From NCBI RefSeq assembly GCF_000800455.1, contig NZ_CP007456.1:2294001-2358000 (forward strand): 64,000 nt of DNA, given 5' to 3'. The notes under the pieces were generated by a model. That model saw only the letters and a program-made list of their open reading frames with translations. It was not told where the DNA came from and searched no databases. Each line of letters begins with the position of its first letter. The stretch's first letter is position 1. Shown here piece after piece: positions 1 to 64,000 of the stretch. The translations under genes were made by a program, and so were the position numbers. The DNA is from Bifidobacterium catenulatum PV20-2. Lineage in GTDB: Bacteria; Actinomycetota; Actinomycetes; Actinomycetales; Bifidobacteriaceae.

Positions 1-82
1 AGTAAGACCGTTTCCTAGACGGGAGACAAGGCGCAGGCGCCACAGCACCTCGCCCCTCTTCTTTCCAATCCTTAAATCACAT

Positions 83-125
83 AGCGGGAGGCCGCGGTTT
101 CAAACGGAATCGCGGCCTCCCGCTT
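83..125 (-). terminator. Hairpin terminator of the MFS gene
   Basis: A long GC-rich inverted repeat (gcgggaggccgcg ... cgcggcctcccgc) lies just beyond the stop codon of the minus-strand MFS gene. The first 80 bases of the window hold no gene I can recognise. Confidence 0.75.
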
Positions 126-139
126 TTCACGTACGCCGG

Positions 140-1468
140 CTACCCCTCCTCAACAGCGAGATTACGGGCTGCGGCACGTTCGCGGGGACCGCGCGTCACA
201 TAGAAACCAATCGCCACAATCACGAACATCACCGTGCAACAGGTCCACAGCATGTGGCTGCCGAACGCGTTCAGAATCCAACCTCCGACAAGAGGCGAGA
301 ACGCATTAGACAGCGACCACACCAGGTTGTACAGGCCCTGATACGTGCCGCGCACATCCTTCGGCGCGATGTTCGCCACCGTCGTGGCGGCAATCGGGAA
401 CGTGCCAAGCTCGCCGAGCGTCCACAACACGGTTGCAATCGCAAATGTCACCCACGAATCGGCGCAGATTTGGAACGCGTAACCAACCGCCGTGATGGAC
501 ATGCCAAGCACCAGCACACGGGTATTGCTCATCCGCTGAAACAACGCGATCGCGGGAATCTGCAGCAAGCACAGAATGCCACCGTTGATGGTCAGCAGGC
601 TGGAATATTCGTCTGTGCCGAGCCCAATCTGCGTCATGGAGATCGGCAGGCCGCTGACGATCTGGAAATACGCCAGCGTGTACAGGAACATCAGCACCAC
701 CATCGACATAAGTGCTTTGTCGGCGCACGCGCGACGATAGCTACGCCAGATGGAGAATTGTTGCGATTGGGTAGTTTGCGAAGTTTCAGAACGTTCCACA
801 GGTTGTTTCACGGATGGTTCTGACGGTTGTTCCACAGGTTGTTTCACGACACGTTTCACAAACCGTCCGGCAACGCGCACACCCAATCCGGCTTCCTTGA
901 AGAACACCATCATCAGCAACGTGGCGAACACCAGCACCGCCGCTTCCACATAGAACATCAGCGAATAGGAAATCTTGACAAGCTGGTTGGCGATGATCGG
1001 CCCGATCGCAAAACCAAAATTCGCAGCCCACGTCTGCAACGAATACGCGCGCTTCTGCTTGCGGAACGGAACAACGTCGGAAACGTACGCCGCGACCGCG
1101 GGCGTCGGCATGGAGGAAATCACACCGTATATCAGCAACGCAATCGCCATAATCCAAGGATCGCCGATAAAAGCCAGCAAAACCAGCATCGCGGCGGAAC
1201 CCAAGTTGCCGATGACAATCATCGCGGGCCGCCCGAATCGGTCAGACAACGCGCCACCGTACAGGCAGCCGAAAATGCCACCGAAACCGTACATGGAAAC
1301 GATGGTGCCGGCCACGCCCGCGCTCACATGCATGTCGGAAACAAGATACATGGAAAGGAACGATGTGACGAAACGGCCCATCCACAGGATGAGCAACGTG
1401 ACCCACAAACCCCAGAACATGACGGGCAAACCAAAAATCTCTCTTCTTTTCTCCATTCCATCCATCAT
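140..1468 (-). CDS. MFS transporter (multidrug/sugar efflux type)
   Basis: Major facilitator superfamily permease of about 442 residues with roughly 12 hydrophobic segments in the cytoplasmic membrane. The SDRFGRPAMIV stretch near residue 75 fits the loop 2-3 motif A of the family. A hydrophilic central loop near residues 213-240 is rich in Lys, Gln, Pro, Glu and Ser and contains a near-duplicate KQPVE unit. The reading frame stays open upstream to 1603, but that part is hydrophilic and runs into the divergent rRNA methyltransferase gene. I therefore start at the ATG-ATG at 1468/1465; ATG 1456 is also possible. The substrate cannot be read from sequence; multidrug or sugar efflux is a family-level guess. 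Confidence 0.8.
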   Translation of the reverse strand: MMDGMEKRREIFGLPVMFWGLWVTLLILWMGRFVTSFLSMYLVSDMHVSAGVAGTIVSMYGFGGIFGCLYGGALSDRFGRPAMIVIGNLGSAAMLVLLAFIGDPWIMAIALLIYGVISSMPTPAVAAYVSDVVPFRKQKRAYSLQTWAANFGFAIGPIIANQLVKISYSLMFYVEAAVLVFATLLMMVFFKEAGLGVRVAGRFVKRVVKQPVEQPSEPSVKQPVERSETSQTTQSQQFSIWRSYRRACADKALMSMVVLMFLYTLAYFQIVSGLPISMTQIGLGTDEYSSLLTINGGILCLLQIPAIALFQRMSNTRVLVLGMSITAVGYAFQICADSWVTFAIATVLWTLGELGTFPIAATTVANIAPKDVRGTYQGLYNLVWSLSNAFSPLVGGWILNAFGSHMLWTCCTVMFVIVAIGFYVTRGPRERAAARNLAVEEG

Positions 1469-1523
1469 ATCGGCTAGGAGCGAAGCAGCCGATTTTCCCG
1501 GGGTGCTGGGAGAATGGACAACT

Positions 1524-2525
1524 ATGGCAATGAAAAAAGGACCGACCAAGGGGTCGGGTGGAAAGCATCGTAACTCGCTGAGAGGCAAGGGACCGACTCC
1601 CAAGGCCGAAGACCGCGTGTATCACAAGGCTTACAAGGAAAAGCAGGCCACTAATCGCCGTAAGATGGCGGATCCGCGGCTGGCAGCACGCCGTCGCGTG
1701 GCAAAGTTCAGCTCGGAATCCGATGATCTCGTCATCGGCCGCAATGCCGTGCTCGAGGCGCTGCGTTGCGGTGTGCCCGCAAGCACGCTGTATGTGGCCG
1801 CGCGCATCGAACATGATGACCGCACGCGCGAAATCATTCGTCTCGCCGGCATTCATGGACTGAACCTCATGGAAGCCGACCGTTTGGAAATGGATCGTAT
1901 CGCACGCTCCTCCAACCATCAAGGCGTGGTGATGAAGGCGCAGCCGTTCCAGTATTCCTCGCTCGCCGAGCTGGTGGAACGCGCTGACAAGAAGTCCCGC
2001 GCCATGGAAGCGGCCAACTCCACAAGCGCACGCATTGCGGCACGTCCGCTATTCATCGCGCTTGACGGCGTTACCGATCCGCAGAACCTGGGCGCGGTCA
2101 TCCGTTCCGCGGCCGCATTCGGCGCGAACGGCGTGATTCTGCCGGAACGTCGTTCCGCTTCGGTCACCGCAGCCGCTTGGAAGGTGTCCGCAGGAGCTGC
2201 CGCACACATGCCGGTCGCCCGCGTGGTGAACCTCACCAAAGCCATTGAAAGCCTGAAGGAACGCGGCTACTACAGCGTTGGTCTCGACGGTGGCGGCGAC
2301 GCCCTCGTTGGCGAAACCGGTTTCGAAACCGATCCGCTGGTCGTAGTGCTCGGTTCCGAAGGCAACGGCCTGAGCCGTCTCGTACGCGAGGCATGCGATT
2401 CCATCGCCGGCATCCCAATGTCGAACATGGTTGAATCACTGAACGCTTCCGTCGCGGCCGGCATCACGCTGTATTCCGTCGCACGAGCCCGTCGTGAGGC
2501 CGGTGCCGCCGCCAACGCGAAGTAA
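1524..2525 (+). CDS. rlmB: SpoU/TrmH-family 23S rRNA 2'-O-ribose methyltransferase (RlmB type)
   Basis: Predicted to methylate a 2'-hydroxyl of 23S rRNA using S-adenosylmethionine. The 333-residue protein has a very basic N-terminal tail (residues 1-60), then the substrate-binding domain opening with VIGRNAVLEAL near residue 70, and the SpoU catalytic domain from about 180 (ALDGVTDPQNLGAVIRSA). The knot motifs of the family are present: VLGSEGNGLSRLV near 285 and IPMSNMVESLNASVAAG near 305. Start is ATG 1524, preceded by gggag; the frame is open further upstream but overlaps the divergent MFS gene. The gene is transcribed alone and ends at a strong hairpin at 2600-2633. Confidence 0.9.
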   Translation: MAMKKGPTKGSGGKHRNSLRGKGPTPKAEDRVYHKAYKEKQATNRRKMADPRLAARRRVAKFSSESDDLVIGRNAVLEALRCGVPASTLYVAARIEHDDRTREIIRLAGIHGLNLMEADRLEMDRIARSSNHQGVVMKAQPFQYSSLAELVERADKKSRAMEAANSTSARIAARPLFIALDGVTDPQNLGAVIRSAAAFGANGVILPERRSASVTAAAWKVSAGAAAHMPVARVVNLTKAIESLKERGYYSVGLDGGGDALVGETGFETDPLVVVLGSEGNGLSRLVREACDSIAGIPMSNMVESLNASVAAGITLYSVARARREAGAAANAK

Positions 2526-2599
2526 TAACGCGCAAAGCAACAGCAAGCACAGCGAAACTGCGGAAGCAAACACGGCAAAGCAGCACGTCTGAAATGATT

Positions 2600-2633
2600 A
2601 TGAGCGGATAGTCCATACGGATTATCCGCTCAT
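2600..2633 (+). terminator. Hairpin terminator after the rRNA methyltransferase gene
   Basis: Perfect 11-bp arms (atgagcggata / tatccgctcat) around a 12-base loop, followed by a T-rich stretch. Confidence 0.7.
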
Positions 2634-2713
2634 TTGTTATGCAAGTCTGTACTTGGATTGATCCTGCGCTTCTGCAGATCTACTCTCCCACCATCGCTCT
2701 CTCGCAGTACATG

Positions 2714-2758
2714 TCTCACTTTCAAAAGTCAAATATTTTTTGAGTTTTGAAAGTGAGA
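2714..2758. repeat. DUF4143-ATPase-associated hairpin repeat, copy 1
   Basis: Inverted repeat with 19-bp arms and one mismatch (arm ctcactttcaaaagtcaaa, loop tattt). The same element recurs at 2862-2900 and 4172-4218, bracketing the ATPase gene. Between copies 1 and 2 the DNA is AT-rich and probably carries the promoter. Confidence 0.85.
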
Positions 2759-2861
2759 CTCTTTCACATAAACCCCTGTATATAAACAATCATTACATAA
2801 AAAGCGCTATTTTTCAACGAAAGTGCATTGTTAATTAATACTCATATAGCTACGGATGATA

Positions 2862-2900
2862 CACTTTCAGAAGTCAAATATTTTTTGAGTTTTGAAAGTG
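2862..2900. repeat. DUF4143-ATPase-associated hairpin repeat, copy 2
   Basis: Second copy of the palindromic repeat, with one base change in the left arm (cactttcagaagtc). It ends 15 bases before ATG 2916 of the ATPase gene, so it sits in the 5' leader of the transcript. Confidence 0.85.
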
Positions 2901-2915
2901 AACGGTTCTGCAACT

Positions 2916-4202
2916 ATGGATACATTGAAGTCTAGAACGCGGTATCTTAACGAAGCGCTCCTTTTCCGAGACACGGATTTAATCAAAGTAATAACCGGTG
3001 TCCGACGTTGCGGCAAATCAAGTCTGCTCAGACTCATCCGCAGAACCATCGAAGCAGAACAAGTACCCGGCCGCGCCTTCGTCGAGCTCAACCTCGAAAG
3101 CATGGCCTGCCCGGTCAACACCGTCGAAGAACTTTACTCATATTTCCATGACCGCGCCAGCACAGCAGGCCGCACCTACATCTTCCTTGACGAGCCGCAA
3201 CGCATCACCGGTTGGCAAAATGCCGTGAACGCACTGCGAGTCGACTTGGACTGCGACATCTACCTCACCGGATCAAACGCATACCTGCTTTCAAGCGAAC
3301 TATCCACCTATCTTTCCGGACGGTACGTGGAAGTGAAAATGATGCCGCTCGCATTCGAAGAATATTTGGACTTCTGCTCGATTTCATTCGCCCCCGGCAA
3401 AACAGTCGCGTTGGATGCCGACGGACAGCCAGTCCTCTTCGACGATTTATTCGAACGATATCTCATCTATGGTGGTATGCCCGCCATAGCCTCATTGAAT
3501 ACCACGCAACGCATGCACTCGACTTATATGTCAAGCTTGTATGACGCCGTTGCCACACGAGATATCGTGAACCGCGAGCGTAACAGAGACCAAAGTCGCG
3601 TATCAAATCCCGAATTATTACGTAATGTCGCCAACTATCTTGCCGACAGCATAGGCAATCCGATCTCCGCGAAGAAAATCGCAGACACACTCACCTCAGC
3701 AGGATCGAAAACATCACACGTCACCACCGGATCCTACATATCCGCCTTGAACGAAGCATACTTGTTCTACCGCGCTACGCGTTACGATCTGCACGGCAAA
3801 TCCATGTTACGCACCAATCCAAAAGAGTACATCGTGGATTTAGGACTCCGATCCTACCTCGGCGGCTATCGCATGACCGACATTGGCCACGTTTTTGAAA
3901 ATGCCGTGTATCTGCAACTTCTGTACAGAGGATACACAGTGCATGTCGGCGCACTCTATGGCAAAGAAATCGATTTCATTGCAGTGAAAGACGATAAACG
4001 ACTGTACATTCAGGTCACTGATGAGATGGAAAGTTCGACCACACGCGAGCGCGAAGTCGCACCGCTCAAGTCACTACAGGAAGAATTTCCTAAGATGATA
4101 GTCGTAAGAAAAGGTTCGTACGGCACCGATATTGACGGTATTGCGATTGTCAGTGCCCGAGATTTCTTCCTCCCTCACTTTCAAAAGTCAAATATTTTTT
4201 GA
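2916..4202 (+). CDS. AAA ATPase with C-terminal DUF4143 (nuclease-like) domain
   Basis: Orphan ATP-binding protein of the AAA_14/DUF4143 family, 428 residues. Walker A is GVRRCGKSS (about residues 28-36) and Walker B is TYIFLDE (about 88-93). The C-terminal part (about 330-390) contains GKEIDFIAVKDDKRLYIQV, which resembles the PD-(D/E)XK fold proposed for DUF4143. The cellular role of this family is unknown. ATG 2916 lacks a good ribosome site; GTG 2898 or TTG 2892, both inside the repeat, are alternatives. The last residues (HFQKSNIF) and the stop codon are encoded inside repeat copy 3, which is very unusual. No partner gene is next to it. Confidence 0.85.
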   Translation: MDTLKSRTRYLNEALLFRDTDLIKVITGVRRCGKSSLLRLIRRTIEAEQVPGRAFVELNLESMACPVNTVEELYSYFHDRASTAGRTYIFLDEPQRITGWQNAVNALRVDLDCDIYLTGSNAYLLSSELSTYLSGRYVEVKMMPLAFEEYLDFCSISFAPGKTVALDADGQPVLFDDLFERYLIYGGMPAIASLNTTQRMHSTYMSSLYDAVATRDIVNRERNRDQSRVSNPELLRNVANYLADSIGNPISAKKIADTLTSAGSKTSHVTTGSYISALNEAYLFYRATRYDLHGKSMLRTNPKEYIVDLGLRSYLGGYRMTDIGHVFENAVYLQLLYRGYTVHVGALYGKEIDFIAVKDDKRLYIQVTDEMESSTTREREVAPLKSLQEEFPKMIVVRKGSYGTDIDGIAIVSARDFFLPHFQKSNIF

Positions 4203-4218
4203 GTTTTGAAAGTGAGGG
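4172..4218. repeat. DUF4143-ATPase-associated hairpin repeat, copy 3 (contains the stop codon)
   Basis: Third copy; here the arms extend to ccctcac / gtgaggg. The left arm and loop encode the last residues and the TGA stop (4200-4202) of the ATPase. Confidence 0.85.
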
Positions 4219-4235
4219 TCGAGAGGGGTAGCAAA

Positions 4236-4263
4236 AAGCGGAGGATTTAATAGTCCTCCGCTT
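4236..4263 (+). terminator. Hairpin after the ATPase gene
   Basis: Inverted repeat agcggaggat ... cctccgct, placed 34 bases after the ATPase stop. Confidence 0.6.
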
Positions 4264-4344
4264 AACGGCTCGGCCCTGCAATTTTTGACTGCGGCTACGC
4301 CGCAGGCTCAATACTGCCTTCGACTCGGCTATCGCCTCGTCTCA

Positions 4345-4391
4345 GGGCACATTGGAAAAGCTCCACTGGAGCTTTTTCTATCAATGTGCCC
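4345..4391 (-). terminator. Nested hairpin terminator of the DUF4032 gene
   Basis: Outer arms gggcacattg / caatgtgccc enclose an inner hairpin gaaaagctcc / ggagctttttc (4355-4378). Its outer arm overlaps the DUF4032 stop codon. It may work in both directions. Confidence 0.7.
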
Positions 4392-5790
4392 ATACAGCTG
4401 CGTCGGGATCGTCGTCGGGGTTGTAGCCGTCGTCAGGATCGTCATAGGTGTATTCGTCGTCAATCACACCGGAATCGGCTTCGGCGTTCAGGGCGGCCAC
4501 ATCCTTCGTGGTGAGCTTGTACTGCGGAAGCACCTTGTCCACATAGCTTTGCACAGCCTCAGCCATCGGCACATCATGACCAGCACTCTCGGCCAGGAAC
4601 CAACGGTGGTCAAGCACCTCATGGAAGAACTGTGCCGGTTCGATCTGCGAACGGTATTCGCGCGGAATCATGCGCACGGTCGGCTCGAACACTTCACGCA
4701 TCCAATCGGTGGCAACAATCTCAAGATCCTCACCATCACGCCATGTGGAAGCACGGTAGGCATCCAAATCGTTGAGAAGTCGACGAGCCTGATTCTCCTG
4801 CACATCAAGACCAGTCAAACGCAGCAGCTTACGATTCGCATAACCGGCATCGACCACACGCGGACGCACCAGCACGCGCTTGCCATCTTCGGCGGTCTTC
4901 ATTTCCAGCTCATCCACATCAAAACCAAGCTCATTCAGCTTGTTAACGCGCTTCTCAATCTTCCACATCTCATCCGGACCGAACTTGTCGGTATCAGTCA
5001 GCGCGCTCCATAGCGAATGATAACGATCCACCAAACGGTTGCCGATCTCAATCTCATCAACACCGCTCGGCAGCAGCGAACCGGACGAAAGATCCATCAA
5101 TTCGCCAATAATGTTCGTACGAGCCAAATCAACATCGTATTCGCGCTGGCCTTCCGTCAAATTAATCTGCAGATCACCGGTTTCCGCATCAACCAAAAAT
5201 GCGGAGAACGCATAGGCATCACGCAGGAACAACACGTTCGACAGCGACACATCGCCCCAATAGAAGCCGGCCAAATGCAAGCGCACCATCAGCACAGCCA
5301 GTGCGTCGATCAGTCGTTCCGCAGTATCAGGGCGCAGATTACGCGCGAACAGCGCACGATACGGCAGTGAGAACTTCAAATGCTTGGTAACAAGAATCGC
5401 TTCCAGCGGCTCACCTTCACGGCTATGACGGCCCGTGACCACGGCGATCGGCTGCACGGTCGGCAGTTCCAGCTTCTGCAGGCGACGCAGCAGCTCGTAT
5501 TCTCGTTCCGCCACATTGCGCGTGATTTCCTTCATGGCGTACACTTCGTCGCCCACGTGCACGAAACGCACCACGTGCCTGGAAATACCACGCGGAAGAT
5601 TGGCCAGCAGGTCTTCCGGCCAAGTAGCCAGCGGCTTTTCCCACGGCAGGGTGAACATCTTCGGATTCGAGCTTGCGGCGGTGATTTTCAGCGCCTGCGG
5701 CTCCGGAGATGAGGCGGCCGGATCTTCAGCCTTCACGGAAGTTGCTTTCAGCACACGGGGATCCATCTGTGGCAATTCAAGAGATTCCAT
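4381..5790 (-). CDS. DUF4032 domain-containing protein (kinase-like fold, function unknown)
   Basis: Soluble 469-residue protein of the actinobacterial DUF4032 family, which carries a lipopolysaccharide-kinase-like domain. Visible pieces: an N-terminal Pro/Ser/Ala-rich tail (1-45), YAMKEITRN near 109 that could be the kinase Lys strand, and LHLAGFYWGDVSLSNVLF near 190 that matches the kinase catalytic loop (D..N spacing), followed by FLVDAETGD resembling the metal-binding DxE/DFG segment. The DUF4032 region proper lies around 230-420. The acidic C-terminus ends in a run of Asp. No substrate is known. The gene stands alone between hairpins. Confidence 0.75.
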   Translation of the reverse strand: MESLELPQMDPRVLKATSVKAEDPAASSPEPQALKITAASSNPKMFTLPWEKPLATWPEDLLANLPRGISRHVVRFVHVGDEVYAMKEITRNVAEREYELLRRLQKLELPTVQPIAVVTGRHSREGEPLEAILVTKHLKFSLPYRALFARNLRPDTAERLIDALAVLMVRLHLAGFYWGDVSLSNVLFLRDAYAFSAFLVDAETGDLQINLTEGQREYDVDLARTNIIGELMDLSSGSLLPSGVDEIEIGNRLVDRYHSLWSALTDTDKFGPDEMWKIEKRVNKLNELGFDVDELEMKTAEDGKRVLVRPRVVDAGYANRKLLRLTGLDVQENQARRLLNDLDAYRASTWRDGEDLEIVATDWMREVFEPTVRMIPREYRSQIEPAQFFHEVLDHRWFLAESAGHDVPMAEAVQSYVDKVLPQYKLTTKDVAALNAEADSGVIDDEYTYDDPDDGYNPDDDPDAAVWAH

Positions 5791-5918
5791 AAATCAACAA
5801 TTTACCTGTTGACCTACCCGAAGAAGCAAGTATGGACGAATCCGTTTCACCTGCCGATATTTCATTCATCGATATGCGATGATCATCATTGAAATTTCAA
5901 TATCACATTTCATTTGAG

Positions 5919-5973
5919 ATCTCACCATTGCAATCTCAATAACGAAATCTCACTACAGGAAAACAAATCTCAC
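5919..5973. repeat. Four short direct repeats (ATCTCAC-like) upstream of the DUF4032 gene
   Basis: The heptamer ATCTCAC or ATCTCAA starts at 5919, 5933, 5947 and 5967 in an AT-rich stretch. Apart from this and the next terminator, I see nothing else in 5791-6173. Confidence 0.45.
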
Positions 5974-5989
5974 TATTACAGATACAACA

Positions 5990-6022
5990 AAAGAAGCCCC
6001 GCACCAACGCGGGGCTTCTCCA
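5990..6022 (-). terminator. Rho-independent terminator of the sugar-ABC ATPase gene
   Basis: Perfect stem agaagccccgc / gcggggcttct, followed on the minus strand by a T-rich tail. Confidence 0.85.
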
Positions 6023-6173
6023 ACGAGACGGTAAGAGAGGAAGAGTACGTCTCGTTTAATGGTTGACGGAAGTTCGCGCTTCCGCCAAGTTTATATTCAG
6101 CCACCCGCCAGCCGATTTCCGCAAAGGATATTCCCCTGAAGAAACAGCCAACGGTTGGTTACTCGGTATCAGC

Positions 6174-7301
6174 TCAGTTCAGACGCAGCTCGGTCGACGG
6201 AGCGAACAGGTGCATCTTGGACGGGTCGATCTTGATCTTGACGGTATCGCCGACCTTCGGGAGAGCACGCGGGTTCACGCGGATCGTGGTGAGCTTGTTC
6301 TGGTCGGACATCATGGTGGATGCCTCAGCAGCGGAGCCATCGGTGATGATGTTGCCGTAGATATAACCATCGGAGCCCAGATCCTCAACGTTCATGACCT
6401 TGAGGGAGAAGGCATTGGCGTCATCCGGGGCAGCCAAGGAAGCGTCTTCCGGACGGAAGCCGACAACGATCTGGCTGTTGTCTTCAGCGGTGAGCTTGTT
6501 GACAGCCTCAGCCGGCAGATCCACGGTGTCTTCGCCGATCTTTGCCTTGCCGTTGACCACCGGGTGGGTGTTGATGTTCATCGACGGGGAGCCGATGAAG
6601 CCAGCGACGAAGACGTTGGCCGGACGATCGTACAGCTCGGTCGGGGCGCCGACCTGCTGCAGGACGCCGAGCTTGATGACGGCGATGCGGTCGCCCATGG
6701 TCAGAGCTTCGGTCTGATCGTGGGTCACGTACAGGGTGGTAACGCCCAGCTGGCGCTGCAGAGCAGCGATCTGGGTACGGGTCTGCACGCGGAGCTTGGC
6801 ATCGAGGTTGGACAGAGGCTCATCCATGAGGAAGACCTTCGGCTCACGGACGATTGCACGACCCATAGCCACACGCTGACGCTGGCCACCGGACAGAGCC
6901 TTCGGCTTACGATCAAGGTACTCGGTCAGGTCGAGGATCTCAGCGGCCTTCTCGACGCGCTTGCGAATCTCTTCCTTCGGGGTGCCGGCGATCTTCAGAG
7001 CGAAGCCCATGTTGTCAGCCACGGTCATGTGCGGGTACAGAGCGTAGTTCTGGAACACCATTGCGATGTCGCGGTCCTTCGGTTGCATCGTGGTGACGTC
7101 CTTGCCACCGATGAGGATGCGGCCCTTGTTGACCTCTTCAAGGCCAGCGAGCATACGCAGAGTAGTGGACTTGCCGCAGCCAGACGGGCCAACCAGCACC
7201 AGGAACTCGCCGTCCTTGATGTCCATATTCAAATCATCCACCGACGGCTTATCGTTGCCCGGGTAGATACGAGTAACATGGTCGAATACGACTTCTGCCA
7301 T
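6174..7301 (-). CDS. msmK: Sugar ABC transporter ATP-binding protein (MsmK/UgpC type)
   Basis: Cytoplasmic ATPase of carbohydrate ABC importers, CUT1 class, 375 residues. Walker [10 protein letters not shown] is near residues 38-46, the signature [14 protein letters not shown] near 137, and Walker B VFLMDEP near 157. After about residue 240 there is the C-terminal TOBE/MalK-like regulatory domain. No permease or binding-protein gene is adjacent. Proteins of this type commonly serve several importers, so it is the natural candidate to power the fucosyl-glycan importer at 33-36 kb, which lacks its own ATPase; that link is inference. A quasi-palindrome at 7403-7420 in its upstream region could be an operator. 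Confidence 0.9.
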
Positions 7302-7402
7302 GATTTGTCATCCTTTCAGAGGCAGGTACGTGCCTCACGATCCGTTGTAAAGGGATTTCTTCCGGTGCCTCGCCTTGCGGCTTACAACTTCGACAAAGCC
7401 AC

Positions 7403-7420
7403 AATTTAAAGCGTTAATTT
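7403..7420. promoter_or_regulatory. Possible LacI-type operator upstream of the ABC ATPase gene
   Basis: The 18-mer aatttaaagcgttaattt is an imperfect dyad (7 of 9 positions match across the centre), about 100 bases upstream of the ATPase start. The rest of 7302-7619 holds no gene and no clear structure. Confidence 0.3.
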
Positions 7421-7619
7421 ATTTCTTTGGTTTGGCGAAGGTTCTCTTCGTTGAGCCACGTTCCATGATACATACAACACTAAAACTGTCAACGCGTGTC
7501 GCGAGTCGCACTGTTTACCTACGCTGACAAAAGGGGGCTAACGGCATAGTAGATACACGAATTTATCGTCATCATGCAAGACAATGGTGCGGAGCGAAAG
7601 ACGGAACAGGGAGGTTGCA

Positions 7620-8336
7620 ATGCGCAATATTAGAATCGGCGTGGTCGAGGACGATCCCGCAAGCTGCCAGCTGGTGCTCGACTATCTCAATCGATATCAA
7701 CAGGAAAATGGCGAGCAATTTACCGTTTCCGTATTCGACGACGGTGCGCGAATCGTAGAAAAATATACCCCCGTTTACGATATTTTACTGCTCGACATCG
7801 AGATGAGCGAAATGGACGGCATGGCCGCCGCGAGACGCATCCGCGAGCGCGATGACAAAGTCGTGATCGTGTTCATCACCGCTGCCCCGCAGTATGCAAT
7901 CAGCGGGTATGAGGTGCGTGCGTTGTCGTACTTGCTTAAACCTCTACCGTGGTTCGCGTTTTCGCAGGAGCTCAAGAAATCGATCGACATGGTGCGACGC
8001 AATGGCGACGATTCCATGCTCATCGAAACCGGCAACGGGCAGATGCGTCTGAATCTTGCCGACATTCTGTATCTTGAATCGATTCGGCACACCATCGTCA
8101 TCCACACGCTGGAAGGCAAACTGTCGATCAACGGAACGCTCAAAGACATGGAAGCCAAGCTTGCCGACCATCATTTCTTCCGCTCGAATTCCTGCTATCT
8201 GGTGAACCTCAAGCATGTGACGGGCGTTGCCGACCAGGATTGCGTGATGTCGAATGGTGAGCAGCTGCGCGTGAGCCGCCCACGCAAGAAGGCGTTCATG
8301 GCCGCACTGACTGACTATATGGGAGGTGGCAGGTGA
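7620..8336 (+). CDS. LytTR-family response regulator
   Basis: DNA-binding response regulator of the AgrA/ComE/LytR class, 238 residues. The receiver domain (1-120) shows acidic residues in GVVEDDP and the phospho-acceptor Asp in LLLDIEMSEMDG near residue 60. The LytTR DNA-binding domain follows (about 130-235), with the typical YLES...HTIVIHT and FFRSNSCYLVNL segments. ATG 7620 has an excellent ribosome site, agggagg, 5 bases upstream. The stop overlaps the GTG start of the sensor kinase by four bases, so the two are translationally coupled. Targets are unknown; no peptide or export gene of a quorum system is next to it. Confidence 0.9.
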   Translation: MRNIRIGVVEDDPASCQLVLDYLNRYQQENGEQFTVSVFDDGARIVEKYTPVYDILLLDIEMSEMDGMAAARRIRERDDKVVIVFITAAPQYAISGYEVRALSYLLKPLPWFAFSQELKKSIDMVRRNGDDSMLIETGNGQMRLNLADILYLESIRHTIVIHTLEGKLSINGTLKDMEAKLADHHFFRSNSCYLVNLKHVTGVADQDCVMSNGEQLRVSRPRKKAFMAALTDYMGGGR

Positions 8337-9769
8337 TCGGCACAGTATTGCCGAATATGCTGGCCGGATTGGCAAACGCACCTTTCGTGTCTTCCGCTGT
8401 GGTAACCGTGCTTTCGGTGCCGTCGATGACGCCGATCACCAATGCCCTGCCCGACATTCCCCGTTCATATACGGCGATCTGCGAATGGGCCGCCTGTATG
8501 GTGTATATCGCGGTGCTGTATCGGCGCGTTCCACTCCAGCGGTCGATCATCGTCAGCGCGGCCGGGCTGCTGCTGCTGACTGCAGTGCAGTATTTTGACG
8601 GCAGTATGCCGATCTGGTTTTGGATTATCGGCATGCTGCTCGCCTTCGCCTGCATGTATGCGACGATTCTGCTTGGCGCGGGCACCGGCAAGCGCGAGGG
8701 CCTGTACATTACGGCGCGCGCGTTCGTGTTGGCGGAATTAGTAGCGTCACTACATTGGCAGATCGTTACGTTCATTGGCATGCGCGATGGTTTCACCGAT
8801 TACGATTGGCGTGCGATCGCGCTGCTGGTCGTTACGTATGCATTGTGCTTCAGTTTGGCTTGGCTGGTTGAACGCGGCAATTTCAGCCAGACCGCGCCGA
8901 CTTTGCCGACCGCTTCCGCCGCGATTGCGACGATGGCCATCATGATCGTCACATTCGCCATGAGCAATTTGAGTTTCGTATCGACGAACACACCGTTTTC
9001 CGGTTCGGTCGGCCAGGAGATCTTCTACATTCGCACGCTGGTTGATTTCTGCGGTTTCGCGATTCTGTATGCACAGCAGGAGCAGGTGCGCCGCATCGAA
9101 GCGAATACGGAACTCGCGTCGATCAACGCGCAACTGGAAAGCCAGCATCAGGAATATCTGCAATCGAAGGAAAACATCGAATCGTTAGGCCGCCTTGCGC
9201 ACGATCTGAAGCATCAAATCACCGCATTGCGTGCCGAAGTCGATCCAAAGCATGCCGCAGCCGGCTTCGAGCAATTGGAGAAATCCGTGCAGCGCTACAG
9301 CGCGCAGCAACATACGGGAAATCCCGTGCTTGACGTTATTCTGACTACGAAAGAGCGCACGTGCGCCGATCGCGGAATCACGTTCACCGCGGTCGCGGAC
9401 GGATCGCTGTTAAGCGGCATGTCGTCGATGGATATCGCGTCGCTGTTCGGCAACGCGCTCGACAATGCGATCGAAGCGACGTCGAAACTGCCGAAACGTG
9501 AACAACGACTAATCAAACTTGCGTTATACGAGCAAAATCACTTTATCGTCATCCGTGTTGAAAATTATTACGATTCCCGACTGAAGAAAGATGCGGAAGG
9601 CAATTTGCGCACCACCAAGCGCGACGATCAGCACCGGCACGGATTCGGCGTAAAGTCAATTCGTCATATCGCGCAACAGTATGGCGGCGAAGTGACGATC
9701 CGCACCGAGGACCACTGGTTCGTGCTGACCGCTCTCATTCCGCGAAAAACCGGCCTTATGGCCATGTGA
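8333..9769 (+). CDS. AgrC-like membrane sensor histidine kinase
   Basis: Partner of the LytTR regulator, 478 residues, starting with GTG inside the regulator's stop codon (GTGA). Six or seven hydrophobic segments fill residues 1-250, then a coiled-coil-like linker. The histidine motif is RLAHDLKHQITALRAE near 290, where HDLKH carries the likely phosphorylated His. The GHKL ATPase domain shows the N-box LFGNALDNAIEA near 380 and a G-rich GFGVKSIRHIAQQYGG near 445. This layout is that of the HPK10/AgrC group, which usually senses small peptides; a ligand is not evident here. Confidence 0.88.
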   Translation: MIGTVLPNMLAGLANAPFVSSAVVTVLSVPSMTPITNALPDIPRSYTAICEWAACMVYIAVLYRRVPLQRSIIVSAAGLLLLTAVQYFDGSMPIWFWIIGMLLAFACMYATILLGAGTGKREGLYITARAFVLAELVASLHWQIVTFIGMRDGFTDYDWRAIALLVVTYALCFSLAWLVERGNFSQTAPTLPTASAAIATMAIMIVTFAMSNLSFVSTNTPFSGSVGQEIFYIRTLVDFCGFAILYAQQEQVRRIEANTELASINAQLESQHQEYLQSKENIESLGRLAHDLKHQITALRAEVDPKHAAAGFEQLEKSVQRYSAQQHTGNPVLDVILTTKERTCADRGITFTAVADGSLLSGMSSMDIASLFGNALDNAIEATSKLPKREQRLIKLALYEQNHFIVIRVENYYDSRLKKDAEGNLRTTKRDDQHRHGFGVKSIRHIAQQYGGEVTIRTEDHWFVLTALIPRKTGLMAM

Positions 9770-9806
9770 GGATGGTGTCCATGTGAGGATTGCGAGCCGG
9801 CACTGC

Positions 9807-9830
9807 GAAGGCTAACGATCTACAGCCTTC
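9807..9830. terminator. Weak hairpin between convergent genes
   Basis: Arms gaaggct / agccttc span the stop codon of the ClC gene in the short gap between convergent genes. Confidence 0.35.
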
Positions 9831-11152
9831 ACCCACGGCAGATGCCAAGCGGCAAGCGGTTTGGCCAGACGGGAGGAGGTGAACGCGCTGACGGCCACCG
9901 CGAGTCCGATTGGCACGAACAGGTTAATCGGAGTGTCAGCCAACTCCATCACCAGGCAGATCGCCATCAACGGCGCCTGCTGAGAGGCGGCGAGCAGCGC
10001 GCACGCACCCAGCAGAGCATACATGCCAATCGAATTCGTGTGGAATACCTGCATCCACAGAATGCCGAGCAACGCACCCCCCGAAGCACCGAGCGCAATA
10101 CCCGGTTGCAACACACCGCCGGAAGCGCCGGAACGGATCGTCAACAGTGTGACAATCGCCTTCGCAAGGAATGAAACCAACAAAATCGGCAGCACAGCCA
10201 AATCAACGTCGGATGAGAAACTCAACTGCGCGGTGGCGCGACCATTGCCCATAACCTGCGGCACCCAAATCGCCACCACACCGGTCAGCAAGCCAACGAT
10301 CGGCAGCATCCACAGAATGCCAACGCCCGACGGCTTGGATTTCTCAGCCCACTGCGAGCCGCGACGGAACAGCGCGCCGGCAACGCCGAGAATCATGCCG
10401 GCAACCAGTGCGAACGCCATGTAATCGGGGGTAAACAAACCGTCGGTTTCACCGATCAAATAGAACGTGTGCGTGCCCTTGACCAGCGACGCCACCCACG
10501 AAGCCAGCGCGGAACAGGCGAATGCGAGCGTCACCGTTTCGAGGGTTATGTCGGCGAGCAGAATCTCGACCGCGAAAAACGTGCCCGCAAGCGGCGCGTT
10601 ATACACGCCCGCAAGGCCAGCCGCAGCCGTGATCGCCACCAGCATGCGAGTGTCTTTCGCATCAAGATGCACCCAACGCGCGAACCGTTGACCGAACATC
10701 GCACCCAACTCGCGCGGCGCCACTTCTCGACCAATCGACATGCCCGTACCGACAATGAAAATCTGCAGCAGCACATGCACGACGGTCTGCCAAATCGGCA
10801 TAATATCGCCATTTACCGCCTTTTTAACGGACGGCACTCTCGTGCTGCGCGTACGCAACAGCCACCAAATCACGGCCGCAATGGCCGCACCCGCGGTCAC
10901 GGAAATCAGTCGACGAATCACAGGAACGTTGAACGGGCCGGATTCCTGCGAATTCTCAACATAGCCGAGCGCAAGATGCTCGACGCCGTACAGCATCAAC
11001 GTCAGCAGACCAGCGGCCGCACCAATGGCCACTCCCACAATCACCACCGCCGCAATCAACGCCGGGATTCTGCCAATCTTTGGCTGCGTTCCGTGAGAAT
11101 TCTGCGACTCCTGCGATTCTCGTGTTTTTTGCGATTCCTGCGATTCCCGCAT
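9812..11152 (-). CDS. ClC-family chloride channel / H+-Cl- antiporter
   Basis: Voltage-gated chloride channel family protein, 446 residues, about ten membrane helices. Family motifs seen: GTGMSIGREVAPRELGAM (the GxxxGREGP-like region, with REVAP) near 145 and AAAGLAGVYNAPLAGTFFAVE near 185. ATG 11152 is preceded by aaggag at 8 bases; longer starts up to 11224 lack this. The cytoplasmic N-terminus is a small repeat of Arg/Glu/Ser/Gln units (ESQ repeated), encoded by tandem 9-base units. Whether it is a channel or an exchanger cannot be settled here. Confidence 0.88.
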   Translation of the reverse strand: MRESQESQKTRESQESQNSHGTQPKIGRIPALIAAVVIVGVAIGAAAGLLTLMLYGVEHLALGYVENSQESGPFNVPVIRRLISVTAGAAIAAVIWWLLRTRSTRVPSVKKAVNGDIMPIWQTVVHVLLQIFIVGTGMSIGREVAPRELGAMFGQRFARWVHLDAKDTRMLVAITAAAGLAGVYNAPLAGTFFAVEILLADITLETVTLAFACSALASWVASLVKGTHTFYLIGETDGLFTPDYMAFALVAGMILGVAGALFRRGSQWAEKSKPSGVGILWMLPIVGLLTGVVAIWVPQVMGNGRATAQLSFSSDVDLAVLPILLVSFLAKAIVTLLTIRSGASGGVLQPGIALGASGGALLGILWMQVFHTNSIGMYALLGACALLAASQQAPLMAICLVMELADTPINLFVPIGLAVAVSAFTSSRLAKPLAAWHLPWVKAVDR

Positions 11153-11224
11153 CTGCCGCACTCCTTGCACACCGTCTCCTTCGTTCAATCCACCCCCAAT
11201 TGTCCCACCTGCCGCAACGTCCAT

Positions 11225-11423
11225 TTGTTACGCCCCAAGCGTGGCGATCGGCAGCACCACCGAGCCACATCCATAATGCCCGTCTTGTTTCTGGAAGGTG
11301 CAAATTCGCCTTCAAAAAGTTTGCCGAGGCTTACGCTTCCTGTTGATTCACTGGATTCAGCCAAGCTCATCGGACGCATATGAAGTCTCGCAATGCGAGA
11401 TGATATTCCGCCATTTTTAAACC
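11225..11423 (-). pseudogene. Remnant of a second AAA/DUF4143 ATPase, cut by the IS element
   Basis: The minus strand reads SRIARLHMRPMSLAESSEST, then GSVSLGKLFEGEF and IMDVARWCCR. These match the middle of DUF4143 ATPases, where family members typically read RMRPMSLxESGESTGxVSL and ARWxCRGGWP. Neither the Walker A part nor the DUF4143 end is present. The upstream side is the IS3-type element; beyond it only iterons remain, so the N-terminal part has been lost. The assignment rests on recalled family consensus. Confidence 0.6.
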
Positions 11424-11425
11424 AC

Positions 11426-12855
11426 GGGGCTGCGGACGTTTTCTTGGAGACCGAACGAAAGGATTTTCGTATGTTCAGTCCCGAGGAACGACAGCGCGCG
11501 GTGGAGCTGTACTTCACCACGCCGATGACAACGGCCCAGGTGGTGAGGCATCTGGGATACCCGACCAGGCAGTGCCTGGAACGCTGGCTGGCGAAGGATT
11601 CCCGGTATGCCGGCCATATGGCCAAACCCATCATCCCACTGGAGACAAGGACCAAGGCGATCGAACTGGTGCTGGGCGGCATGCAGCAGAAGCAGGCCGC
11701 CCGACAGCTCGGCGTGAGCATCGGAGCGGTCCACAACTGGGTCAAGGCGTACCGTGAGGGCGGCATGGCCGCGCTGCGACCCAGGAACAGGAACGCCGGC
11801 CAGGCCAACAAGCCAGCGCCGCGACGAAGCCGGAACGCCGGAGCCGTCTGCGATGACGCGGAGGCGTTGCGTCGCAGGGTCGAGGAGTTGGAGCTGGAGA
11901 ACGCGTTGATGCGGGAGGTGGTGGAGGTCATAAAAAAAGACCCAGGCGCCGACCTGCGGCGCCTGTCGAACCTGGAGAAGACGCTGCTGATCGACAGGCT
12001 GCGCCCGACGTATTCACTCAACTCGATGGCATGCTTGCTCGGCATTGCACCGAGCAGCCACCTACTGCCACCACGCCAGGCTCGGGGCTGACAAATACGC
12101 CGGTCTGCGCGTCCGAGTGGCCGAGGCGTTCGCCGCCTCCAAGGGCAGGTACGGGTACCGCCGCGTCAAGGCCGCGCTCAGGACCCGCGTCTCGGAGAAG
12201 GTGATCCGCAGGATCATGAAGGAAGACGGTCTGACGGCGCATGTCCCCAAAAGGCGCAGGTACAGCTCCTACGAGGGCGAGACCACGCCGGCTCCCGACA
12301 ACCTCGTCAACCGCGACTTCACCGCCAAGTCCCCGAACGAGAAGTGGCTCACGGACATCACCGAGATCAAGGCCCGGGACGGGAAGGTGTACCTCTCGCC
12401 GATGATCGACTGCCACGACGGCAGGATCGTCGCGTACACCGCCGGTTTCAGCCCCAACGCGGAGCTCGCCAACAGGATGCTCGTCAAGGCCGCGGAAACG
12501 CTGCCGGAGGGGGCGAAGCCCTTGGTGCATTCCGACCGCGGCTGCCATTACCGGTGGCCCGGATGGCTGGACCTCATGGAACGGTACGGCCTGACGCGCT
12601 CGATGAGCGCGAAGGGCTGTTCGCCGGACAACGCCGCCGCGGAGGGGTTCTTCGGCAGGATGAAGACGGAATCCGTCTATCCCGAGCATTGGGAGGAACG
12701 TACCCGTGACGAGGTGCTCGTCCTGATCGGCGATTACATCCGCTGGTACAACCACGAGCGCATCAAGCAATCACTCGGTTGGATGAGTCCGGTACAATAC
12801 CGTCAGAGCCAAGGAATGGCTGCGTGATCATCTCCAAGAAAACGTCCGCAGCCCC
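11426..12855 (+). mobile_element. IS3-family insertion sequence (1430 bp) with terminal repeats and target duplication
   Basis: Perfect 25-bp terminal inverted repeats (ggggctgcggacgttttctt on the left, continued by ggaga) lie at 11426-11450 and 12831-12855. The element is flanked by the 3-base direct repeat CAC (11423-11425 and 12856-12858), as expected for IS3-type insertion. It sits beside and has disrupted the ATPase remnant. Confidence 0.9.
11471..12827 (+). pseudogene. IS3-family transposase, frameshifted
   Basis: The first part (11471-12091) has two helix-turn-helix regions (TTAQVVRHLGYPTRQCLERW; QAARQLGVSIGAVHNWVKAY), a leucine-zipper-like segment (EALRRRVEELELENALMREV), and then the N-terminal part of the usual second protein (LSNLEKTLLIDRLRPTYSLN). 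The integrase domain continues in another frame (to 12827) with the DDE residues in WLTDITEIK, VHSDRGCHYR and NAAAEGFFGRMK. Frames change near 12055-12065 by +1, not the -1 of programmed IS3 frameshifting. The simplest reading is one extra base in an originally single gene, making this copy probably inactive. Confidence 0.8.
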
Positions 12856-12872
12856 CACTCATCATTCCGCAC

Positions 12873-12932
12873 TTTCGATTTTACGCCAATTGTATTTTCG
12901 ATTTTACGCTGTTTTGACTTTCGATTTTACGC
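12873..12932. repeat. Three 23-bp-spaced iterons (TTTCGATTTTACGC)
   Basis: The 14-mer TTTCGATTTTACGC occurs exactly three times at 12873, 12896 and 12919, each 23 bases apart (about two helical turns). On the minus strand they read GCGTAAAATCGAAA and lie where the 5' end of the lost ATPase gene should have been. Apart from these and a terminator, 12856-13071 holds nothing I recognise. Confidence 0.85.
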
Positions 12933-13001
12933 CGACAGCACTGCTGACGATTGCATTGCGATATTGAGAAATCACGAGAAAGCAGCAAAAGTCATAAGAA
13001 A

Positions 13002-13038
13002 ACCCGCCCGGGAAAAGGAGGAAGACCGGGCGGGTTGA
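13002..13038 (-). terminator. Terminator of the GH3/GtrA-like operon
   Basis: Perfect arms aacccgcccgg / ccgggcgggtt just downstream of the minus-strand operon. Confidence 0.8.
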
Positions 13039-13071
13039 GGAGAGGAAGAAAGGGAAGTCAGCTATGAAGGG

Positions 13072-13629
13072 TTACTTGGTGGCCTCCTTGGAGTCCTTGC
13101 TCTTCGGCATAACCCAGAACTTGAGCAACGGGTAGCTCACGATCACGGCGAGCAGGGTGTTGACCACGGAAGCGATGGTGCCGGCGATGCCAGCGCCCAT
13201 GCCCCAACCCTGGCACAGACCGGTCACATAGCCCGGCAGCACGAGGTTCACAACCACGATGATCACGGCGAGAATCACATACTTCCAAGCGGCGTCCTTG
13301 AAGCTGGAGTCAGACTTGAACACCCACTTCATCTGCACGAAGAAATTCACCACCTGGGCGAGCACCTCGGCAAGCAGGAAGGTGAGGAAGCCGCCCAGAC
13401 CGTTTCCCTGGGTGTCGTAGTTGAAGATCAGTAAGTGGAACGGCTGAGTCAGGCCCATGCCGCTGATGAAGATGGCAGTGCCGATCCACGTCACCACAAA
13501 ACGGGTGATGGTGGAGATGTTCGACAGCAGGTTGAACAGGATGAATTCCCAGATGTTCGGATGATCCTTGATCCACTGGCGGATTGGACCGACCTTCCTG
13601 GCCGGCTGCGTTGCATTGTTATCAGTCAT
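13072..13629 (-). CDS. GtrA-like small membrane protein
   Basis: Integral membrane protein of 185 residues with about four hydrophobic helices, resembling the GtrA/DPMS-flippase family (NLLSNISTITRFVVTW near 35; VVNFFVQMKWVF near 105, the family's usual NF..KKWVF-like site). GtrA relatives often move or support lipid-linked sugars, but the role here is unknown. Its start lies inside the end of the GH3 beta-glucosidase gene (8-base overlap), so the two are coupled. It has a basic C-terminal tail and is followed by a terminator. Confidence 0.7.
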   Translation of the reverse strand: MTDNNATQPARKVGPIRQWIKDHPNIWEFILFNLLSNISTITRFVVTWIGTAIFISGMGLTQPFHLLIFNYDTQGNGLGGFLTFLLAEVLAQVVNFFVQMKWVFKSDSSFKDAAWKYVILAVIIVVVNLVLPGYVTGLCQGWGMGAGIAGTIASVVNTLLAVIVSYPLLKFWVMPKSKDSKEATK

Positions 13630-16051
13630 TGTTCAGCCCCCTTGCAGTGCGCTTGTTTGCGGATTGGTTGCGGAAGAAGCCGGCGATAATGCCGCCCAAT
13701 CCGCGGAAAGTGTGGCCGTTGGCGATTTTGACGATGGCGTCGACCATCGCGGAATCGACCATGCCTTGGGTCATCTTGCTCATGGCTCGCGGAGGCATGT
13801 TCAGGATGAACAGGGTATTAAGGTCCGGAGCACCAGTCTTCTGGCGGATCTTGGCTTCCTGCTTGGTGAGCGTCTTGGCGACGGTACGCGCCACGAAGCC
13901 CTTTGAATCCACCCAAGACATAATCGGATCGTTCACATCGAACGTCACCGGCTTGCCCGGAGCCGCAACCTCATGGCCGAACAGAACGGCCATTTCAGCA
14001 TCGGTCACTTCCTTGACGTGACCGCTGAGGTAATGTCCGAGCGCAACATCTGCGGCAGCGGGCTCGATATCACCGGTAACAGTGAGTGGAATCGAAAGCG
14101 GCAGATGCTCAGCGTTGTCGCCCACCATCAGCGTCCACTCGCCGGATTCCGTCTTCCATTCGTTGCAGGCAACGTCGAAGTGACGGAAGGTGTAACGATC
14201 GAAATCAATGTGCACGCTCTTGCTTTCATGAGCAGCAAGCGAGACCTTGGCGAAGCCCTTGAGTTCGCGATCGGGGCGCAGTACGCCACCCTGCGGACCG
14301 CGCACATACAGCTGCACGACGGTCGAACCGGCAACGTCAGAATCGTTGCAGACCATCACGTCAACGCCCTTCTCACCGGCAGTTGCGGCGCTGTAGGTGA
14401 ACTTGGAATAGCTCAGGCCATAGCCGAACGGGAAGCGCACCGGCACACCAGCGGTTTCGTAATAACGGTAGCCAACGAACGGGCCTTCGCGGTAGATCGC
14501 ATCGCGGCCGATTGCCGGATACCAACCGGAGCTCGGGCAATCCTCGTAACGCACCGGCCAGGTTTCAGCCAAATGGCCGGACGGATTGACTTCGCCGGTC
14601 AGCGCACGTACGGTTGCGGAAGCACCGGCCTGACCGGACAGACCCACGTAAAGCACTGCGGCAACATCATCGATCCACGGCAGTTCCACCGGAGAACCGG
14701 CGACAAGCACGATCACGATCGGCTTGTCAATACCCTTCAGCGCCTCAACCAGATCGTTCTGCACCTGCGGAATCGCCATGCTGGAACGGTCAAGACCTTC
14801 GGATTCGCTACGCTCATCAAGACCGACGACCGCAAGCACCACATCCACATCATCCTTACCGGCCAGTGCGACGGCGTTTTCCACAAGCACGCGATCAGCC
14901 TTGCCTTGACGGTCGTAGCCCTGCTCGTAACCGGCAAGCACCAGACCTTCAGCGTTCTTGACTTCCTCAAGAATGTTCTCTTCCTTGGTGGCGTTCACCT
15001 TGGAGGAGCCGGATCCCTGGTAACGTGCGGTTGCCGCCATATCGCCAACCACGGCCACGCGAGTACCAGCCTTGAACGGCAAAGTTGCGTTATCGTTCTT
15101 CAACAGCACACTGGAGCCTTCAGCCACCTTGCGTGCCACCTCATGATGGGCCGCTGCGACTTCGTCCTTGAGCAGGTCGTTGCGTCCGACGCCGACCAGC
15201 TTGGTCGCTGCGGCGATCTTTGCGACTTCTGCGGCACGAGCGTTGATGTCGGCTTCAGACAAAGTTCCAGCCTTGACCGCACCTTCCAGCTCACGTACGG
15301 AAGTGAAGCCCGGAGACGGCATTTCCAGAGAACCACCGGCCTTGACTGCTGCGACCGCGGAGTTGGATCCACCCCAATCGGAGACGACCATGCCGTCAAA
15401 GCCCCATTCGTCGCGCAGAATCTCCTGCAGTAAATGCTTGTTTTCGTGCGCGTAGACGCCGTTGATCTCGTTGTAGGAGGTCATGATGGTCAGCGGCTTG
15501 GCTTCGCGCACTGCGATTTCGAAACCGGTCAAATACAGTTCGCGCATGGTGCGTTCGTCGACCACGGAGTTGCTGGCCTGACGGCGCAGCTCCTGGCTGT
15601 TGACTGCGAAATGCTTCGGGCATGCGGAAATGCCGTTGCTCTGAATGCCGCGAATCAGGCCTGCTGCCATACGTCCGGCGACAATCGGATCTTCGGAGTA
15701 GTACTCGAAGTTACGTCCGCACAGCGGGTTGCGCTTGATGTTCAAGCCCGGGCCGAGCAGCACGTTCACGTCAAGATCGTGCGCTTCGTTGCCGAGGGCC
15801 TCGCCCATTTCTTCGGCGAGCGCCGGATCCCAAGAATTAGCCACGGTTCCTGCGGTCGGGAAGCAGGTGGCCGGCTTGGATGCGCCAATGCCGAGATGGT
15901 CACCTTCGCCGAGCTGGCGGCGCACACCGTGAGGGCCGTCACTCATCACGAAGCTGGGGATGTCTGCACGGTCGTTGCCCCGCGAATCCCATTCGGATCC
16001 GCCGGAAAGCATTGCGGCCTTTTCAACGACCGAAAGTTCTTCGAGTTTCAT
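13622..16051 (-). CDS. GH3 beta-glucosidase
   Basis: Cytoplasmic glycoside hydrolase family 3 enzyme, 809 residues, with no signal peptide. The N-terminal barrel has the substrate-loop segment MSDGPHGVRRQ near 50, GPGLNIKRNPLCGRNFEYYSE near 120, KHFAVN near 165, and the nucleophile Asp in GMVVSDWGGSN near 235. The C-terminal sandwich and the fibronectin-III-like domain (about 600-700) follow. A further stretch (about 720-809) after the fibronectin-like domain is poorly characterised. ATG 16051 has a ribosome site gggag; upstream residues look non-coding. It probably cleaves beta-glucosides taken up as short oligosaccharides; exact linkage is not predictable. Confidence 0.9.
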   Translation of the reverse strand: MKLEELSVVEKAAMLSGGSEWDSRGNDRADIPSFVMSDGPHGVRRQLGEGDHLGIGASKPATCFPTAGTVANSWDPALAEEMGEALGNEAHDLDVNVLLGPGLNIKRNPLCGRNFEYYSEDPIVAGRMAAGLIRGIQSNGISACPKHFAVNSQELRRQASNSVVDERTMRELYLTGFEIAVREAKPLTIMTSYNEINGVYAHENKHLLQEILRDEWGFDGMVVSDWGGSNSAVAAVKAGGSLEMPSPGFTSVRELEGAVKAGTLSEADINARAAEVAKIAAATKLVGVGRNDLLKDEVAAAHHEVARKVAEGSSVLLKNDNATLPFKAGTRVAVVGDMAATARYQGSGSSKVNATKEENILEEVKNAEGLVLAGYEQGYDRQGKADRVLVENAVALAGKDDVDVVLAVVGLDERSESEGLDRSSMAIPQVQNDLVEALKGIDKPIVIVLVAGSPVELPWIDDVAAVLYVGLSGQAGASATVRALTGEVNPSGHLAETWPVRYEDCPSSGWYPAIGRDAIYREGPFVGYRYYETAGVPVRFPFGYGLSYSKFTYSAATAGEKGVDVMVCNDSDVAGSTVVQLYVRGPQGGVLRPDRELKGFAKVSLAAHESKSVHIDFDRYTFRHFDVACNEWKTESGEWTLMVGDNAEHLPLSIPLTVTGDIEPAAADVALGHYLSGHVKEVTDAEMAVLFGHEVAAPGKPVTFDVNDPIMSWVDSKGFVARTVAKTLTKQEAKIRQKTGAPDLNTLFILNMPPRAMSKMTQGMVDSAMVDAIVKIANGHTFRGLGGIIAGFFRNQSANKRTARGLNND

Positions 16052-16315
16052 TTGGTTCTCCCTTGCACTAAGCACGTCGCAAACCCGCTTTGCCAAGCTT
16101 GCCCTGCTTAGCTCGCGCTGTTTTTCTTGCGATTTCCCGCTGCCGCACCGCGCCGCATCGTGCCGTGCCGCACGCAGGTTTTTGCCGCTAGTTTGATTGA
16201 ACCAGCTTTCGTCACACCACTACCGCTGTATTACACAACCTGTCGTTTTGCCCGCACAATCGGATATTTCTAAACTGATTTCGGAATCAAAGGAACTCAC
16301 ATGGCAGATACGTTT

Positions 16316-17017
16316 TTACCGCTCCGCCGCGCTTTCGTATGCGTTCCATACACACCATACGGCGTAGGAAATGAGCGGACAGATGGTGGCGGAAATAATC
16401 ACGTCGGTCGGATAGTGCAAGCCGAGCAGCAATCGCGAACAGGCGACCGCCACGACAAGCGCGACAGCGCCGATGATCGTCCTGCGGAGAAACACCCGTC
16501 TTCCGTGCGCACACCCGCCATCTTCTCCATCGGGGAAGCATTTGCGCGCGAAATTACGCACGGTAAGAATCATCATGACCGATACGATCACCGCAGCTGC
16601 CGTGTGACCACTCGGAAAACTTGGATCGCCCGGCAACAGACCATTGCCAACGGACGTGATCGGACGGGGGCGTTCGACCAGCCATTTGACGCCGGTCACG
16701 TACAGTATCGGCGCCGCCGACACGACGACATCGCGGATGACGACGCTCCTACTGCCGGTAATACGCGAATCGACAGCGGCGAGCGCGGCGACGATTACGA
16801 TGCAGCCTACCGTTGAAAACAAGTACGCAAGTACCGTGGAGCAGTCGCGCAACCCTTCTGGCAGCGCCGCTAAAGCCTGCAAAATATTGGTTTCACGCAT
16901 TGTTGCGATTGCCGAATTGCGCAATGCGACGCCAATCATAGGCACAATGCCGCACAATATGGCGGTTGCGATTACCACAGCCGCCGCTCTCGCGATCCTT
17001 CTGTTCTTCATATGCAT
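16316..17017 (-). CDS. PAP2-family membrane phosphatase
   Basis: Type-2 phosphatidic-acid-phosphatase-like protein, about 233 residues with six predicted helices. All three catalytic motifs are visible: KWLVERPRP (KX6RP) near 113, PSGHT near 137, and SRLLLGLHYPTDV (SRX5HX3D) near 200. Likely substrates are undecaprenyl pyrophosphate or phosphatidyl phosphates at the outer face of the membrane. Start is ATG 17017 or 17011; both have only weak ribosome sites, and the longer open frame up to 17149 is unlike a membrane protein N-terminus. It is monocistronic, separated from the GH3 operon by 264 bases in which I see no gene. Confidence 0.85.
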   Translation of the reverse strand: MHMKNRRIARAAAVVIATAILCGIVPMIGVALRNSAIATMRETNILQALAALPEGLRDCSTVLAYLFSTVGCIVIVAALAAVDSRITGSRSVVIRDVVVSAAPILYVTGVKWLVERPRPITSVGNGLLPGDPSFPSGHTAAAVIVSVMMILTVRNFARKCFPDGEDGGCAHGRRVFLRRTIIGAVALVVAVACSRLLLGLHYPTDVIISATICPLISYAVWCVWNAYESAAER

Positions 17018-17230
17018 AATTCCAGTTAAGCATAGTTCACCGTGCCGTTGCCATGTGTTCACATCCGGTGTATCCCCGAAAAACGACGGATTGTCCTTCA
17101 AGGTACTTCCACGGCTTCCCCGACACGCACGCCACGAACGACCGCGCAACGCAAATATGGCATACCCGCACAGAAAATACCGGAACGATGCGAGAATCGA
17201 AGTTGGCGTTCAAAAAGAAAGGCAAGAAAT

Positions 17231-17668
17231 ATGACCGAACCGACAGCACTGACCATACGCCATATGAAAATCGAGGATTATCCGCTGGTATACGGACTGT
17301 GGACGCGATGCACAGGTTTCACTATGAGGGATATAGACGATTGCAAGGATGCAATAAAGACGTTTCTCAAACGCAATCCCGACACCTGTTTCGTAGCCGA
17401 GGACGATGGAGGAAGAATCATTGGTGCGATTCTTGCCGGCCACGACGGAAGACGGTCGCGCATCTACCACACGGCGGTTGACCCCGACGCGCGCGGTAGG
17501 GGCATTGGCTCGATGTTGGTGGGCCGTGTGGTTGAAACGCTTCGTACGATCGGTCTGCCGAAAGTCGCTGTCGGAGTGCCCGCAGACAACGATGCCGGCA
17601 ACGATTTCTGGGAACGGCAGGGCTTTGCAGTCCGTGACGATTTGGTTTATCGGGAACTGCCGTTGTAA
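17231..17668 (+). CDS. GNAT-family N-acetyltransferase
   Basis: Small acetyltransferase, 145 residues, using acetyl-CoA. The fold elements are clear: N-terminal MTEPTALTIRHMKIEDYPLV, strand with FVAEDDGGRIIGAILAGHDG near 57-76, the acetyl-CoA loop VDPDARGRGIGSMLVGRVVE near 85-104 (Q/RxxGxG/A), and the terminal NDFWERQGF segment near 128. ATG 17231 is preceded by aaaggc. Substrate is unknown. It is divergent from the PAP2 gene. Confidence 0.85.
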   Translation: MTEPTALTIRHMKIEDYPLVYGLWTRCTGFTMRDIDDCKDAIKTFLKRNPDTCFVAEDDGGRIIGAILAGHDGRRSRIYHTAVDPDARGRGIGSMLVGRVVETLRTIGLPKVAVGVPADNDAGNDFWERQGFAVRDDLVYRELPL

Positions 17669-17701
17669 TAACGAACCATCCACGATGCCGTGCACGTCGC
17701 C

Positions 17702-17878
17702 TCAGCCCACGTTGTTCGCGGACAGCGAGTAGAAGCCGCAGCATGCCGCCCCGCCCATGGACACGTAGGCAACGACGGCGGTGCCGCGGCCCAACGCGTT
17801 CATCGCGTGGCGCAGCAGCCACGCGTCAAGAGGGCCCCTGCCGCGATGGAAGTCCGAGAGGCCATCGATGGTGAATCG
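17702..17878 (-). pseudogene. Decayed GNAT-toxin-like (TacT-type) fragment
   Basis: A 58-codon minus-strand frame with no start codon reads DGLSDFHRGRGPLDAWLLRH, then MNALGRGTAVVAY and GFYSLSANNV before a stop. This follows the N-terminal pattern of GNAT toxins of type II toxin-antitoxin systems (F.CG...LD.WLR.. A..., later VxGYYxLSA). A stop codon (17879-17881) ends the frame upstream and the acetyl-CoA-binding half is missing, so it is a relic. No antitoxin gene is visible. Match is by recalled consensus. Confidence 0.45.
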
Positions 17879-17913
17879 CTATTCGGACAGAAGACGCGGT
17901 CTGTGCGAGCGAA

Positions 17914-18549
17914 CTATGCTTTGGCTAGCTTCTTGTGCCTGAGAGTGTAAACGGCATCGGCGGAATCGGCGACACGCTTGGAATGCGTCACCACAATGAC
18001 GCATTTACCGAGTTGATGAGCGGCCTGCCGCAAAAGATCAATCACCTCATCAGTCATTTCCGGATCCAGGCTGCCAGTCGGTTCATCCGCCAGAATCGCG
18101 CGGCCGGGCGCCACTAGGGCGCGGCCGACCGCCACTCGCTGACGTTGTCCGCCCGACAGGTGCATGATGTTGCGCTTCGATTCCTCACGGCTCAGTCCCA
18201 AATCCTCGAGGATCTTCATATCGGCCTTGGGATTGACCAGGCGCAGATTCTCTTCGGGAGTGAGATAGTCGATCAGATTATGGTCCTGGAACACCAAGGA
18301 CACGTGCTCGCGACGGTGCTTTGAATAACCCGTCGTAGCTATATCCTCGCCCTCGAAACGGACCACTCCATCAGAGGGGGCATCCAGACCGGCCAGCAGG
18401 GACAACAAAGTGCTCTTTCCCGCTCCCGATGGGCCGGTTATCGCATACATCTTTCCGGATTCGAAATCTGCGTTCACGTCCGAAAGAGCACGGATCTTTG
18501 CCGCGCCATATGAGTAATTGACATGGTCCAATTGCAGACAGATAGTCAT
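17914..18549 (-). CDS. ABC transporter ATP-binding protein (MacB/LolD-like)
   Basis: ATPase of an FtsX-type exporter or mechanotransmission complex, 211 residues. Walker A GPSGAGKSTLL is near 39, the signature [16 protein letters not shown] near 130, and Walker B AILADEPTGSLDPE near 152 with the ADEPTGSLD form typical of MacB/LolD proteins. It is the last gene of a three-gene operon with two FtsX-like permeases, 12 bases after the second permease, with its own aggag site. Substrate is unknown: antimicrobial peptides or cell-envelope components are the usual cargo. Confidence 0.9.
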   Translation of the reverse strand: MTICLQLDHVNYSYGAAKIRALSDVNADFESGKMYAITGPSGAGKSTLLSLLAGLDAPSDGVVRFEGEDIATTGYSKHRREHVSLVFQDHNLIDYLTPEENLRLVNPKADMKILEDLGLSREESKRNIMHLSGGQRQRVAVGRALVAPGRAILADEPTGSLDPEMTDEVIDLLRQAAHQLGKCVIVVTHSKRVADSADAVYTLRHKKLAKA

Positions 18550-18561
18550 GATTAATATCTC

Positions 18562-19785
18562 CTAACGCATAGAGGAAAGAATGGATTTCGGGGATTTGGC
18601 TAGCACTGCGGCGCACGACACGGCGAGCGCGATCGCGATGACCGCGCATCCGAGCAGCAGGATGAGCAGCGTCTGTTCTGGCGGCAGAGCCTCCACCTGC
18701 AATGATTCAAGAGGCGCGACTCCCGAATCGTGCAGCAGGAGCGAGGACACGTATCCAGACAATAGGGAGCCCGTGCCCAGCGAGCACAGGGCGGCGACTA
18801 CAGCCATGAGACCGGTTTCGATTGCGAACTGGGCGATAATCTGCATCTTGCCGATGCCGAGAGCCAGAAGGGTGCCTATCTCATGGATACGTGAGCGAAT
18901 CCAGAAGACAAGCGCCATGCCCAGTACCAACACATCAGCCAAGCAAACGGACAGCAGCACCATACGGACCAGATCGCGCACCGTTTCCACCGACTGCAGC
19001 ACGCCGGAAAGACGCGCCGAGTCATCGGTGACGTCATACTTGCTTCCAGCGATTTTTTTTGCTTGGGCCACTGCAGTGGAGAGAGCCTGCGGATTATCCG
19101 AGAGGCACCGGATCGTGCCGACCCGTTCCTCTCCAGTCAGCGCGGAAACCACTTGGGCACCCGCATAGATAAGATTCTCCGATGCGTCCGATGGCATAGG
19201 GCTCTGTGCCTGCACATTGCCAGAGAAGATTCCGGCCACGCGAACGGTGGAATCGCGGTCTTCCTGACTGAGCCGGAGTGTTGATCCCACCGATAGCCCA
19301 TTCTCACGTGCGAAATCCCGGTGAATCAGTACGTTCCGGCCGTTACCTGAAATGTGGTGTCCTTGTTCCAACCGGTACAGACCGCTTTGGAACTCTTCGG
19401 ACAACGAGGAGTCAGTGGTGCCCAGCACGCTGACCTGCGTGGATAGACCGGAATCCAGCCGAGGACCATGTTCGGGGACAACCGGATGCGCTCCATCCAC
19501 CCCTGCCAAGGTCTTACGCTCGTAAACGGTTTTTCCTACGCCGGGGATGCGCGAGAACCGGCTCGCTTCCTTTAGACTTGCAGGATTCTCGCCTGTGTCG
19601 ACGGTAAAACCTATTCCCATGCTTCTGCCGATATCGTCGGACATTTTCTGAAGTGCCGTTGACACTCCGACCTGAGCCACAAGACTGGTGAAAACCATCA
19701 GCATCAGCAGTCCGATGATTCCGCTGCGTACCGGTTTACGCACGATTGCCAGCGTGGCACGATTCCACACGTTCATGCCCGTCAT
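18562..19785 (-). CDS. FtsX-like ABC permease (second of a pair)
   Basis: Membrane protein of 407 residues with the MacB/FtsX plan: one helix near 18-40, a large extracytoplasmic domain (about 45-265), then three helices at the C-terminus (about 280-400). Its ATG overlaps the stop of the preceding permease (ATGA), showing coupling. It shares weak similarity in layout with that neighbour (the N-terminal helix, a GRSMGIGFTV-type segment, SLSTGS-like C-terminal loops), consistent with old duplication. Works with the ATPase at 17914-18549. Confidence 0.85.
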   Translation of the reverse strand: MTGMNVWNRATLAIVRKPVRSGIIGLLMLMVFTSLVAQVGVSTALQKMSDDIGRSMGIGFTVDTGENPASLKEASRFSRIPGVGKTVYERKTLAGVDGAHPVVPEHGPRLDSGLSTQVSVLGTTDSSLSEEFQSGLYRLEQGHHISGNGRNVLIHRDFARENGLSVGSTLRLSQEDRDSTVRVAGIFSGNVQAQSPMPSDASENLIYAGAQVVSALTGEERVGTIRCLSDNPQALSTAVAQAKKIAGSKYDVTDDSARLSGVLQSVETVRDLVRMVLLSVCLADVLVLGMALVFWIRSRIHEIGTLLALGIGKMQIIAQFAIETGLMAVVAALCSLGTGSLLSGYVSSLLLHDSGVAPLESLQVEALPPEQTLLILLLGCAVIAIALAVSCAAVLAKSPKSILSSMR

Positions 19786-21149
19786 CGCAGCTCCGACAGG
19801 CTTCGCGGCGACTTGCGCAGCATCGGTATGCACGATATGGCGACGCATACCAGCATCACCGCCAGCAGACCAAGCGATACATACAGCACGGCGGTTGTGT
19901 CGATTGATACCGTGAGCGAATCCAAGGTACGAACCGACATATTGGACTCGAGATCGCCGCCAACCTGTCCCATGCTGCTCAGCTCCTTCGCCGCGGAGGC
20001 GTTCACGGAACGGAGGGCCGAAGTGCCCAGCCATTGGGCCACTCCTTGTGCGCACAACCATCCGAGGACCAAGGACGGCAGGCCGATCAGAATCATCTCG
20101 GTTAGATATTGGGCGATCAGGGATGGCTTGCCGATGCCGAGGGACACCAATACGCCCATCTCCTGACGTCGGTCGTTCATCCACAGCAAGAGCATGAGAC
20201 TGAGAATTATCACGGCTGAAATAGTCACGCCGATCAAAGCGCTGCGCATCATGGAACGCACACCTCGGGCGGCATTCAGCATGCTCGACGTATATTGGTC
20301 ATTGCGCGTGATCTGGTAATTGTTCCAATCCACTGGAAGCTTCTTCGCCGCTTCCATGGTTTTCTCCACGTCGACACCCTTGTCCAGAACGAAAGTGGCA
20401 TCCTGGTATATTTCCTTGCCGGCCTTGTACTGGTACAGAGTACTTGTAGTGTCCAAATCGGTGTACACAGTGTTGGAGGTGAGTTCCGCGCGGCTGGCTA
20501 CCTTCCTGTCGCTGTCTCCTTTGAATATTCCAACGATGGTGGTTTTGACAGTCGCCGTCGAATGCGACTCATTGTCGGCATCATATGGATTGGCTTTAAG
20601 TGTGAGGGTATCGCCGACTTTAAGACCATTGGCTTTGGCGAGATCCTCATGGATCATCGACATATGCTTATCGGATGCCTTTAGATGGCGTCCTTCGACC
20701 ATGCCGAGCGTGTGCGACGTGAACACATTGAGTTTTGACGAATCGTTTGTGCCCATGACGTTGGCCGCATTGCCGAACTGCTGTTCTTTCTCCGCATCAT
20801 AATCATCGCCGCCAGGGACCTTCACCACGCTGGCTCCCACGAGATCGGCGGTGGCGTTCTGCCTGACCATGTACGAGTCAACCCCGGACAGCTTCGAGAT
20901 TCGTTGCACATCAGCGGGACGAACCATTCCGCCTCCGCGAGGTGTCAGCATGCTGCCTTGCAGGTTACTAGCCAGCACGAATCCGCCGACCGCCTGTTTC
21001 TCAATCTGTCCGGCCTCATGTTGCGCTGCCCGAGAAACTGCGGTTGCGGACAGCATACTCGCCGTTATGATGGTCAGTACAATGAACAGCACCGCGGTGC
21101 GTACTCGTTTTCTGAGCACATAGCGCGCCGCTCGTGAGATGAATGTCAT
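19782..21149 (-). CDS. FtsX-like ABC permease (first of a pair)
   Basis: First gene of the ABC operon, 455 residues, with an N-terminal helix (RTAVLFIVLTIITASMLSAT, about 18-37), a long outer domain and three C-terminal helices. ATG 21149 has a good aggggg ribosome site; the open frame up to 21221 has none. Same MacB-type architecture as its partner. No two-component genes adjoin, so regulation is unknown. Confidence 0.87.
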   Translation of the reverse strand: MTFISRAARYVLRKRVRTAVLFIVLTIITASMLSATAVSRAAQHEAGQIEKQAVGGFVLASNLQGSMLTPRGGGMVRPADVQRISKLSGVDSYMVRQNATADLVGASVVKVPGGDDYDAEKEQQFGNAANVMGTNDSSKLNVFTSHTLGMVEGRHLKASDKHMSMIHEDLAKANGLKVGDTLTLKANPYDADNESHSTATVKTTIVGIFKGDSDRKVASRAELTSNTVYTDLDTTSTLYQYKAGKEIYQDATFVLDKGVDVEKTMEAAKKLPVDWNNYQITRNDQYTSSMLNAARGVRSMMRSALIGVTISAVIILSLMLLLWMNDRRQEMGVLVSLGIGKPSLIAQYLTEMILIGLPSLVLGWLCAQGVAQWLGTSALRSVNASAAKELSSMGQVGGDLESNMSVRTLDSLTVSIDTTAVLYVSLGLLAVMLVCVAISCIPMLRKSPRSLSELR

Positions 21150-21370
21150 TAATACCCCCTGTAAAGCTGGGACTTTCTCATCCGAGACAATGAAATCTAA
21201 TTCGATTCTTCGATTGGTCATTCGCTAAAATACATGGTTCACCTCGGAACATGGCAAGATATGCCTTGAGCGAAAAAGCGAAACAACATTGGTTGCATTA
21301 TGCTCCGGGACATCGTTCGTTTTGTTCATTTGACAAACTTTGAACGGCTATAAAACAGTGCATATACCAA

Positions 21371-21400
21371 TGGAGGCCCCAATCGAAATTGGGGCCTCCA
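21371..21400 (-). terminator. Terminator of lacS
   Basis: Perfect 13-bp arms tggaggccccaat / attggggcctcca around a 4-base loop. Confidence 0.85.
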
Positions 21401-21435
21401 TCAGAGAGAAAGGAAGGATGTCAAGTATTGGTTAT

Positions 21436-22953
21436 TTATTCGGTCAGCTTGGCCTTCTCGTTGACGGCTTCAACCGTCTCGACCGTCTTGGCTTCCTCAT
21501 CGGAGACCTCACCGGCCGCGAGCTTGGCTTCGAGCTGCTCGACGATTTCGGCGTGCATCTTCTCGTTGATCTTCACCTTGAAGGTGAACACCAGCAGGCT
21601 GAGCACAATCAGAATGAGCGGCACATAGAAGGCGCAGACTTCGAAGGTGTGGATGTTCGCAGAGGTCATATCGGCTGCAGTGGCGTTGCCGGTCATACCT
21701 GCCGCAACGGCGATGAAGCCGGTGATGCCGTTCGACAGGGCGCCACCGATCTTGTCGAGCATCGGGCGGACGGACAGGGTGACGGCCTCGTTACGCTTGC
21801 CGTTCTTCAGCTGGCCGTATTCGATGGAGTCGGTCAGGGAGAGGATGGCGGTCATCTGGATGAGAGTGCCCGGTATGTAGAAGAGCACCAGTGCGATGAA
21901 CACCACGACGATGTTGGTGGAGAAAAGACCCAGCAGAACGTAAGCGACAATCATGGAGATCATGCCACTGATGTACAGGTAGCGGCGTGGGATGCGCTTA
22001 TTCAGAATCGGGTACAGCGGAGCCATGATGAGGCCGGCCACCAGTGCGATGACACCGGTCGCGGAGTAGGCAGCCTGGTTGTCGAGCACGAACTTGAACA
22101 GGAAGAGGAGCACGCCGGTAGTGGCCACGTTGGCGATGGCGTACAGCAGGTAGGACAGGGCGACCCACAGCAGCTGGTCGTTCTGGAACAGTGCCTTGAA
22201 CGCCTCGAGCGGGTTGCCGTTCTTCTGGGCCTTGGAACGCAGGGCGCTGGTGCTTTCCTTAGTGCCGAAGGCAACGGTCCAAGCAGTGAGGATGCCGAGC
22301 AGCATGACGATGATGCCGAATGCGGTCCAGCCGCTCTGGCTTTCGGCATTCTTGCCGGTAAACATGTAGCTGAAGTAGGTGACAATCGGGATGACGAAGA
22401 TAGTGATGCCGTTGTAGCCGATGGAACCGGTGAAGGATCCCAGAGAGGTGTAGGTGGAACGCTCATGGGAGTCGGAGGACAGCGCCGGAATCATGCCCCA
22501 GTAGGAGATATCACGCAGGGAGTAGAACACGTCGAGCACGACGAAGGTGATGACGAACAGCACGATGAACAGCGTGGTGTTGACATTCACCAGACCGAAC
22601 ATGCCGCTGAAGACGATGGCGAGCAGCACGGCCGAGACGGCACCGCCGATGAACTGCCAAGGACGGAAGCGTCCCCACTTGGTGGTGGTGTTGTCGACGA
22701 TGTTACCCAGCAACGGGTCGATGAAGATTTCTGCGATACGGATAATCACCACAAGGCTGGTGATGACGCCGATAAGCTTGGCCGCCAACGCCTTGTCGAC
22801 GCCGGAGAACAGGCAGCTGGTCACGTACACAACAAAGTACGTGCTCATAGCGTTGTAGAAGGCAGCTTGACCCAAGTTACCGCATGCGTAGGCAATGCGC
22901 TGACCGAGCTTTCCCTTGCGGACTCCACCGTCCGCGGCTGTTGCGTTGCTCAT
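21436..22953 (-). CDS. lacS: Lactose/galactoside cation symporter (GPH family, LacS type)
   Basis: Sugar permease of the glycoside-pentoside-hexuronide family, 505 residues with about 12 helices. Family landmarks: GNLGQAAFYNAMSTYFVVYV near 25, IRIAEIFIDPLLGNIVDNT near 70 with WGRFRPW after it, and YSLRDISYWGMIPALS near 145. A charged tail (about 465-505) rich in Glu and Lys replaces the IIA domain found in some LacS proteins. ATG 22953 follows gaggag. It is divergent from lacZ, and the pair is the usual bifidobacterial lactose module; specificity is inferred from that context. Confidence 0.88.
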   Translation of the reverse strand: MSNATAADGGVRKGKLGQRIAYACGNLGQAAFYNAMSTYFVVYVTSCLFSGVDKALAAKLIGVITSLVVIIRIAEIFIDPLLGNIVDNTTTKWGRFRPWQFIGGAVSAVLLAIVFSGMFGLVNVNTTLFIVLFVITFVVLDVFYSLRDISYWGMIPALSSDSHERSTYTSLGSFTGSIGYNGITIFVIPIVTYFSYMFTGKNAESQSGWTAFGIIVMLLGILTAWTVAFGTKESTSALRSKAQKNGNPLEAFKALFQNDQLLWVALSYLLYAIANVATTGVLLFLFKFVLDNQAAYSATGVIALVAGLIMAPLYPILNKRIPRRYLYISGMISMIVAYVLLGLFSTNIVVVFIALVLFYIPGTLIQMTAILSLTDSIEYGQLKNGKRNEAVTLSVRPMLDKIGGALSNGITGFIAVAAGMTGNATAADMTSANIHTFEVCAFYVPLILIVLSLLVFTFKVKINEKMHAEIVEQLEAKLAAGEVSDEEAKTVETVEAVNEKAKLTE

Positions 22954-23036
22954 TTTTTTCTTCTCCTCTAAGATAGTTGGAGCCGAGATCACCCATTGAT
23001 CTTGTATTGCAACTATACGCCGTTTTATAAGCAGAA

Positions 23037-23196
23037 GTAAAAAACATTAGTAATCAAGGCTTTTGCCGGCGTGTTGCAACAGTTCCCATAATGCAAAACC
23101 TATCCGTCACCGACTTAAACACGTTTAACGGGAGTGCTTGAAAAACAGAGGAAACCGTGGCGGTAAATACGATTTGCTTTTTCGGTAAAAAACATT
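23037..23196. repeat. Direct repeat GTAAAAAACATT in the lacS-lacZ intergenic region
   Basis: The 12-mer GTAAAAAACATT occurs at 23037-23048 and again at 23185-23196, both on the plus strand, 148 bases apart in the region that drives lacS and lacZ. It may be a regulator site. Confidence 0.4.
23115..23128. promoter_or_regulatory. Palindrome in the lacS-lacZ promoter region (possible operator)
   Basis: ttaaac-ac-gtttaa is a perfect 6-bp dyad with a two-base centre, midway between the divergent lac genes, where a LacI-type site would be expected. Confidence 0.4.
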
Positions 23197-23267
23197 TATC
23201 CTTACTAGTAAAGGAAGTTTAGCTTCCGCATCATTCACAACGAAGTAATGAAAGAAAGCAGGGAAAC

Positions 23268-26200
23268 ATGACAAATCGTGTTGAGCATGCATCCGAGACG
23301 TGGCTGACCGACGCGACTGTGTTCGAGGTCAACCGCACGCCGGCCCATTCCAACCACAAGTGTTTCACGCATGATCCGCAGAGTGGTGAGTACTCCGATC
23401 TCACGCAAAGCCTTGACGGAGAATGGCGCGTCGAGATCGTACAGGCTTCCGACATCGACTTCAACGAAGAGCCATTCGTTGCCGAAAACTTCGATGATTC
23501 CGCTTTCTACCGCACCCAGGTTCCGGGCCATCTGCAGATGGCAGGCCTGCTGAAGAACAAGTACGTGAATATCCAGTATCCGTGGGACGGCCACGAGAAT
23601 CCGCTGGAGCCGAATGTTCCGGAAAACAATCACGTGGCGCTCTACCGCAAGAAGTTCGTTGTGTCCAAGCGTCTTGCGGACACCAAGGAGTCCGGAGGAA
23701 GCGTCTCCATCGTCTTCCATGGAATGGCAACCGCAATCTACGTGTGGGTCAACGGCCTGTTCGCAGGTTACGGCGAGGACGGTTTCACTCCCAACGAGTT
23801 TGACATCACCGACCTGCTGCATGACGGAGAGAACGTTGTGGCGGTCGCTTGCTACGAGTATTCCAGCGCATCCTGGCTTGAAGACCAGGACTTCTGGCGT
23901 CTGCACGGACTGTTCCGCTCCGTCGAACTGACGGCGCAGCCCCACGTTCATGTCGAGAACATGCAGCTCGAAGCCGATTGGGACGCCGAGTCCGGCACCG
24001 CCTCTCTTGACGCCGCATTGTCCGTGCGCAACGCCTCCGATGCCGCTACCATCTCGGCCACGTTGAAGGATTCCGAAGGCAACGTGGTATGGGAGGCCTC
24101 GACCAGCGCCGACGCCAATACCACGTTCGCAAGCGATTCCTTGCAGGGCCTCGAGCCGTGGAGCGCCGAAAGCCCATCTCTGTACGAACTTGAAGTCAAC
24201 GTCATCGACCAGGCCGGCAACATCGTCGAGGCCGTCGTTCAGAAGGTCGGCTTCCGTCGTTTCCGCATCGAAAACGGCATCATGACCCTTAACGGCAAGC
24301 GCATCGTGTTCAAGGGCGCGGACCGTCACGAGTTCGACGCCAAGCGCGGCCGTTCCATCACCGAGCAGGACATGATCGATGATGTGATTTTCTGCAAGCG
24401 CCACAACATCAACGCCATCCGCACCTCGCACTATCCGAACCAGGAGCGTTGGTACGATCTGTGCGATGAGTACGGCATCTACCTGATCGATGAGACCAAT
24501 CTCGAAACCCATGGCAGCTGGTGCCTGCCTGGCGACGTGGTCACCGCCGAGACCGCGGTTCCAGGAAGCAAGGCACGTTGGGAAGGTGCCTGCGTCGACC
24601 GCGTCAACAGCATGATGCGCCGCGACTACAACCACCCGAGCGTGGTCATTTGGTCCCTTGGCAACGAGTCCTACACCGGCGATGTGTTCCGTGCCATGTA
24701 CAAGCACGTGCACGACATCGATCCGAACCGCCCCGTGCACTACGAGGGTGTGACGAAGAACCGCGACTATGATGATGTGACCGACATCGAAACCCGCATG
24801 TACGAGCACGCCGATGTGGTTGAGGAATATCTCAAGAACGATCCGCAGAAGCCGTACATCTCCTGCGAGTACATGCACGCAATGGGCAACTCGGTCGGCA
24901 ACCTGGACGAATACACGGCACTGGAACGCTACCCGCACTATCAGGGCGGCTTCATCTGGGACTTCATCGACCAGGCGATCTATGCCACCCAGCCGGACGG
25001 CTCCACCCGTCTGTGCTATGGCGGAGACTTCGGCGATCGTCCGAGTGATTACGAGTTCTCCGGCAACGGACTGGTCTTCGCCGACCGTACTCCCGCGCCG
25101 AAGGCCCAGGAAGTCAAGCAGCTGTACTCCAACGTCCATATCGACGTGACCGATCGTTCGGTGTCCATCAAGAACGACAATCTGTTCATCTCGACCGGCG
25201 GATACCAGTTCGTGCTGCGCATCCTCGCTGACGGAGAGCCGGTATGGCAGTCCGAGCGTCGCTTCGACGTGCCCGCCGATTCGGCATGCACGTTCGATGT
25301 CGAATGGCCGGTGGATCTCTATCGTGCCAATGCCGATGAGCTGGTGCTTGAAGTGTCCCAACGCCTCGCCGAGGCGACCGATTGGGCTCCTGCCGGGTAC
25401 GAACTCGCCTTCGGCCAGACTGTTGTGGCCGGAACGAAGGCAGCCGAAGACGCGGCTCTGCCTGCGGACGGCATCGTCACTGTTGGCCGTTGGAATGCCG
25501 GTGTTCAGGGTTCCGGACGAGAGATTCTTCTTTCTCGCACTCAGGGCGGCTTGGTCTCCTACACGTTCGACGGTCACGAATTCGTGCTGCGTCGCCCGGC
25601 GATCACCACATTCCGCGCACTGACGGACAACGACCGTGGCGCAGGCCATGGATTCGAGCGAGCCCAGTGGATGGCGGCCGGCCGTTATGCCCGTTGCGTG
25701 GACAATGTCATCGAACAGGTCGATGAAGACACGCTCAAGGCCGTGTACACGTATGAGCTGGCCACGCCGCAACGCACCAAGGTCACCGTCGGATACACCG
25801 CCGATACCACTGGCCGTCTGAACCTGCATGTGGAATATCCGGGCGAATCCGGCGATCTGCCCACCATTCCTGCGTTTGGCATCGAATGGACTCTGCCGGT
25901 CCAGTATTCGAACCTGAGGTTCTTCGGCGCTGGTCCCGAGGAAACGTACCAGGATCGCAAGCACGCCAAGCTGGGCGTGTGGAGCACCGATGCGTTCAAG
26001 GACCATGCTCCGTATCTCATGCCGCAGGAAACGGGCAACCACGAGGAAGTCCGTTGGGCGGAGATCACCGATGAAAATGGACACGGCCTGCGAGTCAGCC
26101 GCGCGAACGGTGCCGCACCGTTCGCTGTGAGCCTGCAGCCGTATTCCAGCTTCATGATCGAAGAAGCTCAGCATCAGGACGAGTTGCCGGCTCCGAAGCA

Positions 26201-26333
26201 CATGTTCCTCCGTGTGCTCGCCGCGCAGATGGGTGTCGGAGGCGACGATTCCTGGATGTCTCCGGTCCACTCCCAGTATCACATCCCCGCCGATCAGCCG
26301 GTCAGCCTCGATGTCAATCTCGAACTGATCTGA
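23268..26333 (+). CDS. lacZ: Beta-galactosidase, GH2 (LacZ)
   Basis: Cytoplasmic enzyme hydrolysing lactose and beta-galactosides, 1021 residues, the normal length of LacZ. The five-domain order is complete: jelly-roll with GHLQMAGL and YPWDGHE (80-110), Ig-like domains, the barrel with acid/base Glu in WSLGNES (about 464) and nucleophile Glu in CEYMHAMGNS (about 533), a second Ig domain, and the C-terminal small-chain domain ending in the NLELI residues. Ribosome site gcaggg precedes ATG 23268. It faces lacS across a 314-bp regulatory gap and probably also removes galactose from the core of the fucosylated glycans handled downstream. Confidence 0.97.
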   Translation: MTNRVEHASETWLTDATVFEVNRTPAHSNHKCFTHDPQSGEYSDLTQSLDGEWRVEIVQASDIDFNEEPFVAENFDDSAFYRTQVPGHLQMAGLLKNKYVNIQYPWDGHENPLEPNVPENNHVALYRKKFVVSKRLADTKESGGSVSIVFHGMATAIYVWVNGLFAGYGEDGFTPNEFDITDLLHDGENVVAVACYEYSSASWLEDQDFWRLHGLFRSVELTAQPHVHVENMQLEADWDAESGTASLDAALSVRNASDAATISATLKDSEGNVVWEASTSADANTTFASDSLQGLEPWSAESPSLYELEVNVIDQAGNIVEAVVQKVGFRRFRIENGIMTLNGKRIVFKGADRHEFDAKRGRSITEQDMIDDVIFCKRHNINAIRTSHYPNQERWYDLCDEYGIYLIDETNLETHGSWCLPGDVVTAETAVPGSKARWEGACVDRVNSMMRRDYNHPSVVIWSLGNESYTGDVFRAMYKHVHDIDPNRPVHYEGVTKNRDYDDVTDIETRMYEHADVVEEYLKNDPQKPYISCEYMHAMGNSVGNLDEYTALERYPHYQGGFIWDFIDQAIYATQPDGSTRLCYGGDFGDRPSDYEFSGNGLVFADRTPAPKAQEVKQLYSNVHIDVTDRSVSIKNDNLFISTGGYQFVLRILADGEPVWQSERRFDVPADSACTFDVEWPVDLYRANADELVLEVSQRLAEATDWAPAGYELAFGQTVVAGTKAAEDAALPADGIVTVGRWNAGVQGSGREILLSRTQGGLVSYTFDGHEFVLRRPAITTFRALTDNDRGAGHGFERAQWMAAGRYARCVDNVIEQVDEDTLKAVYTYELATPQRTKVTVGYTADTTGRLNLHVEYPGESGDLPTIPAFGIEWTLPVQYSNLRFFGAGPEETYQDRKHAKLGVWSTDAFKDHAPYLMPQETGNHEEVRWAEITDENGHGLRVSRANGAAPFAVSLQPYSSFMIEEAQHQDELPAPKHMFLRVLAAQMGVGGDDSWMSPVHSQYHIPADQPVSLDVNLELI

Positions 26334-26374
26334 CGATCGGATAGCATGCCGCGTCCTCTGCTCATATCAGGAGA

Positions 26375-26417
26375 AGAGGCCTGATGTCCAGCCCCGAGGG
26401 CTAGGCATCAGGCCTCT
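26375..26417 (+). terminator. Terminator of lacZ
   Basis: Arms agaggcctgatg / catcaggcctct with an inner small stem, followed by TTTC. Confidence 0.85.
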
Positions 26418-26429
26418 TTCGTATGGTTT

Positions 26430-26636
26430 TCATAAAGATGGCACGAAACTGTCCCTGACCACCAATTTTACGGAAAGCCTCACGTGCAATCGTAGGAGCA
26501 CATTCTTCTCAAACGGTGCCGGACCGATTGAAATAAAACCAGCATGCTTGCTCTTATTCTTGATGAGATCGTTCACATTACGATACTCAGTTACATGCAT
26601 GCGCTCATCTTCCGCATGCTGGTAGCAAAAAAGATT
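26430..26636 (-). pseudogene. Relic of a LacI-like transcriptional regulator (tentative)
   Basis: Minus-strand frame of about 69 codons without a start reads FCYQHAEDERMHVTEYRNV, then NKSKHAGFISIGPAPFEKNV; the homologous-looking continuation APTIAREAFRKIGGQGQF is in another frame, so there is a frameshift near residue 43. The GFISIGPAP pattern and spacing resemble the effector domain of LacI-family sugar regulators. Neither the helix-turn-helix part nor the C-terminus remains. Its place beside lacZ is where a lac repressor often sits. Family assignment is a judgement from pattern only. Confidence 0.4.
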
Positions 26637-26674
26637 GCGGACCGCCCTCCCCTATTAGGAAAGACGGTCCGCAA
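26635..26674 (-). terminator. Terminator at the end of the fucose operon
   Basis: Arms ttgcggaccg / cggtccgcaa, 29 bases after the fucosidase stop; on the minus strand it is followed by a run of T. Confidence 0.85.
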
Positions 26675-26702
26675 CATTTCGTAACGGATATAACGCAATA
26701 CG

Positions 26703-29054
26703 TTAACGCCGGATGGATCCCTTGAATGGCTTATCCGGAGACAATGCGACACATCCCATATCAGTCCCTAGAACGTTCAGCGTAATTTCCGTGGGCTTCA
26801 GACAGCGCAACGTGTATTCCACTGTCTGATCCGTCCATGTCGCATCCACTTGGATTCCACCTCTTGCACGGAGCGCATGGAAGCTTCCCTCATGCCAATC
26901 CTCCGGCAGGGCCGGAAGAATGCGAATCCAGCCATCGTGGCTTTGGACAAGCATCTCCGACAAGGCCGCCGGGAATCCAAGGTTCCCGTCGATCTGGAAT
27001 GGCGGGTGAGCGCATAATCCGCTGTCGTACACGCCTCCGCCCAGCAGATTGGTTTCAGCGTTCGCATCCACCGGCCGCAGGAACATGCCTATGATTCGTT
27101 TGGCATGCTCCGCATCACGCAGACGTGCCCACATGATCATGCGCCATACGATGCTCCAGCCGGAACCATCATCGCCACGCACTTCGAGGGATTTCCTAGC
27201 GGCTTCCTCCAGGTGCGGAGTCTGAGACGTGATGCCTGCACCAGGATGCAGTTCGTAAAGGTGGGACAGATGACGGTGCTGTGGATCGGATTCGATGAAT
27301 TCGTCGTTCCATTCGAGGATTCTTCCATCAGCTCCCAATCGCGTTTCAGCTAGTTGGGAACGGACGGATTCCGCTTCACGGACCAGATTTCTGTCCTCTT
27401 CGTCAAGGTTTTCCAGATCGTGAGAAGCCTGAATTAAATCATCAAGCAGATTACGCACGATGGCCGTGGCATTCTCACTGCTTTGCGCAACAGATACCGG
27501 TTCTCCGTTCACCAAGAAACAGTTCTCTGGTGATGTTGCAGGGGACGGGGCCAGTCCATGCTTTGTCTCCGATAGGAAATCCATGCAGAATCGCGCGTTG
27601 TCCCGCATGATCGGCCAGATGCGGACCAGGTACGATGCATCCTGGTTGAACAAGTATTCATCGAACAGGTTCCGGCACATCCATGCCTGACCGAACGGCC
27701 AGAACGACCACATCGGGTCGCCGTTCGCAGGAAGGGCCCTGCGCCAGAGATCGACATTATGGAAGACCGCCGATCCTCGGCAGCCAAGAATCCTGTCAGC
27801 GGCGTCGTGCCCCGGCGCTAGCAGCTCCTCATTCATGGAGACGAGCGGCTCGATGAGTTCTTGGAGGGCACATGGGCCTGTCATCCAATAGTTCATCTCG
27901 ACGTTGATGTTCGTCGTGTAGGCGCTGTACCAGTTTGGGAAGTCCTTATGGTTCCAAATCCCCTGCAGATTCGCCGGCTGGGTGTGTGGCCTGGACGAGG
28001 AGATAAGCATATACCGGCCGAAATCGAACATTGCCTCCGCCAGCATCTCCAGACGATGCGGTTCTTTGTTCTCATCCGAGCGAAGGATCGCCGAGAACGG
28101 TAGTTCCGTATCGTCATCATGGGCTGAACCGAGATGGATGGCCACCCTGTCGAAATATCTGCGGTAGTCCGCGATGTGGCGGTCGAGCATGGTCTGCAGG
28201 TCGGTCGACCACTCGTCGATGGTTTTCTCCAGATGGTCGGCGATAACCGTCATGCTTCGTTCCGGTTGCTGGTCGCTTCCCTTGAATCCGCTCATACTGC
28301 GGAAGCGGAGCGATAATCCGGTGATGTGCGAACATTGCAGACTGTTGTCGTCCACGTTGATGTCGCCACCTGTGACGGTAAGGGAGAACGCACCGGCGTA
28401 CGCCATTCCGGTTCCGTCCTGCTCATCTTCCCAAGGATTTTCGGAAGGATGAGGGAGGAGCCCGATGTTGAGTCCAGGCATCCGGCCCATGACGACGAGT
28501 GTGGCCCGATGACCGTCGGATACCGTTTCCAACGAGGCGCGCGACTGTTTGAGGAAAGTGCCGGCGACACTGATGTTCACATCAACCGGCGCATCCGATG
28601 ACATCCTGTAGACCAACAGGTCATCAGGCTCGCTGCACCATGCGTCGACATGAACGTTGGCATCACCCATCTGGAATGTTTCACCGGCGAGCGCCCTTGC
28701 AAGATCCAGTTGGCGTTTCATGCTCTCACGTCCGCTGGCAGGGGTCGAGTACTGAATACGGGCCGTTCCGAATGGCTCGTAAATCTGTTCGTCCTTTTCC
28801 TGCAGTGTGGCTTCCTTGATGATTCGCGTGGCGGCGGTGTAATCGTCGCCGAATGCCGCCTGACGTGCCTTGGCCACAATCTCTGGCGTCACCGGCGAGG
28901 TTTCCGCGTGTGGATATCCAGACCAAAGGGTGTCGTCGTTGAGATACAGCACATCGGTTTCCGGTTCGGAGCACAGGACCGCTCCCATGCGTCCATTGCC
29001 GAGTGGGATACCTTCTTCCCAGCACGAAGAGATTCCATCGAATGTGAGTTTCAT
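26703..29054 (-). CDS. afcA: GH95 alpha-1,2-L-fucosidase
   Basis: Glycoside hydrolase family 95 enzyme of 783 residues that releases L-fucose linked alpha-1,2 to galactose, as in 2'-fucosyllactose and mucin glycans. No signal peptide or anchor, so it acts inside the cell after import. Landmarks: N-terminal [13 protein letters not shown] and [11 protein letters not shown] (15-47), [10 protein letters not shown] and [12 protein letters not shown] (about 360-390) carrying the catalytic-site Asn residues, SPEN near 510 for the acid Glu, and [17 protein letters not shown] near 695 for the Asp. Last gene of the fucose operon, 26 bases after the aldolase gene. No GH29 alpha-1,3/4-fucosidase is present in the window. 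Confidence 0.93.
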
Positions 29055-29080
29055 GCGTAAAGTCTCCTTGGCAGATTTGC

Positions 29081-29974
29081 TTATTTGAGAATGCTCTGGA
29101 TATTGCGGTACTGCTCGTCGGTCAGCTGCACGGCGGGTTCATGGATGGACGTGTCGATTGGCAGTCCCTTCGCCTTGACCGCGCCCTTGATGGCGCTGAT
29201 GAACAGGTCGGCAGTGTCGTACAGGCGCATCAGATAGGAAATGCGTTCAGCCGATTTGATGGCCGTGGCGTAATCACCGGACTGCCATGCATGATGCAGG
29301 CTGACGAAAGTCTCCGGCTCCACATTGGTCAATCCGCATAGCACGCCATTGCCGCCGCTGATTCGGTTAACGGTGTAGTACTCGTCGAATCCGGACAGCA
29401 CGCTGAACGATGGATTCACCTTACGAACGGCAGCGATGACCTTTCTGGTGTGGCTGATGGTGTCGACGGTGTCTTTGATGCCGATGATGTTCTGGTTCTC
29501 CGCTGCGAGATCCGCTACCAGCTCGGGTGTGAGGTCGTTGCCTGTCCTGGCTGGGAAGTTGTACAGAATGACCGGCAGCGTCGTTGCCTTGGCCACCGCA
29601 GAGAAGTAGCGCTTCGCGCAATCCGGGGATGGTCCGAAATAGTACGGGGATACTGCAACCAATGCATCGGCTCCGGCTGCTTCGCTTTCCGCCGCCAATG
29701 TTCTCACATTGTCTAGGTTGGTGTCTCCTACTCCGACGAGCACCTTCATGCGTCCGGCGACTTTCGAGACTGCGAAACGCACCGCTTCCGCCTTCGTCTT
29801 GACGTCGATGGCATAGAATTCTCCGATACTGCCGAACAGCAGCACACCGTCGATGCCCGCGTCGATGAGATGATCAAGGTGCTTGCCCCAATTGTCGTAG
29901 TCAATGGTCCCATCCGCGTTCGTGATGGTGATGGAGGGGCAGAACACGCCTTCGAATTGGGCGTTGCAAGTCAT
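29081..29974 (-). CDS. DapA-family aldolase (2-keto-3-deoxy-L-fuconate cleavage)
   Basis: Class I aldolase of the dihydrodipicolinate synthase/N-acetylneuraminate lyase family, 297 residues. The conserved Tyr is in [12 protein letters not shown] near 133 and the Schiff-base Lys in [10 protein letters not shown] near 165; GSIGEFY near 50 fits the family GTTGE loop. In its operon (fucose dehydrogenase, lactonase, fuconate dehydratase) the likely job is splitting 2-keto-3-deoxy-L-fuconate into pyruvate and L-lactaldehyde rather than lysine synthesis. Its ATG overlaps the stop of the lactonase gene (ATGA). Confidence 0.88.
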
Positions 29975-30792
29975 GATATTTTCCTTTCGACGATATGGTA
30001 GGCGTTCCGCGCATTATTGAAGAAGAAGTCGTCATCCCCCGCGAAACGATTGAGCAGGATTGACAGATGACTGTCGAAATCGGCATATAGACCAACGACA
30101 GGCCAATTCGACGCGTACAGCAACCGCTTGTTCGAGAACGCGGCTTGTGCGAGATCGAGCAGGGTTGAGACGAATCGTAGGTCATCGGTGGGATACCCCG
30201 ATACCTTGACGTACACGTTTGGCAGCTCTCCGAGCCTATGCAGGGCATCGGATGAGGATTCGAGATTGTGAAGATCGGATATGTTGCCCATATGGTCAAC
30301 GATGACGGTTGCTTCGGGCACCTGCTCACAAGCCTGAGCGAGATCGTCAAGTTCATCCACCCGTACGCATGCGTCGAATGGCATGTTCTTATCGGCCATA
30401 AGCTGCAAACCGCGGATGAAGTCATCTTGCAGGCACCGTCCCCGCGGCGATGCCGGCGTATGCAATGGCTCACGAATGCCATGCGCGTACAGCGGCACGC
30501 GCATGGCCGGCCCGACGGTGGACCGCATAGATGTTGCCAACAGCAGAGGATCATGGTTTTCGGACAGCAGCCGATCTTCCAATGACGTATCGTCCGTGTC
30601 GACTTCCACATACACACCGCCGATGAAATTGACCGCAGCGTCTGGGTGTTGCTCATTATATGAGGCATAGGCGCGTTTGAGGCAGTCCATGTCGTAACGG
30701 CGGGTGATGGACCCATCCGTACCGTCAAGCCATGAAAGTGGTTGGACGGATGGGTCCCAGATATGGAAATGCGAGTCGATGATCCTCTGCAT
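29971..30792 (-). CDS. Amidohydrolase, probable L-fuconolactonase
   Basis: Metal-dependent hydrolase of the amidohydrolase_2 family, 273 residues. The N-terminal metal motif IIDSHFHIWDPS (HxH) and later TVIVDHMGN near 175 and LLYASNWPVV near 230 fit the L-rhamnono/L-fuconolactonase group. By context it opens L-fucono-lactone to L-fuconate, the second step of the pathway. It starts 10 bases after the dehydrogenase gene and overlaps the aldolase gene by four bases. Confidence 0.85.
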   Translation of the reverse strand: MQRIIDSHFHIWDPSVQPLSWLDGTDGSITRRYDMDCLKRAYASYNEQHPDAAVNFIGGVYVEVDTDDTSLEDRLLSENHDPLLLATSMRSTVGPAMRVPLYAHGIREPLHTPASPRGRCLQDDFIRGLQLMADKNMPFDACVRVDELDDLAQACEQVPEATVIVDHMGNISDLHNLESSSDALHRLGELPNVYVKVSGYPTDDLRFVSTLLDLAQAAFSNKRLLYASNWPVVGLYADFDSHLSILLNRFAGDDDFFFNNARNAYHIVERKIS

Positions 30793-30802
30793 GTCGCGCG
30801 TC

Positions 30803-31594
30803 CTAGTCGAGTGCCCTATCGAGGTGGACGTATCCGCCGTCGGGGAAGACCCATTGTCCGGTGGTGTGCGAAGACCTGTCGGACAGAAGGAAAGCCACGG
30901 TGTCCGCGATTTCCGAAGTCTCGGTCATGCGGTGGCCGAGAGGAATCCTGTCGGTGATCTTCGCCAACTGCTCACGCTGCGCCTGCTCGTCGCCGAACGT
31001 CTTGATCCATTGCGCGTACAGCGGTGTCCACGCTTCGGCCACGACGACGGCATTGACCCGAACCTCGTCCGGGGCGAGAGCGGCGGCCCACTCGCGGGTC
31101 AGGCCCAGAATCGCACCTTTTGCCGCGGCGTAGGCACTAGTCTTGCCCTGACCAGTCAATGCGGTCTTGGAACCGATATTGACCACTGAGCCCTTGCTGG
31201 CCTTGAGCGCTGGCACGCACTGATGAACCAGCTCGTAATAGTGGGTCAGATTGCCGTGAAGAGACTCCTCGAACTGACGCCATGACGTGGTCTCAAGCGC
31301 AAGATTGTCGTTTCTTCCGGCATTGTTGACCACACCATCGATATGACCGTATTTCTTCATGACCGATTCAACAATGGGGGCGATCTCGTCGGTGTTGTTC
31401 AGGTCAATCAGATAGGTGTCATACGAATCGGTGATCTGTTCGATATCCTGTCGGAATTCGTCGTCGGCACCATCCGAACGATTCAGCACCACCGGAATGG
31501 CGCCTTCTTCGGCCAGTCGCAGCGTTATGCCCTTGCCGATGCCTTTGAATCCTCCGGTGACAATAATCACCTTGTTCTTAAGATGCAGGTCCAT
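30803..31594 (-). CDS. SDR-family oxidoreductase, probable L-fucose dehydrogenase
   Basis: Short-chain dehydrogenase of 263 residues that should oxidise L-fucose to the lactone with NAD(P)+. The cofactor loop is TGGFKGIGKGI near 13-23 (TGxxxGxG), the NNAG motif is VVNNAGRND near 88, and the catalytic Ser...Tyr-x3-Lys is GSKTALTGQGKTSAYAAAKG near 140-158. The C-terminal FLLSDRSSHTTGQWVFPDGG is typical of the classical family. Function is inferred from the operon, which supplies all subsequent steps. Confidence 0.87.
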   Translation of the reverse strand: MDLHLKNKVIIVTGGFKGIGKGITLRLAEEGAIPVVLNRSDGADDEFRQDIEQITDSYDTYLIDLNNTDEIAPIVESVMKKYGHIDGVVNNAGRNDNLALETTSWRQFEESLHGNLTHYYELVHQCVPALKASKGSVVNIGSKTALTGQGKTSAYAAAKGAILGLTREWAAALAPDEVRVNAVVVAEAWTPLYAQWIKTFGDEQAQREQLAKITDRIPLGHRMTETSEIADTVAFLLSDRSSHTTGQWVFPDGGYVHLDRALD

Positions 31595-31609
31595 CTCAGG
31601 TCCTTCCGA

Positions 31610-32887
31610 CTAGTCCTTGTGCAGGTACTTCATGCATTCGTCGAGCTTCATCTCCGTACCGTTGCCCGGAGCGAGCGGTGCAACGTATCGTCCGTTCTTG
31701 ATGACGGTCGGATGCACGAAGTACTCATGCTGGTTGTCCACGTATTCGACGACGCGGTCCTCCATCTCGCCAGAGACGGACACATAATCGAACATCGCAA
31801 GTTGGCTGATGGCTTCGCACAGGCCGACACCGCCCGCGTGAGGGCAGACCTTGACGCCGAACTTCTTGGCGAGCAGGTATTCGAGGACGATTTCCTGGGG
31901 GCCGGCGACTCGGGTCGCGTCAATCTGCATGACCTTGAAGCTGCCAGCCTGCAGGTACTGCTTGTACATGACTCGGTTCTGCATCTGTTCGCCGGTGGCC
32001 ACCGGAATTGGATCGATGGCCTTCTGGATTGCAGCATGTCCAAGCACGTCATCCGGGCAGGTCGGTTCCTCAACCCACGCGAGATCGTAGTCATTGAATT
32101 TGCCGATCCATTCAATGGCCTGTGGCACATCCCAGACCTGGTTGGCGTCTACGGCGATGGCGATGTCCGGGCCGACCGCTTCACGGGCGAGCTTGAGCCT
32201 GCGCAGATCGTCTTCGAGGTTTTGACCGACCTTAAGCTTGATTTGCTTGAAGCCCATGACCTCGGTCTCTTGCTTGGCCAAACGGACCATCTTCTCGTCG
32301 GAATAGCCGAGCCATCCAGCTGCGGTTGAATATCCCGGATAGCCGACTTCCTTGAGGTGGGCGATGCGTTCCGCCTTGCCTTCCTGGGCGGCACGCAGAA
32401 TCTCGATGGCTTCCTGCGGAGTGAGAGCATCGGTCAGGTAGCGGAAGTCGAGAGTCGCAACTAGCTCTTCAGGCTCCATCTCGGAAAGGAGCAGCCAGAG
32501 CGGCTTGCCGGCGCGCTTGGCTTTGAGGTCCCACAGAGCCGAAAGCACGGCACCAATGGCCATATGCTCGACACCCTTCTCAGGGCCAAGCCAGCGTAGC
32601 TGCGAATCGCGCACGAACAGATCCCACGCGAGACGCATGTTGTCGAGCAGTTCCTCGACGTTACGGCCGATAAGGGTTTCAGACATGGAGTCGATGGCTC
32701 GGACGACGACATCATTGCCGCGGCCGATGGTGAAGACGAATCCGTTGCCGGAATCACCGGCATCCGTGGCGATGACAACATAGGCAGAGGAATAATCCGG
32801 ATCGGGGTTCATGGCGTCGGAGCCGGAGAAGGTGGCCGATGTCGGGAATCGGAAATCATAGGTGGTGACTTTGGTAATAACGCTCAC
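31610..32887 (-). CDS. L-fuconate dehydratase (enolase superfamily)
   Basis: Mandelate-racemase/enolase superfamily enzyme of 425 residues, expected to dehydrate L-fuconate to 2-keto-3-deoxy-L-fuconate. Catalytic landmarks: QIKLKVGQN (KxK acid/base, about 218), AVDANQVWD (first metal Asp, about 245), WVEEPT (second metal Glu, about 272), then a third ligand near EQMQNR (about 298), and KVCPHAGGVGLCE (about 350). This set and length match L-fuconate dehydratases. It follows the solute-binding-protein gene after a strong hairpin at 32927-32956. Confidence 0.92.
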   Translation of the reverse strand: MSVITKVTTYDFRFPTSATFSGSDAMNPDPDYSSAYVVIATDAGDSGNGFVFTIGRGNDVVVRAIDSMSETLIGRNVEELLDNMRLAWDLFVRDSQLRWLGPEKGVEHMAIGAVLSALWDLKAKRAGKPLWLLLSEMEPEELVATLDFRYLTDALTPQEAIEILRAAQEGKAERIAHLKEVGYPGYSTAAGWLGYSDEKMVRLAKQETEVMGFKQIKLKVGQNLEDDLRRLKLAREAVGPDIAIAVDANQVWDVPQAIEWIGKFNDYDLAWVEEPTCPDDVLGHAAIQKAIDPIPVATGEQMQNRVMYKQYLQAGSFKVMQIDATRVAGPQEIVLEYLLAKKFGVKVCPHAGGVGLCEAISQLAMFDYVSVSGEMEDRVVEYVDNQHEYFVHPTVIKNGRYVAPLAPGNGTEMKLDECMKYLHKD

Positions 32888-32926
32888 GATGCGCTTCCTT
32901 CTTTGGAAAAATGTTTAATCTCAAAA

Positions 32927-32956
32927 AGGGAGGGCGGCCATTCGGCCGCCCTCCCT
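32927..32956 (-). terminator. Intercistronic hairpin inside the fucose operon
   Basis: Perfect 13-bp arms agggagggcggcc / ggccgccctccct with loop attc, between the binding-protein and dehydratase genes. It probably attenuates transcription or protects the upstream message, letting the binding protein be made in excess. Confidence 0.75.
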
Positions 32957-32978
32957 AGCGGTGGCGGGCAACCGGATG

Positions 32979-34388
<1,410 letters not shown>

Positions 34389-34478
34389 TTACTATTTTGT
34401 TGTTTTTTCAAAAGGACGGATGCCGCACGGTCACCAAGGCAACGAATGGGTGATCGTAGGGACCGTGCGGCCGAGGGT

Positions 34479-35456
34479 TCACTGCTTGACAGAACCGGCC
34501 GCGAGGCCAGACTGCCAGTACTTCTGCAGGAACATGAATGCGATGATCAACGGAACAACTGCGATAAGCGAGCCCGTGATGATGAGGTTGTTCGGAACCT
34601 GACCGTTGGCAGTTCCCTGGGCACCCATCTTCAGCCACATGTTCAGACCGACTGTCAACGGGTAGTCGTTGGTGTCCGAGAGCATAATCAGCGGCAGGAA
34701 GTAGTTGTTCCAGACGCCAACCAGCGTGAACAGCAGTACAGTGACGAAACCTGGAGACAGCAGCGGGAAACCGACCTTCCAGAAGATGGTCCAAGTGCTT
34801 GCACCGTCCAGTTTCGCGGCTTCGATCAGCGAGACCGGAATCGAGGTCTGCGCATAGATGATCATCAAATACAAGCCGAACGGCGTAGCCAGCTGCGGAA
34901 TAATCACGGCCCATGGAGTGCCGACCAGCCCGATCTTCGAATACATGAGGAACAGCGGCACGGTGATTACCGTAGAAGGAATTGACATGAATGCCAGAGT
35001 GACGGCCAGCAGGGCGTTACGTCCGGGGAATCGCATGGTGGCGATGGCATACCCAGCGAAAGTGGCAATGATGGTTGCACCAACACCTGCTACCGCTGCG
35101 TACATGATCGTATTGAACAGCCAGCGGGTATAGGCGCCATTCTGGTAGGCGAATGTGTCTTGCACGTTCTGCCAGAACACATTCTTGTCATCGAACCACA
35201 GACCAAAAGAGCTGAAGATGCCCTCACTGGTCTTTGTGGAAGAGAAGATGACCCACAACAGCGGCACGAGGCAGTAGATGACCATCAAAGCCATAATGAT
35301 GTGCAACAGCCAGTTGAGCACACGCTGCTTACCAGTCAGTTTCGGAGCCGGCTCACGCTGCTGCATGCGCTTGTAACGCTTGCTTGCCTTGAGCGCCAGC
35401 TTGGCATCCCTGCGCTGGAGCGACTTGGCACGAGGTTTTGCGATTGCTTCACTCAT
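34479..35456 (-). CDS. ABC sugar transporter permease (MalG type)
   Basis: Inner-membrane permease of 325 residues with six helices and a basic cytoplasmic N-terminus (1-45). The EAA loop that docks the ATPase is EAAKLDGASTWTIFWKVGFP near 220. Its ATG shares bases with the stop of the preceding permease gene (TGATG), and aggag-like sequence lies just before. Pairs with the MalF-type permease; no ATPase gene is in the operon. Confidence 0.92.
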   Translation of the reverse strand: MSEAIAKPRAKSLQRRDAKLALKASKRYKRMQQREPAPKLTGKQRVLNWLLHIIMALMVIYCLVPLLWVIFSSTKTSEGIFSSFGLWFDDKNVFWQNVQDTFAYQNGAYTRWLFNTIMYAAVAGVGATIIATFAGYAIATMRFPGRNALLAVTLAFMSIPSTVITVPLFLMYSKIGLVGTPWAVIIPQLATPFGLYLMIIYAQTSIPVSLIEAAKLDGASTWTIFWKVGFPLLSPGFVTVLLFTLVGVWNNYFLPLIMLSDTNDYPLTVGLNMWLKMGAQGTANGQVPNNLIITGSLIAVVPLIIAFMFLQKYWQSGLAAGSVKQ

Positions 35457-36367
35457 CACTTGTTCTCCCACTTGTTGCCGATGATCTTAACGACGGCGAC
35501 CAAGGCCATGACGATGATGCCGACGACCAGAGAGACGGCAGCAGCATAGTTGACGTTCTGACCATTGAATGCGAGGTTGTAGGTGTAGATGTTCGGCGTA
35601 TAGCTGCTGTTGATCACGTCCGGGGCAGAAGTACGCAAGATGTTCGGTTCGTTGAACAGCTGGAGCGTACCGATTACAGAGAAGAGGACTGTCATCACGA
35701 TGGTGCTCTTAATCTGAGGAATCTTCACGGACCAAGCGATGCGCAGCTCCGAAGCGCCGTCAATACGGGCAGATTCGTACAGGTCGTTCGGAATGCCGAT
35801 CAGTGCAGAATAATAAATCAGCATGTTATAGCCAAGGAAGCACCAAGTGCAGATGTTTGCGATGGCGAATAGCATGAGCTGCTTCGACAGCATATTAGGA
35901 GCCGTTACGTCAAGCATGCCGGCGATTTGTCCAAAAAGACCATACTTATCGCCGTAAATGTATCCCCACATCAGCGCTGCAATGACGCCTGGGACGGCAT
36001 AAGGCAGGAACAGCAGGATTCGCGGCACTGCGATATGGCGAATTCTCTGGGAGTCCAAGATAAGCGCCGCTACGAGGGACAGAATCAGATTCATCGGAAT
36101 CTGAATCGCCGCGTAAATCAGCACATTCTTAAAGCCGCCCCACAAAGCCTCATCCTTGAATGCTCGGATGAAGTTGTCGAAGCCCGCGAATGTGGTGCCG
36201 CCGAGAAGGGACTGCTTGAAGAAGCTGAGATAAAGCGCGTAGAACATCGGGATGATCATGCCGAATAGGAAGACCAACACGTATGGAAGACAATACAATA
36301 TGCCTATGTACTCGCGCTTCGGCTTGCGCATCCCGGAAGTATCCGGTTTCGCCGTTGCATTTGTCAT
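35456..36367 (-). CDS. ABC sugar transporter permease (MalF type)
   Basis: First gene of the fucose operon, 303 residues, six helices. The N-terminus is short and charged, then YIGILYCLPYVLVFLFGMII near 22 starts helix 1. The EAA-type loop is ESARIDGASELRIAWSVKIP near 210. ATG 36367 is chosen because upstream codons to 36436 are unlike a membrane protein and fall within the promoter region; the ribosome site (aaagagaaa) is weak. Transcription starts in the 36.4-36.7 kb gap shared with the regulator. Confidence 0.92.
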   Translation of the reverse strand: MTNATAKPDTSGMRKPKREYIGILYCLPYVLVFLFGMIIPMFYALYLSFFKQSLLGGTTFAGFDNFIRAFKDEALWGGFKNVLIYAAIQIPMNLILSLVAALILDSQRIRHIAVPRILLFLPYAVPGVIAALMWGYIYGDKYGLFGQIAGMLDVTAPNMLSKQLMLFAIANICTWCFLGYNMLIYYSALIGIPNDLYESARIDGASELRIAWSVKIPQIKSTIVMTVLFSVIGTLQLFNEPNILRTSAPDVINSSYTPNIYTYNLAFNGQNVNYAAAVSLVVGIIVMALVAVVKIIGNKWENK

Positions 36368-36499
36368 AGTTTTTCTCTTTCTTCTTAACCCGTCTGAATG
36401 AGCCTGCCAACAACATCGTTGCCATTGCCGTTTCATCCATCGGTACGTTCAATATACAAGGTTCTGCAAAAAAGAGCAAATAAAACTTCGCTGCGCGTG

Positions 36500-36514
36500 G
36501 CGAAATTTTCTTTA
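36500..36514 (+). promoter_or_regulatory. Candidate operator 1 (GCGAAATTTTCNTTA)
   Basis: This site and 36659-36673 (inverted orientation) share GCGAAATTTTC.TTA, 14 of 15 bases. They lie in the gap between the fucose operon and its divergent LacI regulator, so the regulator probably binds them. Confidence 0.45.
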
Positions 36515-36658
36515 TCTTGTTTTTCCACCTTAAAAAGGGCTTTATTGCAACGATATATGCATATCATGCCCATCAAGAAAACAGCGGGCAATCGATGTTC
36601 GCGATACCCATTTCCGCTATATAGGTAGCAACACGCCGATAAAAAATCTATTCTAAAG

Positions 36659-36673
36659 TAACGAAAATTTCGC
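36659..36673 (-). promoter_or_regulatory. Candidate operator 2 (GCGAAATTTTCGTTA)
   Basis: Contains the palindrome cgaaa-a-tttcg, 50 bases before the regulator's ATG. The nearby cgctat...ataggta pattern occurs twice (36614-36627 and 36671-36687). Apart from these sites the 36368-36723 gap holds no gene. Confidence 0.5.
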
Positions 36674-36723
36674 TATTCTATAGGTAACGTTTTTGCAGCG
36701 TCGCGTACGAAAAGAGAAGGGTC

Positions 36724-37767
36724 ATGACCACGATCAAAACAACAAACAGACCGAAGGTCTCCGATATCGCCCAAGCGGCGGGAGTATCCCCCGCCACCGT
36801 GTCCAAGGTCATCAACGGCCGTGATGGAGTCTCCGACGAGACCCGCGATAGGGTGGAACTGCTCCTCGAGGAAGCCGGGTTCCGTAAAAAACTTCCCACA
36901 ACCAAAACCATGCGGTCAATCGAACTGGTCGTCAGCGAAATGACCAACAACGGATCCATGGAGATGGTCAAGGAGACAACTTCATACGCCAGAGAGTTTG
37001 GCATCGGCATCACCGTAAGCTGCGCCAGACCGGATTCCGAGGAATACTCAACAAGAAACGAGGCCAGCAGCTGTCTCCGTAACGCCATCGAACGCAACCC
37101 ACTAGGCGTCATACTTCTCTTATCAAATATCTCATCGGCCGAGGAATCGCTACTGCAGACGAGGAACATCCCATATGTAATTGTCGATCCGGTCGGCCAG
37201 GTCTCCGCTGACGCATTGGGGGTGGGCATTGATAACTGGACCGGAGGAATGCTCGCCACGCAATATCTCATATCATTAGGGCACCGACGAATCGCCGTCA
37301 TCACCGGCCCCACCAATTCACAATCCTCGCAAGCGCGACTTAGCGGATACATGGCGGCGCTGCAGAAAAACGGCATCAGCGCGGATCCGCATCTCATCAA
37401 GGTTGGCGACTACGTATCCGACAAGGCATACAAGGCGGCATGCGATCTCCTGGAAATGAGGGAGCAGGACCGACCGACCGCCATCTTCGCGTTCAACGAT
37501 CTCGGCGCGATCAACGTCTATCGCGCCGCCCGACAGCACAGCATCAGTCTGCCCGAACAGTTATCGATCATCGGTTTCGACGATGTCTATCCTGCGGCAA
37601 GCATGTGTCCATCCCTGACGACCATCAGGCAGCCATTCGATCTCATCGCCAGACAATGCATCGATCTGATTCTCGAAGCGCGGGAAGGAAAGGTAGACCA
37701 GAATTACTTCATTCTTCCCACACAGCTCGTCGAACGTGAAAGCTGCACATCGCCATCACTGCTGTAA
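36724..37767 (+). CDS. LacI-family transcriptional regulator of the fucose operon
   Basis: DNA-binding sugar-responsive regulator, 347 residues. The helix-turn-helix is KVSDIAQAAGVSPATVSKVI (about 11-30) followed by NGRDGVSDETRDRV, the hinge near 45-60, then the periplasmic-binding-like effector domain with LGHRRIAVITGP near 189 and AIFAFNDLGAINVYRAARQ near 258. Divergent from the operon and next to the two candidate operators; it most likely represses it until fucose or a fucosylated sugar is present. Ribosome site gagaaggg. Confidence 0.9.
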   Translation: MTTIKTTNRPKVSDIAQAAGVSPATVSKVINGRDGVSDETRDRVELLLEEAGFRKKLPTTKTMRSIELVVSEMTNNGSMEMVKETTSYAREFGIGITVSCARPDSEEYSTRNEASSCLRNAIERNPLGVILLLSNISSAEESLLQTRNIPYVIVDPVGQVSADALGVGIDNWTGGMLATQYLISLGHRRIAVITGPTNSQSSQARLSGYMAALQKNGISADPHLIKVGDYVSDKAYKAACDLLEMREQDRPTAIFAFNDLGAINVYRAARQHSISLPEQLSIIGFDDVYPAASMCPSLTTIRQPFDLIARQCIDLILEAREGKVDQNYFILPTQLVERESCTSPSLL

Positions 37768-37996
37768 CATGCAACGGCACTCAGAATCAGCTTCCGCGAA
37801 GCACCCATGCATATGCAATCCACCTCTGTCACAAGCATTTACTTCTGTTTACCAGATGAAAATACAAAAGAAGCGACGAAACCGGCGAAACCCCGCACCA
37901 GAGGGATGCTTACAATGAAGCCACAACGGAACAAACGGCTCCACACGAAGCATGAACCAACAAACGAAACGACGAGCCGCGTGAAAGGAAGAAAAA

Positions 37997-38119
37997 ATGC
38001 AGAACAACACCTTCGACCAGATCGCCAACGCCAACACCGTTTCCATGGATGCCGGCCTCAGCCAGTTCGCTTTCGCCAAGGCCTCCTCCACCTTGTTTAA
38101 GAAGGCTTTCAGCAAGTAA
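37997..38119 (+). CDS. Small 40-residue peptide of unknown function
   Basis: Short gene with a strong ribosome site (gaaaggaag, 7 bases before ATG 37997) and a strong terminator 22 bases after the stop. The N-terminal half is MQNNTFDQIANANTVSMDAG (uncharged/acidic); the C-terminal half is LSQFAFAKASSTLFKKAFSK (basic, with four Lys and four Phe, likely amphipathic). No Cys, no signal peptide, no obvious transporter or modification gene beside it. Codons follow the GC-rich bias of the genome. It could be a secreted or signalling peptide, an antimicrobial, or a small regulatory protein; I do not recognise it. 37768-37996 upstream holds nothing else visible. Confidence 0.7.
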   Translation: MQNNTFDQIANANTVSMDAGLSQFAFAKASSTLFKKAFSK

Positions 38120-38141
38120 GATTCCATAAAAGTCTTTATCA

Positions 38142-38186
38142 AACGCCTCGGCTGCTGTGATGAACCGGTCCAGCAGCCGAGGCGTT
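38142..38186 (+). terminator. Terminator of the small-peptide gene
   Basis: Perfect 15-bp arms aacgcctcggctgct / agcagccgaggcgtt with a 15-base loop. Confidence 0.85.
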
Positions 38187-38323
38187 CCCATATACCTTGG
38201 ACCGTCCGGCAACGGCGCACGGAACGGGCCTCGGATGATCGGAGGGAACATGGACGAGCCAGCGGATGGGCGCGGGAGCACCGGATTCCGATATGACAAC
38301 AAATGGTTCGAGACCGCCACGCT

Positions 38324-38357
38324 TGCATTATTGTATCTTACAGGATACAATAATGCA
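38324..38357. promoter_or_regulatory. Palindromic operator/promoter of the toxin-antitoxin operon
   Basis: Perfect 14-bp arms tgcattattgtatc / gatacaataatgca around ttacag. The toxin's ATG (38353) lies inside the right arm, so binding of the antitoxin complex would cover the start of the gene. Confidence 0.8.
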
Positions 38358-38670
38358 TATGGAAATCCAACAAACCGACCAGTTCCGCAAGTGGTTGCAT
38401 AGGCTGCGCGACCATGCCGCCAAAGCGCGGATCACTGCCCGGATCAGACAGTGTGCACTGGCGGGACAACCGGTCGGCGATATGCACCCGGTCGGTAAAG
38501 GCGTGAACGAATTGCGTTTCTTCTTCGGCCCAGGCTACCGCGTCTACTTCGCCCAGAAAGGCAATCAGATCATGTTGCTGCTCGCCGGCGGGGACAAGAC
38601 CGGACAGGACAAGACCATAAAAGAGGCACAGAAAATGCTCGAATCACTTATCAAGGAGGGACAATGGTAA
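38353..38670 (+). CDS. higB: RelE/HigB-like toxin (putative addiction module killer)
   Basis: Type II toxin of the COG3657 (HigB-1/Gp49-like) group, about 105 residues, probably an mRNA-interfering RelE-fold protein. Landmarks: FRKWLHRLRDHAAKARITAR near 12, VGKGVNELRFFFGPGYRVYF near 47, and LLLAGGDKTGQDKTIKEAQK near 78, all typical of the group. ATG 38353 or 38359 can serve. Its end overlaps the antitoxin gene by seven bases. Toxin-first order is usual for HigBA. Confidence 0.88.
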   Translation: MHMEIQQTDQFRKWLHRLRDHAAKARITARIRQCALAGQPVGDMHPVGKGVNELRFFFGPGYRVYFAQKGNQIMLLLAGGDKTGQDKTIKEAQKMLESLIKEGQW

Positions 38671-38957
38671 GCATCAGCAATTTTGATGCCAGCGAATACA
38701 TCGAAAACGAAGAAGACGCCATCGCATACCTCAACGCCGCCGCGGAAACCGGCGACCCGGCGCTTCTGCAGGCCGCCATCGGCGACATAGCCAAGGCGCG
38801 TGGCATGGGCCAAATCGCCAAGGAAGCCGGAGTCGGCCGCGAAAGCCTCTACAAAAGCCTCAACAAAGAAGGCAACCCAAGTTTCCGCACCATCGTCAAG
38901 GTCGTCGATGCACTTGGAGGCCGACTTGTCATCGAACCCGTGCCCGCCACGGCATGA
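38664..38957 (+). CDS. higA: HigA-like antitoxin
   Basis: Antitoxin of the COG3636 type, 97 residues. The N-terminal part (FDASEYIENEEDAIAYLNAA) should wrap the toxin; the C-terminal helix-turn-helix is MGQIAKEAGVGRESLYKSLN near 47-66, which would bind the palindrome at 38324-38357. The start sits inside the toxin's last codons behind an aaggaggg site. Confidence 0.9.
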   Translation: MVSISNFDASEYIENEEDAIAYLNAAAETGDPALLQAAIGDIAKARGMGQIAKEAGVGRESLYKSLNKEGNPSFRTIVKVVDALGGRLVIEPVPATA

Positions 38958-38988
38958 AAGAATTCCATCATTTTTATGCTGCCTGTCA

Positions 38989-39017
38989 ACTCTGGCAGTC
39001 ATGCTGACTACCAGAGT
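38989..39017 (+). terminator. Terminator of the toxin-antitoxin operon
   Basis: Arms actctgg / ccagagt followed by a T-rich stretch. Confidence 0.55.
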
Positions 39018-39136
39018 CTTTGTTACTCATCTATGTAAATATTATTCTGATACTGATGCTCTTGCTCGTCCCACATGGGATCAGCCTTTGCAGCCCACAC
39101 CGGAAAAACGATTCTGCAAACAGCATGATCCTGTAA

Positions 39137-39253
39137 ATCATTAATCTCATCCTGTCCGCCGCGACCATGCTCGTCATTGCACCGTTGCTCATCGCGTTCT
39201 TCATTTTCCAACGTCAGTTCATCAGCAGCTTTATGATGTCCGGCATTAAATGA
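39137..39253 (+). pseudogene. C-terminal remnant of an ABC sugar permease (MalG type)
   Basis: Thirty-eight codons read ILSAATMLVIAPLLIAFFIF then QRQFISSFMMSGIK and stop. This is the standard end of CUT1 MalG-type permeases (last helix, FFIFQRQFI..G.K). A stop codon precedes it and nothing upstream to 38958 encodes the rest, so a sugar importer gene was once here and was deleted. Confidence 0.75.
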
Positions 39254-39263
39254 TATCGAGTGC

Positions 39264-41030
39264 CTACGCGCCGACCAGTTCAAGCATCTGCGGAATGCTC
39301 TTCTTGCCGAACTCGACCCGCTGCGTGCCGTCGGCCCGTGTGATGACGATGCAGGGCACGCTCATCGCGCCATAATGGTCCCTAAGCTCGGGGAAGTGCG
39401 CAACATCGTAGGCCTCGACGCGCACGGCCGGGTTCAGCGAAGCGATACGCTGGGAAGCGAGCACGGTCTCCGGGCACATCGTGCAGGTGAGCGAGACGAG
39501 GATCATGATGCTCAATGGGTCCGTGATGGACCGCGCCCGTTCGATCAGATCATCGTCCAACGGCTGACCGGGACCGGCCACGTTGTACAGGCCCAGCACG
39601 AACGAATTGAATTCATGGCCGGAAGGCACACCATGGAAGGCAAGGCCGGTCGGCTCGCCGTCCACCACCATGCGCACACATGGGCGCGCGGCGGGCAGCA
39701 CGCTGTCGACGTCGAACACCGCACGGCCCGTATCGTCCTTCTTGTACTCGCCATCAACCACCGTCGATTTCAGCTTGCCGCCGGACAACGCGACCAACGC
39801 ATCAATGAATCCCCGCAGTTCCGTAGACAGCGGCGTATCGTCCAGCTCCAAAGCAAGCGTGACCGGCCGAGACATGCGGCCAAAGACCACGTTGAGCTGC
39901 TGTCTGGTGGCGTCGGAGAACAATTCGCCGGGTTTCCTGACGGCGTTCGCCGCGGCAGCGGCATCGGCGCTGCGTTGGGCGGGTGCCGGCGCGGGCGTGG
40001 TGCCGACCACCGAGGCGGCTTTTGTCTTCGCTGTGGACTGCTCATAGACGTAGGAGGCCGGACGCTGTGGCGTCAAGCCGGTTTTCTCGCTCATCCGCTT
40101 GGCGTACCGTTCCAACTCCACCGCGGCAATAGCGCCATCAGCGGTGGCAGTAACCACTTGCCGCAGGTTTTTGGCCCGCAAATCACCAGCCGCGTACACG
40201 CCCGGCACTGAGGTTTCGAGATAGCCGTGCGTAACCACGTAACCATAATCGTCCAGCTCCACCACGCCGCGCACCAAATCCGTGGCAGGCACATATCCTG
40301 CGAACACGAACACTCCGAACGTACCACCGTCAGCAGGTTTCCACGTTTCGGTCTGGCCGGTGACCCGGTTCAGGATCGAAGCTTCACGTAAGCCGCCTTG
40401 TCCAGCAGTGACGCCTTGCAGCTCGACTTGGTAACGCACGTCGATTTTCGGATTGTTTTTGGCTGCGGCGGCCACCGTGGCGTCGCAGGTGAAGTCCCGT
40501 TCCCGCACGAGAACGGTGACTTTGGAGGCGTATGTGGTCAGGAACACGGATTCCTCGGCTGCTGCGAACCCTCCGCCGACCACCAGTACTTCCTTACCGG
40601 CAAAGAACTCGCCATCGCAGGTGGCGCAGTAGGCCACACCGCGGCCAGCATATTCGGACTCCCCTTCGAACCCTAGTTTACGTGGGCTGGCACCGGTGGC
40701 GATGAGAATACCAAAAGCCTTCAAGTCACCACGCGAGGTATGCACGGTTTTGACGTCACCATGCACGTCAAGGCCGATGGCTTCGGCGGATAGGAATTCA
40801 GCGCCGAAGTCCTGCGCCTGCTGACGCATGGTCTGGGTAAGTGCACGGCCAGTGGTGCGGCCGACGCCCGGATAATTGACTACCTCATTGGTGATGGTGA
40901 TCTGTCCGCCGAAATCGTCTTTCTCGAGAATCAACACGCGATATCGGGCGCGAGCCAGATACAATCCCGCCGTCAAACCAGCAGGACCGCCGCCGACGAC
41001 TATAACGTCATACAAATCATTTCGAGACAT
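39264..41030 (-). CDS. Peroxiredoxin reductase with TrxR domain first, AhpF-type Trx domain last
   Basis: FAD/NAD(P)H flavoprotein of 588 residues that should reduce the neighbouring AhpC. Residues 1-310 are a thioredoxin-reductase domain: FAD motif VIVVGGGPAGLTAGLYLARA near 10, redox centre YCATCD near 138, NAD(P) motif VLVVGGGFAAAEES near 150, second FAD motif VYAAGDLR near 280. A low-complexity Ala/Pro linker (about 325-365) joins it to a thioredoxin-fold domain resembling the AhpF N-terminal domain, with its own redox pair CTMC near 510. E. coli AhpF has these parts in the opposite order. Confidence 0.85.
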   Translation of the reverse strand: MSRNDLYDVIVVGGGPAGLTAGLYLARARYRVLILEKDDFGGQITITNEVVNYPGVGRTTGRALTQTMRQQAQDFGAEFLSAEAIGLDVHGDVKTVHTSRGDLKAFGILIATGASPRKLGFEGESEYAGRGVAYCATCDGEFFAGKEVLVVGGGFAAAEESVFLTTYASKVTVLVRERDFTCDATVAAAAKNNPKIDVRYQVELQGVTAGQGGLREASILNRVTGQTETWKPADGGTFGVFVFAGYVPATDLVRGVVELDDYGYVVTHGYLETSVPGVYAAGDLRAKNLRQVVTATADGAIAAVELERYAKRMSEKTGLTPQRPASYVYEQSTAKTKAASVVGTTPAPAPAQRSADAAAAANAVRKPGELFSDATRQQLNVVFGRMSRPVTLALELDDTPLSTELRGFIDALVALSGGKLKSTVVDGEYKKDDTGRAVFDVDSVLPAARPCVRMVVDGEPTGLAFHGVPSGHEFNSFVLGLYNVAGPGQPLDDDLIERARSITDPLSIMILVSLTCTMCPETVLASQRIASLNPAVRVEAYDVAHFPELRDHYGAMSVPCIVITRADGTQRVEFGKKSIPQMLELVGA

Positions 41031-41133
41031 AACGACTCCCTTCGTGCCTTGCCCTGGCTGTTCAAGGGGTTGCCCGGAGGTTCTCCGGACAACCTTGTCG
41101 GGTTAGATTAACAATCCGTCCATCAAGCGACGA

Positions 41134-41697
41134 TCACAGTTGTCCAACAAGATCGAGGCTAGGTTCGATGGTGTCCTCGCCCGGAGTCCAGTTGGCTGGG
41201 CAGACCTGATCGCCATGCTCGTGGACGAACTGAGAGGCTTGCACACGACGTAGTAGTTCTTCGGCATTGCGTCCTACGTTGGAGGAGATGACTTCATAGG
41301 CCACGACCTTGCCTTCGGGGCTCACGATGAAGTCACCGCGTTCGGCCATACCATCGACTTCGTTGTAGGTGTCGAGATCTTTGGCCAATAGAGCGGTCGG
41401 GTCGGCAAGCATCGGATATTGAATCTTGGCGATCTTTTCATTGGCGTCATGCCATGCCTTGTGCACGAAGTGGGTGTCGCAGGAGACGGAGTAGACTTCG
41501 CATCCAATTTCCTTGAACTTGGCGTAGTTGCGGGCCAGATCCTCAAGCTCAGTTGGGCACACGAAGGTGAAATCAGCTGGGTAGAAGAAGAACAGGGACC
41601 AGTGGCCGAGTACATCAGCCTTGGTCACCTCATGGAACTCGTTGTTCTGGAACGCGTTCACCTTAAAATCGGTCAGTTCATGCTGTAGAAGAGTCAT
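41134..41697 (-). CDS. ahpC: Peroxiredoxin AhpC
   Basis: Typical 2-Cys peroxiredoxin, 187 residues (same length as well-studied AhpC), reducing hydrogen and alkyl peroxides. Peroxidatic Cys is in DFTFVCPTE near 47 with Thr and Arg (AERGDF near 119) of the active site; resolving Cys is in GDQVCPANW near 165. The second of two adjacent ATG codons (41697) has the better distance from aaagga. Transcribed just upstream of its reductase gene (104 bases apart), probably as one operon; this is the main peroxide defence of an organism without catalase. Confidence 0.95.
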   Translation of the reverse strand: MTLLQHELTDFKVNAFQNNEFHEVTKADVLGHWSLFFFYPADFTFVCPTELEDLARNYAKFKEIGCEVYSVSCDTHFVHKAWHDANEKIAKIQYPMLADPTALLAKDLDTYNEVDGMAERGDFIVSPEGKVVAYEVISSNVGRNAEELLRRVQASQFVHEHGDQVCPANWTPGEDTIEPSLDLVGQL

Positions 41698-41906
41698 CAT
41701 CGGTCCTTTCGCTGATTGTCAATCATCAGGCTCCTGCCGTTCTCCATCGTAACGTGATTCTCTGGAACCCGCGCGGGCGTAACGCGTGAGCCTCATCACA
41801 TCATTACTAACAGTCACGCTGACGGACCATGCGATGCGAGGGTGTTGTGGAATAAAAGCCTCCCGCGCGCCGCGGGAAACAAGAACCAAAAGACGAACAA
41901 GAAAAG

Positions 41907-41945
41907 GGTTCCCGGAATGTCACGCTCGGAAAGCCCCGGGGAACC
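41907..41945 (-). terminator. rRNA operon terminator A (last of three)
   Basis: Imperfect arms gggttcccgg / ccccggggaacc. Third hairpin met by minus-strand transcripts leaving the 5S gene. Confidence 0.6.
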
Positions 41946-41965
41946 GGGAGGCAAAACAAGAAAAG

Positions 41966-41999
41966 GGGGTTCCCGGAGCCTTACGCCCAAGGGAACCCC
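41966..41999 (-). terminator. rRNA operon terminator B
   Basis: Arms ggggttccc / gggaacccc, second hairpin after 5S. Confidence 0.7.
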
Positions 42000-42014
42000 G
42001 TGCGAATAAAAGAA

Positions 42015-42061
42015 GAGGATCCTCCGGGAACCCCGCCACGGGGCTCGACCGGAGGATCCTC
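42015..42061 (-). terminator. rRNA operon terminator C (first after 5S)
   Basis: Perfect 13-bp arms gaggatcctccgg / ccggaggatcctc with an inner cccg/cggg stem. Confidence 0.85.
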
Positions 42062-42072
42062 CGACGTTGAAT

Positions 42073-42189
42073 GCGGCGGCGTGCTACTCTCCCACACCCT
42101 CTCGAGTGCAGTACCATCGCCGCGACCAGGCCTTAGCTTCCGGGTTCGGAAAGGGACCGGGCGTCTCACCTGGGCCATGACCACCGCAA
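42073..42189 (-). rRNA. rrf: 5S ribosomal RNA
   Basis: Complement contains the conserved 5S core (ggtcatggcccaggtgag ... ccgaacccggaagctaagg) and ends in gggagagtagcac. Ends are approximate by a few bases. Confidence 0.92.
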
Positions 42190-42389
42190 AACCAAACACA
42201 ACGGCCAACCACAAGGATCGGCCGGCAAACGGAACCAACCACGATTCCGATCGTGGCGGTCCGGGAACCGGACAACGGACGCGAACAAAACGCCTTACCA
42301 ACATCATCATTGTGACCACAAGAAACAGCGTTCCCTGCCATCCAACGAGAAAAACCACCACAGGACGAGACCCAACCCACAAGGGTTGG

Positions 42390-47450
<5,061 letters not shown>

Positions 47451-47638
47451 ACCTTTGCAGAAAGCCAACATGTGACCCTCAAAAAAAAGAAACCGACATC
47501 CGTTTATCAGGAAAACGGACTGTCCGCAAAAACCCCGTCCCGTTTGACCGGCCTCCCGGCACCCACACGCCAAACGCGCGGGCCGTAAGACGGACTGGCA
47601 ATCATTGACTATAAAGAAGTAGTACAAATACGCTCTTG

Positions 47639-47655
47639 AGTTCTCAAACCACCAC
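47639..47655 (-). promoter_or_regulatory. Conserved rRNA leader element (boxA-like)
   Basis: GTGGTGGTTTGAGAACT on the minus strand, repeated exactly in the 16S-23S spacer at 45643-45659; position before each long rRNA suggests an antitermination site. Confidence 0.55.
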
Positions 47656-47716
47656 CACTCACCCACCTCACGGAACCCCGACCGGGGAACCACTCGCCGA
47701 GCGGCAGCGAAGAGTC

Positions 47717-47745
47717 AATCTACACGAAACCGACGATCCACGCAA
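47717..47745 (-). promoter_or_regulatory. rRNA promoter
   Basis: Minus-strand -35 TTGCGT (47745-47740) and -10 TAGATT (47722-47717), spaced 17 bases, about 270 bases before 16S. The GTTGCGTGG sequence recurs near 48025, which may mark a second, weaker promoter. The remaining part of 47451-48130 shows no gene. Confidence 0.55.
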
Positions 47746-48130
47746 CCCGGGCATGCGAAAACCGTCGGGAAACGTTGGAAACACAACGATTCCTCGGCGT
47801 GTCGAAAACGGCCTCCGAACGGCCGCACGGCCAGTCTAGAACACGAAAACAACGACCACATGAACCAAAAACAAACACCAAACGGCGTGTCGTCGCCGCA
47901 ACACCGCATACACAACCGACTCATCAGCCAACCAGCCATGTATTGGCCGAGAAAAATCCCAGACAAAACAGAACGATAAGGAAACAGGAGAAGACGAAAA
48001 CAAGCAAACACAACCAGGCCACGCAACGCATGCCCGGATTCAATCTCACATAGCAAAGTTTGATTCCAAAAAACGGAGATACAGCAAAGACCTATATAAA
48101 CCTGACTGTGGTTGCTCTGAAATACGGCGA

Positions 48131-48160
48131 GGGCCGCCGACTGGGGTGAGTCGACGGCCC
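48131..48160 (-). terminator. Terminator of the membrane GH3 gene
   Basis: Arms gggccgccgac / gtcgacggccc with one mismatch, about 55 bases beyond the stop codon. Confidence 0.65.
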
Positions 48161-48216
48161 CTGCTGCTGTTCAGTTGTCATTCAATTATTGATTGATCCA
48201 TGAAAAGGAAGCCATA

Positions 48217-51153
48217 TCAGGCGGAGATTTCAGCCTTAGCCTTCTTGTGATCCATGTAGCGCTTGATAGTCAGAGCCTCAAGTGCAATCACCAGAACAGC
48301 GGTCACGCCCCAAGCCACGTACATGGCAGTCTTCCAGATCGGGGTATCGACCTTCGGCTCACCATCTGCATACTGCCAGCTGTTGGCGGCGGTGTACAGA
48401 ATGTTGTGAGCAGCGGTACGCATGGCCTTCACGGAGGTTGCGGACTTGTCGGTGATGTGGTTGGTGATCTTGGTGGTGGCCAGCATGGAATCGTTACCGT
48501 TACGAATCTCCTGATCGGCATTCTGGTAGCCGTAGCCGCCGAAATAATCGGTCAGGACGAAGCCCTTGAAGCCCCACTCGTCACGGAGCACGGTGTTCAG
48601 CAGGTTGTTAGAAGCGCCGGCATAGGTGTAACCGATGTAGTTGAAGGAGCTCATCACGGCCTGTGCGCCGCCTTCTTTCACGCTCATCTCGAACGGCTTG
48701 AGGTAGATCTCGCGGATGGCCTGCTCGTCCGCCCAGGTGCACACCATGTTGGTACGGTTGGTTTCCTGATCGTTCAGAGCGAAGTGCTTCATGAAGGAAT
48801 ACACGCCCTTCTCCTTGGCGCCGGCGATCTCGTTGGATGCCATAACACCGGAGAGCAAGGAGTCCTCGGAGAAGTACTCGAAGGTACGGCCAGAGAATGC
48901 GCCACGGTGGATGTTCATAGCCGGAGCGTACCAACCAGCAACATGCATGTCGTGAGCCATATCGCCGATCATCTCGCCGAACTGCTTGGCTAGATCCTTG
49001 TTCCAAGTGCAGGCGAATGCGGTGGAAGCCGGGAAGCCGATGGAGCCAACGCCGGTGAAGTTGTTGTTCAGCGAGGCCGGGCCGTCAGCATCGGTGAGCT
49101 GGATCTTGCCGACGGAGGAAACGGCCGGGGTACCGTAGCCACCGTTGGCGATGAGGTTGTCCATATCATCGAAGGTCAGCTGGTCAAGCAGCTTCTCCCA
49201 ATCAGCATCGTCGTAATCCTTGCCGTACATGTCAGCCAAGCGGAGATCATTCTTGGCACCGGTGGTCGGCATTTCGTCGGAATCATCGTCATACTTGGTC
49301 GGATCATAGTTGCCATTGTTGGTGAAAGCAGCCTTGACTTCGTCGCTCATGGAGAAGTTGGTCGGGGCTGCGGTGGCTTCAGCGTAGTTCGCGAAGTGGT
49401 TGGCACGGGACAGATAAGTCACATCGCCAGCGGCATAGTCGAACTGGTTGGTGGCCACGGTCTGATCATCGTTGTGGATGTTCGACTCGGAATCGTAGGT
49501 GATGGTGTCAGCAACGTTGATCTTCTCGGAATCGATCACATGATGGGAATCGGACTGGATGGAGATGGTGTAATCGCCCTTCTCCAGCACCCAAGCCTTG
49601 GCACCCTTGTTGTCATAGGAAGCCATATCGTCATCATCGAACTCGATCTTCACAGTCTCAGAGGCGCCCGGCTCAAGCTTCTCAGTCTTCTCGAAAGCGA
49701 CGAGGTTCTTGGAAGCCTTCTCGATATCTCCATTGGTGTACGGCGGGTTGTAGTAGACCTCAACAACGTCCTTGCCGGCGGTGTCGCCAGTGTTGGTGAC
49801 GGTCACATCAAACGTGACCTTGCCATCCTTGTAGGAAACGTCACCCATCTTCTGCTCGAAACTGGTGTAAGACAAGCCGTAACCGAATGGATAGATGACG
49901 GTGTCATCGTAGTTGATCAGACCTTCATCGGCTGCAGTCTCATAAAACTTGTAGCCCACATAAATACCTTCGACATAGTTGACGAAGGACGGAAGCACGG
50001 TATTTTCCTGACCGGTGAAGCCGGTGTACTTAGCAGCCAAATCGTCGACATTATCGTAGACGAATGCACCATCGGCACCAACGGAAGATGAGCTGGCAGC
50101 AGCAGCGCCATCAGTGTTGTTGAACACTGGGGTCTTGGTCAGATTCTTGACGAACGTGTCGGAAGTCTTGCCGGACGGGTTGGTTTCGCCAGCGAGCACG
50201 TCACCGAGTGCGGAGAAACCGGTCTGGCCTGCAGGCGGGCACCACAGCACGGACTTGATTTGCGGATAGTTGCTCAGGAAGTCGAACTGGAAAGCATTTG
50301 CACCGTTATAGACGAGCGTGACCTTGTCGAAGTTCTTGGCGACCAGGTCAATCATGTCGCGCTCAGTCTTGCTCAGCTGCAGGAAGTGCTCACCATCCTG
50401 GAAGTCATCATAATCCTTGGAGTTGTTCTTGTAGGTAATGGTTTCGGCCTTCATGTTGGTCGGCAGATCAGCACCTTCGCCACCGACGCGGGTGATCACC
50501 ACAACAGCCTCATCGGAGAAGCTCTTGGCGTCAGAAATCAGCGAATCGGAATACTGGTCGGCCGGAACCTCAGGCAGGGTCCAATCCTGGGACCACATAG
50601 CAACAACCGGGCGGTCCGCACGGTAATCGGTGTACAGCTTGCTCAGATCGGCGTTGGTTTCAAGACCAGCTTCCTTCATGCCATCAAGCAGGGAAACGGT
50701 GTCGTACTGATCAGACATGGAGCCGGAGCCGGTGCCGCCATAAACCGGATTGGTGGAGCCCCAACCGAACACGTTGACCTTCTTGTTGATCAACGGCAGG
50801 TTGGAATCATCGTTCTTCAGCATGGTGATAGCTTCCGACTGCACTTCCTTGGCCAGCTCATTAGCCTTGGAAACAGTAGCGTCAGACAGCGTGTACTTCG
50901 TGAGGGTCGCGTTGTTGAGCAGCGTCGCCAGCGGACCGGACAGCATCATGGAAACCGCGACGACAATGCCGACCAGCGCCACAAGCCAAGACTCGGAGTG
51001 GATGATCTTACGGGTCGCGACTTCCTTCACCGTCTTCTTATTGACGGCGAAAGTGATGATCAGCGCAAGCACAAATAGCACGCCAATCGCAATCAGGTAC
51101 GGCGTCAACGAACCGATAACGTTCATGACGTCAGCCATGTTGATTTGCAGCAT
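48217..51153 (-). CDS. Membrane-anchored GH3 glycosidase with permuted domain order
   Basis: 978-residue glycoside hydrolase family 3 protein. Two hydrophobic helices lie at residues about 14-36 and 57-78, and one near 945-965 before a Lys-rich cytoplasmic end. The glucan-binding sandwich domain (VFGWGSTNPVYGG near 128) and a fibronectin-III-like region (DVVEVYYNPPYTNGD near 470) come first; the barrel follows, with GPASLNNNF near 695, EYFSEDSLLSGVMAS near 755, KHFALNDQETNR near 790 and the nucleophile Asp in GFVLTDYFGGYG near 870. So the usual GH3 order is swapped. Ribosome site aggagg. Substrate probably an external beta-glucoside; not determinable. Confidence 0.88.
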   Translation of the reverse strand: MLQINMADVMNVIGSLTPYLIAIGVLFVLALIITFAVNKKTVKEVATRKIIHSESWLVALVGIVVAVSMMLSGPLATLLNNATLTKYTLSDATVSKANELAKEVQSEAITMLKNDDSNLPLINKKVNVFGWGSTNPVYGGTGSGSMSDQYDTVSLLDGMKEAGLETNADLSKLYTDYRADRPVVAMWSQDWTLPEVPADQYSDSLISDAKSFSDEAVVVITRVGGEGADLPTNMKAETITYKNNSKDYDDFQDGEHFLQLSKTERDMIDLVAKNFDKVTLVYNGANAFQFDFLSNYPQIKSVLWCPPAGQTGFSALGDVLAGETNPSGKTSDTFVKNLTKTPVFNNTDGAAAASSSSVGADGAFVYDNVDDLAAKYTGFTGQENTVLPSFVNYVEGIYVGYKFYETAADEGLINYDDTVIYPFGYGLSYTSFEQKMGDVSYKDGKVTFDVTVTNTGDTAGKDVVEVYYNPPYTNGDIEKASKNLVAFEKTEKLEPGASETVKIEFDDDDMASYDNKGAKAWVLEKGDYTISIQSDSHHVIDSEKINVADTITYDSESNIHNDDQTVATNQFDYAAGDVTYLSRANHFANYAEATAAPTNFSMSDEVKAAFTNNGNYDPTKYDDDSDEMPTTGAKNDLRLADMYGKDYDDADWEKLLDQLTFDDMDNLIANGGYGTPAVSSVGKIQLTDADGPASLNNNFTGVGSIGFPASTAFACTWNKDLAKQFGEMIGDMAHDMHVAGWYAPAMNIHRGAFSGRTFEYFSEDSLLSGVMASNEIAGAKEKGVYSFMKHFALNDQETNRTNMVCTWADEQAIREIYLKPFEMSVKEGGAQAVMSSFNYIGYTYAGASNNLLNTVLRDEWGFKGFVLTDYFGGYGYQNADQEIRNGNDSMLATTKITNHITDKSATSVKAMRTAAHNILYTAANSWQYADGEPKVDTPIWKTAMYVAWGVTAVLVIALEALTIKRYMDHKKAKAEISA

Positions 51154-51416
51154 GGTCTGCCTCCTCCTTGATTCTCATAACCAAACGACATGCAGGCCCC
51201 GATTTCCTCATCGAAACCAAAAATCACGTAACGCTGCCCCGCGCCGCATGATTTCCAGAAGTGAAGACACTTCTTCATGTCGATATCTCGATTTCACCAA
51301 AATCCGCGGAAAAAGTACTCTGATTTTTCCCAGCCTGTCGTTTCGCGTGCATAATCTGCATACCACTTGCGCATGCAAAACGACTGTTCGTGCGCATATG
51401 ATTCCGTTACACGCAT

Positions 51417-51434
51417 GCATATGGAACAATATGC
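51417..51434. promoter_or_regulatory. Dyad in the GH3/kinase intergenic region
   Basis: GCATAT-ggaaca-ATATGC, with another near-symmetric motif ttgcgcatgcaa at 51367-51378; both lie in the 473-bp gap upstream of the membrane GH3 gene and may bind a sugar regulator. No gene is visible in the gap. Confidence 0.35.
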
Positions 51435-51626
51435 GTTCTTTCGCGGATTGACCGTCAATCGTTGATTTGCCTACTGTCGACCGCTGATTTAATAACCGGA
51501 TATCGTTGCCATGTTACGGAAAAAACGTCGCCCTAATTGCGACTCAACTACGCAATCGCGTTTTTATGATGATTTTTGCGCACTGAAGCGAGCTGTTCTA
51601 ACAACAACCTGCATAAGGCAAGTACC

Positions 51627-53690
51627 ATGGGTTCCATGAGCGACTTAAGCGCATTGAATCTGGAGGCGGGCAGCCTCGTTGGCGGATATACGTTGATTTC
51701 ACGGCTTGGATCGGGAGCAATGGGATCGGTATGGCGTGTGCGCGATGACGGCGGACACCAGTATGCGATGAAAATTTTGCGCGATTCCCTTGCCGAGGAA
51801 GATGCCTCCGGCGAACGTTCCCGTGATCAGCTGACCGCACGCGAGCGCCTGCGCAGGGAGGCTATGGCGCTGCAGAAGGTGCGTCATCCGGGCGTGTGTG
51901 GCATTGTGGATATGGAATTGGATGATGCTCTGGCCTTCATTGTGACCGAGTTGATCGAGGGCAAGAATCTGCGTGAGGATGTGCGAGCCAACGGTAGGTA
52001 TGTGGGCGACGATCTGGAGCGGTTGGGGCGCAAGCTGATCGAGGCGGTGAAGGCCGTGCATGCGGCTGGTATTGTGCACCGCGATATCAAACCGACGAAT
52101 GTGATGGTGTCGAATACCGGACCGGTGTTGGTGGATTTCGGTATTGCCATGGGCGAGGGCGAAAGTCATGTGACGCGCACGGGTTTGGTTATGGGCACGC
52201 CGGGATTCATCGCACCGGAGATCATTGATGGCGTGGAATCCGATGAGATGAGCGACTGGTGGTCAGTGGCGAGCGTGCTGGCGTTTGCCGCTACCGGCGA
52301 GCCGGTGTTCGGCACGAAGCCGATGATGGCCGTGTTGGAGCGTGCCGCTGCGGGAAGCGCGAATTTGGCCGGGCTTCCGGCGGGAACCATGGCCGCATTC
52401 CGTTCAGCGTTGAATCCGAATCGTACGAAACGTTGCACGCCCGACGAATTGTTGCAGGCGATTGCGTTGGATGCGTTGAATCCGAAAGCTTGGGATGCTG
52501 CGGACACTGCTTCGGATTCGGGTTCCACTGCCGACATATCGGAGGCGATGCCCCCTTTTGCTGAATCGCCTGACAATCCACGAACCCTGTGGAGGTCGTT
52601 GGATCAAATAACGGGCGAAGACGCTATAGGCACACGCACCTTGCCGCAGTTCGTTGAGGCCACGCAGGCAATCGGTGCGACCGGTATTGCTGACATAACC
52701 GATACCGTTATTGCCGATGCGCCCGATGCCGGCACCTCGGTCATGGATATCAACGCGCATACCACGACGATTCCTCTTGGCACCGGCACGCGCGTGCTGC
52801 CTGCCATGCTGCCTGTCGATAGCAGAGATACCAGCGTGCTGCCGCAAGATACACCACAGGACGCACCGCAATCCACGCGGGTGATGCCGTTTCAGGATGC
52901 GTGGAACCCCACTCAAGAAGCCACGCAAATCGATCCGGCCATCAAACCGGCGTTGCAACGCATTGCCAACCAGCGACCACCGGCGGTAATACCGAATGCG
53001 TCGGTTGAAATGGCGCAAAACGTGCAGGCGCAAGACATACCAACGTCCACTATGCCAGTTATGCCGGCCACTCCGATCACGCCGACAGCCCCGGCAACCC
53101 CGCTCAACCCGAATGCGCCGCAACCGCCTAATCCGGCCGACGTGCTTCGTGGCAAACTGTTGGGCCGAGGCACGCTCCTCTGCACGCTCCTGGCCATTCC
53201 TGTGGCGCTGTTCGGCTTGTTCTCGCCTTGGCTGGCATGGGCTGCGGGTGTACTGCTGGCTTGGCTGCTCGCCACCATCGGATTCAATATGGAAGCGCAG
53301 CTGGAGCGTGAAGGCCGCCGTGGAGGCAACCGAAAAGCCTCCGACTGGCTCGCACGCGCGGCCACGCTGCCTTGGCATGTGCTCAAAGGGTTGGGCTATG
53401 CGGTGCCACGCGCATTGATCGTGGCCACGATCGCCGCATTGGGATTGGCGATCGCCACAGTCGCATTGCAATTACCGTTCGCCATGGTGGATACCGCAAT
53501 ATTCGGATTCACGATTCCACTGCCGACTTGGATTGAAGGACCGGTTTCGCAAAGCGGCATCGTCCAGGCCGGTTGCTGCGCCATCGGTTGGCTGGTCTCC
53601 ACCCTCACGCCGGGAGCTCTGGTGTTGCGATTGGGAGCTGGAACGCTACGTGGTCGCCCGAAATCCAGCACTCCTGCGGAATCCATATGA
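51627..53690 (+). CDS. Membrane Ser/Thr protein kinase
   Basis: Hanks-type kinase of 687 residues. Kinase domain (about 15-290): glycine loop RLGSGAMGSVWRV near 26, Lys in YAMKILRDS near 51, catalytic loop HRDIKPTNVMV near 152, DFGIAMG near 172 and GTPGFIAPE near 191. A long Pro/Ala/Thr-rich, low-complexity linker (about 310-505) follows, with repeated APATPxxP-like units, and then about four membrane helices (about 515-670). This C-terminal multi-helix part is unlike the single helix plus PASTA domains of PknB. ATG 51627 has aagg 8 bases upstream. Targets unknown. Confidence 0.88.
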   Translation: MGSMSDLSALNLEAGSLVGGYTLISRLGSGAMGSVWRVRDDGGHQYAMKILRDSLAEEDASGERSRDQLTARERLRREAMALQKVRHPGVCGIVDMELDDALAFIVTELIEGKNLREDVRANGRYVGDDLERLGRKLIEAVKAVHAAGIVHRDIKPTNVMVSNTGPVLVDFGIAMGEGESHVTRTGLVMGTPGFIAPEIIDGVESDEMSDWWSVASVLAFAATGEPVFGTKPMMAVLERAAAGSANLAGLPAGTMAAFRSALNPNRTKRCTPDELLQAIALDALNPKAWDAADTASDSGSTADISEAMPPFAESPDNPRTLWRSLDQITGEDAIGTRTLPQFVEATQAIGATGIADITDTVIADAPDAGTSVMDINAHTTTIPLGTGTRVLPAMLPVDSRDTSVLPQDTPQDAPQSTRVMPFQDAWNPTQEATQIDPAIKPALQRIANQRPPAVIPNASVEMAQNVQAQDIPTSTMPVMPATPITPTAPATPLNPNAPQPPNPADVLRGKLLGRGTLLCTLLAIPVALFGLFSPWLAWAAGVLLAWLLATIGFNMEAQLEREGRRGGNRKASDWLARAATLPWHVLKGLGYAVPRALIVATIAALGLAIATVALQLPFAMVDTAIFGFTIPLPTWIEGPVSQSGIVQAGCCAIGWLVSTLTPGALVLRLGAGTLRGRPKSSTPAESI

Positions 53691-53857
53691 AATGTAGTGA
53701 AAACCAAGAATCGGCAAACGTTGGCAATCCTCAGAAAAACGTCAGACAATCGCACGTAGTATGACAACGTAAGCTTTTACGAAATACTTCATTCAGCAAT
53801 AACGCGCCCACACTACTATGGTGCGCAACAAACGATGAAACATCGAAAGGAATGTGG

Positions 53858-54841
53858 ATGGCCCAGAACAATAAGGATGCGCAGAAGCGCGCCAGCCGCG
53901 CCGAGCGTAGGGCCGCTGAGGCCGCGGCCATGAAGGCCCGCGCCGAACAGATGGAAAAGGAACGCAAGCAGCAGACCATCATCGGCGCCATCGTGGTGGC
54001 CGTGCTGGTGATCCTGGTGGCGATCGGCGCGTTCACCGTGTATCACAACATGCACAAGAATACCGAAGCCCAGGCTTCCACACAAACCGTGGAAGAGGCA
54101 TACGACAAGCTGCAGAAGGTCAAAAACACGCCAAAGCTCGTCGACGACAAGGGCGGACTGCTGCTTTCGAAGAATGGTTACGGCAAGTCCGTCGACGGCG
54201 CTCCGACGGTCGCGATCTACATGGACTTCCTGTGCCCGGGTTGCGGCAATCTGCATCGTCAGCTTGATGCGGATCTGCAGAAGATGGTCGATGCTGGGCA
54301 GATCAATCTTGACTTGCATTTCATGGCGTTCATGGACAAATGGTCCACTGACGAATATTCAAGCCGTGCCGCGAATGCCGCAATCTACCTGGCCGAACAT
54401 GACAGCAATCCGACGCATCTGATCACGTTCATGGAAAAAATGTACGCCGAGGATTTCCAGCCTGAGGAAAGCTCGAACTACAAGTCAGTCAGTGATGATC
54501 AGATCAAGGAACAGATGATCGCCTCGGGAGTTTCCGAGGAAGTGGCGGACAAGGCGTTCGGCCGCGACTACCAGGATTGGCTTGACGCCATCGACGCCTA
54601 TACGCCGAAGCGTTCCGAACTGTGGAACACGTCCGGAACCTACAAAGACAGCATGACCACCCCAACGGTGACCATAAACGGCAAGTTCTGGAATATGAAC
54701 CAGCTGAGCACCGCGCAGGAAACCATCAAGGAAGGCCTGCTGGAGGCCATCGGCATCAAGTCAGACGATATTGGAAAGGAAGGCGTAATGCCCTCCATCG
54801 GATCCGACAAGGATCCGATCTCCAACACTACTGGCGAGTGA
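53858..54841 (+). CDS. DsbA-like thiol-disulfide oxidoreductase, membrane-anchored
   Basis: 327-residue protein: a charged Ala/Arg/Glu/Lys coiled-coil-like N-terminus (1-40), one membrane helix (IIGAIVVAVLVILVAIGAFT, about 41-60), and an external thioredoxin-fold domain of the DsbA/thioredoxin_4 type. The redox motif is FLCPGCGN near 125, and TTPTVTINGKFW near 265 contains the cis-Pro. It probably forms or breaks disulfides in secreted proteins. ATG 53858 is better spaced from gaaagga than ATG 53852. Confidence 0.9.
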   Translation: MAQNNKDAQKRASRAERRAAEAAAMKARAEQMEKERKQQTIIGAIVVAVLVILVAIGAFTVYHNMHKNTEAQASTQTVEEAYDKLQKVKNTPKLVDDKGGLLLSKNGYGKSVDGAPTVAIYMDFLCPGCGNLHRQLDADLQKMVDAGQINLDLHFMAFMDKWSTDEYSSRAANAAIYLAEHDSNPTHLITFMEKMYAEDFQPEESSNYKSVSDDQIKEQMIASGVSEEVADKAFGRDYQDWLDAIDAYTPKRSELWNTSGTYKDSMTTPTVTINGKFWNMNQLSTAQETIKEGLLEAIGIKSDDIGKEGVMPSIGSDKDPISNTTGE

Positions 54842-54890
54842 TCAGCCCTACTCAATCCTCATAATCGAAAAATAATACCCCCCTACTCGC

Positions 54891-54945
54891 CAGCGTGCCA
54901 GCCGAAGCGCAGTTCTAAGTTGACGGCATCGGGCACGCTGGTTAT
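54891..54945 (+). terminator. Possible long-loop terminator after the DsbA-like gene
   Basis: Arms ccagcgtgcc / gggcacgctgg separated by about 30 bases. Confidence 0.4.
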
Positions 54946-54994
54946 GCTATTCAATCGTTGCCGTTTTTATGCATTATGCTAGAAAGCGGCACAA

Positions 54995-55068
54995 GCCTCC
55001 TTAGCTCAGATGGCCAGAGCGGCCGCCTTGTAAGCGGCAGGTCGTCGGTTCGATCCCGACAGGAGGCT
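54995..55068 (+). tRNA. tRNA-Thr (anticodon TGT)
   Basis: 74-nt cloverleaf: acceptor arms gcctcct / aggaggc, D-arm agctcagatggccagagc, anticodon arm ccgcc-ttgtaa-ggcgg-like with TGT at 55029-55031, T-arm gtcggttcgatcccgac. CCA is not encoded. Confidence 0.95.
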
Positions 55069-55073
55069 CGAAA

Positions 55074-55087
55074 CCCGTTTTGACGGG
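55074..55087 (+). terminator. Short hairpin after tRNA-Thr
   Basis: cccgt-ttt-gacggg-type hairpin directly behind the tRNA; weak, with a short T-rich tail. Confidence 0.45.
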
Positions 55088-55096
55088 CTTTAACCT

Positions 55097-55226
55097 CTTA
55101 CCATGGGTAAGTGATCCAGAAGCCTTCCCCCAACTTATGGCTTCTGGCGACCGGACGAGGCTTCCCCCAACCTGCCTTGTCCGGACAGGGGGCAGGACAT
55201 CCCCTTCTCTCCTGCCCCCTTTTTTC
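55097..55226 (+). ncRNA. Candidate small RNA with twin C-rich-loop hairpins
   Basis: Ordered structures on the plus strand: a 6-bp hairpin (cttacc-atg-ggtaag, 55097-55111); a 9-bp hairpin (ccagaagcc / ggcttctgg, 55116-55147); an 11-bp hairpin (ccggacgaggc / gccttgtccgg, 55151-55184, one G-T pair); and a terminator (gggggcagga / tcctgccccc plus six T, 55188-55225). Both middle hairpins expose the same loop sequence TTCCCCCAAC. C-rich loops of this kind could pair with Shine-Dalgarno sequences, or with the GGGGG of the terminator stem. No protein frame with a ribosome site covers this stretch. It could be a separate sRNA, or a processed leader. No known RNA family is recognised. Confidence 0.5.
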
Positions 55227-55355
55227 TTTAGTCCTTTTCCTCGAAAATGTGGCGGTATAGATAAAACCAGCGGAACCCATGCCATTCGTCCCGATCTGAC
55301 CGTTACAATGACGGCGATGTAGGCAGCCGCTGGAAAGAGGACGTATGACGAGAAG

Positions 55356-56846
55356 GTGGACCCCCGGAGATTTGTGACGCTTCGGCGTGCTCGCGTTACG
55401 GCATGCGTGGTCTCGTTGACGCTCGCTTCGACGCTCGCATTCGGCGTAGGCGCGCGCAAAACCGTCGCTCTGACCATCGATGGTGAAACCACCACCGTAA
55501 CCACATACGCGATGAGCGTCGACCGCCTGCTGCAGGAACGCGGCATAAAGGTCAAAACGCATGATCTTGTGGAATCCACCAGCCCCACCAACATGCTGAG
55601 CAACCATGACGTGGTGACGGTACGAAGCGCCTACCAGACCACCATCACCATCAACGGGCAGGAAGTGCCCTTCTGGACAGTGGCGACCAGCGCCGAACAG
55701 CTGATTGGCTTTTTCGAACAAAACGAAGCAGACGCGGCAAAAGTCACCGTCAACATCGACAACGTGTACAACAAACTCACCGGCGGACTGATCATCAACC
55801 AAAACGGGCCGGTCACCGTCATCGCAGACGGGCAAAGCTCCGAAGCACCAAATGGCAAACTGCCGGCGGCCTCCATTCTTGACTCCAAAGGCATCACGCT
55901 GAACAAGGAGGATCGCGTCAGCGTCGAAAAAGACAACGGCGAAACGATCCTGCGCGTCCGCCGCGTGACGCACGGCGAGGAGACACGCACGAAAGCGGTG
56001 CCTTTCGGCACGCAAACCATCGTCGATTCCAGCCTACAGCCCGGCGAAGTCGTGGTCCGGCAGGAAGGCGAGGAAGGCGAAATCCAGCAAACATACGACG
56101 TCACGTATGTGGATGGCGAGAAGGAAAGCGAGACGCTGACTAACGAAACGACCACGAAAATCGCCCTTGACCGGATCATCGCAGTAGGACCGGCAGCATC
56201 TTCCGACGATTCTGGTTCGGGTGGCGGATCCGGCAATTCCGGAGATACTGGCAATGCCGACAATTCCGGGAAAAATGATAATTCCGGAAAGAACGATAAT
56301 TCGGATAAGAACAACAATTCCGATAATTCCGACAAGAAAAACGATTCGAGCAATAATTCCGATAATACGAACAATTCGGGCGACAACAAGAAAGACGACA
56401 GCGAGAAAGACGATTCCGGATCAAAAACGGACCCGGATCCGACGCCAACTCCAGACCCGACCCCCACACCGGATCCGACACCGACGCCCACCCCGACACC
56501 GCAACCTTCCGATCCTTCGGCAGGATGCCGCCTCTGCCACCCCTCCCCCGCGCAGGCACAGGCCTACGCAGCCGGAGCCGCGGCGCAATATGGCTGGACC
56601 GGGCAAAACTGGACCGATCTGGTAAAACTGTGGACGCGCGAATCAAGCTGGCTGTGGTATGCGGAAAACGCATCCGGAGCTTACGGCATCCCGCAATCGC
56701 TTCCAGGCAGCAAAATGGCGGCATTCGGCGCAAACTGGCGTGACGATGCGGCCGTACAGATCGACTGGGGTCTAAGCTACATCGCGCAATGCTACGGCAG
56801 CCCATCGAAGGCATGGGAGCATTCCGAGCGAATTGGATGGTATTAA
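55356..56846 (+). CDS. Secreted cell-wall protein: DUF348/G5 repeats and lytic-transglycosylase-like domain
   Basis: 496-residue exported protein related to resuscitation-promoting/YabE-type wall hydrolases. N-terminal membrane helix or signal near 15-33; DUF348-like repeats (KTVALTIDGETTTVTTYAMS near 35, then near 93 and near 155), G5 domain near 200-275 (RVTHGEETRTKAVPFGTQ), a linker of Asn/Ser/Asp/Lys then Pro/Thr-Asp repeats (about 285-385), and a C-terminal transglycosylase-like domain with LWTRESSWLWYAEN near 425 and GIPQSLPGSKMA near 447. Glu of the RESSW motif is the likely catalyst. Start is uncertain: GTG 55356 or GTG 55374 (ggag four bases before). Confidence 0.85.
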   Translation: MDPRRFVTLRRARVTACVVSLTLASTLAFGVGARKTVALTIDGETTTVTTYAMSVDRLLQERGIKVKTHDLVESTSPTNMLSNHDVVTVRSAYQTTITINGQEVPFWTVATSAEQLIGFFEQNEADAAKVTVNIDNVYNKLTGGLIINQNGPVTVIADGQSSEAPNGKLPAASILDSKGITLNKEDRVSVEKDNGETILRVRRVTHGEETRTKAVPFGTQTIVDSSLQPGEVVVRQEGEEGEIQQTYDVTYVDGEKESETLTNETTTKIALDRIIAVGPAASSDDSGSGGGSGNSGDTGNADNSGKNDNSGKNDNSDKNNNSDNSDKKNDSSNNSDNTNNSGDNKKDDSEKDDSGSKTDPDPTPTPDPTPTPDPTPTPTPTPQPSDPSAGCRLCHPSPAQAQAYAAGAAAQYGWTGQNWTDLVKLWTRESSWLWYAENASGAYGIPQSLPGSKMAAFGANWRDDAAVQIDWGLSYIAQCYGSPSKAWEHSERIGWY

Positions 56847-56920
56847 ACAACGTCGATCGCAACAATACGCAAACGTAACAACACACACTTTTTCGTACCA
56901 GTTGAACGGATAATGAGGTA

Positions 56921-57850
56921 ATGACAGAAAACGCGAACGAAACCAACGAAATCGACGAAACTGTGCAAGGCCGCCTGCTGGGGGCTGCTGACATTCGCCG
57001 TATCGCAGCCGAGGCCGGTATCAGCCCGACAAAAAAATTCGGGCAGAATTTCGTAATCGACCCGGGCACGGTTCGTCGTATCGTGCGCGAGGCGGGTGTG
57101 ACCGCCGACGATCATGTATTGGAAGTCGGACCTGGATTGGGTTCGCTGACATTGGCGATTTTGGAAACCGGCGCCACGATGACCGCCGTGGAGATCGACC
57201 CGCCCGTTGCGGAACGACTGCCCGGCACCATCGCCGAATTCATGCCGGACGCGGTGGATCGTTTCCGTGTAGTCAACCGTGACGCACTGACCGTAACGCC
57301 GGAAAATCTGCCTGATTTCAATAATGACGATTCGTTCACTCTCGTAGCAAATCTGCCATACAACGTGGCCACGCCGATTCTACTGACGTTGCTGGAACGT
57401 TTTGACAATCTCGGAACTTTTCTGGTGATGGTGCAGAAGGAAGTCGCGGACCGACTGAGCGAAAAGCCCGGTTCAAAGATTTACGGCACTCCAAGCGTGA
57501 AGCTCGCATGGTACGGCACCGCGGAACGCGTGGGCATTATCGGACGCAATGTGTTCTGGCCGGCGCCGAATGTGGATTCCGCGCTGGTGCTGTTCAAACG
57601 ATACGAGGGCGGGCACACGCCTTCCGCCAACAATCCCGACGGTTCCGTGGTGGACCGCACAACCGTGTTCCGTCTCATCGACGCCGCATTTGGGCAGCGC
57701 CGCAAAACCCTGCATGCCGCGTTGAAGAAAATCGTACCTTCCGAAGCGTTTGAGCGGGCAGACATCGATCCGACGCGACGTGGCGAGACGCTTACCATCG
57801 ACGAATTCGTGGCATTGGCACGAGCCATGGGCGAGGTGTCGGCGGCATGA
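56921..57850 (+). CDS. ksgA: 16S rRNA dimethyladenosine transferase
   Basis: RsmA/KsgA dimethylates two adenines near the 3' end of 16S rRNA, 309 residues. Motifs: KKFGQNFVIDP near 37, SAM site VLEVGPGLGSLTLAILE near 66, and VANLPYNVATPILL near 147 (NLPY catalytic motif), plus the C-terminal KTLHAALKK segment near 267. Ribosome site gagg before ATG 56921. Overlaps ispE by four bases, a common actinobacterial pair. Confidence 0.97.
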   Translation: MTENANETNEIDETVQGRLLGAADIRRIAAEAGISPTKKFGQNFVIDPGTVRRIVREAGVTADDHVLEVGPGLGSLTLAILETGATMTAVEIDPPVAERLPGTIAEFMPDAVDRFRVVNRDALTVTPENLPDFNNDDSFTLVANLPYNVATPILLTLLERFDNLGTFLVMVQKEVADRLSEKPGSKIYGTPSVKLAWYGTAERVGIIGRNVFWPAPNVDSALVLFKRYEGGHTPSANNPDGSVVDRTTVFRLIDAAFGQRRKTLHAALKKIVPSEAFERADIDPTRRGETLTIDEFVALARAMGEVSAA

Positions 57851-58755
57851 GCGGCAACGGCAACGCAATCAATGAAGTCAGTGTGGACTGCCCTGCAAAA
57901 ACGAATCTGACCTTGCACGTGGGGGCACCACGCAGCGAATGGGGCGGCCGGCACGAGCTGGACACCATTTACTGCGCCGTCGGCGTATACGACACCGTCA
58001 CCGTCAGCCGTAAAAAGCCCGGAGCCGGTTTCTCCTTGAATCTTGATGGCGCATATCTTGGCGATCTGGCCTCATCCGGCAGTGACATGCGACGCAACCA
58101 TGCAGTGCTCGCCCTATTCGCCATGGCCGAAGCGAGCGGCCATAAACCGGACGTGGCGTTGAACATCGAAAAACGCATTCCCGTCGGCGCAGGCATGGCG
58201 GGTGGTTCCGCCGATGCGGCCGCCACGATTCTGGCGTTGAACACGCTATGGAATCTTGATTGGCCCATAGAACGGTTGCAACAGGTCGCCGCCACATTGG
58301 GCGCGGATATGCCGTTCTGCCTGACCGGAGGCTACGCGCGAGGCACAGGCTTCGGCGAGCAGATCGAACAGCTCAGCGAGCACAGCAACGACGTGCGCGA
58401 ATTGACGAAACAGGGTTGTGCGGGCCGTCTCTTGGTCGGCGCGTATCAGGCGGAACTGCGCACGCCGGAAGTGTATGCCATGTTCGACCAAATCGGCACC
58501 GGAGCAGGAGACAACAATCATCTGCAACAAGCGGCGATCTCACTGCACCCACGCAGCGGACAGGCGATCGACGAAGCGTTGCGGGCGGGCGCAAAGCAAG
58601 CGTTCGTCTCCGGATCCGGCCCTTCCGTAATCGCATTCGTACCAACCGACGAAGCCGCACGCGCCGTGCAGTCGGCATGGCGGCAAAACCGTTGTGTCGA
58701 CCGCATCATCGCCTCCAAGGCACCGGCCCATCCGATTGTGCATATCATCGCGTAA
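57847..58755 (+). CDS. ispE: 4-diphosphocytidyl-2-C-methyl-D-erythritol kinase
   Basis: GHMP-family kinase of the methylerythritol phosphate isoprenoid route, 302 residues. N-terminal VDCPAKTNLTLHVG near 9 has the Lys-Thr-Asn start motif of IspE. The phosphate-binding loop is PVGAGMAGGSADAAATILAL near 112-131, and the C-terminal VSGSGPSVIAF near 255 is GHMP motif 3. ATG lies in the ksgA stop (ATGA). Confidence 0.95.
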   Translation: MSGNGNAINEVSVDCPAKTNLTLHVGAPRSEWGGRHELDTIYCAVGVYDTVTVSRKKPGAGFSLNLDGAYLGDLASSGSDMRRNHAVLALFAMAEASGHKPDVALNIEKRIPVGAGMAGGSADAAATILALNTLWNLDWPIERLQQVAATLGADMPFCLTGGYARGTGFGEQIEQLSEHSNDVRELTKQGCAGRLLVGAYQAELRTPEVYAMFDQIGTGAGDNNHLQQAAISLHPRSGQAIDEALRAGAKQAFVSGSGPSVIAFVPTDEAARAVQSAWRQNRCVDRIIASKAPAHPIVHIIA

Positions 58756-58798
58756 CAGTAAGGTTGAAGTCAACCGTTTTTTGGAGAAGGACTCGTAC

Positions 58799-59422
58799 AT
58801 GACTCAGGCTAACGACGAGCGCGCCGCGCGCAAACAGTACATTCGCCGCCGTCAGAAGGTGGCGTTCACCATCACCGGCGCCATTTTGACGGTCGCATTG
58901 GTGATTTCCTTGCTGTTCTTCTTCCATGTTGGAGGATTGGGCAAAGTCAATTCGGCTGCAGTACAGCCGAATTACGGCCAGCAGGCTCCTTGCGCCGCCC
59001 AGGAACAGGACGGCAGCAAAGGCAAGTACGTGGAGAACCGCAACATCACCGTGCGCGTGCTCAACGGCACTGAATTCTCCGGCTTCGCACAGGCCGTCAG
59101 CAGCGCGCTGCAGAATCGCGAGTTCAACACCCAGGCCGCTGGCAACTACACCAGTTCCAAGGTGGAACGCACGATGATCATCTTCGGCAAGAATGCCATT
59201 AATCAGGCGTACACGGTGAACAGCAACTTCACCGACGCAAAAATGGTGATGGACGATCGCGAGGATATGCTGATCGACGTTGTGGTCGGCGCGACCTTCG
59301 ACAATCTACAGAATCAGAAGCAAGTGCCGACCGCCGGCAAGGAGATCGAAAGCTTCGAAGGATGCGTTACCGTCGACAAGATGACTGACGTACAGAAGGC
59401 CCCCGAACACGACGCAGTTTGA
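58799..59422 (+). CDS. LytR_C-domain membrane protein
   Basis: 207-residue single-pass protein with basic cytoplasmic start, helix near 24-43 (ITGAILTVALVISLLFFFHV), and an external LytR/CpsA C-terminal-type domain (NITVRVLNGTEFSGFAQAVS near 78; VVVGATFDNLQN near 160). These domains occur in actinobacterial envelope proteins; the function is not known. ATG 58799 follows ggagaagg. Last gene of a row with ksgA and ispE, closed by the terminator at 59449. Confidence 0.85.
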   Translation: MTQANDERAARKQYIRRRQKVAFTITGAILTVALVISLLFFFHVGGLGKVNSAAVQPNYGQQAPCAAQEQDGSKGKYVENRNITVRVLNGTEFSGFAQAVSSALQNREFNTQAAGNYTSSKVERTMIIFGKNAINQAYTVNSNFTDAKMVMDDREDMLIDVVVGATFDNLQNQKQVPTAGKEIESFEGCVTVDKMTDVQKAPEHDAV

Positions 59423-59448
59423 TTTGTAGAGTTTGTGAATTTGCAGAC

Positions 59449-59496
59449 TGACCGCACGACTTCATTTTTCGTTCGAAAATGCAAATCGTGCGGTCA
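59449..59496. terminator. Bidirectional terminator between convergent genes
   Basis: Outer arms tgaccgcacga / tcgtgcggtca and inner catttttc / gaaaatg, in the gap between convergent genes. Confidence 0.8.
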
Positions 59497-59527
59497 AAAT
59501 ATTGAAATCGTGAGATCAGCAGGCAGA

Positions 59528-60991
59528 TTATTCGGCCTGCTGCTCCTCATACCAGCGATTCAGCTCGGCAACAGCGACATCATGCTCGACCGGGCCGTTA
59601 TCGAGACGATATTCCAGCATGTGCTTGTACGCCTTGCCAACCAGCGGTCCCGGTTCAATGCCGAGCAGCTGCATGATTTCGTCACCATTCAGATCAGGGC
59701 GGATCGCGTCGAAATCCTCCTTCTCCTTCAGATCGCGCACGCGCTGTTCCATCTCGTCCATCGCCGACGAGAACACCATGGCCTTGCGCTTGTTCTGCGT
59801 GGTAGCATCGGCACGCGTAAGACGGTTCAGACGCTCGTACAGCGGGCCTGCGTCTTTGACGTAACGACGGACCGCGGAATCCGTCCACGGCTCCTCCACG
59901 TAACCATGGAAGCGCAAGTGCAGATTGACCAGCTCGCTGACGTCCTCGACCATGTGATGGTCGAAATGCAATGCCTTAAGGCGCTTGCGGGTCATTTTCG
60001 CGCCGACGGCATCATGATGATGGAAACTCACCTTGCCGCCCGCCTCGAAACGACGGGTCTTTGGCTTGCCGATGTCATGCATGAGCGCGGCCAAACGCAA
60101 CGTCAGATCCGGAGCTGGCACAGGGCCGTCCGGGCCGGTTTCGAGAGCGACAGCACGATCAATGACGATCATGGTGTGCTCGAATACGTCCTTATGACGA
60201 TGATGTTCGTCAATTTCGAGCTGCAATGCCGGAATTTCCGGGAAGACAATATCCGCAAGACCGGAATCGACCAACGCTTCGATACCTGCACGCGGGCGAT
60301 CGGACAGCAGCATTTTGACCAGTTCGTCGCGTACGCGCTCGGCGGAAACGATTTCGATGCGATCGACCATGTCAGTCAGCGCTTCGGCGGTTTCAGGTTC
60401 GATGCGGAAGCCCAGTTGTGCCACGAAACGCACGGCACGCATCATGCGCAGCGGATCATCGTCGAACGACTGGCGAGGATCGACCGGGGTGCGCAACACG
60501 CCCTTGGACAAATCGTTCGCGCCGCCGAACGGGTCGACGAATTCCAGTTCCGGCACACGCAACGCCATGGCGTTCACCGTGAAATCGCGGCGGGAAAGAT
60601 CACCTTCCAGCGTGTCGCCATAATTGACTTCCGGCTTGCGCGAGTCGGGGTCATACGTGTCGGAACGGTAAGTCGTTACCTCAACCTGCACTTCCGTGCC
60701 ATCCTCACGACGACGCATCGCGCCCAACGTGCCGAATTTGCGTCCCATATCCCAAAATCCGTCACGCCCGAAACGGCGCAAAATATGTTCAAACTGCTCA
60801 GGACGCGCCGATGTGCAAAAATCCAAATCATGCGATTTGCGATGCAACAGCAGGTCCCGGACAGGACCTCCCACCAACGCCAATTCATAGCCTTCTTCGG
60901 CGAACATACGCCCTAATTCAATGGCCTCTGGCCACACTTCGAAGTTCACGCCATCCCTTTCCGGCACCACAAGTTTCTGCCCTACCAGCAT
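59528..60991 (-). CDS. cca: CCA tRNA nucleotidyltransferase
   Basis: Adds CCA to tRNA 3' ends, 487 residues, class II nucleotidyltransferase fold. N-terminal head: LALVGGPVRDLLL near 32 (G-x-RD) and the metal site HDLDFCT near 50 (DxD); RRDFTVNAMAL near 120 and DDPLRMMRAVRFVAQLGF near 160 are neck/basal motifs; an HD domain (LAALMHDIGKPKTR near 290) follows, so phosphohydrolase activity is possible. Start ATG 60991 chosen; the open frame upstream to 61318 overlaps the divergent NUDIX gene and is spurious. Confidence 0.93.
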   Translation of the reverse strand: MLVGQKLVVPERDGVNFEVWPEAIELGRMFAEEGYELALVGGPVRDLLLHRKSHDLDFCTSARPEQFEHILRRFGRDGFWDMGRKFGTLGAMRRREDGTEVQVEVTTYRSDTYDPDSRKPEVNYGDTLEGDLSRRDFTVNAMALRVPELEFVDPFGGANDLSKGVLRTPVDPRQSFDDDPLRMMRAVRFVAQLGFRIEPETAEALTDMVDRIEIVSAERVRDELVKMLLSDRPRAGIEALVDSGLADIVFPEIPALQLEIDEHHRHKDVFEHTMIVIDRAVALETGPDGPVPAPDLTLRLAALMHDIGKPKTRRFEAGGKVSFHHHDAVGAKMTRKRLKALHFDHHMVEDVSELVNLHLRFHGYVEEPWTDSAVRRYVKDAGPLYERLNRLTRADATTQNKRKAMVFSSAMDEMEQRVRDLKEKEDFDAIRPDLNGDEIMQLLGIEPGPLVGKAYKHMLEYRLDNGPVEHDVAVAELNRWYEEQQAE

Positions 60992-61034
60992 ACCGTTACC
61001 CCACCTGCACACAGAATTGAGTATGGTTGGAATC

Positions 61035-61685
61035 ATGATTACGCCCGCAGACCTTGCACGCATGCTTGCCCATGCTGCGGACGACCATACCCAAAATCCG
61101 ATGGCACCGGACAAACTGCTATACACATCGCAGTCCGTTTCCTTGCGGCAAGAGACCATCATCACGCCTAGCGCACCCACCCCAGCAATGATGCCGCAGC
61201 GGCGCGCCACAGACGGTCCGACCACCTTCGCCTCGCTCGACGCGCAGGAACTGCCGGTGGTACGCGAATATTCGGCGGGCGGTCTCGTATTCGACGACAA
61301 GGGGCGTGTGGCGATCATCGCACGTCATTCACGCAGCGGGCATTTGGAATGGTGCCTGCCGAAAGGTCATATCGAAAAAGGCGAGACACCGCAGCAAACC
61401 GCCGTTCGCGAAGTACATGAGGAAACCGGCATTTTGGGTGAAGTGGTCGATTCCATCGCCACCATCGACTACTGGTTCACGGGAACCAGCCAGCGCGTAC
61501 ACAAGCTGGTGCATCACTTCGCATTGCGCCAGATCGGCGGCGAGCTGACGGTGGAAGGCGACCCGGACCATGAGGCAGAAGACGCGATTTGGGTGGATTT
61601 TGCTGATTTGGACGACGTTCTCAGCTACCCGAACGAACGAAAGATAGCATGGTTGTACGCAAGGAAACTCAACAGACAGGCGTGA
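61035..61685 (+). CDS. NUDIX hydrolase
   Basis: Pyrophosphohydrolase acting on nucleoside diphosphate derivatives, about 216 residues. A loose N-terminal extension (1-80, Pro/Thr-rich) precedes the NUDIX domain; the NUDIX box starts at GHIEKGETPQQ (about 110) and continues REVHEETGI (about 124), with G, E, RE and EE-E residues as required. Divergent from cca; its end overlaps the next gene. In bifidobacteria this group often lies next to murJ and DUF6049 genes. Start 61035 or 61023. Confidence 0.88.
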   Translation: MITPADLARMLAHAADDHTQNPMAPDKLLYTSQSVSLRQETIITPSAPTPAMMPQRRATDGPTTFASLDAQELPVVREYSAGGLVFDDKGRVAIIARHSRSGHLEWCLPKGHIEKGETPQQTAVREVHEETGILGEVVDSIATIDYWFTGTSQRVHKLVHHFALRQIGGELTVEGDPDHEAEDAIWVDFADLDDVLSYPNERKIAWLYARKLNRQA

Positions 61686-63811
61686 AGGTGAATCAACCCG
61701 CACAACGGAACGTTCCGCACGGCATACGTGCTCTTTCGGCAATCCTCGCCATGGTCATGACCATGGCGTTGATGTTGTTATACGCACCTACGCCACATGC
61801 CAAAGCCGAAGAAACACAGGAAACACAATCGGGAGCCATGCTGTCGATCGACTCCTCCACAGCCGTGCTGACAGACACTTCCGGCTATCATCTGAGCGCA
61901 ACGGTGACCAACACCACAGATCAGGAAATCCCATCGGGCACGCTGACCCTCGCCATGAACGCCTTCTACACGTTCGTGTCGCGCAACGATATCCAGGAAT
62001 GGTCGGAAGGCACCGGGCAGATCCCAACGCCCGATATCGTGGGCCAGAGCGAGGTTCCCGCGCTTCAACCGGGAGCTTCAGCGAACGTGCGCATCGACGC
62101 GGAATCAAGCCAAGAGGCACTGGCATCCATTAACTCCTGGGGTCCCAAGCCCATCACTCTCAGCTATGAGGCCGGCGGAGTCCAGCAAGACAAAGCACAC
62201 ACTTTCGCAACACGGACCGGAGCTGGAATCAATACCCCCGACACGCCCGCGATGAATATCACCATCGTACAGCCGCTCGAAGCGCAAGGATGGACCACCG
62301 ACAACACCATGCTGGAACAGCTCGTCAACAAAGGTGGTGTCACTTCCGCAGAACTTTCGAAAATCGCCGTTCCCGGCAAAGAAGACGAGGCACGACTCAA
62401 GTCGCTGGAACAGACGTTCACCAAGCATGACAAACTGCAGGTGGTGGCCGATCCAACCTATCTGAAGGCGATGCCAATGCCGACGCAAGTCGACGGCATC
62501 ACGCAACCGGCCCTATTCGACATCACCGCCTATTCCGCGCTGAACGACAGCAAAACCTATGATTCGGCAAGCGTCGGCACCTCGCAATGGAACGCCAAAC
62601 AGGCCTTGAAAAACTATCAATTGGCGTTGGGCGACCCGAACGCGAGTATGACCACGTATGCATGGCAGGGCACCGGCAATTGGACGATCGAGGCGCTCAC
62701 GAAAGCCAAGCAGCAGGGGTACGACACCGTCATCGCCACGCATGATTTCGAAGAGAACGATGCGGCCACCGCGGAAACAGGCAAGGCCATAGTTGCCACC
62801 GACGCGGGCAACGTCACCGTGCTGACTGCGCAAAGCGTGCTTTCCAACCTTGCACAAGGCAAGGCGACCAGTGCCAACGCTGAAGCGGATGGCGAGGGTA
62901 CAACGGCCGGGCGTCTCGCACGATTCGTCGCGCAAAGCGCGTTCTACCAAATGGAACAGCCGTATGCGGAACGCAACCTGCTGGTCTGCCTAAGCGACAA
63001 TTCCGACCCAGCCGTCGTGGACGCGCTGATGACGGACGTCGAACAATCGCCATGGCTGAACATCACCGATCTGAACACATTAAGCAACGCCGACCCCGCC
63101 TTGAGCGGCGACGATGCGGCCGCGATCGTGCCGCAATCCGACGGAATCAATGATGCGACGCAAGCCAATCTCAGGCAGACGCTCAACACGCTGGCAGCCT
63201 CGACAAACGACATCAAACGATTCAATGCGTCCATCCTCACCGACGTCGCCGACGATGCCAAGCAGGCCCCCACAGGCCTCAAAGCGTGGCGCAGGCAGCT
63301 CGTCAACGCGCACGGCATCATGGCCCTGCACGCGCTAGGCGGCGAAAACCCAGCCGGAAGCACCATGGTGGAAGGAGCCGGGCAACTGGCGTCCCTGCTC
63401 ATCAACGGCGTGGCCATCACACCGACGGAAAACGTCAACGTGGTCAGCGAAACCGCGCAAATGCCCGTTACCATCAGCAACAGCCACCCCTATCCGGTCA
63501 CGGTAAAAGTCTCATCGTTGACCAACTCCATGCAGATCGTCACTTCGCGTTTCGACACCGTGGAAGTGCCCGCGCACGGCGAAGCCCAAGTGGCGTTCAC
63601 CATCCGCGTGGCCACCTCTGGCACCGCGGATGCCACGCTCAGCCTGCAGGACAGGCAGGGCATCACATTCGGAGCGACACAAACCACCCACATCACCAGC
63701 GCATTGCAGATCAGCGACAAAACCGGCTTCATCATCATCGGCATCGCCGTGCTGCTTGGAGCTTTGGGACTGTGGCGCCAATTCCACCGTAAGAAGGATC
63801 CCGACGAATGA
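61649..63811 (+). CDS. DUF6049 family membrane/secreted protein
   Basis: 720 residues: N-terminal signal-like helix (about 27-45, ALSAILAMVMTMALMLLYAP), a large external part with two Ig-like stretches (LSATVTNTTDQEIPSGTL near 83; VPAHGEAQVAFTIRVATS near 645), and a final helix (IIGIAVLLGALGLWRQFH, about 696-713) with a short basic tail. Belongs to the actinobacterial DUF6049 family, found next to murJ and suspected in envelope assembly; real role unknown. The GTG at 61682 overlaps the NUDIX stop as GTGA and may be the true start rather than ATG 61649. Confidence 0.8.
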   Translation: MVVRKETQQTGVKVNQPAQRNVPHGIRALSAILAMVMTMALMLLYAPTPHAKAEETQETQSGAMLSIDSSTAVLTDTSGYHLSATVTNTTDQEIPSGTLTLAMNAFYTFVSRNDIQEWSEGTGQIPTPDIVGQSEVPALQPGASANVRIDAESSQEALASINSWGPKPITLSYEAGGVQQDKAHTFATRTGAGINTPDTPAMNITIVQPLEAQGWTTDNTMLEQLVNKGGVTSAELSKIAVPGKEDEARLKSLEQTFTKHDKLQVVADPTYLKAMPMPTQVDGITQPALFDITAYSALNDSKTYDSASVGTSQWNAKQALKNYQLALGDPNASMTTYAWQGTGNWTIEALTKAKQQGYDTVIATHDFEENDAATAETGKAIVATDAGNVTVLTAQSVLSNLAQGKATSANAEADGEGTTAGRLARFVAQSAFYQMEQPYAERNLLVCLSDNSDPAVVDALMTDVEQSPWLNITDLNTLSNADPALSGDDAAAIVPQSDGINDATQANLRQTLNTLAASTNDIKRFNASILTDVADDAKQAPTGLKAWRRQLVNAHGIMALHALGGENPAGSTMVEGAGQLASLLINGVAITPTENVNVVSETAQMPVTISNSHPYPVTVKVSSLTNSMQIVTSRFDTVEVPAHGEAQVAFTIRVATSGTADATLSLQDRQGITFGATQTTHITSALQISDKTGFIIIGIAVLLGALGLWRQFHRKKDPDE

Positions 63812-64000
63812 GTTCTTCCGTTGGCCGTAATTCACTAATCATGGCCTCCGGCACCGCGGCCTCGCGCGTGACCGGGCAAATCCGTACCATTCTGCTCGCT
63901 TGGGCTTTAGGCACCACCGGCTATGCGGCAAACGCCTATCAAGCCGGATCCATGATTCCGCAGGTCATCTACACTCTGGTTTCCGGCGGTATCTTCAACG
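63808..64000 (+). CDS. murJ: Lipid II flippase MurJ, 5' part (cut by window end)
   Basis: First 64 codons only. SSVGRNSLIMASGTAASRVT and GQIRTILLAWALGTTGYAAN followed by MIPQVIYTLVSGGIFN match the N-terminus of MurJ/MviN (helices 1-2), the flippase that brings lipid II to the outer face. Its ATG overlaps the DUF6049 stop (ATGA). Confidence 0.93.
   Translation, partial: MSSSVGRNSLIMASGTAASRVTGQIRTILLAWALGTTGYAANAYQAGSMIPQVIYTLVSGGIFN

What the first reader, a model, noticed from the sequence alone, without database searches (positions are those of the whole stretch)
55097..55226. Undescribed small RNA candidate: two hairpins with identical TTCCCCCAAC loops and a U-tailed terminator
Seen: between tRNA-Thr and a wall-hydrolase gene lie a 9-bp and an 11-bp stem-loop, four bases apart, with different stems but the same loop sequence (55124-55134 and 55161-55171). 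They are followed by a terminator whose 5' arm begins GGGGGC. Loop conservation with stem divergence points to selection on the loop. Known: C-rich loops in small RNAs of other bacteria pair with GGAGG ribosome sites. Inference: an antisense-acting sRNA, or an attenuator in which a C5 loop competes for the terminator G5 arm.
Basis: partly seen in the sequence, partly recalled or inferred. Interest (0 to 1): 0.75.

Follow-up and report, generated by a model that had tools for sequence, protein, structure and literature searches.

The report
Conserved three-hairpin small RNA in bifidobacteria
Nearly every Bifidobacterium genome examined carries, usually just after a threonine tRNA gene, a small structured RNA whose hairpin tips are kept almost unchanged while two of its stems vary; it looks like an uncatalogued regulator of gene expression in these gut bacteria, though its targets are unknown.

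Summary
Three strong hairpins (P1, P2 and terminator P3) lie at 55116-55225. A covariance model finds the element in 108 of 112 genomes of the genus and in four further genera of the family at E of 1e-5 or better. Outside the family, matches are few and weak. In 80 distinct sequences, 23 of 31 pairs show changes on both sides. Loops P2 and P3 are near-invariant while stems P1 and P2 vary.

It usually lies between tRNA-Thr(UGU) and an rpfB-like gene. Yet it occurs without rpfB downstream (B. aquikefiri, B. scaligerum), and rpfB occurs without it (G012, G025). Many species show separate -10-like boxes for each. This argues for a stand-alone trans-acting sRNA, not an rpfB attenuator.

It reaches no Rfam threshold and is not 6C RNA by reciprocal test. 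In architecture it resembles 6C and Xanthomonas sX13. Antisense pairing of the C-rich loops to G-rich ribosome sites is the best mechanism but is inferred: a scan of 294 predicted translation starts showed no enrichment. No transcript evidence was available.

The parts
54995..55069 (+). tRNA-Thr (UGU), directly upstream; in the window's own clade the probable source of transcription (inference)
   Evidence: tRNA-Thr(tgt) upstream on the same strand at 78 of 79 genus elements
55074..55087 (+). small hairpin CCCG...CGGG after the tRNA, seen in the close relatives with a short spacer; not a convincing terminator
   Evidence: spacers of the short-spacer loci printed
55097..55111 (+). P0, CTTACC-ATG-GGTAAG; its 3' part GTAAG (55107-55111) is invariant in sequence; helix not supported by covariation
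   Evidence: 0 of 4 pairs with double change; GTAAG invariant in 80 distinct rows
55116..55147 (+). P1 hairpin, C-rich loop 55125-55138
   Evidence: (9 of 9 pairs with double change)
55151..55184 (+). P2 hairpin, C-rich loop 55162-55173
   Evidence: (9 of 9 pairs with double change)
55187..55225 (+). P3 terminator hairpin plus U tract, third C-rich loop 55198-55209 (CAUCCCCUUCUC)
   Evidence: (5 of 9 pairs with double change)
55304..55309 (+). TACAAT, candidate -10 of the rpfB-like gene, downstream of the terminator
   Evidence: a -10-like box (5 of 6 or better) 51-53 nt upstream of the extrapolated rpfB start in 20 of 67 loci, against 0-4 in the other three-offset windows tried
55356..56846 (+). 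rpfB-like wall hydrolase gene (G5 + DUF348), followed by ksgA and ispE-like genes; usual neighbour, not part of the RNA

Best explanation
55097-55225 (perhaps from 55070) encodes a stand-alone, trans-acting small RNA of about 130-155 nt, conserved across Bifidobacteriaceae. It has a conserved 5' GUAAG motif and three stable hairpins. The last is the transcription terminator, and in the window all three present C-rich loops (UUCCCCCAAC, UUCCCCCAACC, AUCCCCUUCUC). Most likely the loops pair with G-rich sequence at or near ribosome sites of several mRNAs and lower their translation, as reported for sX13 and B11/6C. In many species the RNA seems to have its own promoter just after the tRNA-Thr gene. 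In the window and its closest relatives it is probably cut from a tRNA-Thr precursor whose first strong terminator is P3. Shown here: predicted structure, covariation, loop conservation, distribution, separability from rpfB. Inferred: transcription, promoters, processing, pairing, targets. My confidence is about 0.9 for an RNA gene, 0.85 for trans rather than an rpfB leader, and 0.6-0.65 for loop pairing.
For: Covariation on A4 (84 matches, 80 distinct): 96.4% of cells paired; 23 of 31 pairs and 261 cells with changes on both sides; 0 of 500 shuffles reach any of the five measures; slid registers give 4-11 such pairs. A4 is fitted to the model, but on the plain MAFFT alignment of 57 sequences RNAalifold gave 13 of 17 predicted pairs with double change, all in P1 and P2 (its four other pairs joined the G arm of P3 to the loop C residues and did not covary). 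Conservation, mean top-residue frequency: P2 loop 0.93 and P3 loop 0.97 against P1 stem 0.80 and P2 stem 0.77; GTAAG invariant. In 24 more divergent matches (21 from other genera, 3 from the genus), CCCCTTC occurs in 24, GTAAG in 22, CCCCAA in 20 (22 matches, 2). Distribution: 108 of 112 genus genomes; named Bifidobacterium, Gardnerella and Bombiscardovia records. Own promoter: -10-like hexamer at +19 after the tRNA end in 25 of 76 distinct spacers, against 0-7 at each other printed offset (0-59); at +17 to +21 in 42 of 76. Separability: B. aquikefiri copy between crgA and a convergent gene, B. scaligerum copy before a convergent ion-channel gene, no rpfB match in either stretch. Not coding: GTAAG-to-P3 distance modulo 3 is 32/23/29 for 0/1/2. 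Loop C residues predicted unpaired. sX13 acts with C-rich loops on G-rich mRNA sites (PMC3771888, abstract text and passages).
Against: No expression data were available. In a sample of 294 predicted genes (464 kb; the genome has 2.37 Mb), complementarity of the P1 and P2 loops to translation starts was about equal to or lower than for reversed or permuted loops. P3 was above its reversed loop (18 against 8 at -13 kcal/mol) but equal to permutations (16.7, sd 7.0). The C-rich P1 loop is lost in some members (L078, L084, L087; L163, L169, L136), so three loops are not strictly required. Four of 112 genus genomes gave no match. The window itself has no -10-like box after the tRNA.
Confidence: 0.65

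Rival explanations
1. Transcription attenuator or RNA switch in the leader of the rpfB-ksgA-ispE operon, in which a C-rich loop competes for the G5 arm of the terminator.
For: An rpfB-like gene lies downstream on the same strand at 75 of 79 genus elements. M. tuberculosis has an RNA switch with a terminator in the rpfB leader of the same operon (PMC6009663, passages). RNAalifold on the plain alignment did pair the G arm with the P3 loop C residues.
Against: It persists without rpfB and without a recognisable sense gene downstream in B. aquikefiri and B. scaligerum. rpfB follows tRNA-Thr without the element in G012 and G025. A -10-like box lies after the terminator, 51-53 nt before rpfB, in 20 of 67 loci. 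The distance to the extrapolated rpfB start varies from 78 to 1261 nt. The three-hairpin fold is both the minimum-energy and the centroid structure. The Mtb switch is described as apparently restricted to a subset of pathogenic mycobacteria.
Confidence: 0.08
2. The RNA acts by binding a protein (a sponge for a C-binding RNA-binding protein, or for Rho), not by pairing to mRNA.
For: Repeated C-rich loops on varied stems, with an invariant GUAAG, would also fit a protein ligand. No target enrichment was seen.
Against: The loops differ in their flanks (CCCCAAC against CCCCUUCUC), and twelve positions of the P3 loop region are at 95% or more in A4, more than simple C-binding would ask. The precedents I looked at, sX13 and B11, are reported to act by pairing.
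Confidence: 0.15
3. A diverged true homologue of 6C RNA that moved to a new locus.
For: Same phylum, C-rich loops on tandem hairpins, similar size; 6C is not found in the own genome or 24 other genomes of the genus.
Against: RF01066 is not among matches up to E = 10 in the window element nor up to E = 1 in 11 relatives. R1 does not match the four 6C loci up to E = 1. There is a third loop in the terminator and a GUAAG motif. An acetyl-CoA-synthetase-like gene lies by one 6C locus and none of the four stretches holds a tRNA.
Confidence: 0.1

Closest known systems
sX13 (RF02232, Xanthomonas)
   Same: 115 nt, three stable stems, three C-rich apical loops; reported to act on G-rich motifs near translation starts without Hfq (PMC3771888, abstract text and passages).
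   Different: Another phylum; no Rfam match at threshold (one distant relative, L158, 26.8 bits against a gathering score of 50); loop flanks, GUAAG motif and tRNA-Thr link are specific here.
6C RNA / B11 (RF01066, Actinomycetota)
   Same: Actinobacterial sRNA with tandem hairpins and C-rich loops; B11 represses through a 5' UTR with a G tract (PMC10470900, passages).
   Different: Two hairpins, typically with six C (PMC4046766, passages), against three with five, five and four C in the window; fails the 6C model and the reciprocal test; other locus.
M. tuberculosis rpfB leader RNA switch
   Same: Upstream of rpfB-ksgA-ispE with a terminator (PMC6009663, passages).
   Different: Described as apparently restricted to a subset of mycobacteria; the element here is separable from rpfB in both directions.
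ar7, ar14, CcsR1, BjrC68, BjrC80 sRNAs of proteobacteria
   Same: Among the sub-threshold Rfam matches of the window element or its relatives, beside unrelated families such as microRNAs; that several of them carry C-rich loops is recalled.
   Different: All far below gathering scores; different phylum.

Membership tests
6C RNA (RF01066) | covariance score at or above 47 bits | tested here: not met
   (window); not listed up to E = 10 in 54950-55360; 0 of 25 genomes of the genus. The control was weak: of 14 known genomes only C. glutamicum rang, below the cut-off.
6C RNA (RF01066) | two hairpins, each loop typically with six C | tested here: not met
   window loops have five, five and four C in a row, in three hairpins; some relatives have longer runs in P1 (L011, L016)
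6C RNA (RF01066) | reciprocal recognition by the model built here | tested here: not met
   R1 gives no match up to E = 1 in the four 6C loci L031-L034
sX13 (RF02232) | covariance score at or above 50 bits | tested here: not met
   not listed for the window; 26.8 bits in one relative, L158
sX13-like mode of action | three stable stems with three C-rich apical loops | tested here: met
   (predicted structure; window and most genus members, not all relatives)
sX13-like mode of action | G-rich target sites near translation starts, regulated through the loops | tested here: inconclusive
   no enrichment in 294 predicted starts; regulation itself not testable here
rpfB leader RNA switch | cis position in the leader of rpfB in every holder | tested here: not met
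rpfB leader RNA switch | two alternative folds with antiterminator | tested here: inconclusive
   the three-hairpin fold is minimum-energy and centroid (ensemble frequency 0.31); pseudoknots were not modelled

The most novel reading that the evidence does not exclude
A core post-transcriptional regulator of Bifidobacteriaceae, taking the place that 6C RNA holds in other Actinomycetota. It works on many mRNAs at once through three C-rich loops, the third of which is built into its own terminator and is the most conserved loop. In the window's clade it is released from a tRNA-Thr precursor, so that its level follows tRNA supply and growth rate.
Probability: 0.3. Interest if true: 0.75.

Novelty: new member of a known kind. 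Interest (0 to 1): 0.6.

Why it matters
Bifidobacteria are major gut bacteria, but in the papers I could search there is little on their regulatory RNAs. The B. breve transcriptome paper lists in its Table 2 RNase P, tmRNA, 4.5S RNA and three riboswitches (PMC5746004, passages). The B. animalis survey lists 11 sRNAs, none shown beside tRNA-Thr or an rpfB-like gene, and its method removed sequences containing tRNAs (PMC4338058, section 24 and passages). A genus-wide RNA with fixed loops gives a clear first target for knock-out, and a further case of C-rich-loop sRNAs in a distant lineage.

Tried and rejected
Rfam at gathering score, at E up to 10 in the window element and at E up to 1 in 11 relatives: no family assignment.

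6C model in relatives: 4 of 39 genomes, none of the 25 of the genus; the control was weak. R1 across 297 genomes of the order: 27 with a match, of which 21 are in the family; the 6 outside have E 1.6e-4 to 0.092. In these six, GTAAG occurs in 0, CCCCAA in 0 and CCCCTTC in 2 (L144, L146); I take them as chance, the CCCCTTC being what the model selects for. The five non-bifidobacterial pattern hits (of 55) do not match R1 up to E = 1. Phage and plasmid records: no match.

Target search. The complement of the P3 loop core, AGAAGGGGAT, occurs at 28 places in 10 genomes, 10 of them the RNA itself. The complement of the P1/P2 loop, GTTGGGGGA, is frequent; 30 places were printed with their surroundings and by eye show no consistent position at start codons. 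The duplex scan at 294 starts showed no enrichment. I name no target.

Peptide-coding reading: rejected, because the GTAAG-to-P3 distance is spread over all three frames.

Counts to read with care. The 79 elements, used, were picked by a pattern that demands GTAAG and CCCCTTCTC; it missed 6 of the 85 genus loci (5 with a span of 96-97, and L089). A1 was drawn from them, so the '79 of 79' motif counts and the invariant columns of A1 are partly circular and are not used. A4 took 84 of the 85 loci with R1 instead (L089 left out); R1's 19 seeds come from the pattern set. The divergent set left out L138 and L139, added. One search used a simple gene caller of my own.

Full report
What is there. The finding's coordinates are right. 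After tRNA-Thr(UGU) at 54995-55069 come a small CTTACC/GGTAAG palindrome (P0, 55097-55111), hairpin P1 (55116-55147), hairpin P2 (55151-55184) and a terminator hairpin P3 (55187-55220) with six U. The 11-mer CTTCCCCCAAC is indeed identical in P1 and P2. The fold is far more stable than shuffles (z = -8.3), and the loop C residues are predicted unpaired. The next gene is an rpfB-like wall hydrolase (G5 and DUF348 domains), followed by ksgA and an ispE-like kinase.

Where it occurs. A DNA search found a match in 85 of 112 genomes of the genus. A covariance model R1, built from 19 of these, found 108 of 112; the misses are G012, G025, G043 and G079. In the family, 115 of 151 genomes match at E up to 0.1. 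At E of 1e-5 or better these come from five genera (g1, g20, g21, g22, g29); the sixth genus counted there has a single hit at E 0.095. Among 297 genomes of the order, 27 match, 21 of them in the family and 6 weakly outside. A pattern scan of named genomes returned 55 stretches, 50 of them Bifidobacterium, Gardnerella, Bombiscardovia or 'Bifidobacteriaceae bacterium', and 5 others, which do not match the model. The window's genome is close to G020, whose contig has the same length (2,337,234) as B. catenulatum subsp. kashiwanohense JCM 15439.

Evidence for an RNA. On 84 matches (80 distinct) aligned to R1, 96.4% of pair cells are standard pairs. 23 of 31 pairs have changes on both sides, and no shuffle of 500 reaches any of the five measures. 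By helix: P1 9 of 9, P2 9 of 9, P3 5 of 9, P0 0 of 4. P0 is therefore conserved as sequence, not proven as a helix. Because that alignment is fitted to the structure, I also note the MAFFT alignment of 57 sequences, where RNAalifold found double change in 13 of 17 pairs, all in P1 and P2; its other four pairs joined the G arm of P3 to the loop C residues, a register that gaps in that alignment favour, and none of them covaried. Conservation is highest in the loops: P2 loop 0.93, P3 loop 0.97 and P1 loop 0.83, against 0.80 and 0.77 for the P1 and P2 stems; the P3 stem, at 0.95, is also conserved. GTAAG is invariant. In 24 more divergent matches (21 from other genera of the family, 3 from the genus), CCCCTTC is kept in 24, GTAAG in 22 and CCCCAA in 20. 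Two C runs in P1/P2 are kept in only 11 of the 22 counted for that, so the C-rich P1 loop is the dispensable part. GTAAG-to-P3 distances fall over all three frames, so no reading frame is kept.

Separable from rpfB. Of 79 genus elements, 78 have tRNA-Thr upstream and 75 have rpfB downstream on the same strand (of the four without, L026 has only 232 nt of sequence after the element). The exceptions are telling. In B. aquikefiri the element (L189 5350-5484) lies between crgA and a convergent mannosyltransferase-like gene, 3.5 kb from tRNA-Thr. In B. scaligerum (L028, the genome of L219) the next recognisable gene is a convergent ion-channel gene. None of L189, L219 and L028 has an rpfB match. 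Conversely, G012 and G025 have tRNA-Thr followed by rpfB and no element, in the stretch between with filters off as well as in the genome scan. The RNA therefore does not need rpfB beside it, nor rpfB the RNA.

Promoters. Downstream of the tRNA, -10-like hexamers peak sharply at +19 (25 of 76 distinct spacers; 42 of 76 at +17 to +21). Nine loci close to the window have a short spacer; seven of them, the window's own form included, have no such box, while L006 and L007 have a weak one. By my simple test a terminator-like hairpin precedes the element in 9 of 76 spacers, among the short ones only in L007. In the window the RNA is therefore probably transcribed with tRNA-Thr and processed (inference). 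rpfB has a -10-like box 51-53 nt before its start in 20 of 67 loci, against 0-4 in other windows of three offsets; in the window it is TACAAT at 55304.

Mechanism. The architecture, short stable hairpins offering C-rich loops, is that of sX13 in Xanthomonas, which represses mRNAs with G-rich motifs through its loops without Hfq (PMC3771888, abstract text and passages). It also resembles B11/6C in mycobacteria, where repression of a G-tract 5' UTR survives the loss of either C-rich loop (PMC10470900, passages). I infer the same mode here. The direct test I could run did not add support. In 294 predicted genes from 464 kb, loops P1 and P2 were no more complementary to translation starts than reversed or permuted loops, give or take one gene. 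P3 was above its reversed loop (18 against 8 at -13 kcal/mol) but not above permutations (16.7, sd 7.0). An sRNA with few targets would not show in such a test.

Relation to known families. No Rfam family reaches its threshold in the element. The sub-threshold matches in the window or its relatives include the sRNAs ar7, BjrC80, ar14, sX13, BjrC68 and CcsR1, all proteobacterial and far below threshold, beside unrelated families. 6C is absent from these lists, R1 does not hit 6C loci, and the four 6C loci have no tRNA beside them. It therefore works like 6C and sX13 as far as anatomy goes, but is a member of neither family.

In print. I searched for Bifidobacterium small RNAs. The B. breve transcriptome paper (passages) and the B. 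animalis sRNA survey (section 24 and passages) do not list this locus in what I saw of them; their supplements were not read, and most subscription journals are not held.

Limits. The 79 elements were selected by a pattern containing GTAAG and CCCCTTCTC, which biases motif counts but not the neighbour counts in an obvious way.

Noticed in passing
L149 1501-1611 (-), L150 1501-1611 (-), L167 990-1100 (+); genomes G161, G174, G182: A second, weaker copy of the RNA in three genomes of genus g29: GTGTAAG motif, two hairpins with CCCCAA-type loops, no clear U-tailed terminator, no tRNA in the stretch. Looks like a paralogue.
   Followed up: partly
G000, G001, G028, G074, G011, G015, G041, G104, G063, G051: The 9-mer GTTGGGGGA occurs 163 times in 10 genomes against 54 for its reverse (up to a few per genome are the RNA's own complement), and in several of the closed genomes listed its strand switches about half-way round the chromosome, as for a replication-oriented motif (the list of places was capped).
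   Followed up: no
L078, L084, L087: In these three the P1 hairpin persists but its loop is no longer C-rich, while the P2 and P3 loops and GTAAG are kept.
   Followed up: partly
G043, G079: Both genomes lack the RNA and also lack a full-length rpfB-like gene (only partial matches), as if the whole locus had been lost or rebuilt.
   Followed up: partly
L153, L166: GC-rich inverted repeats of the type GCTCCCCCT...AGGGGGAGC that attract weak model hits; probably a separate repeat family.
   Followed up: no
window 7304-7363 (-): msiK RNA (RF01747), a known cis-regulatory element, above its gathering score.
   Followed up: no
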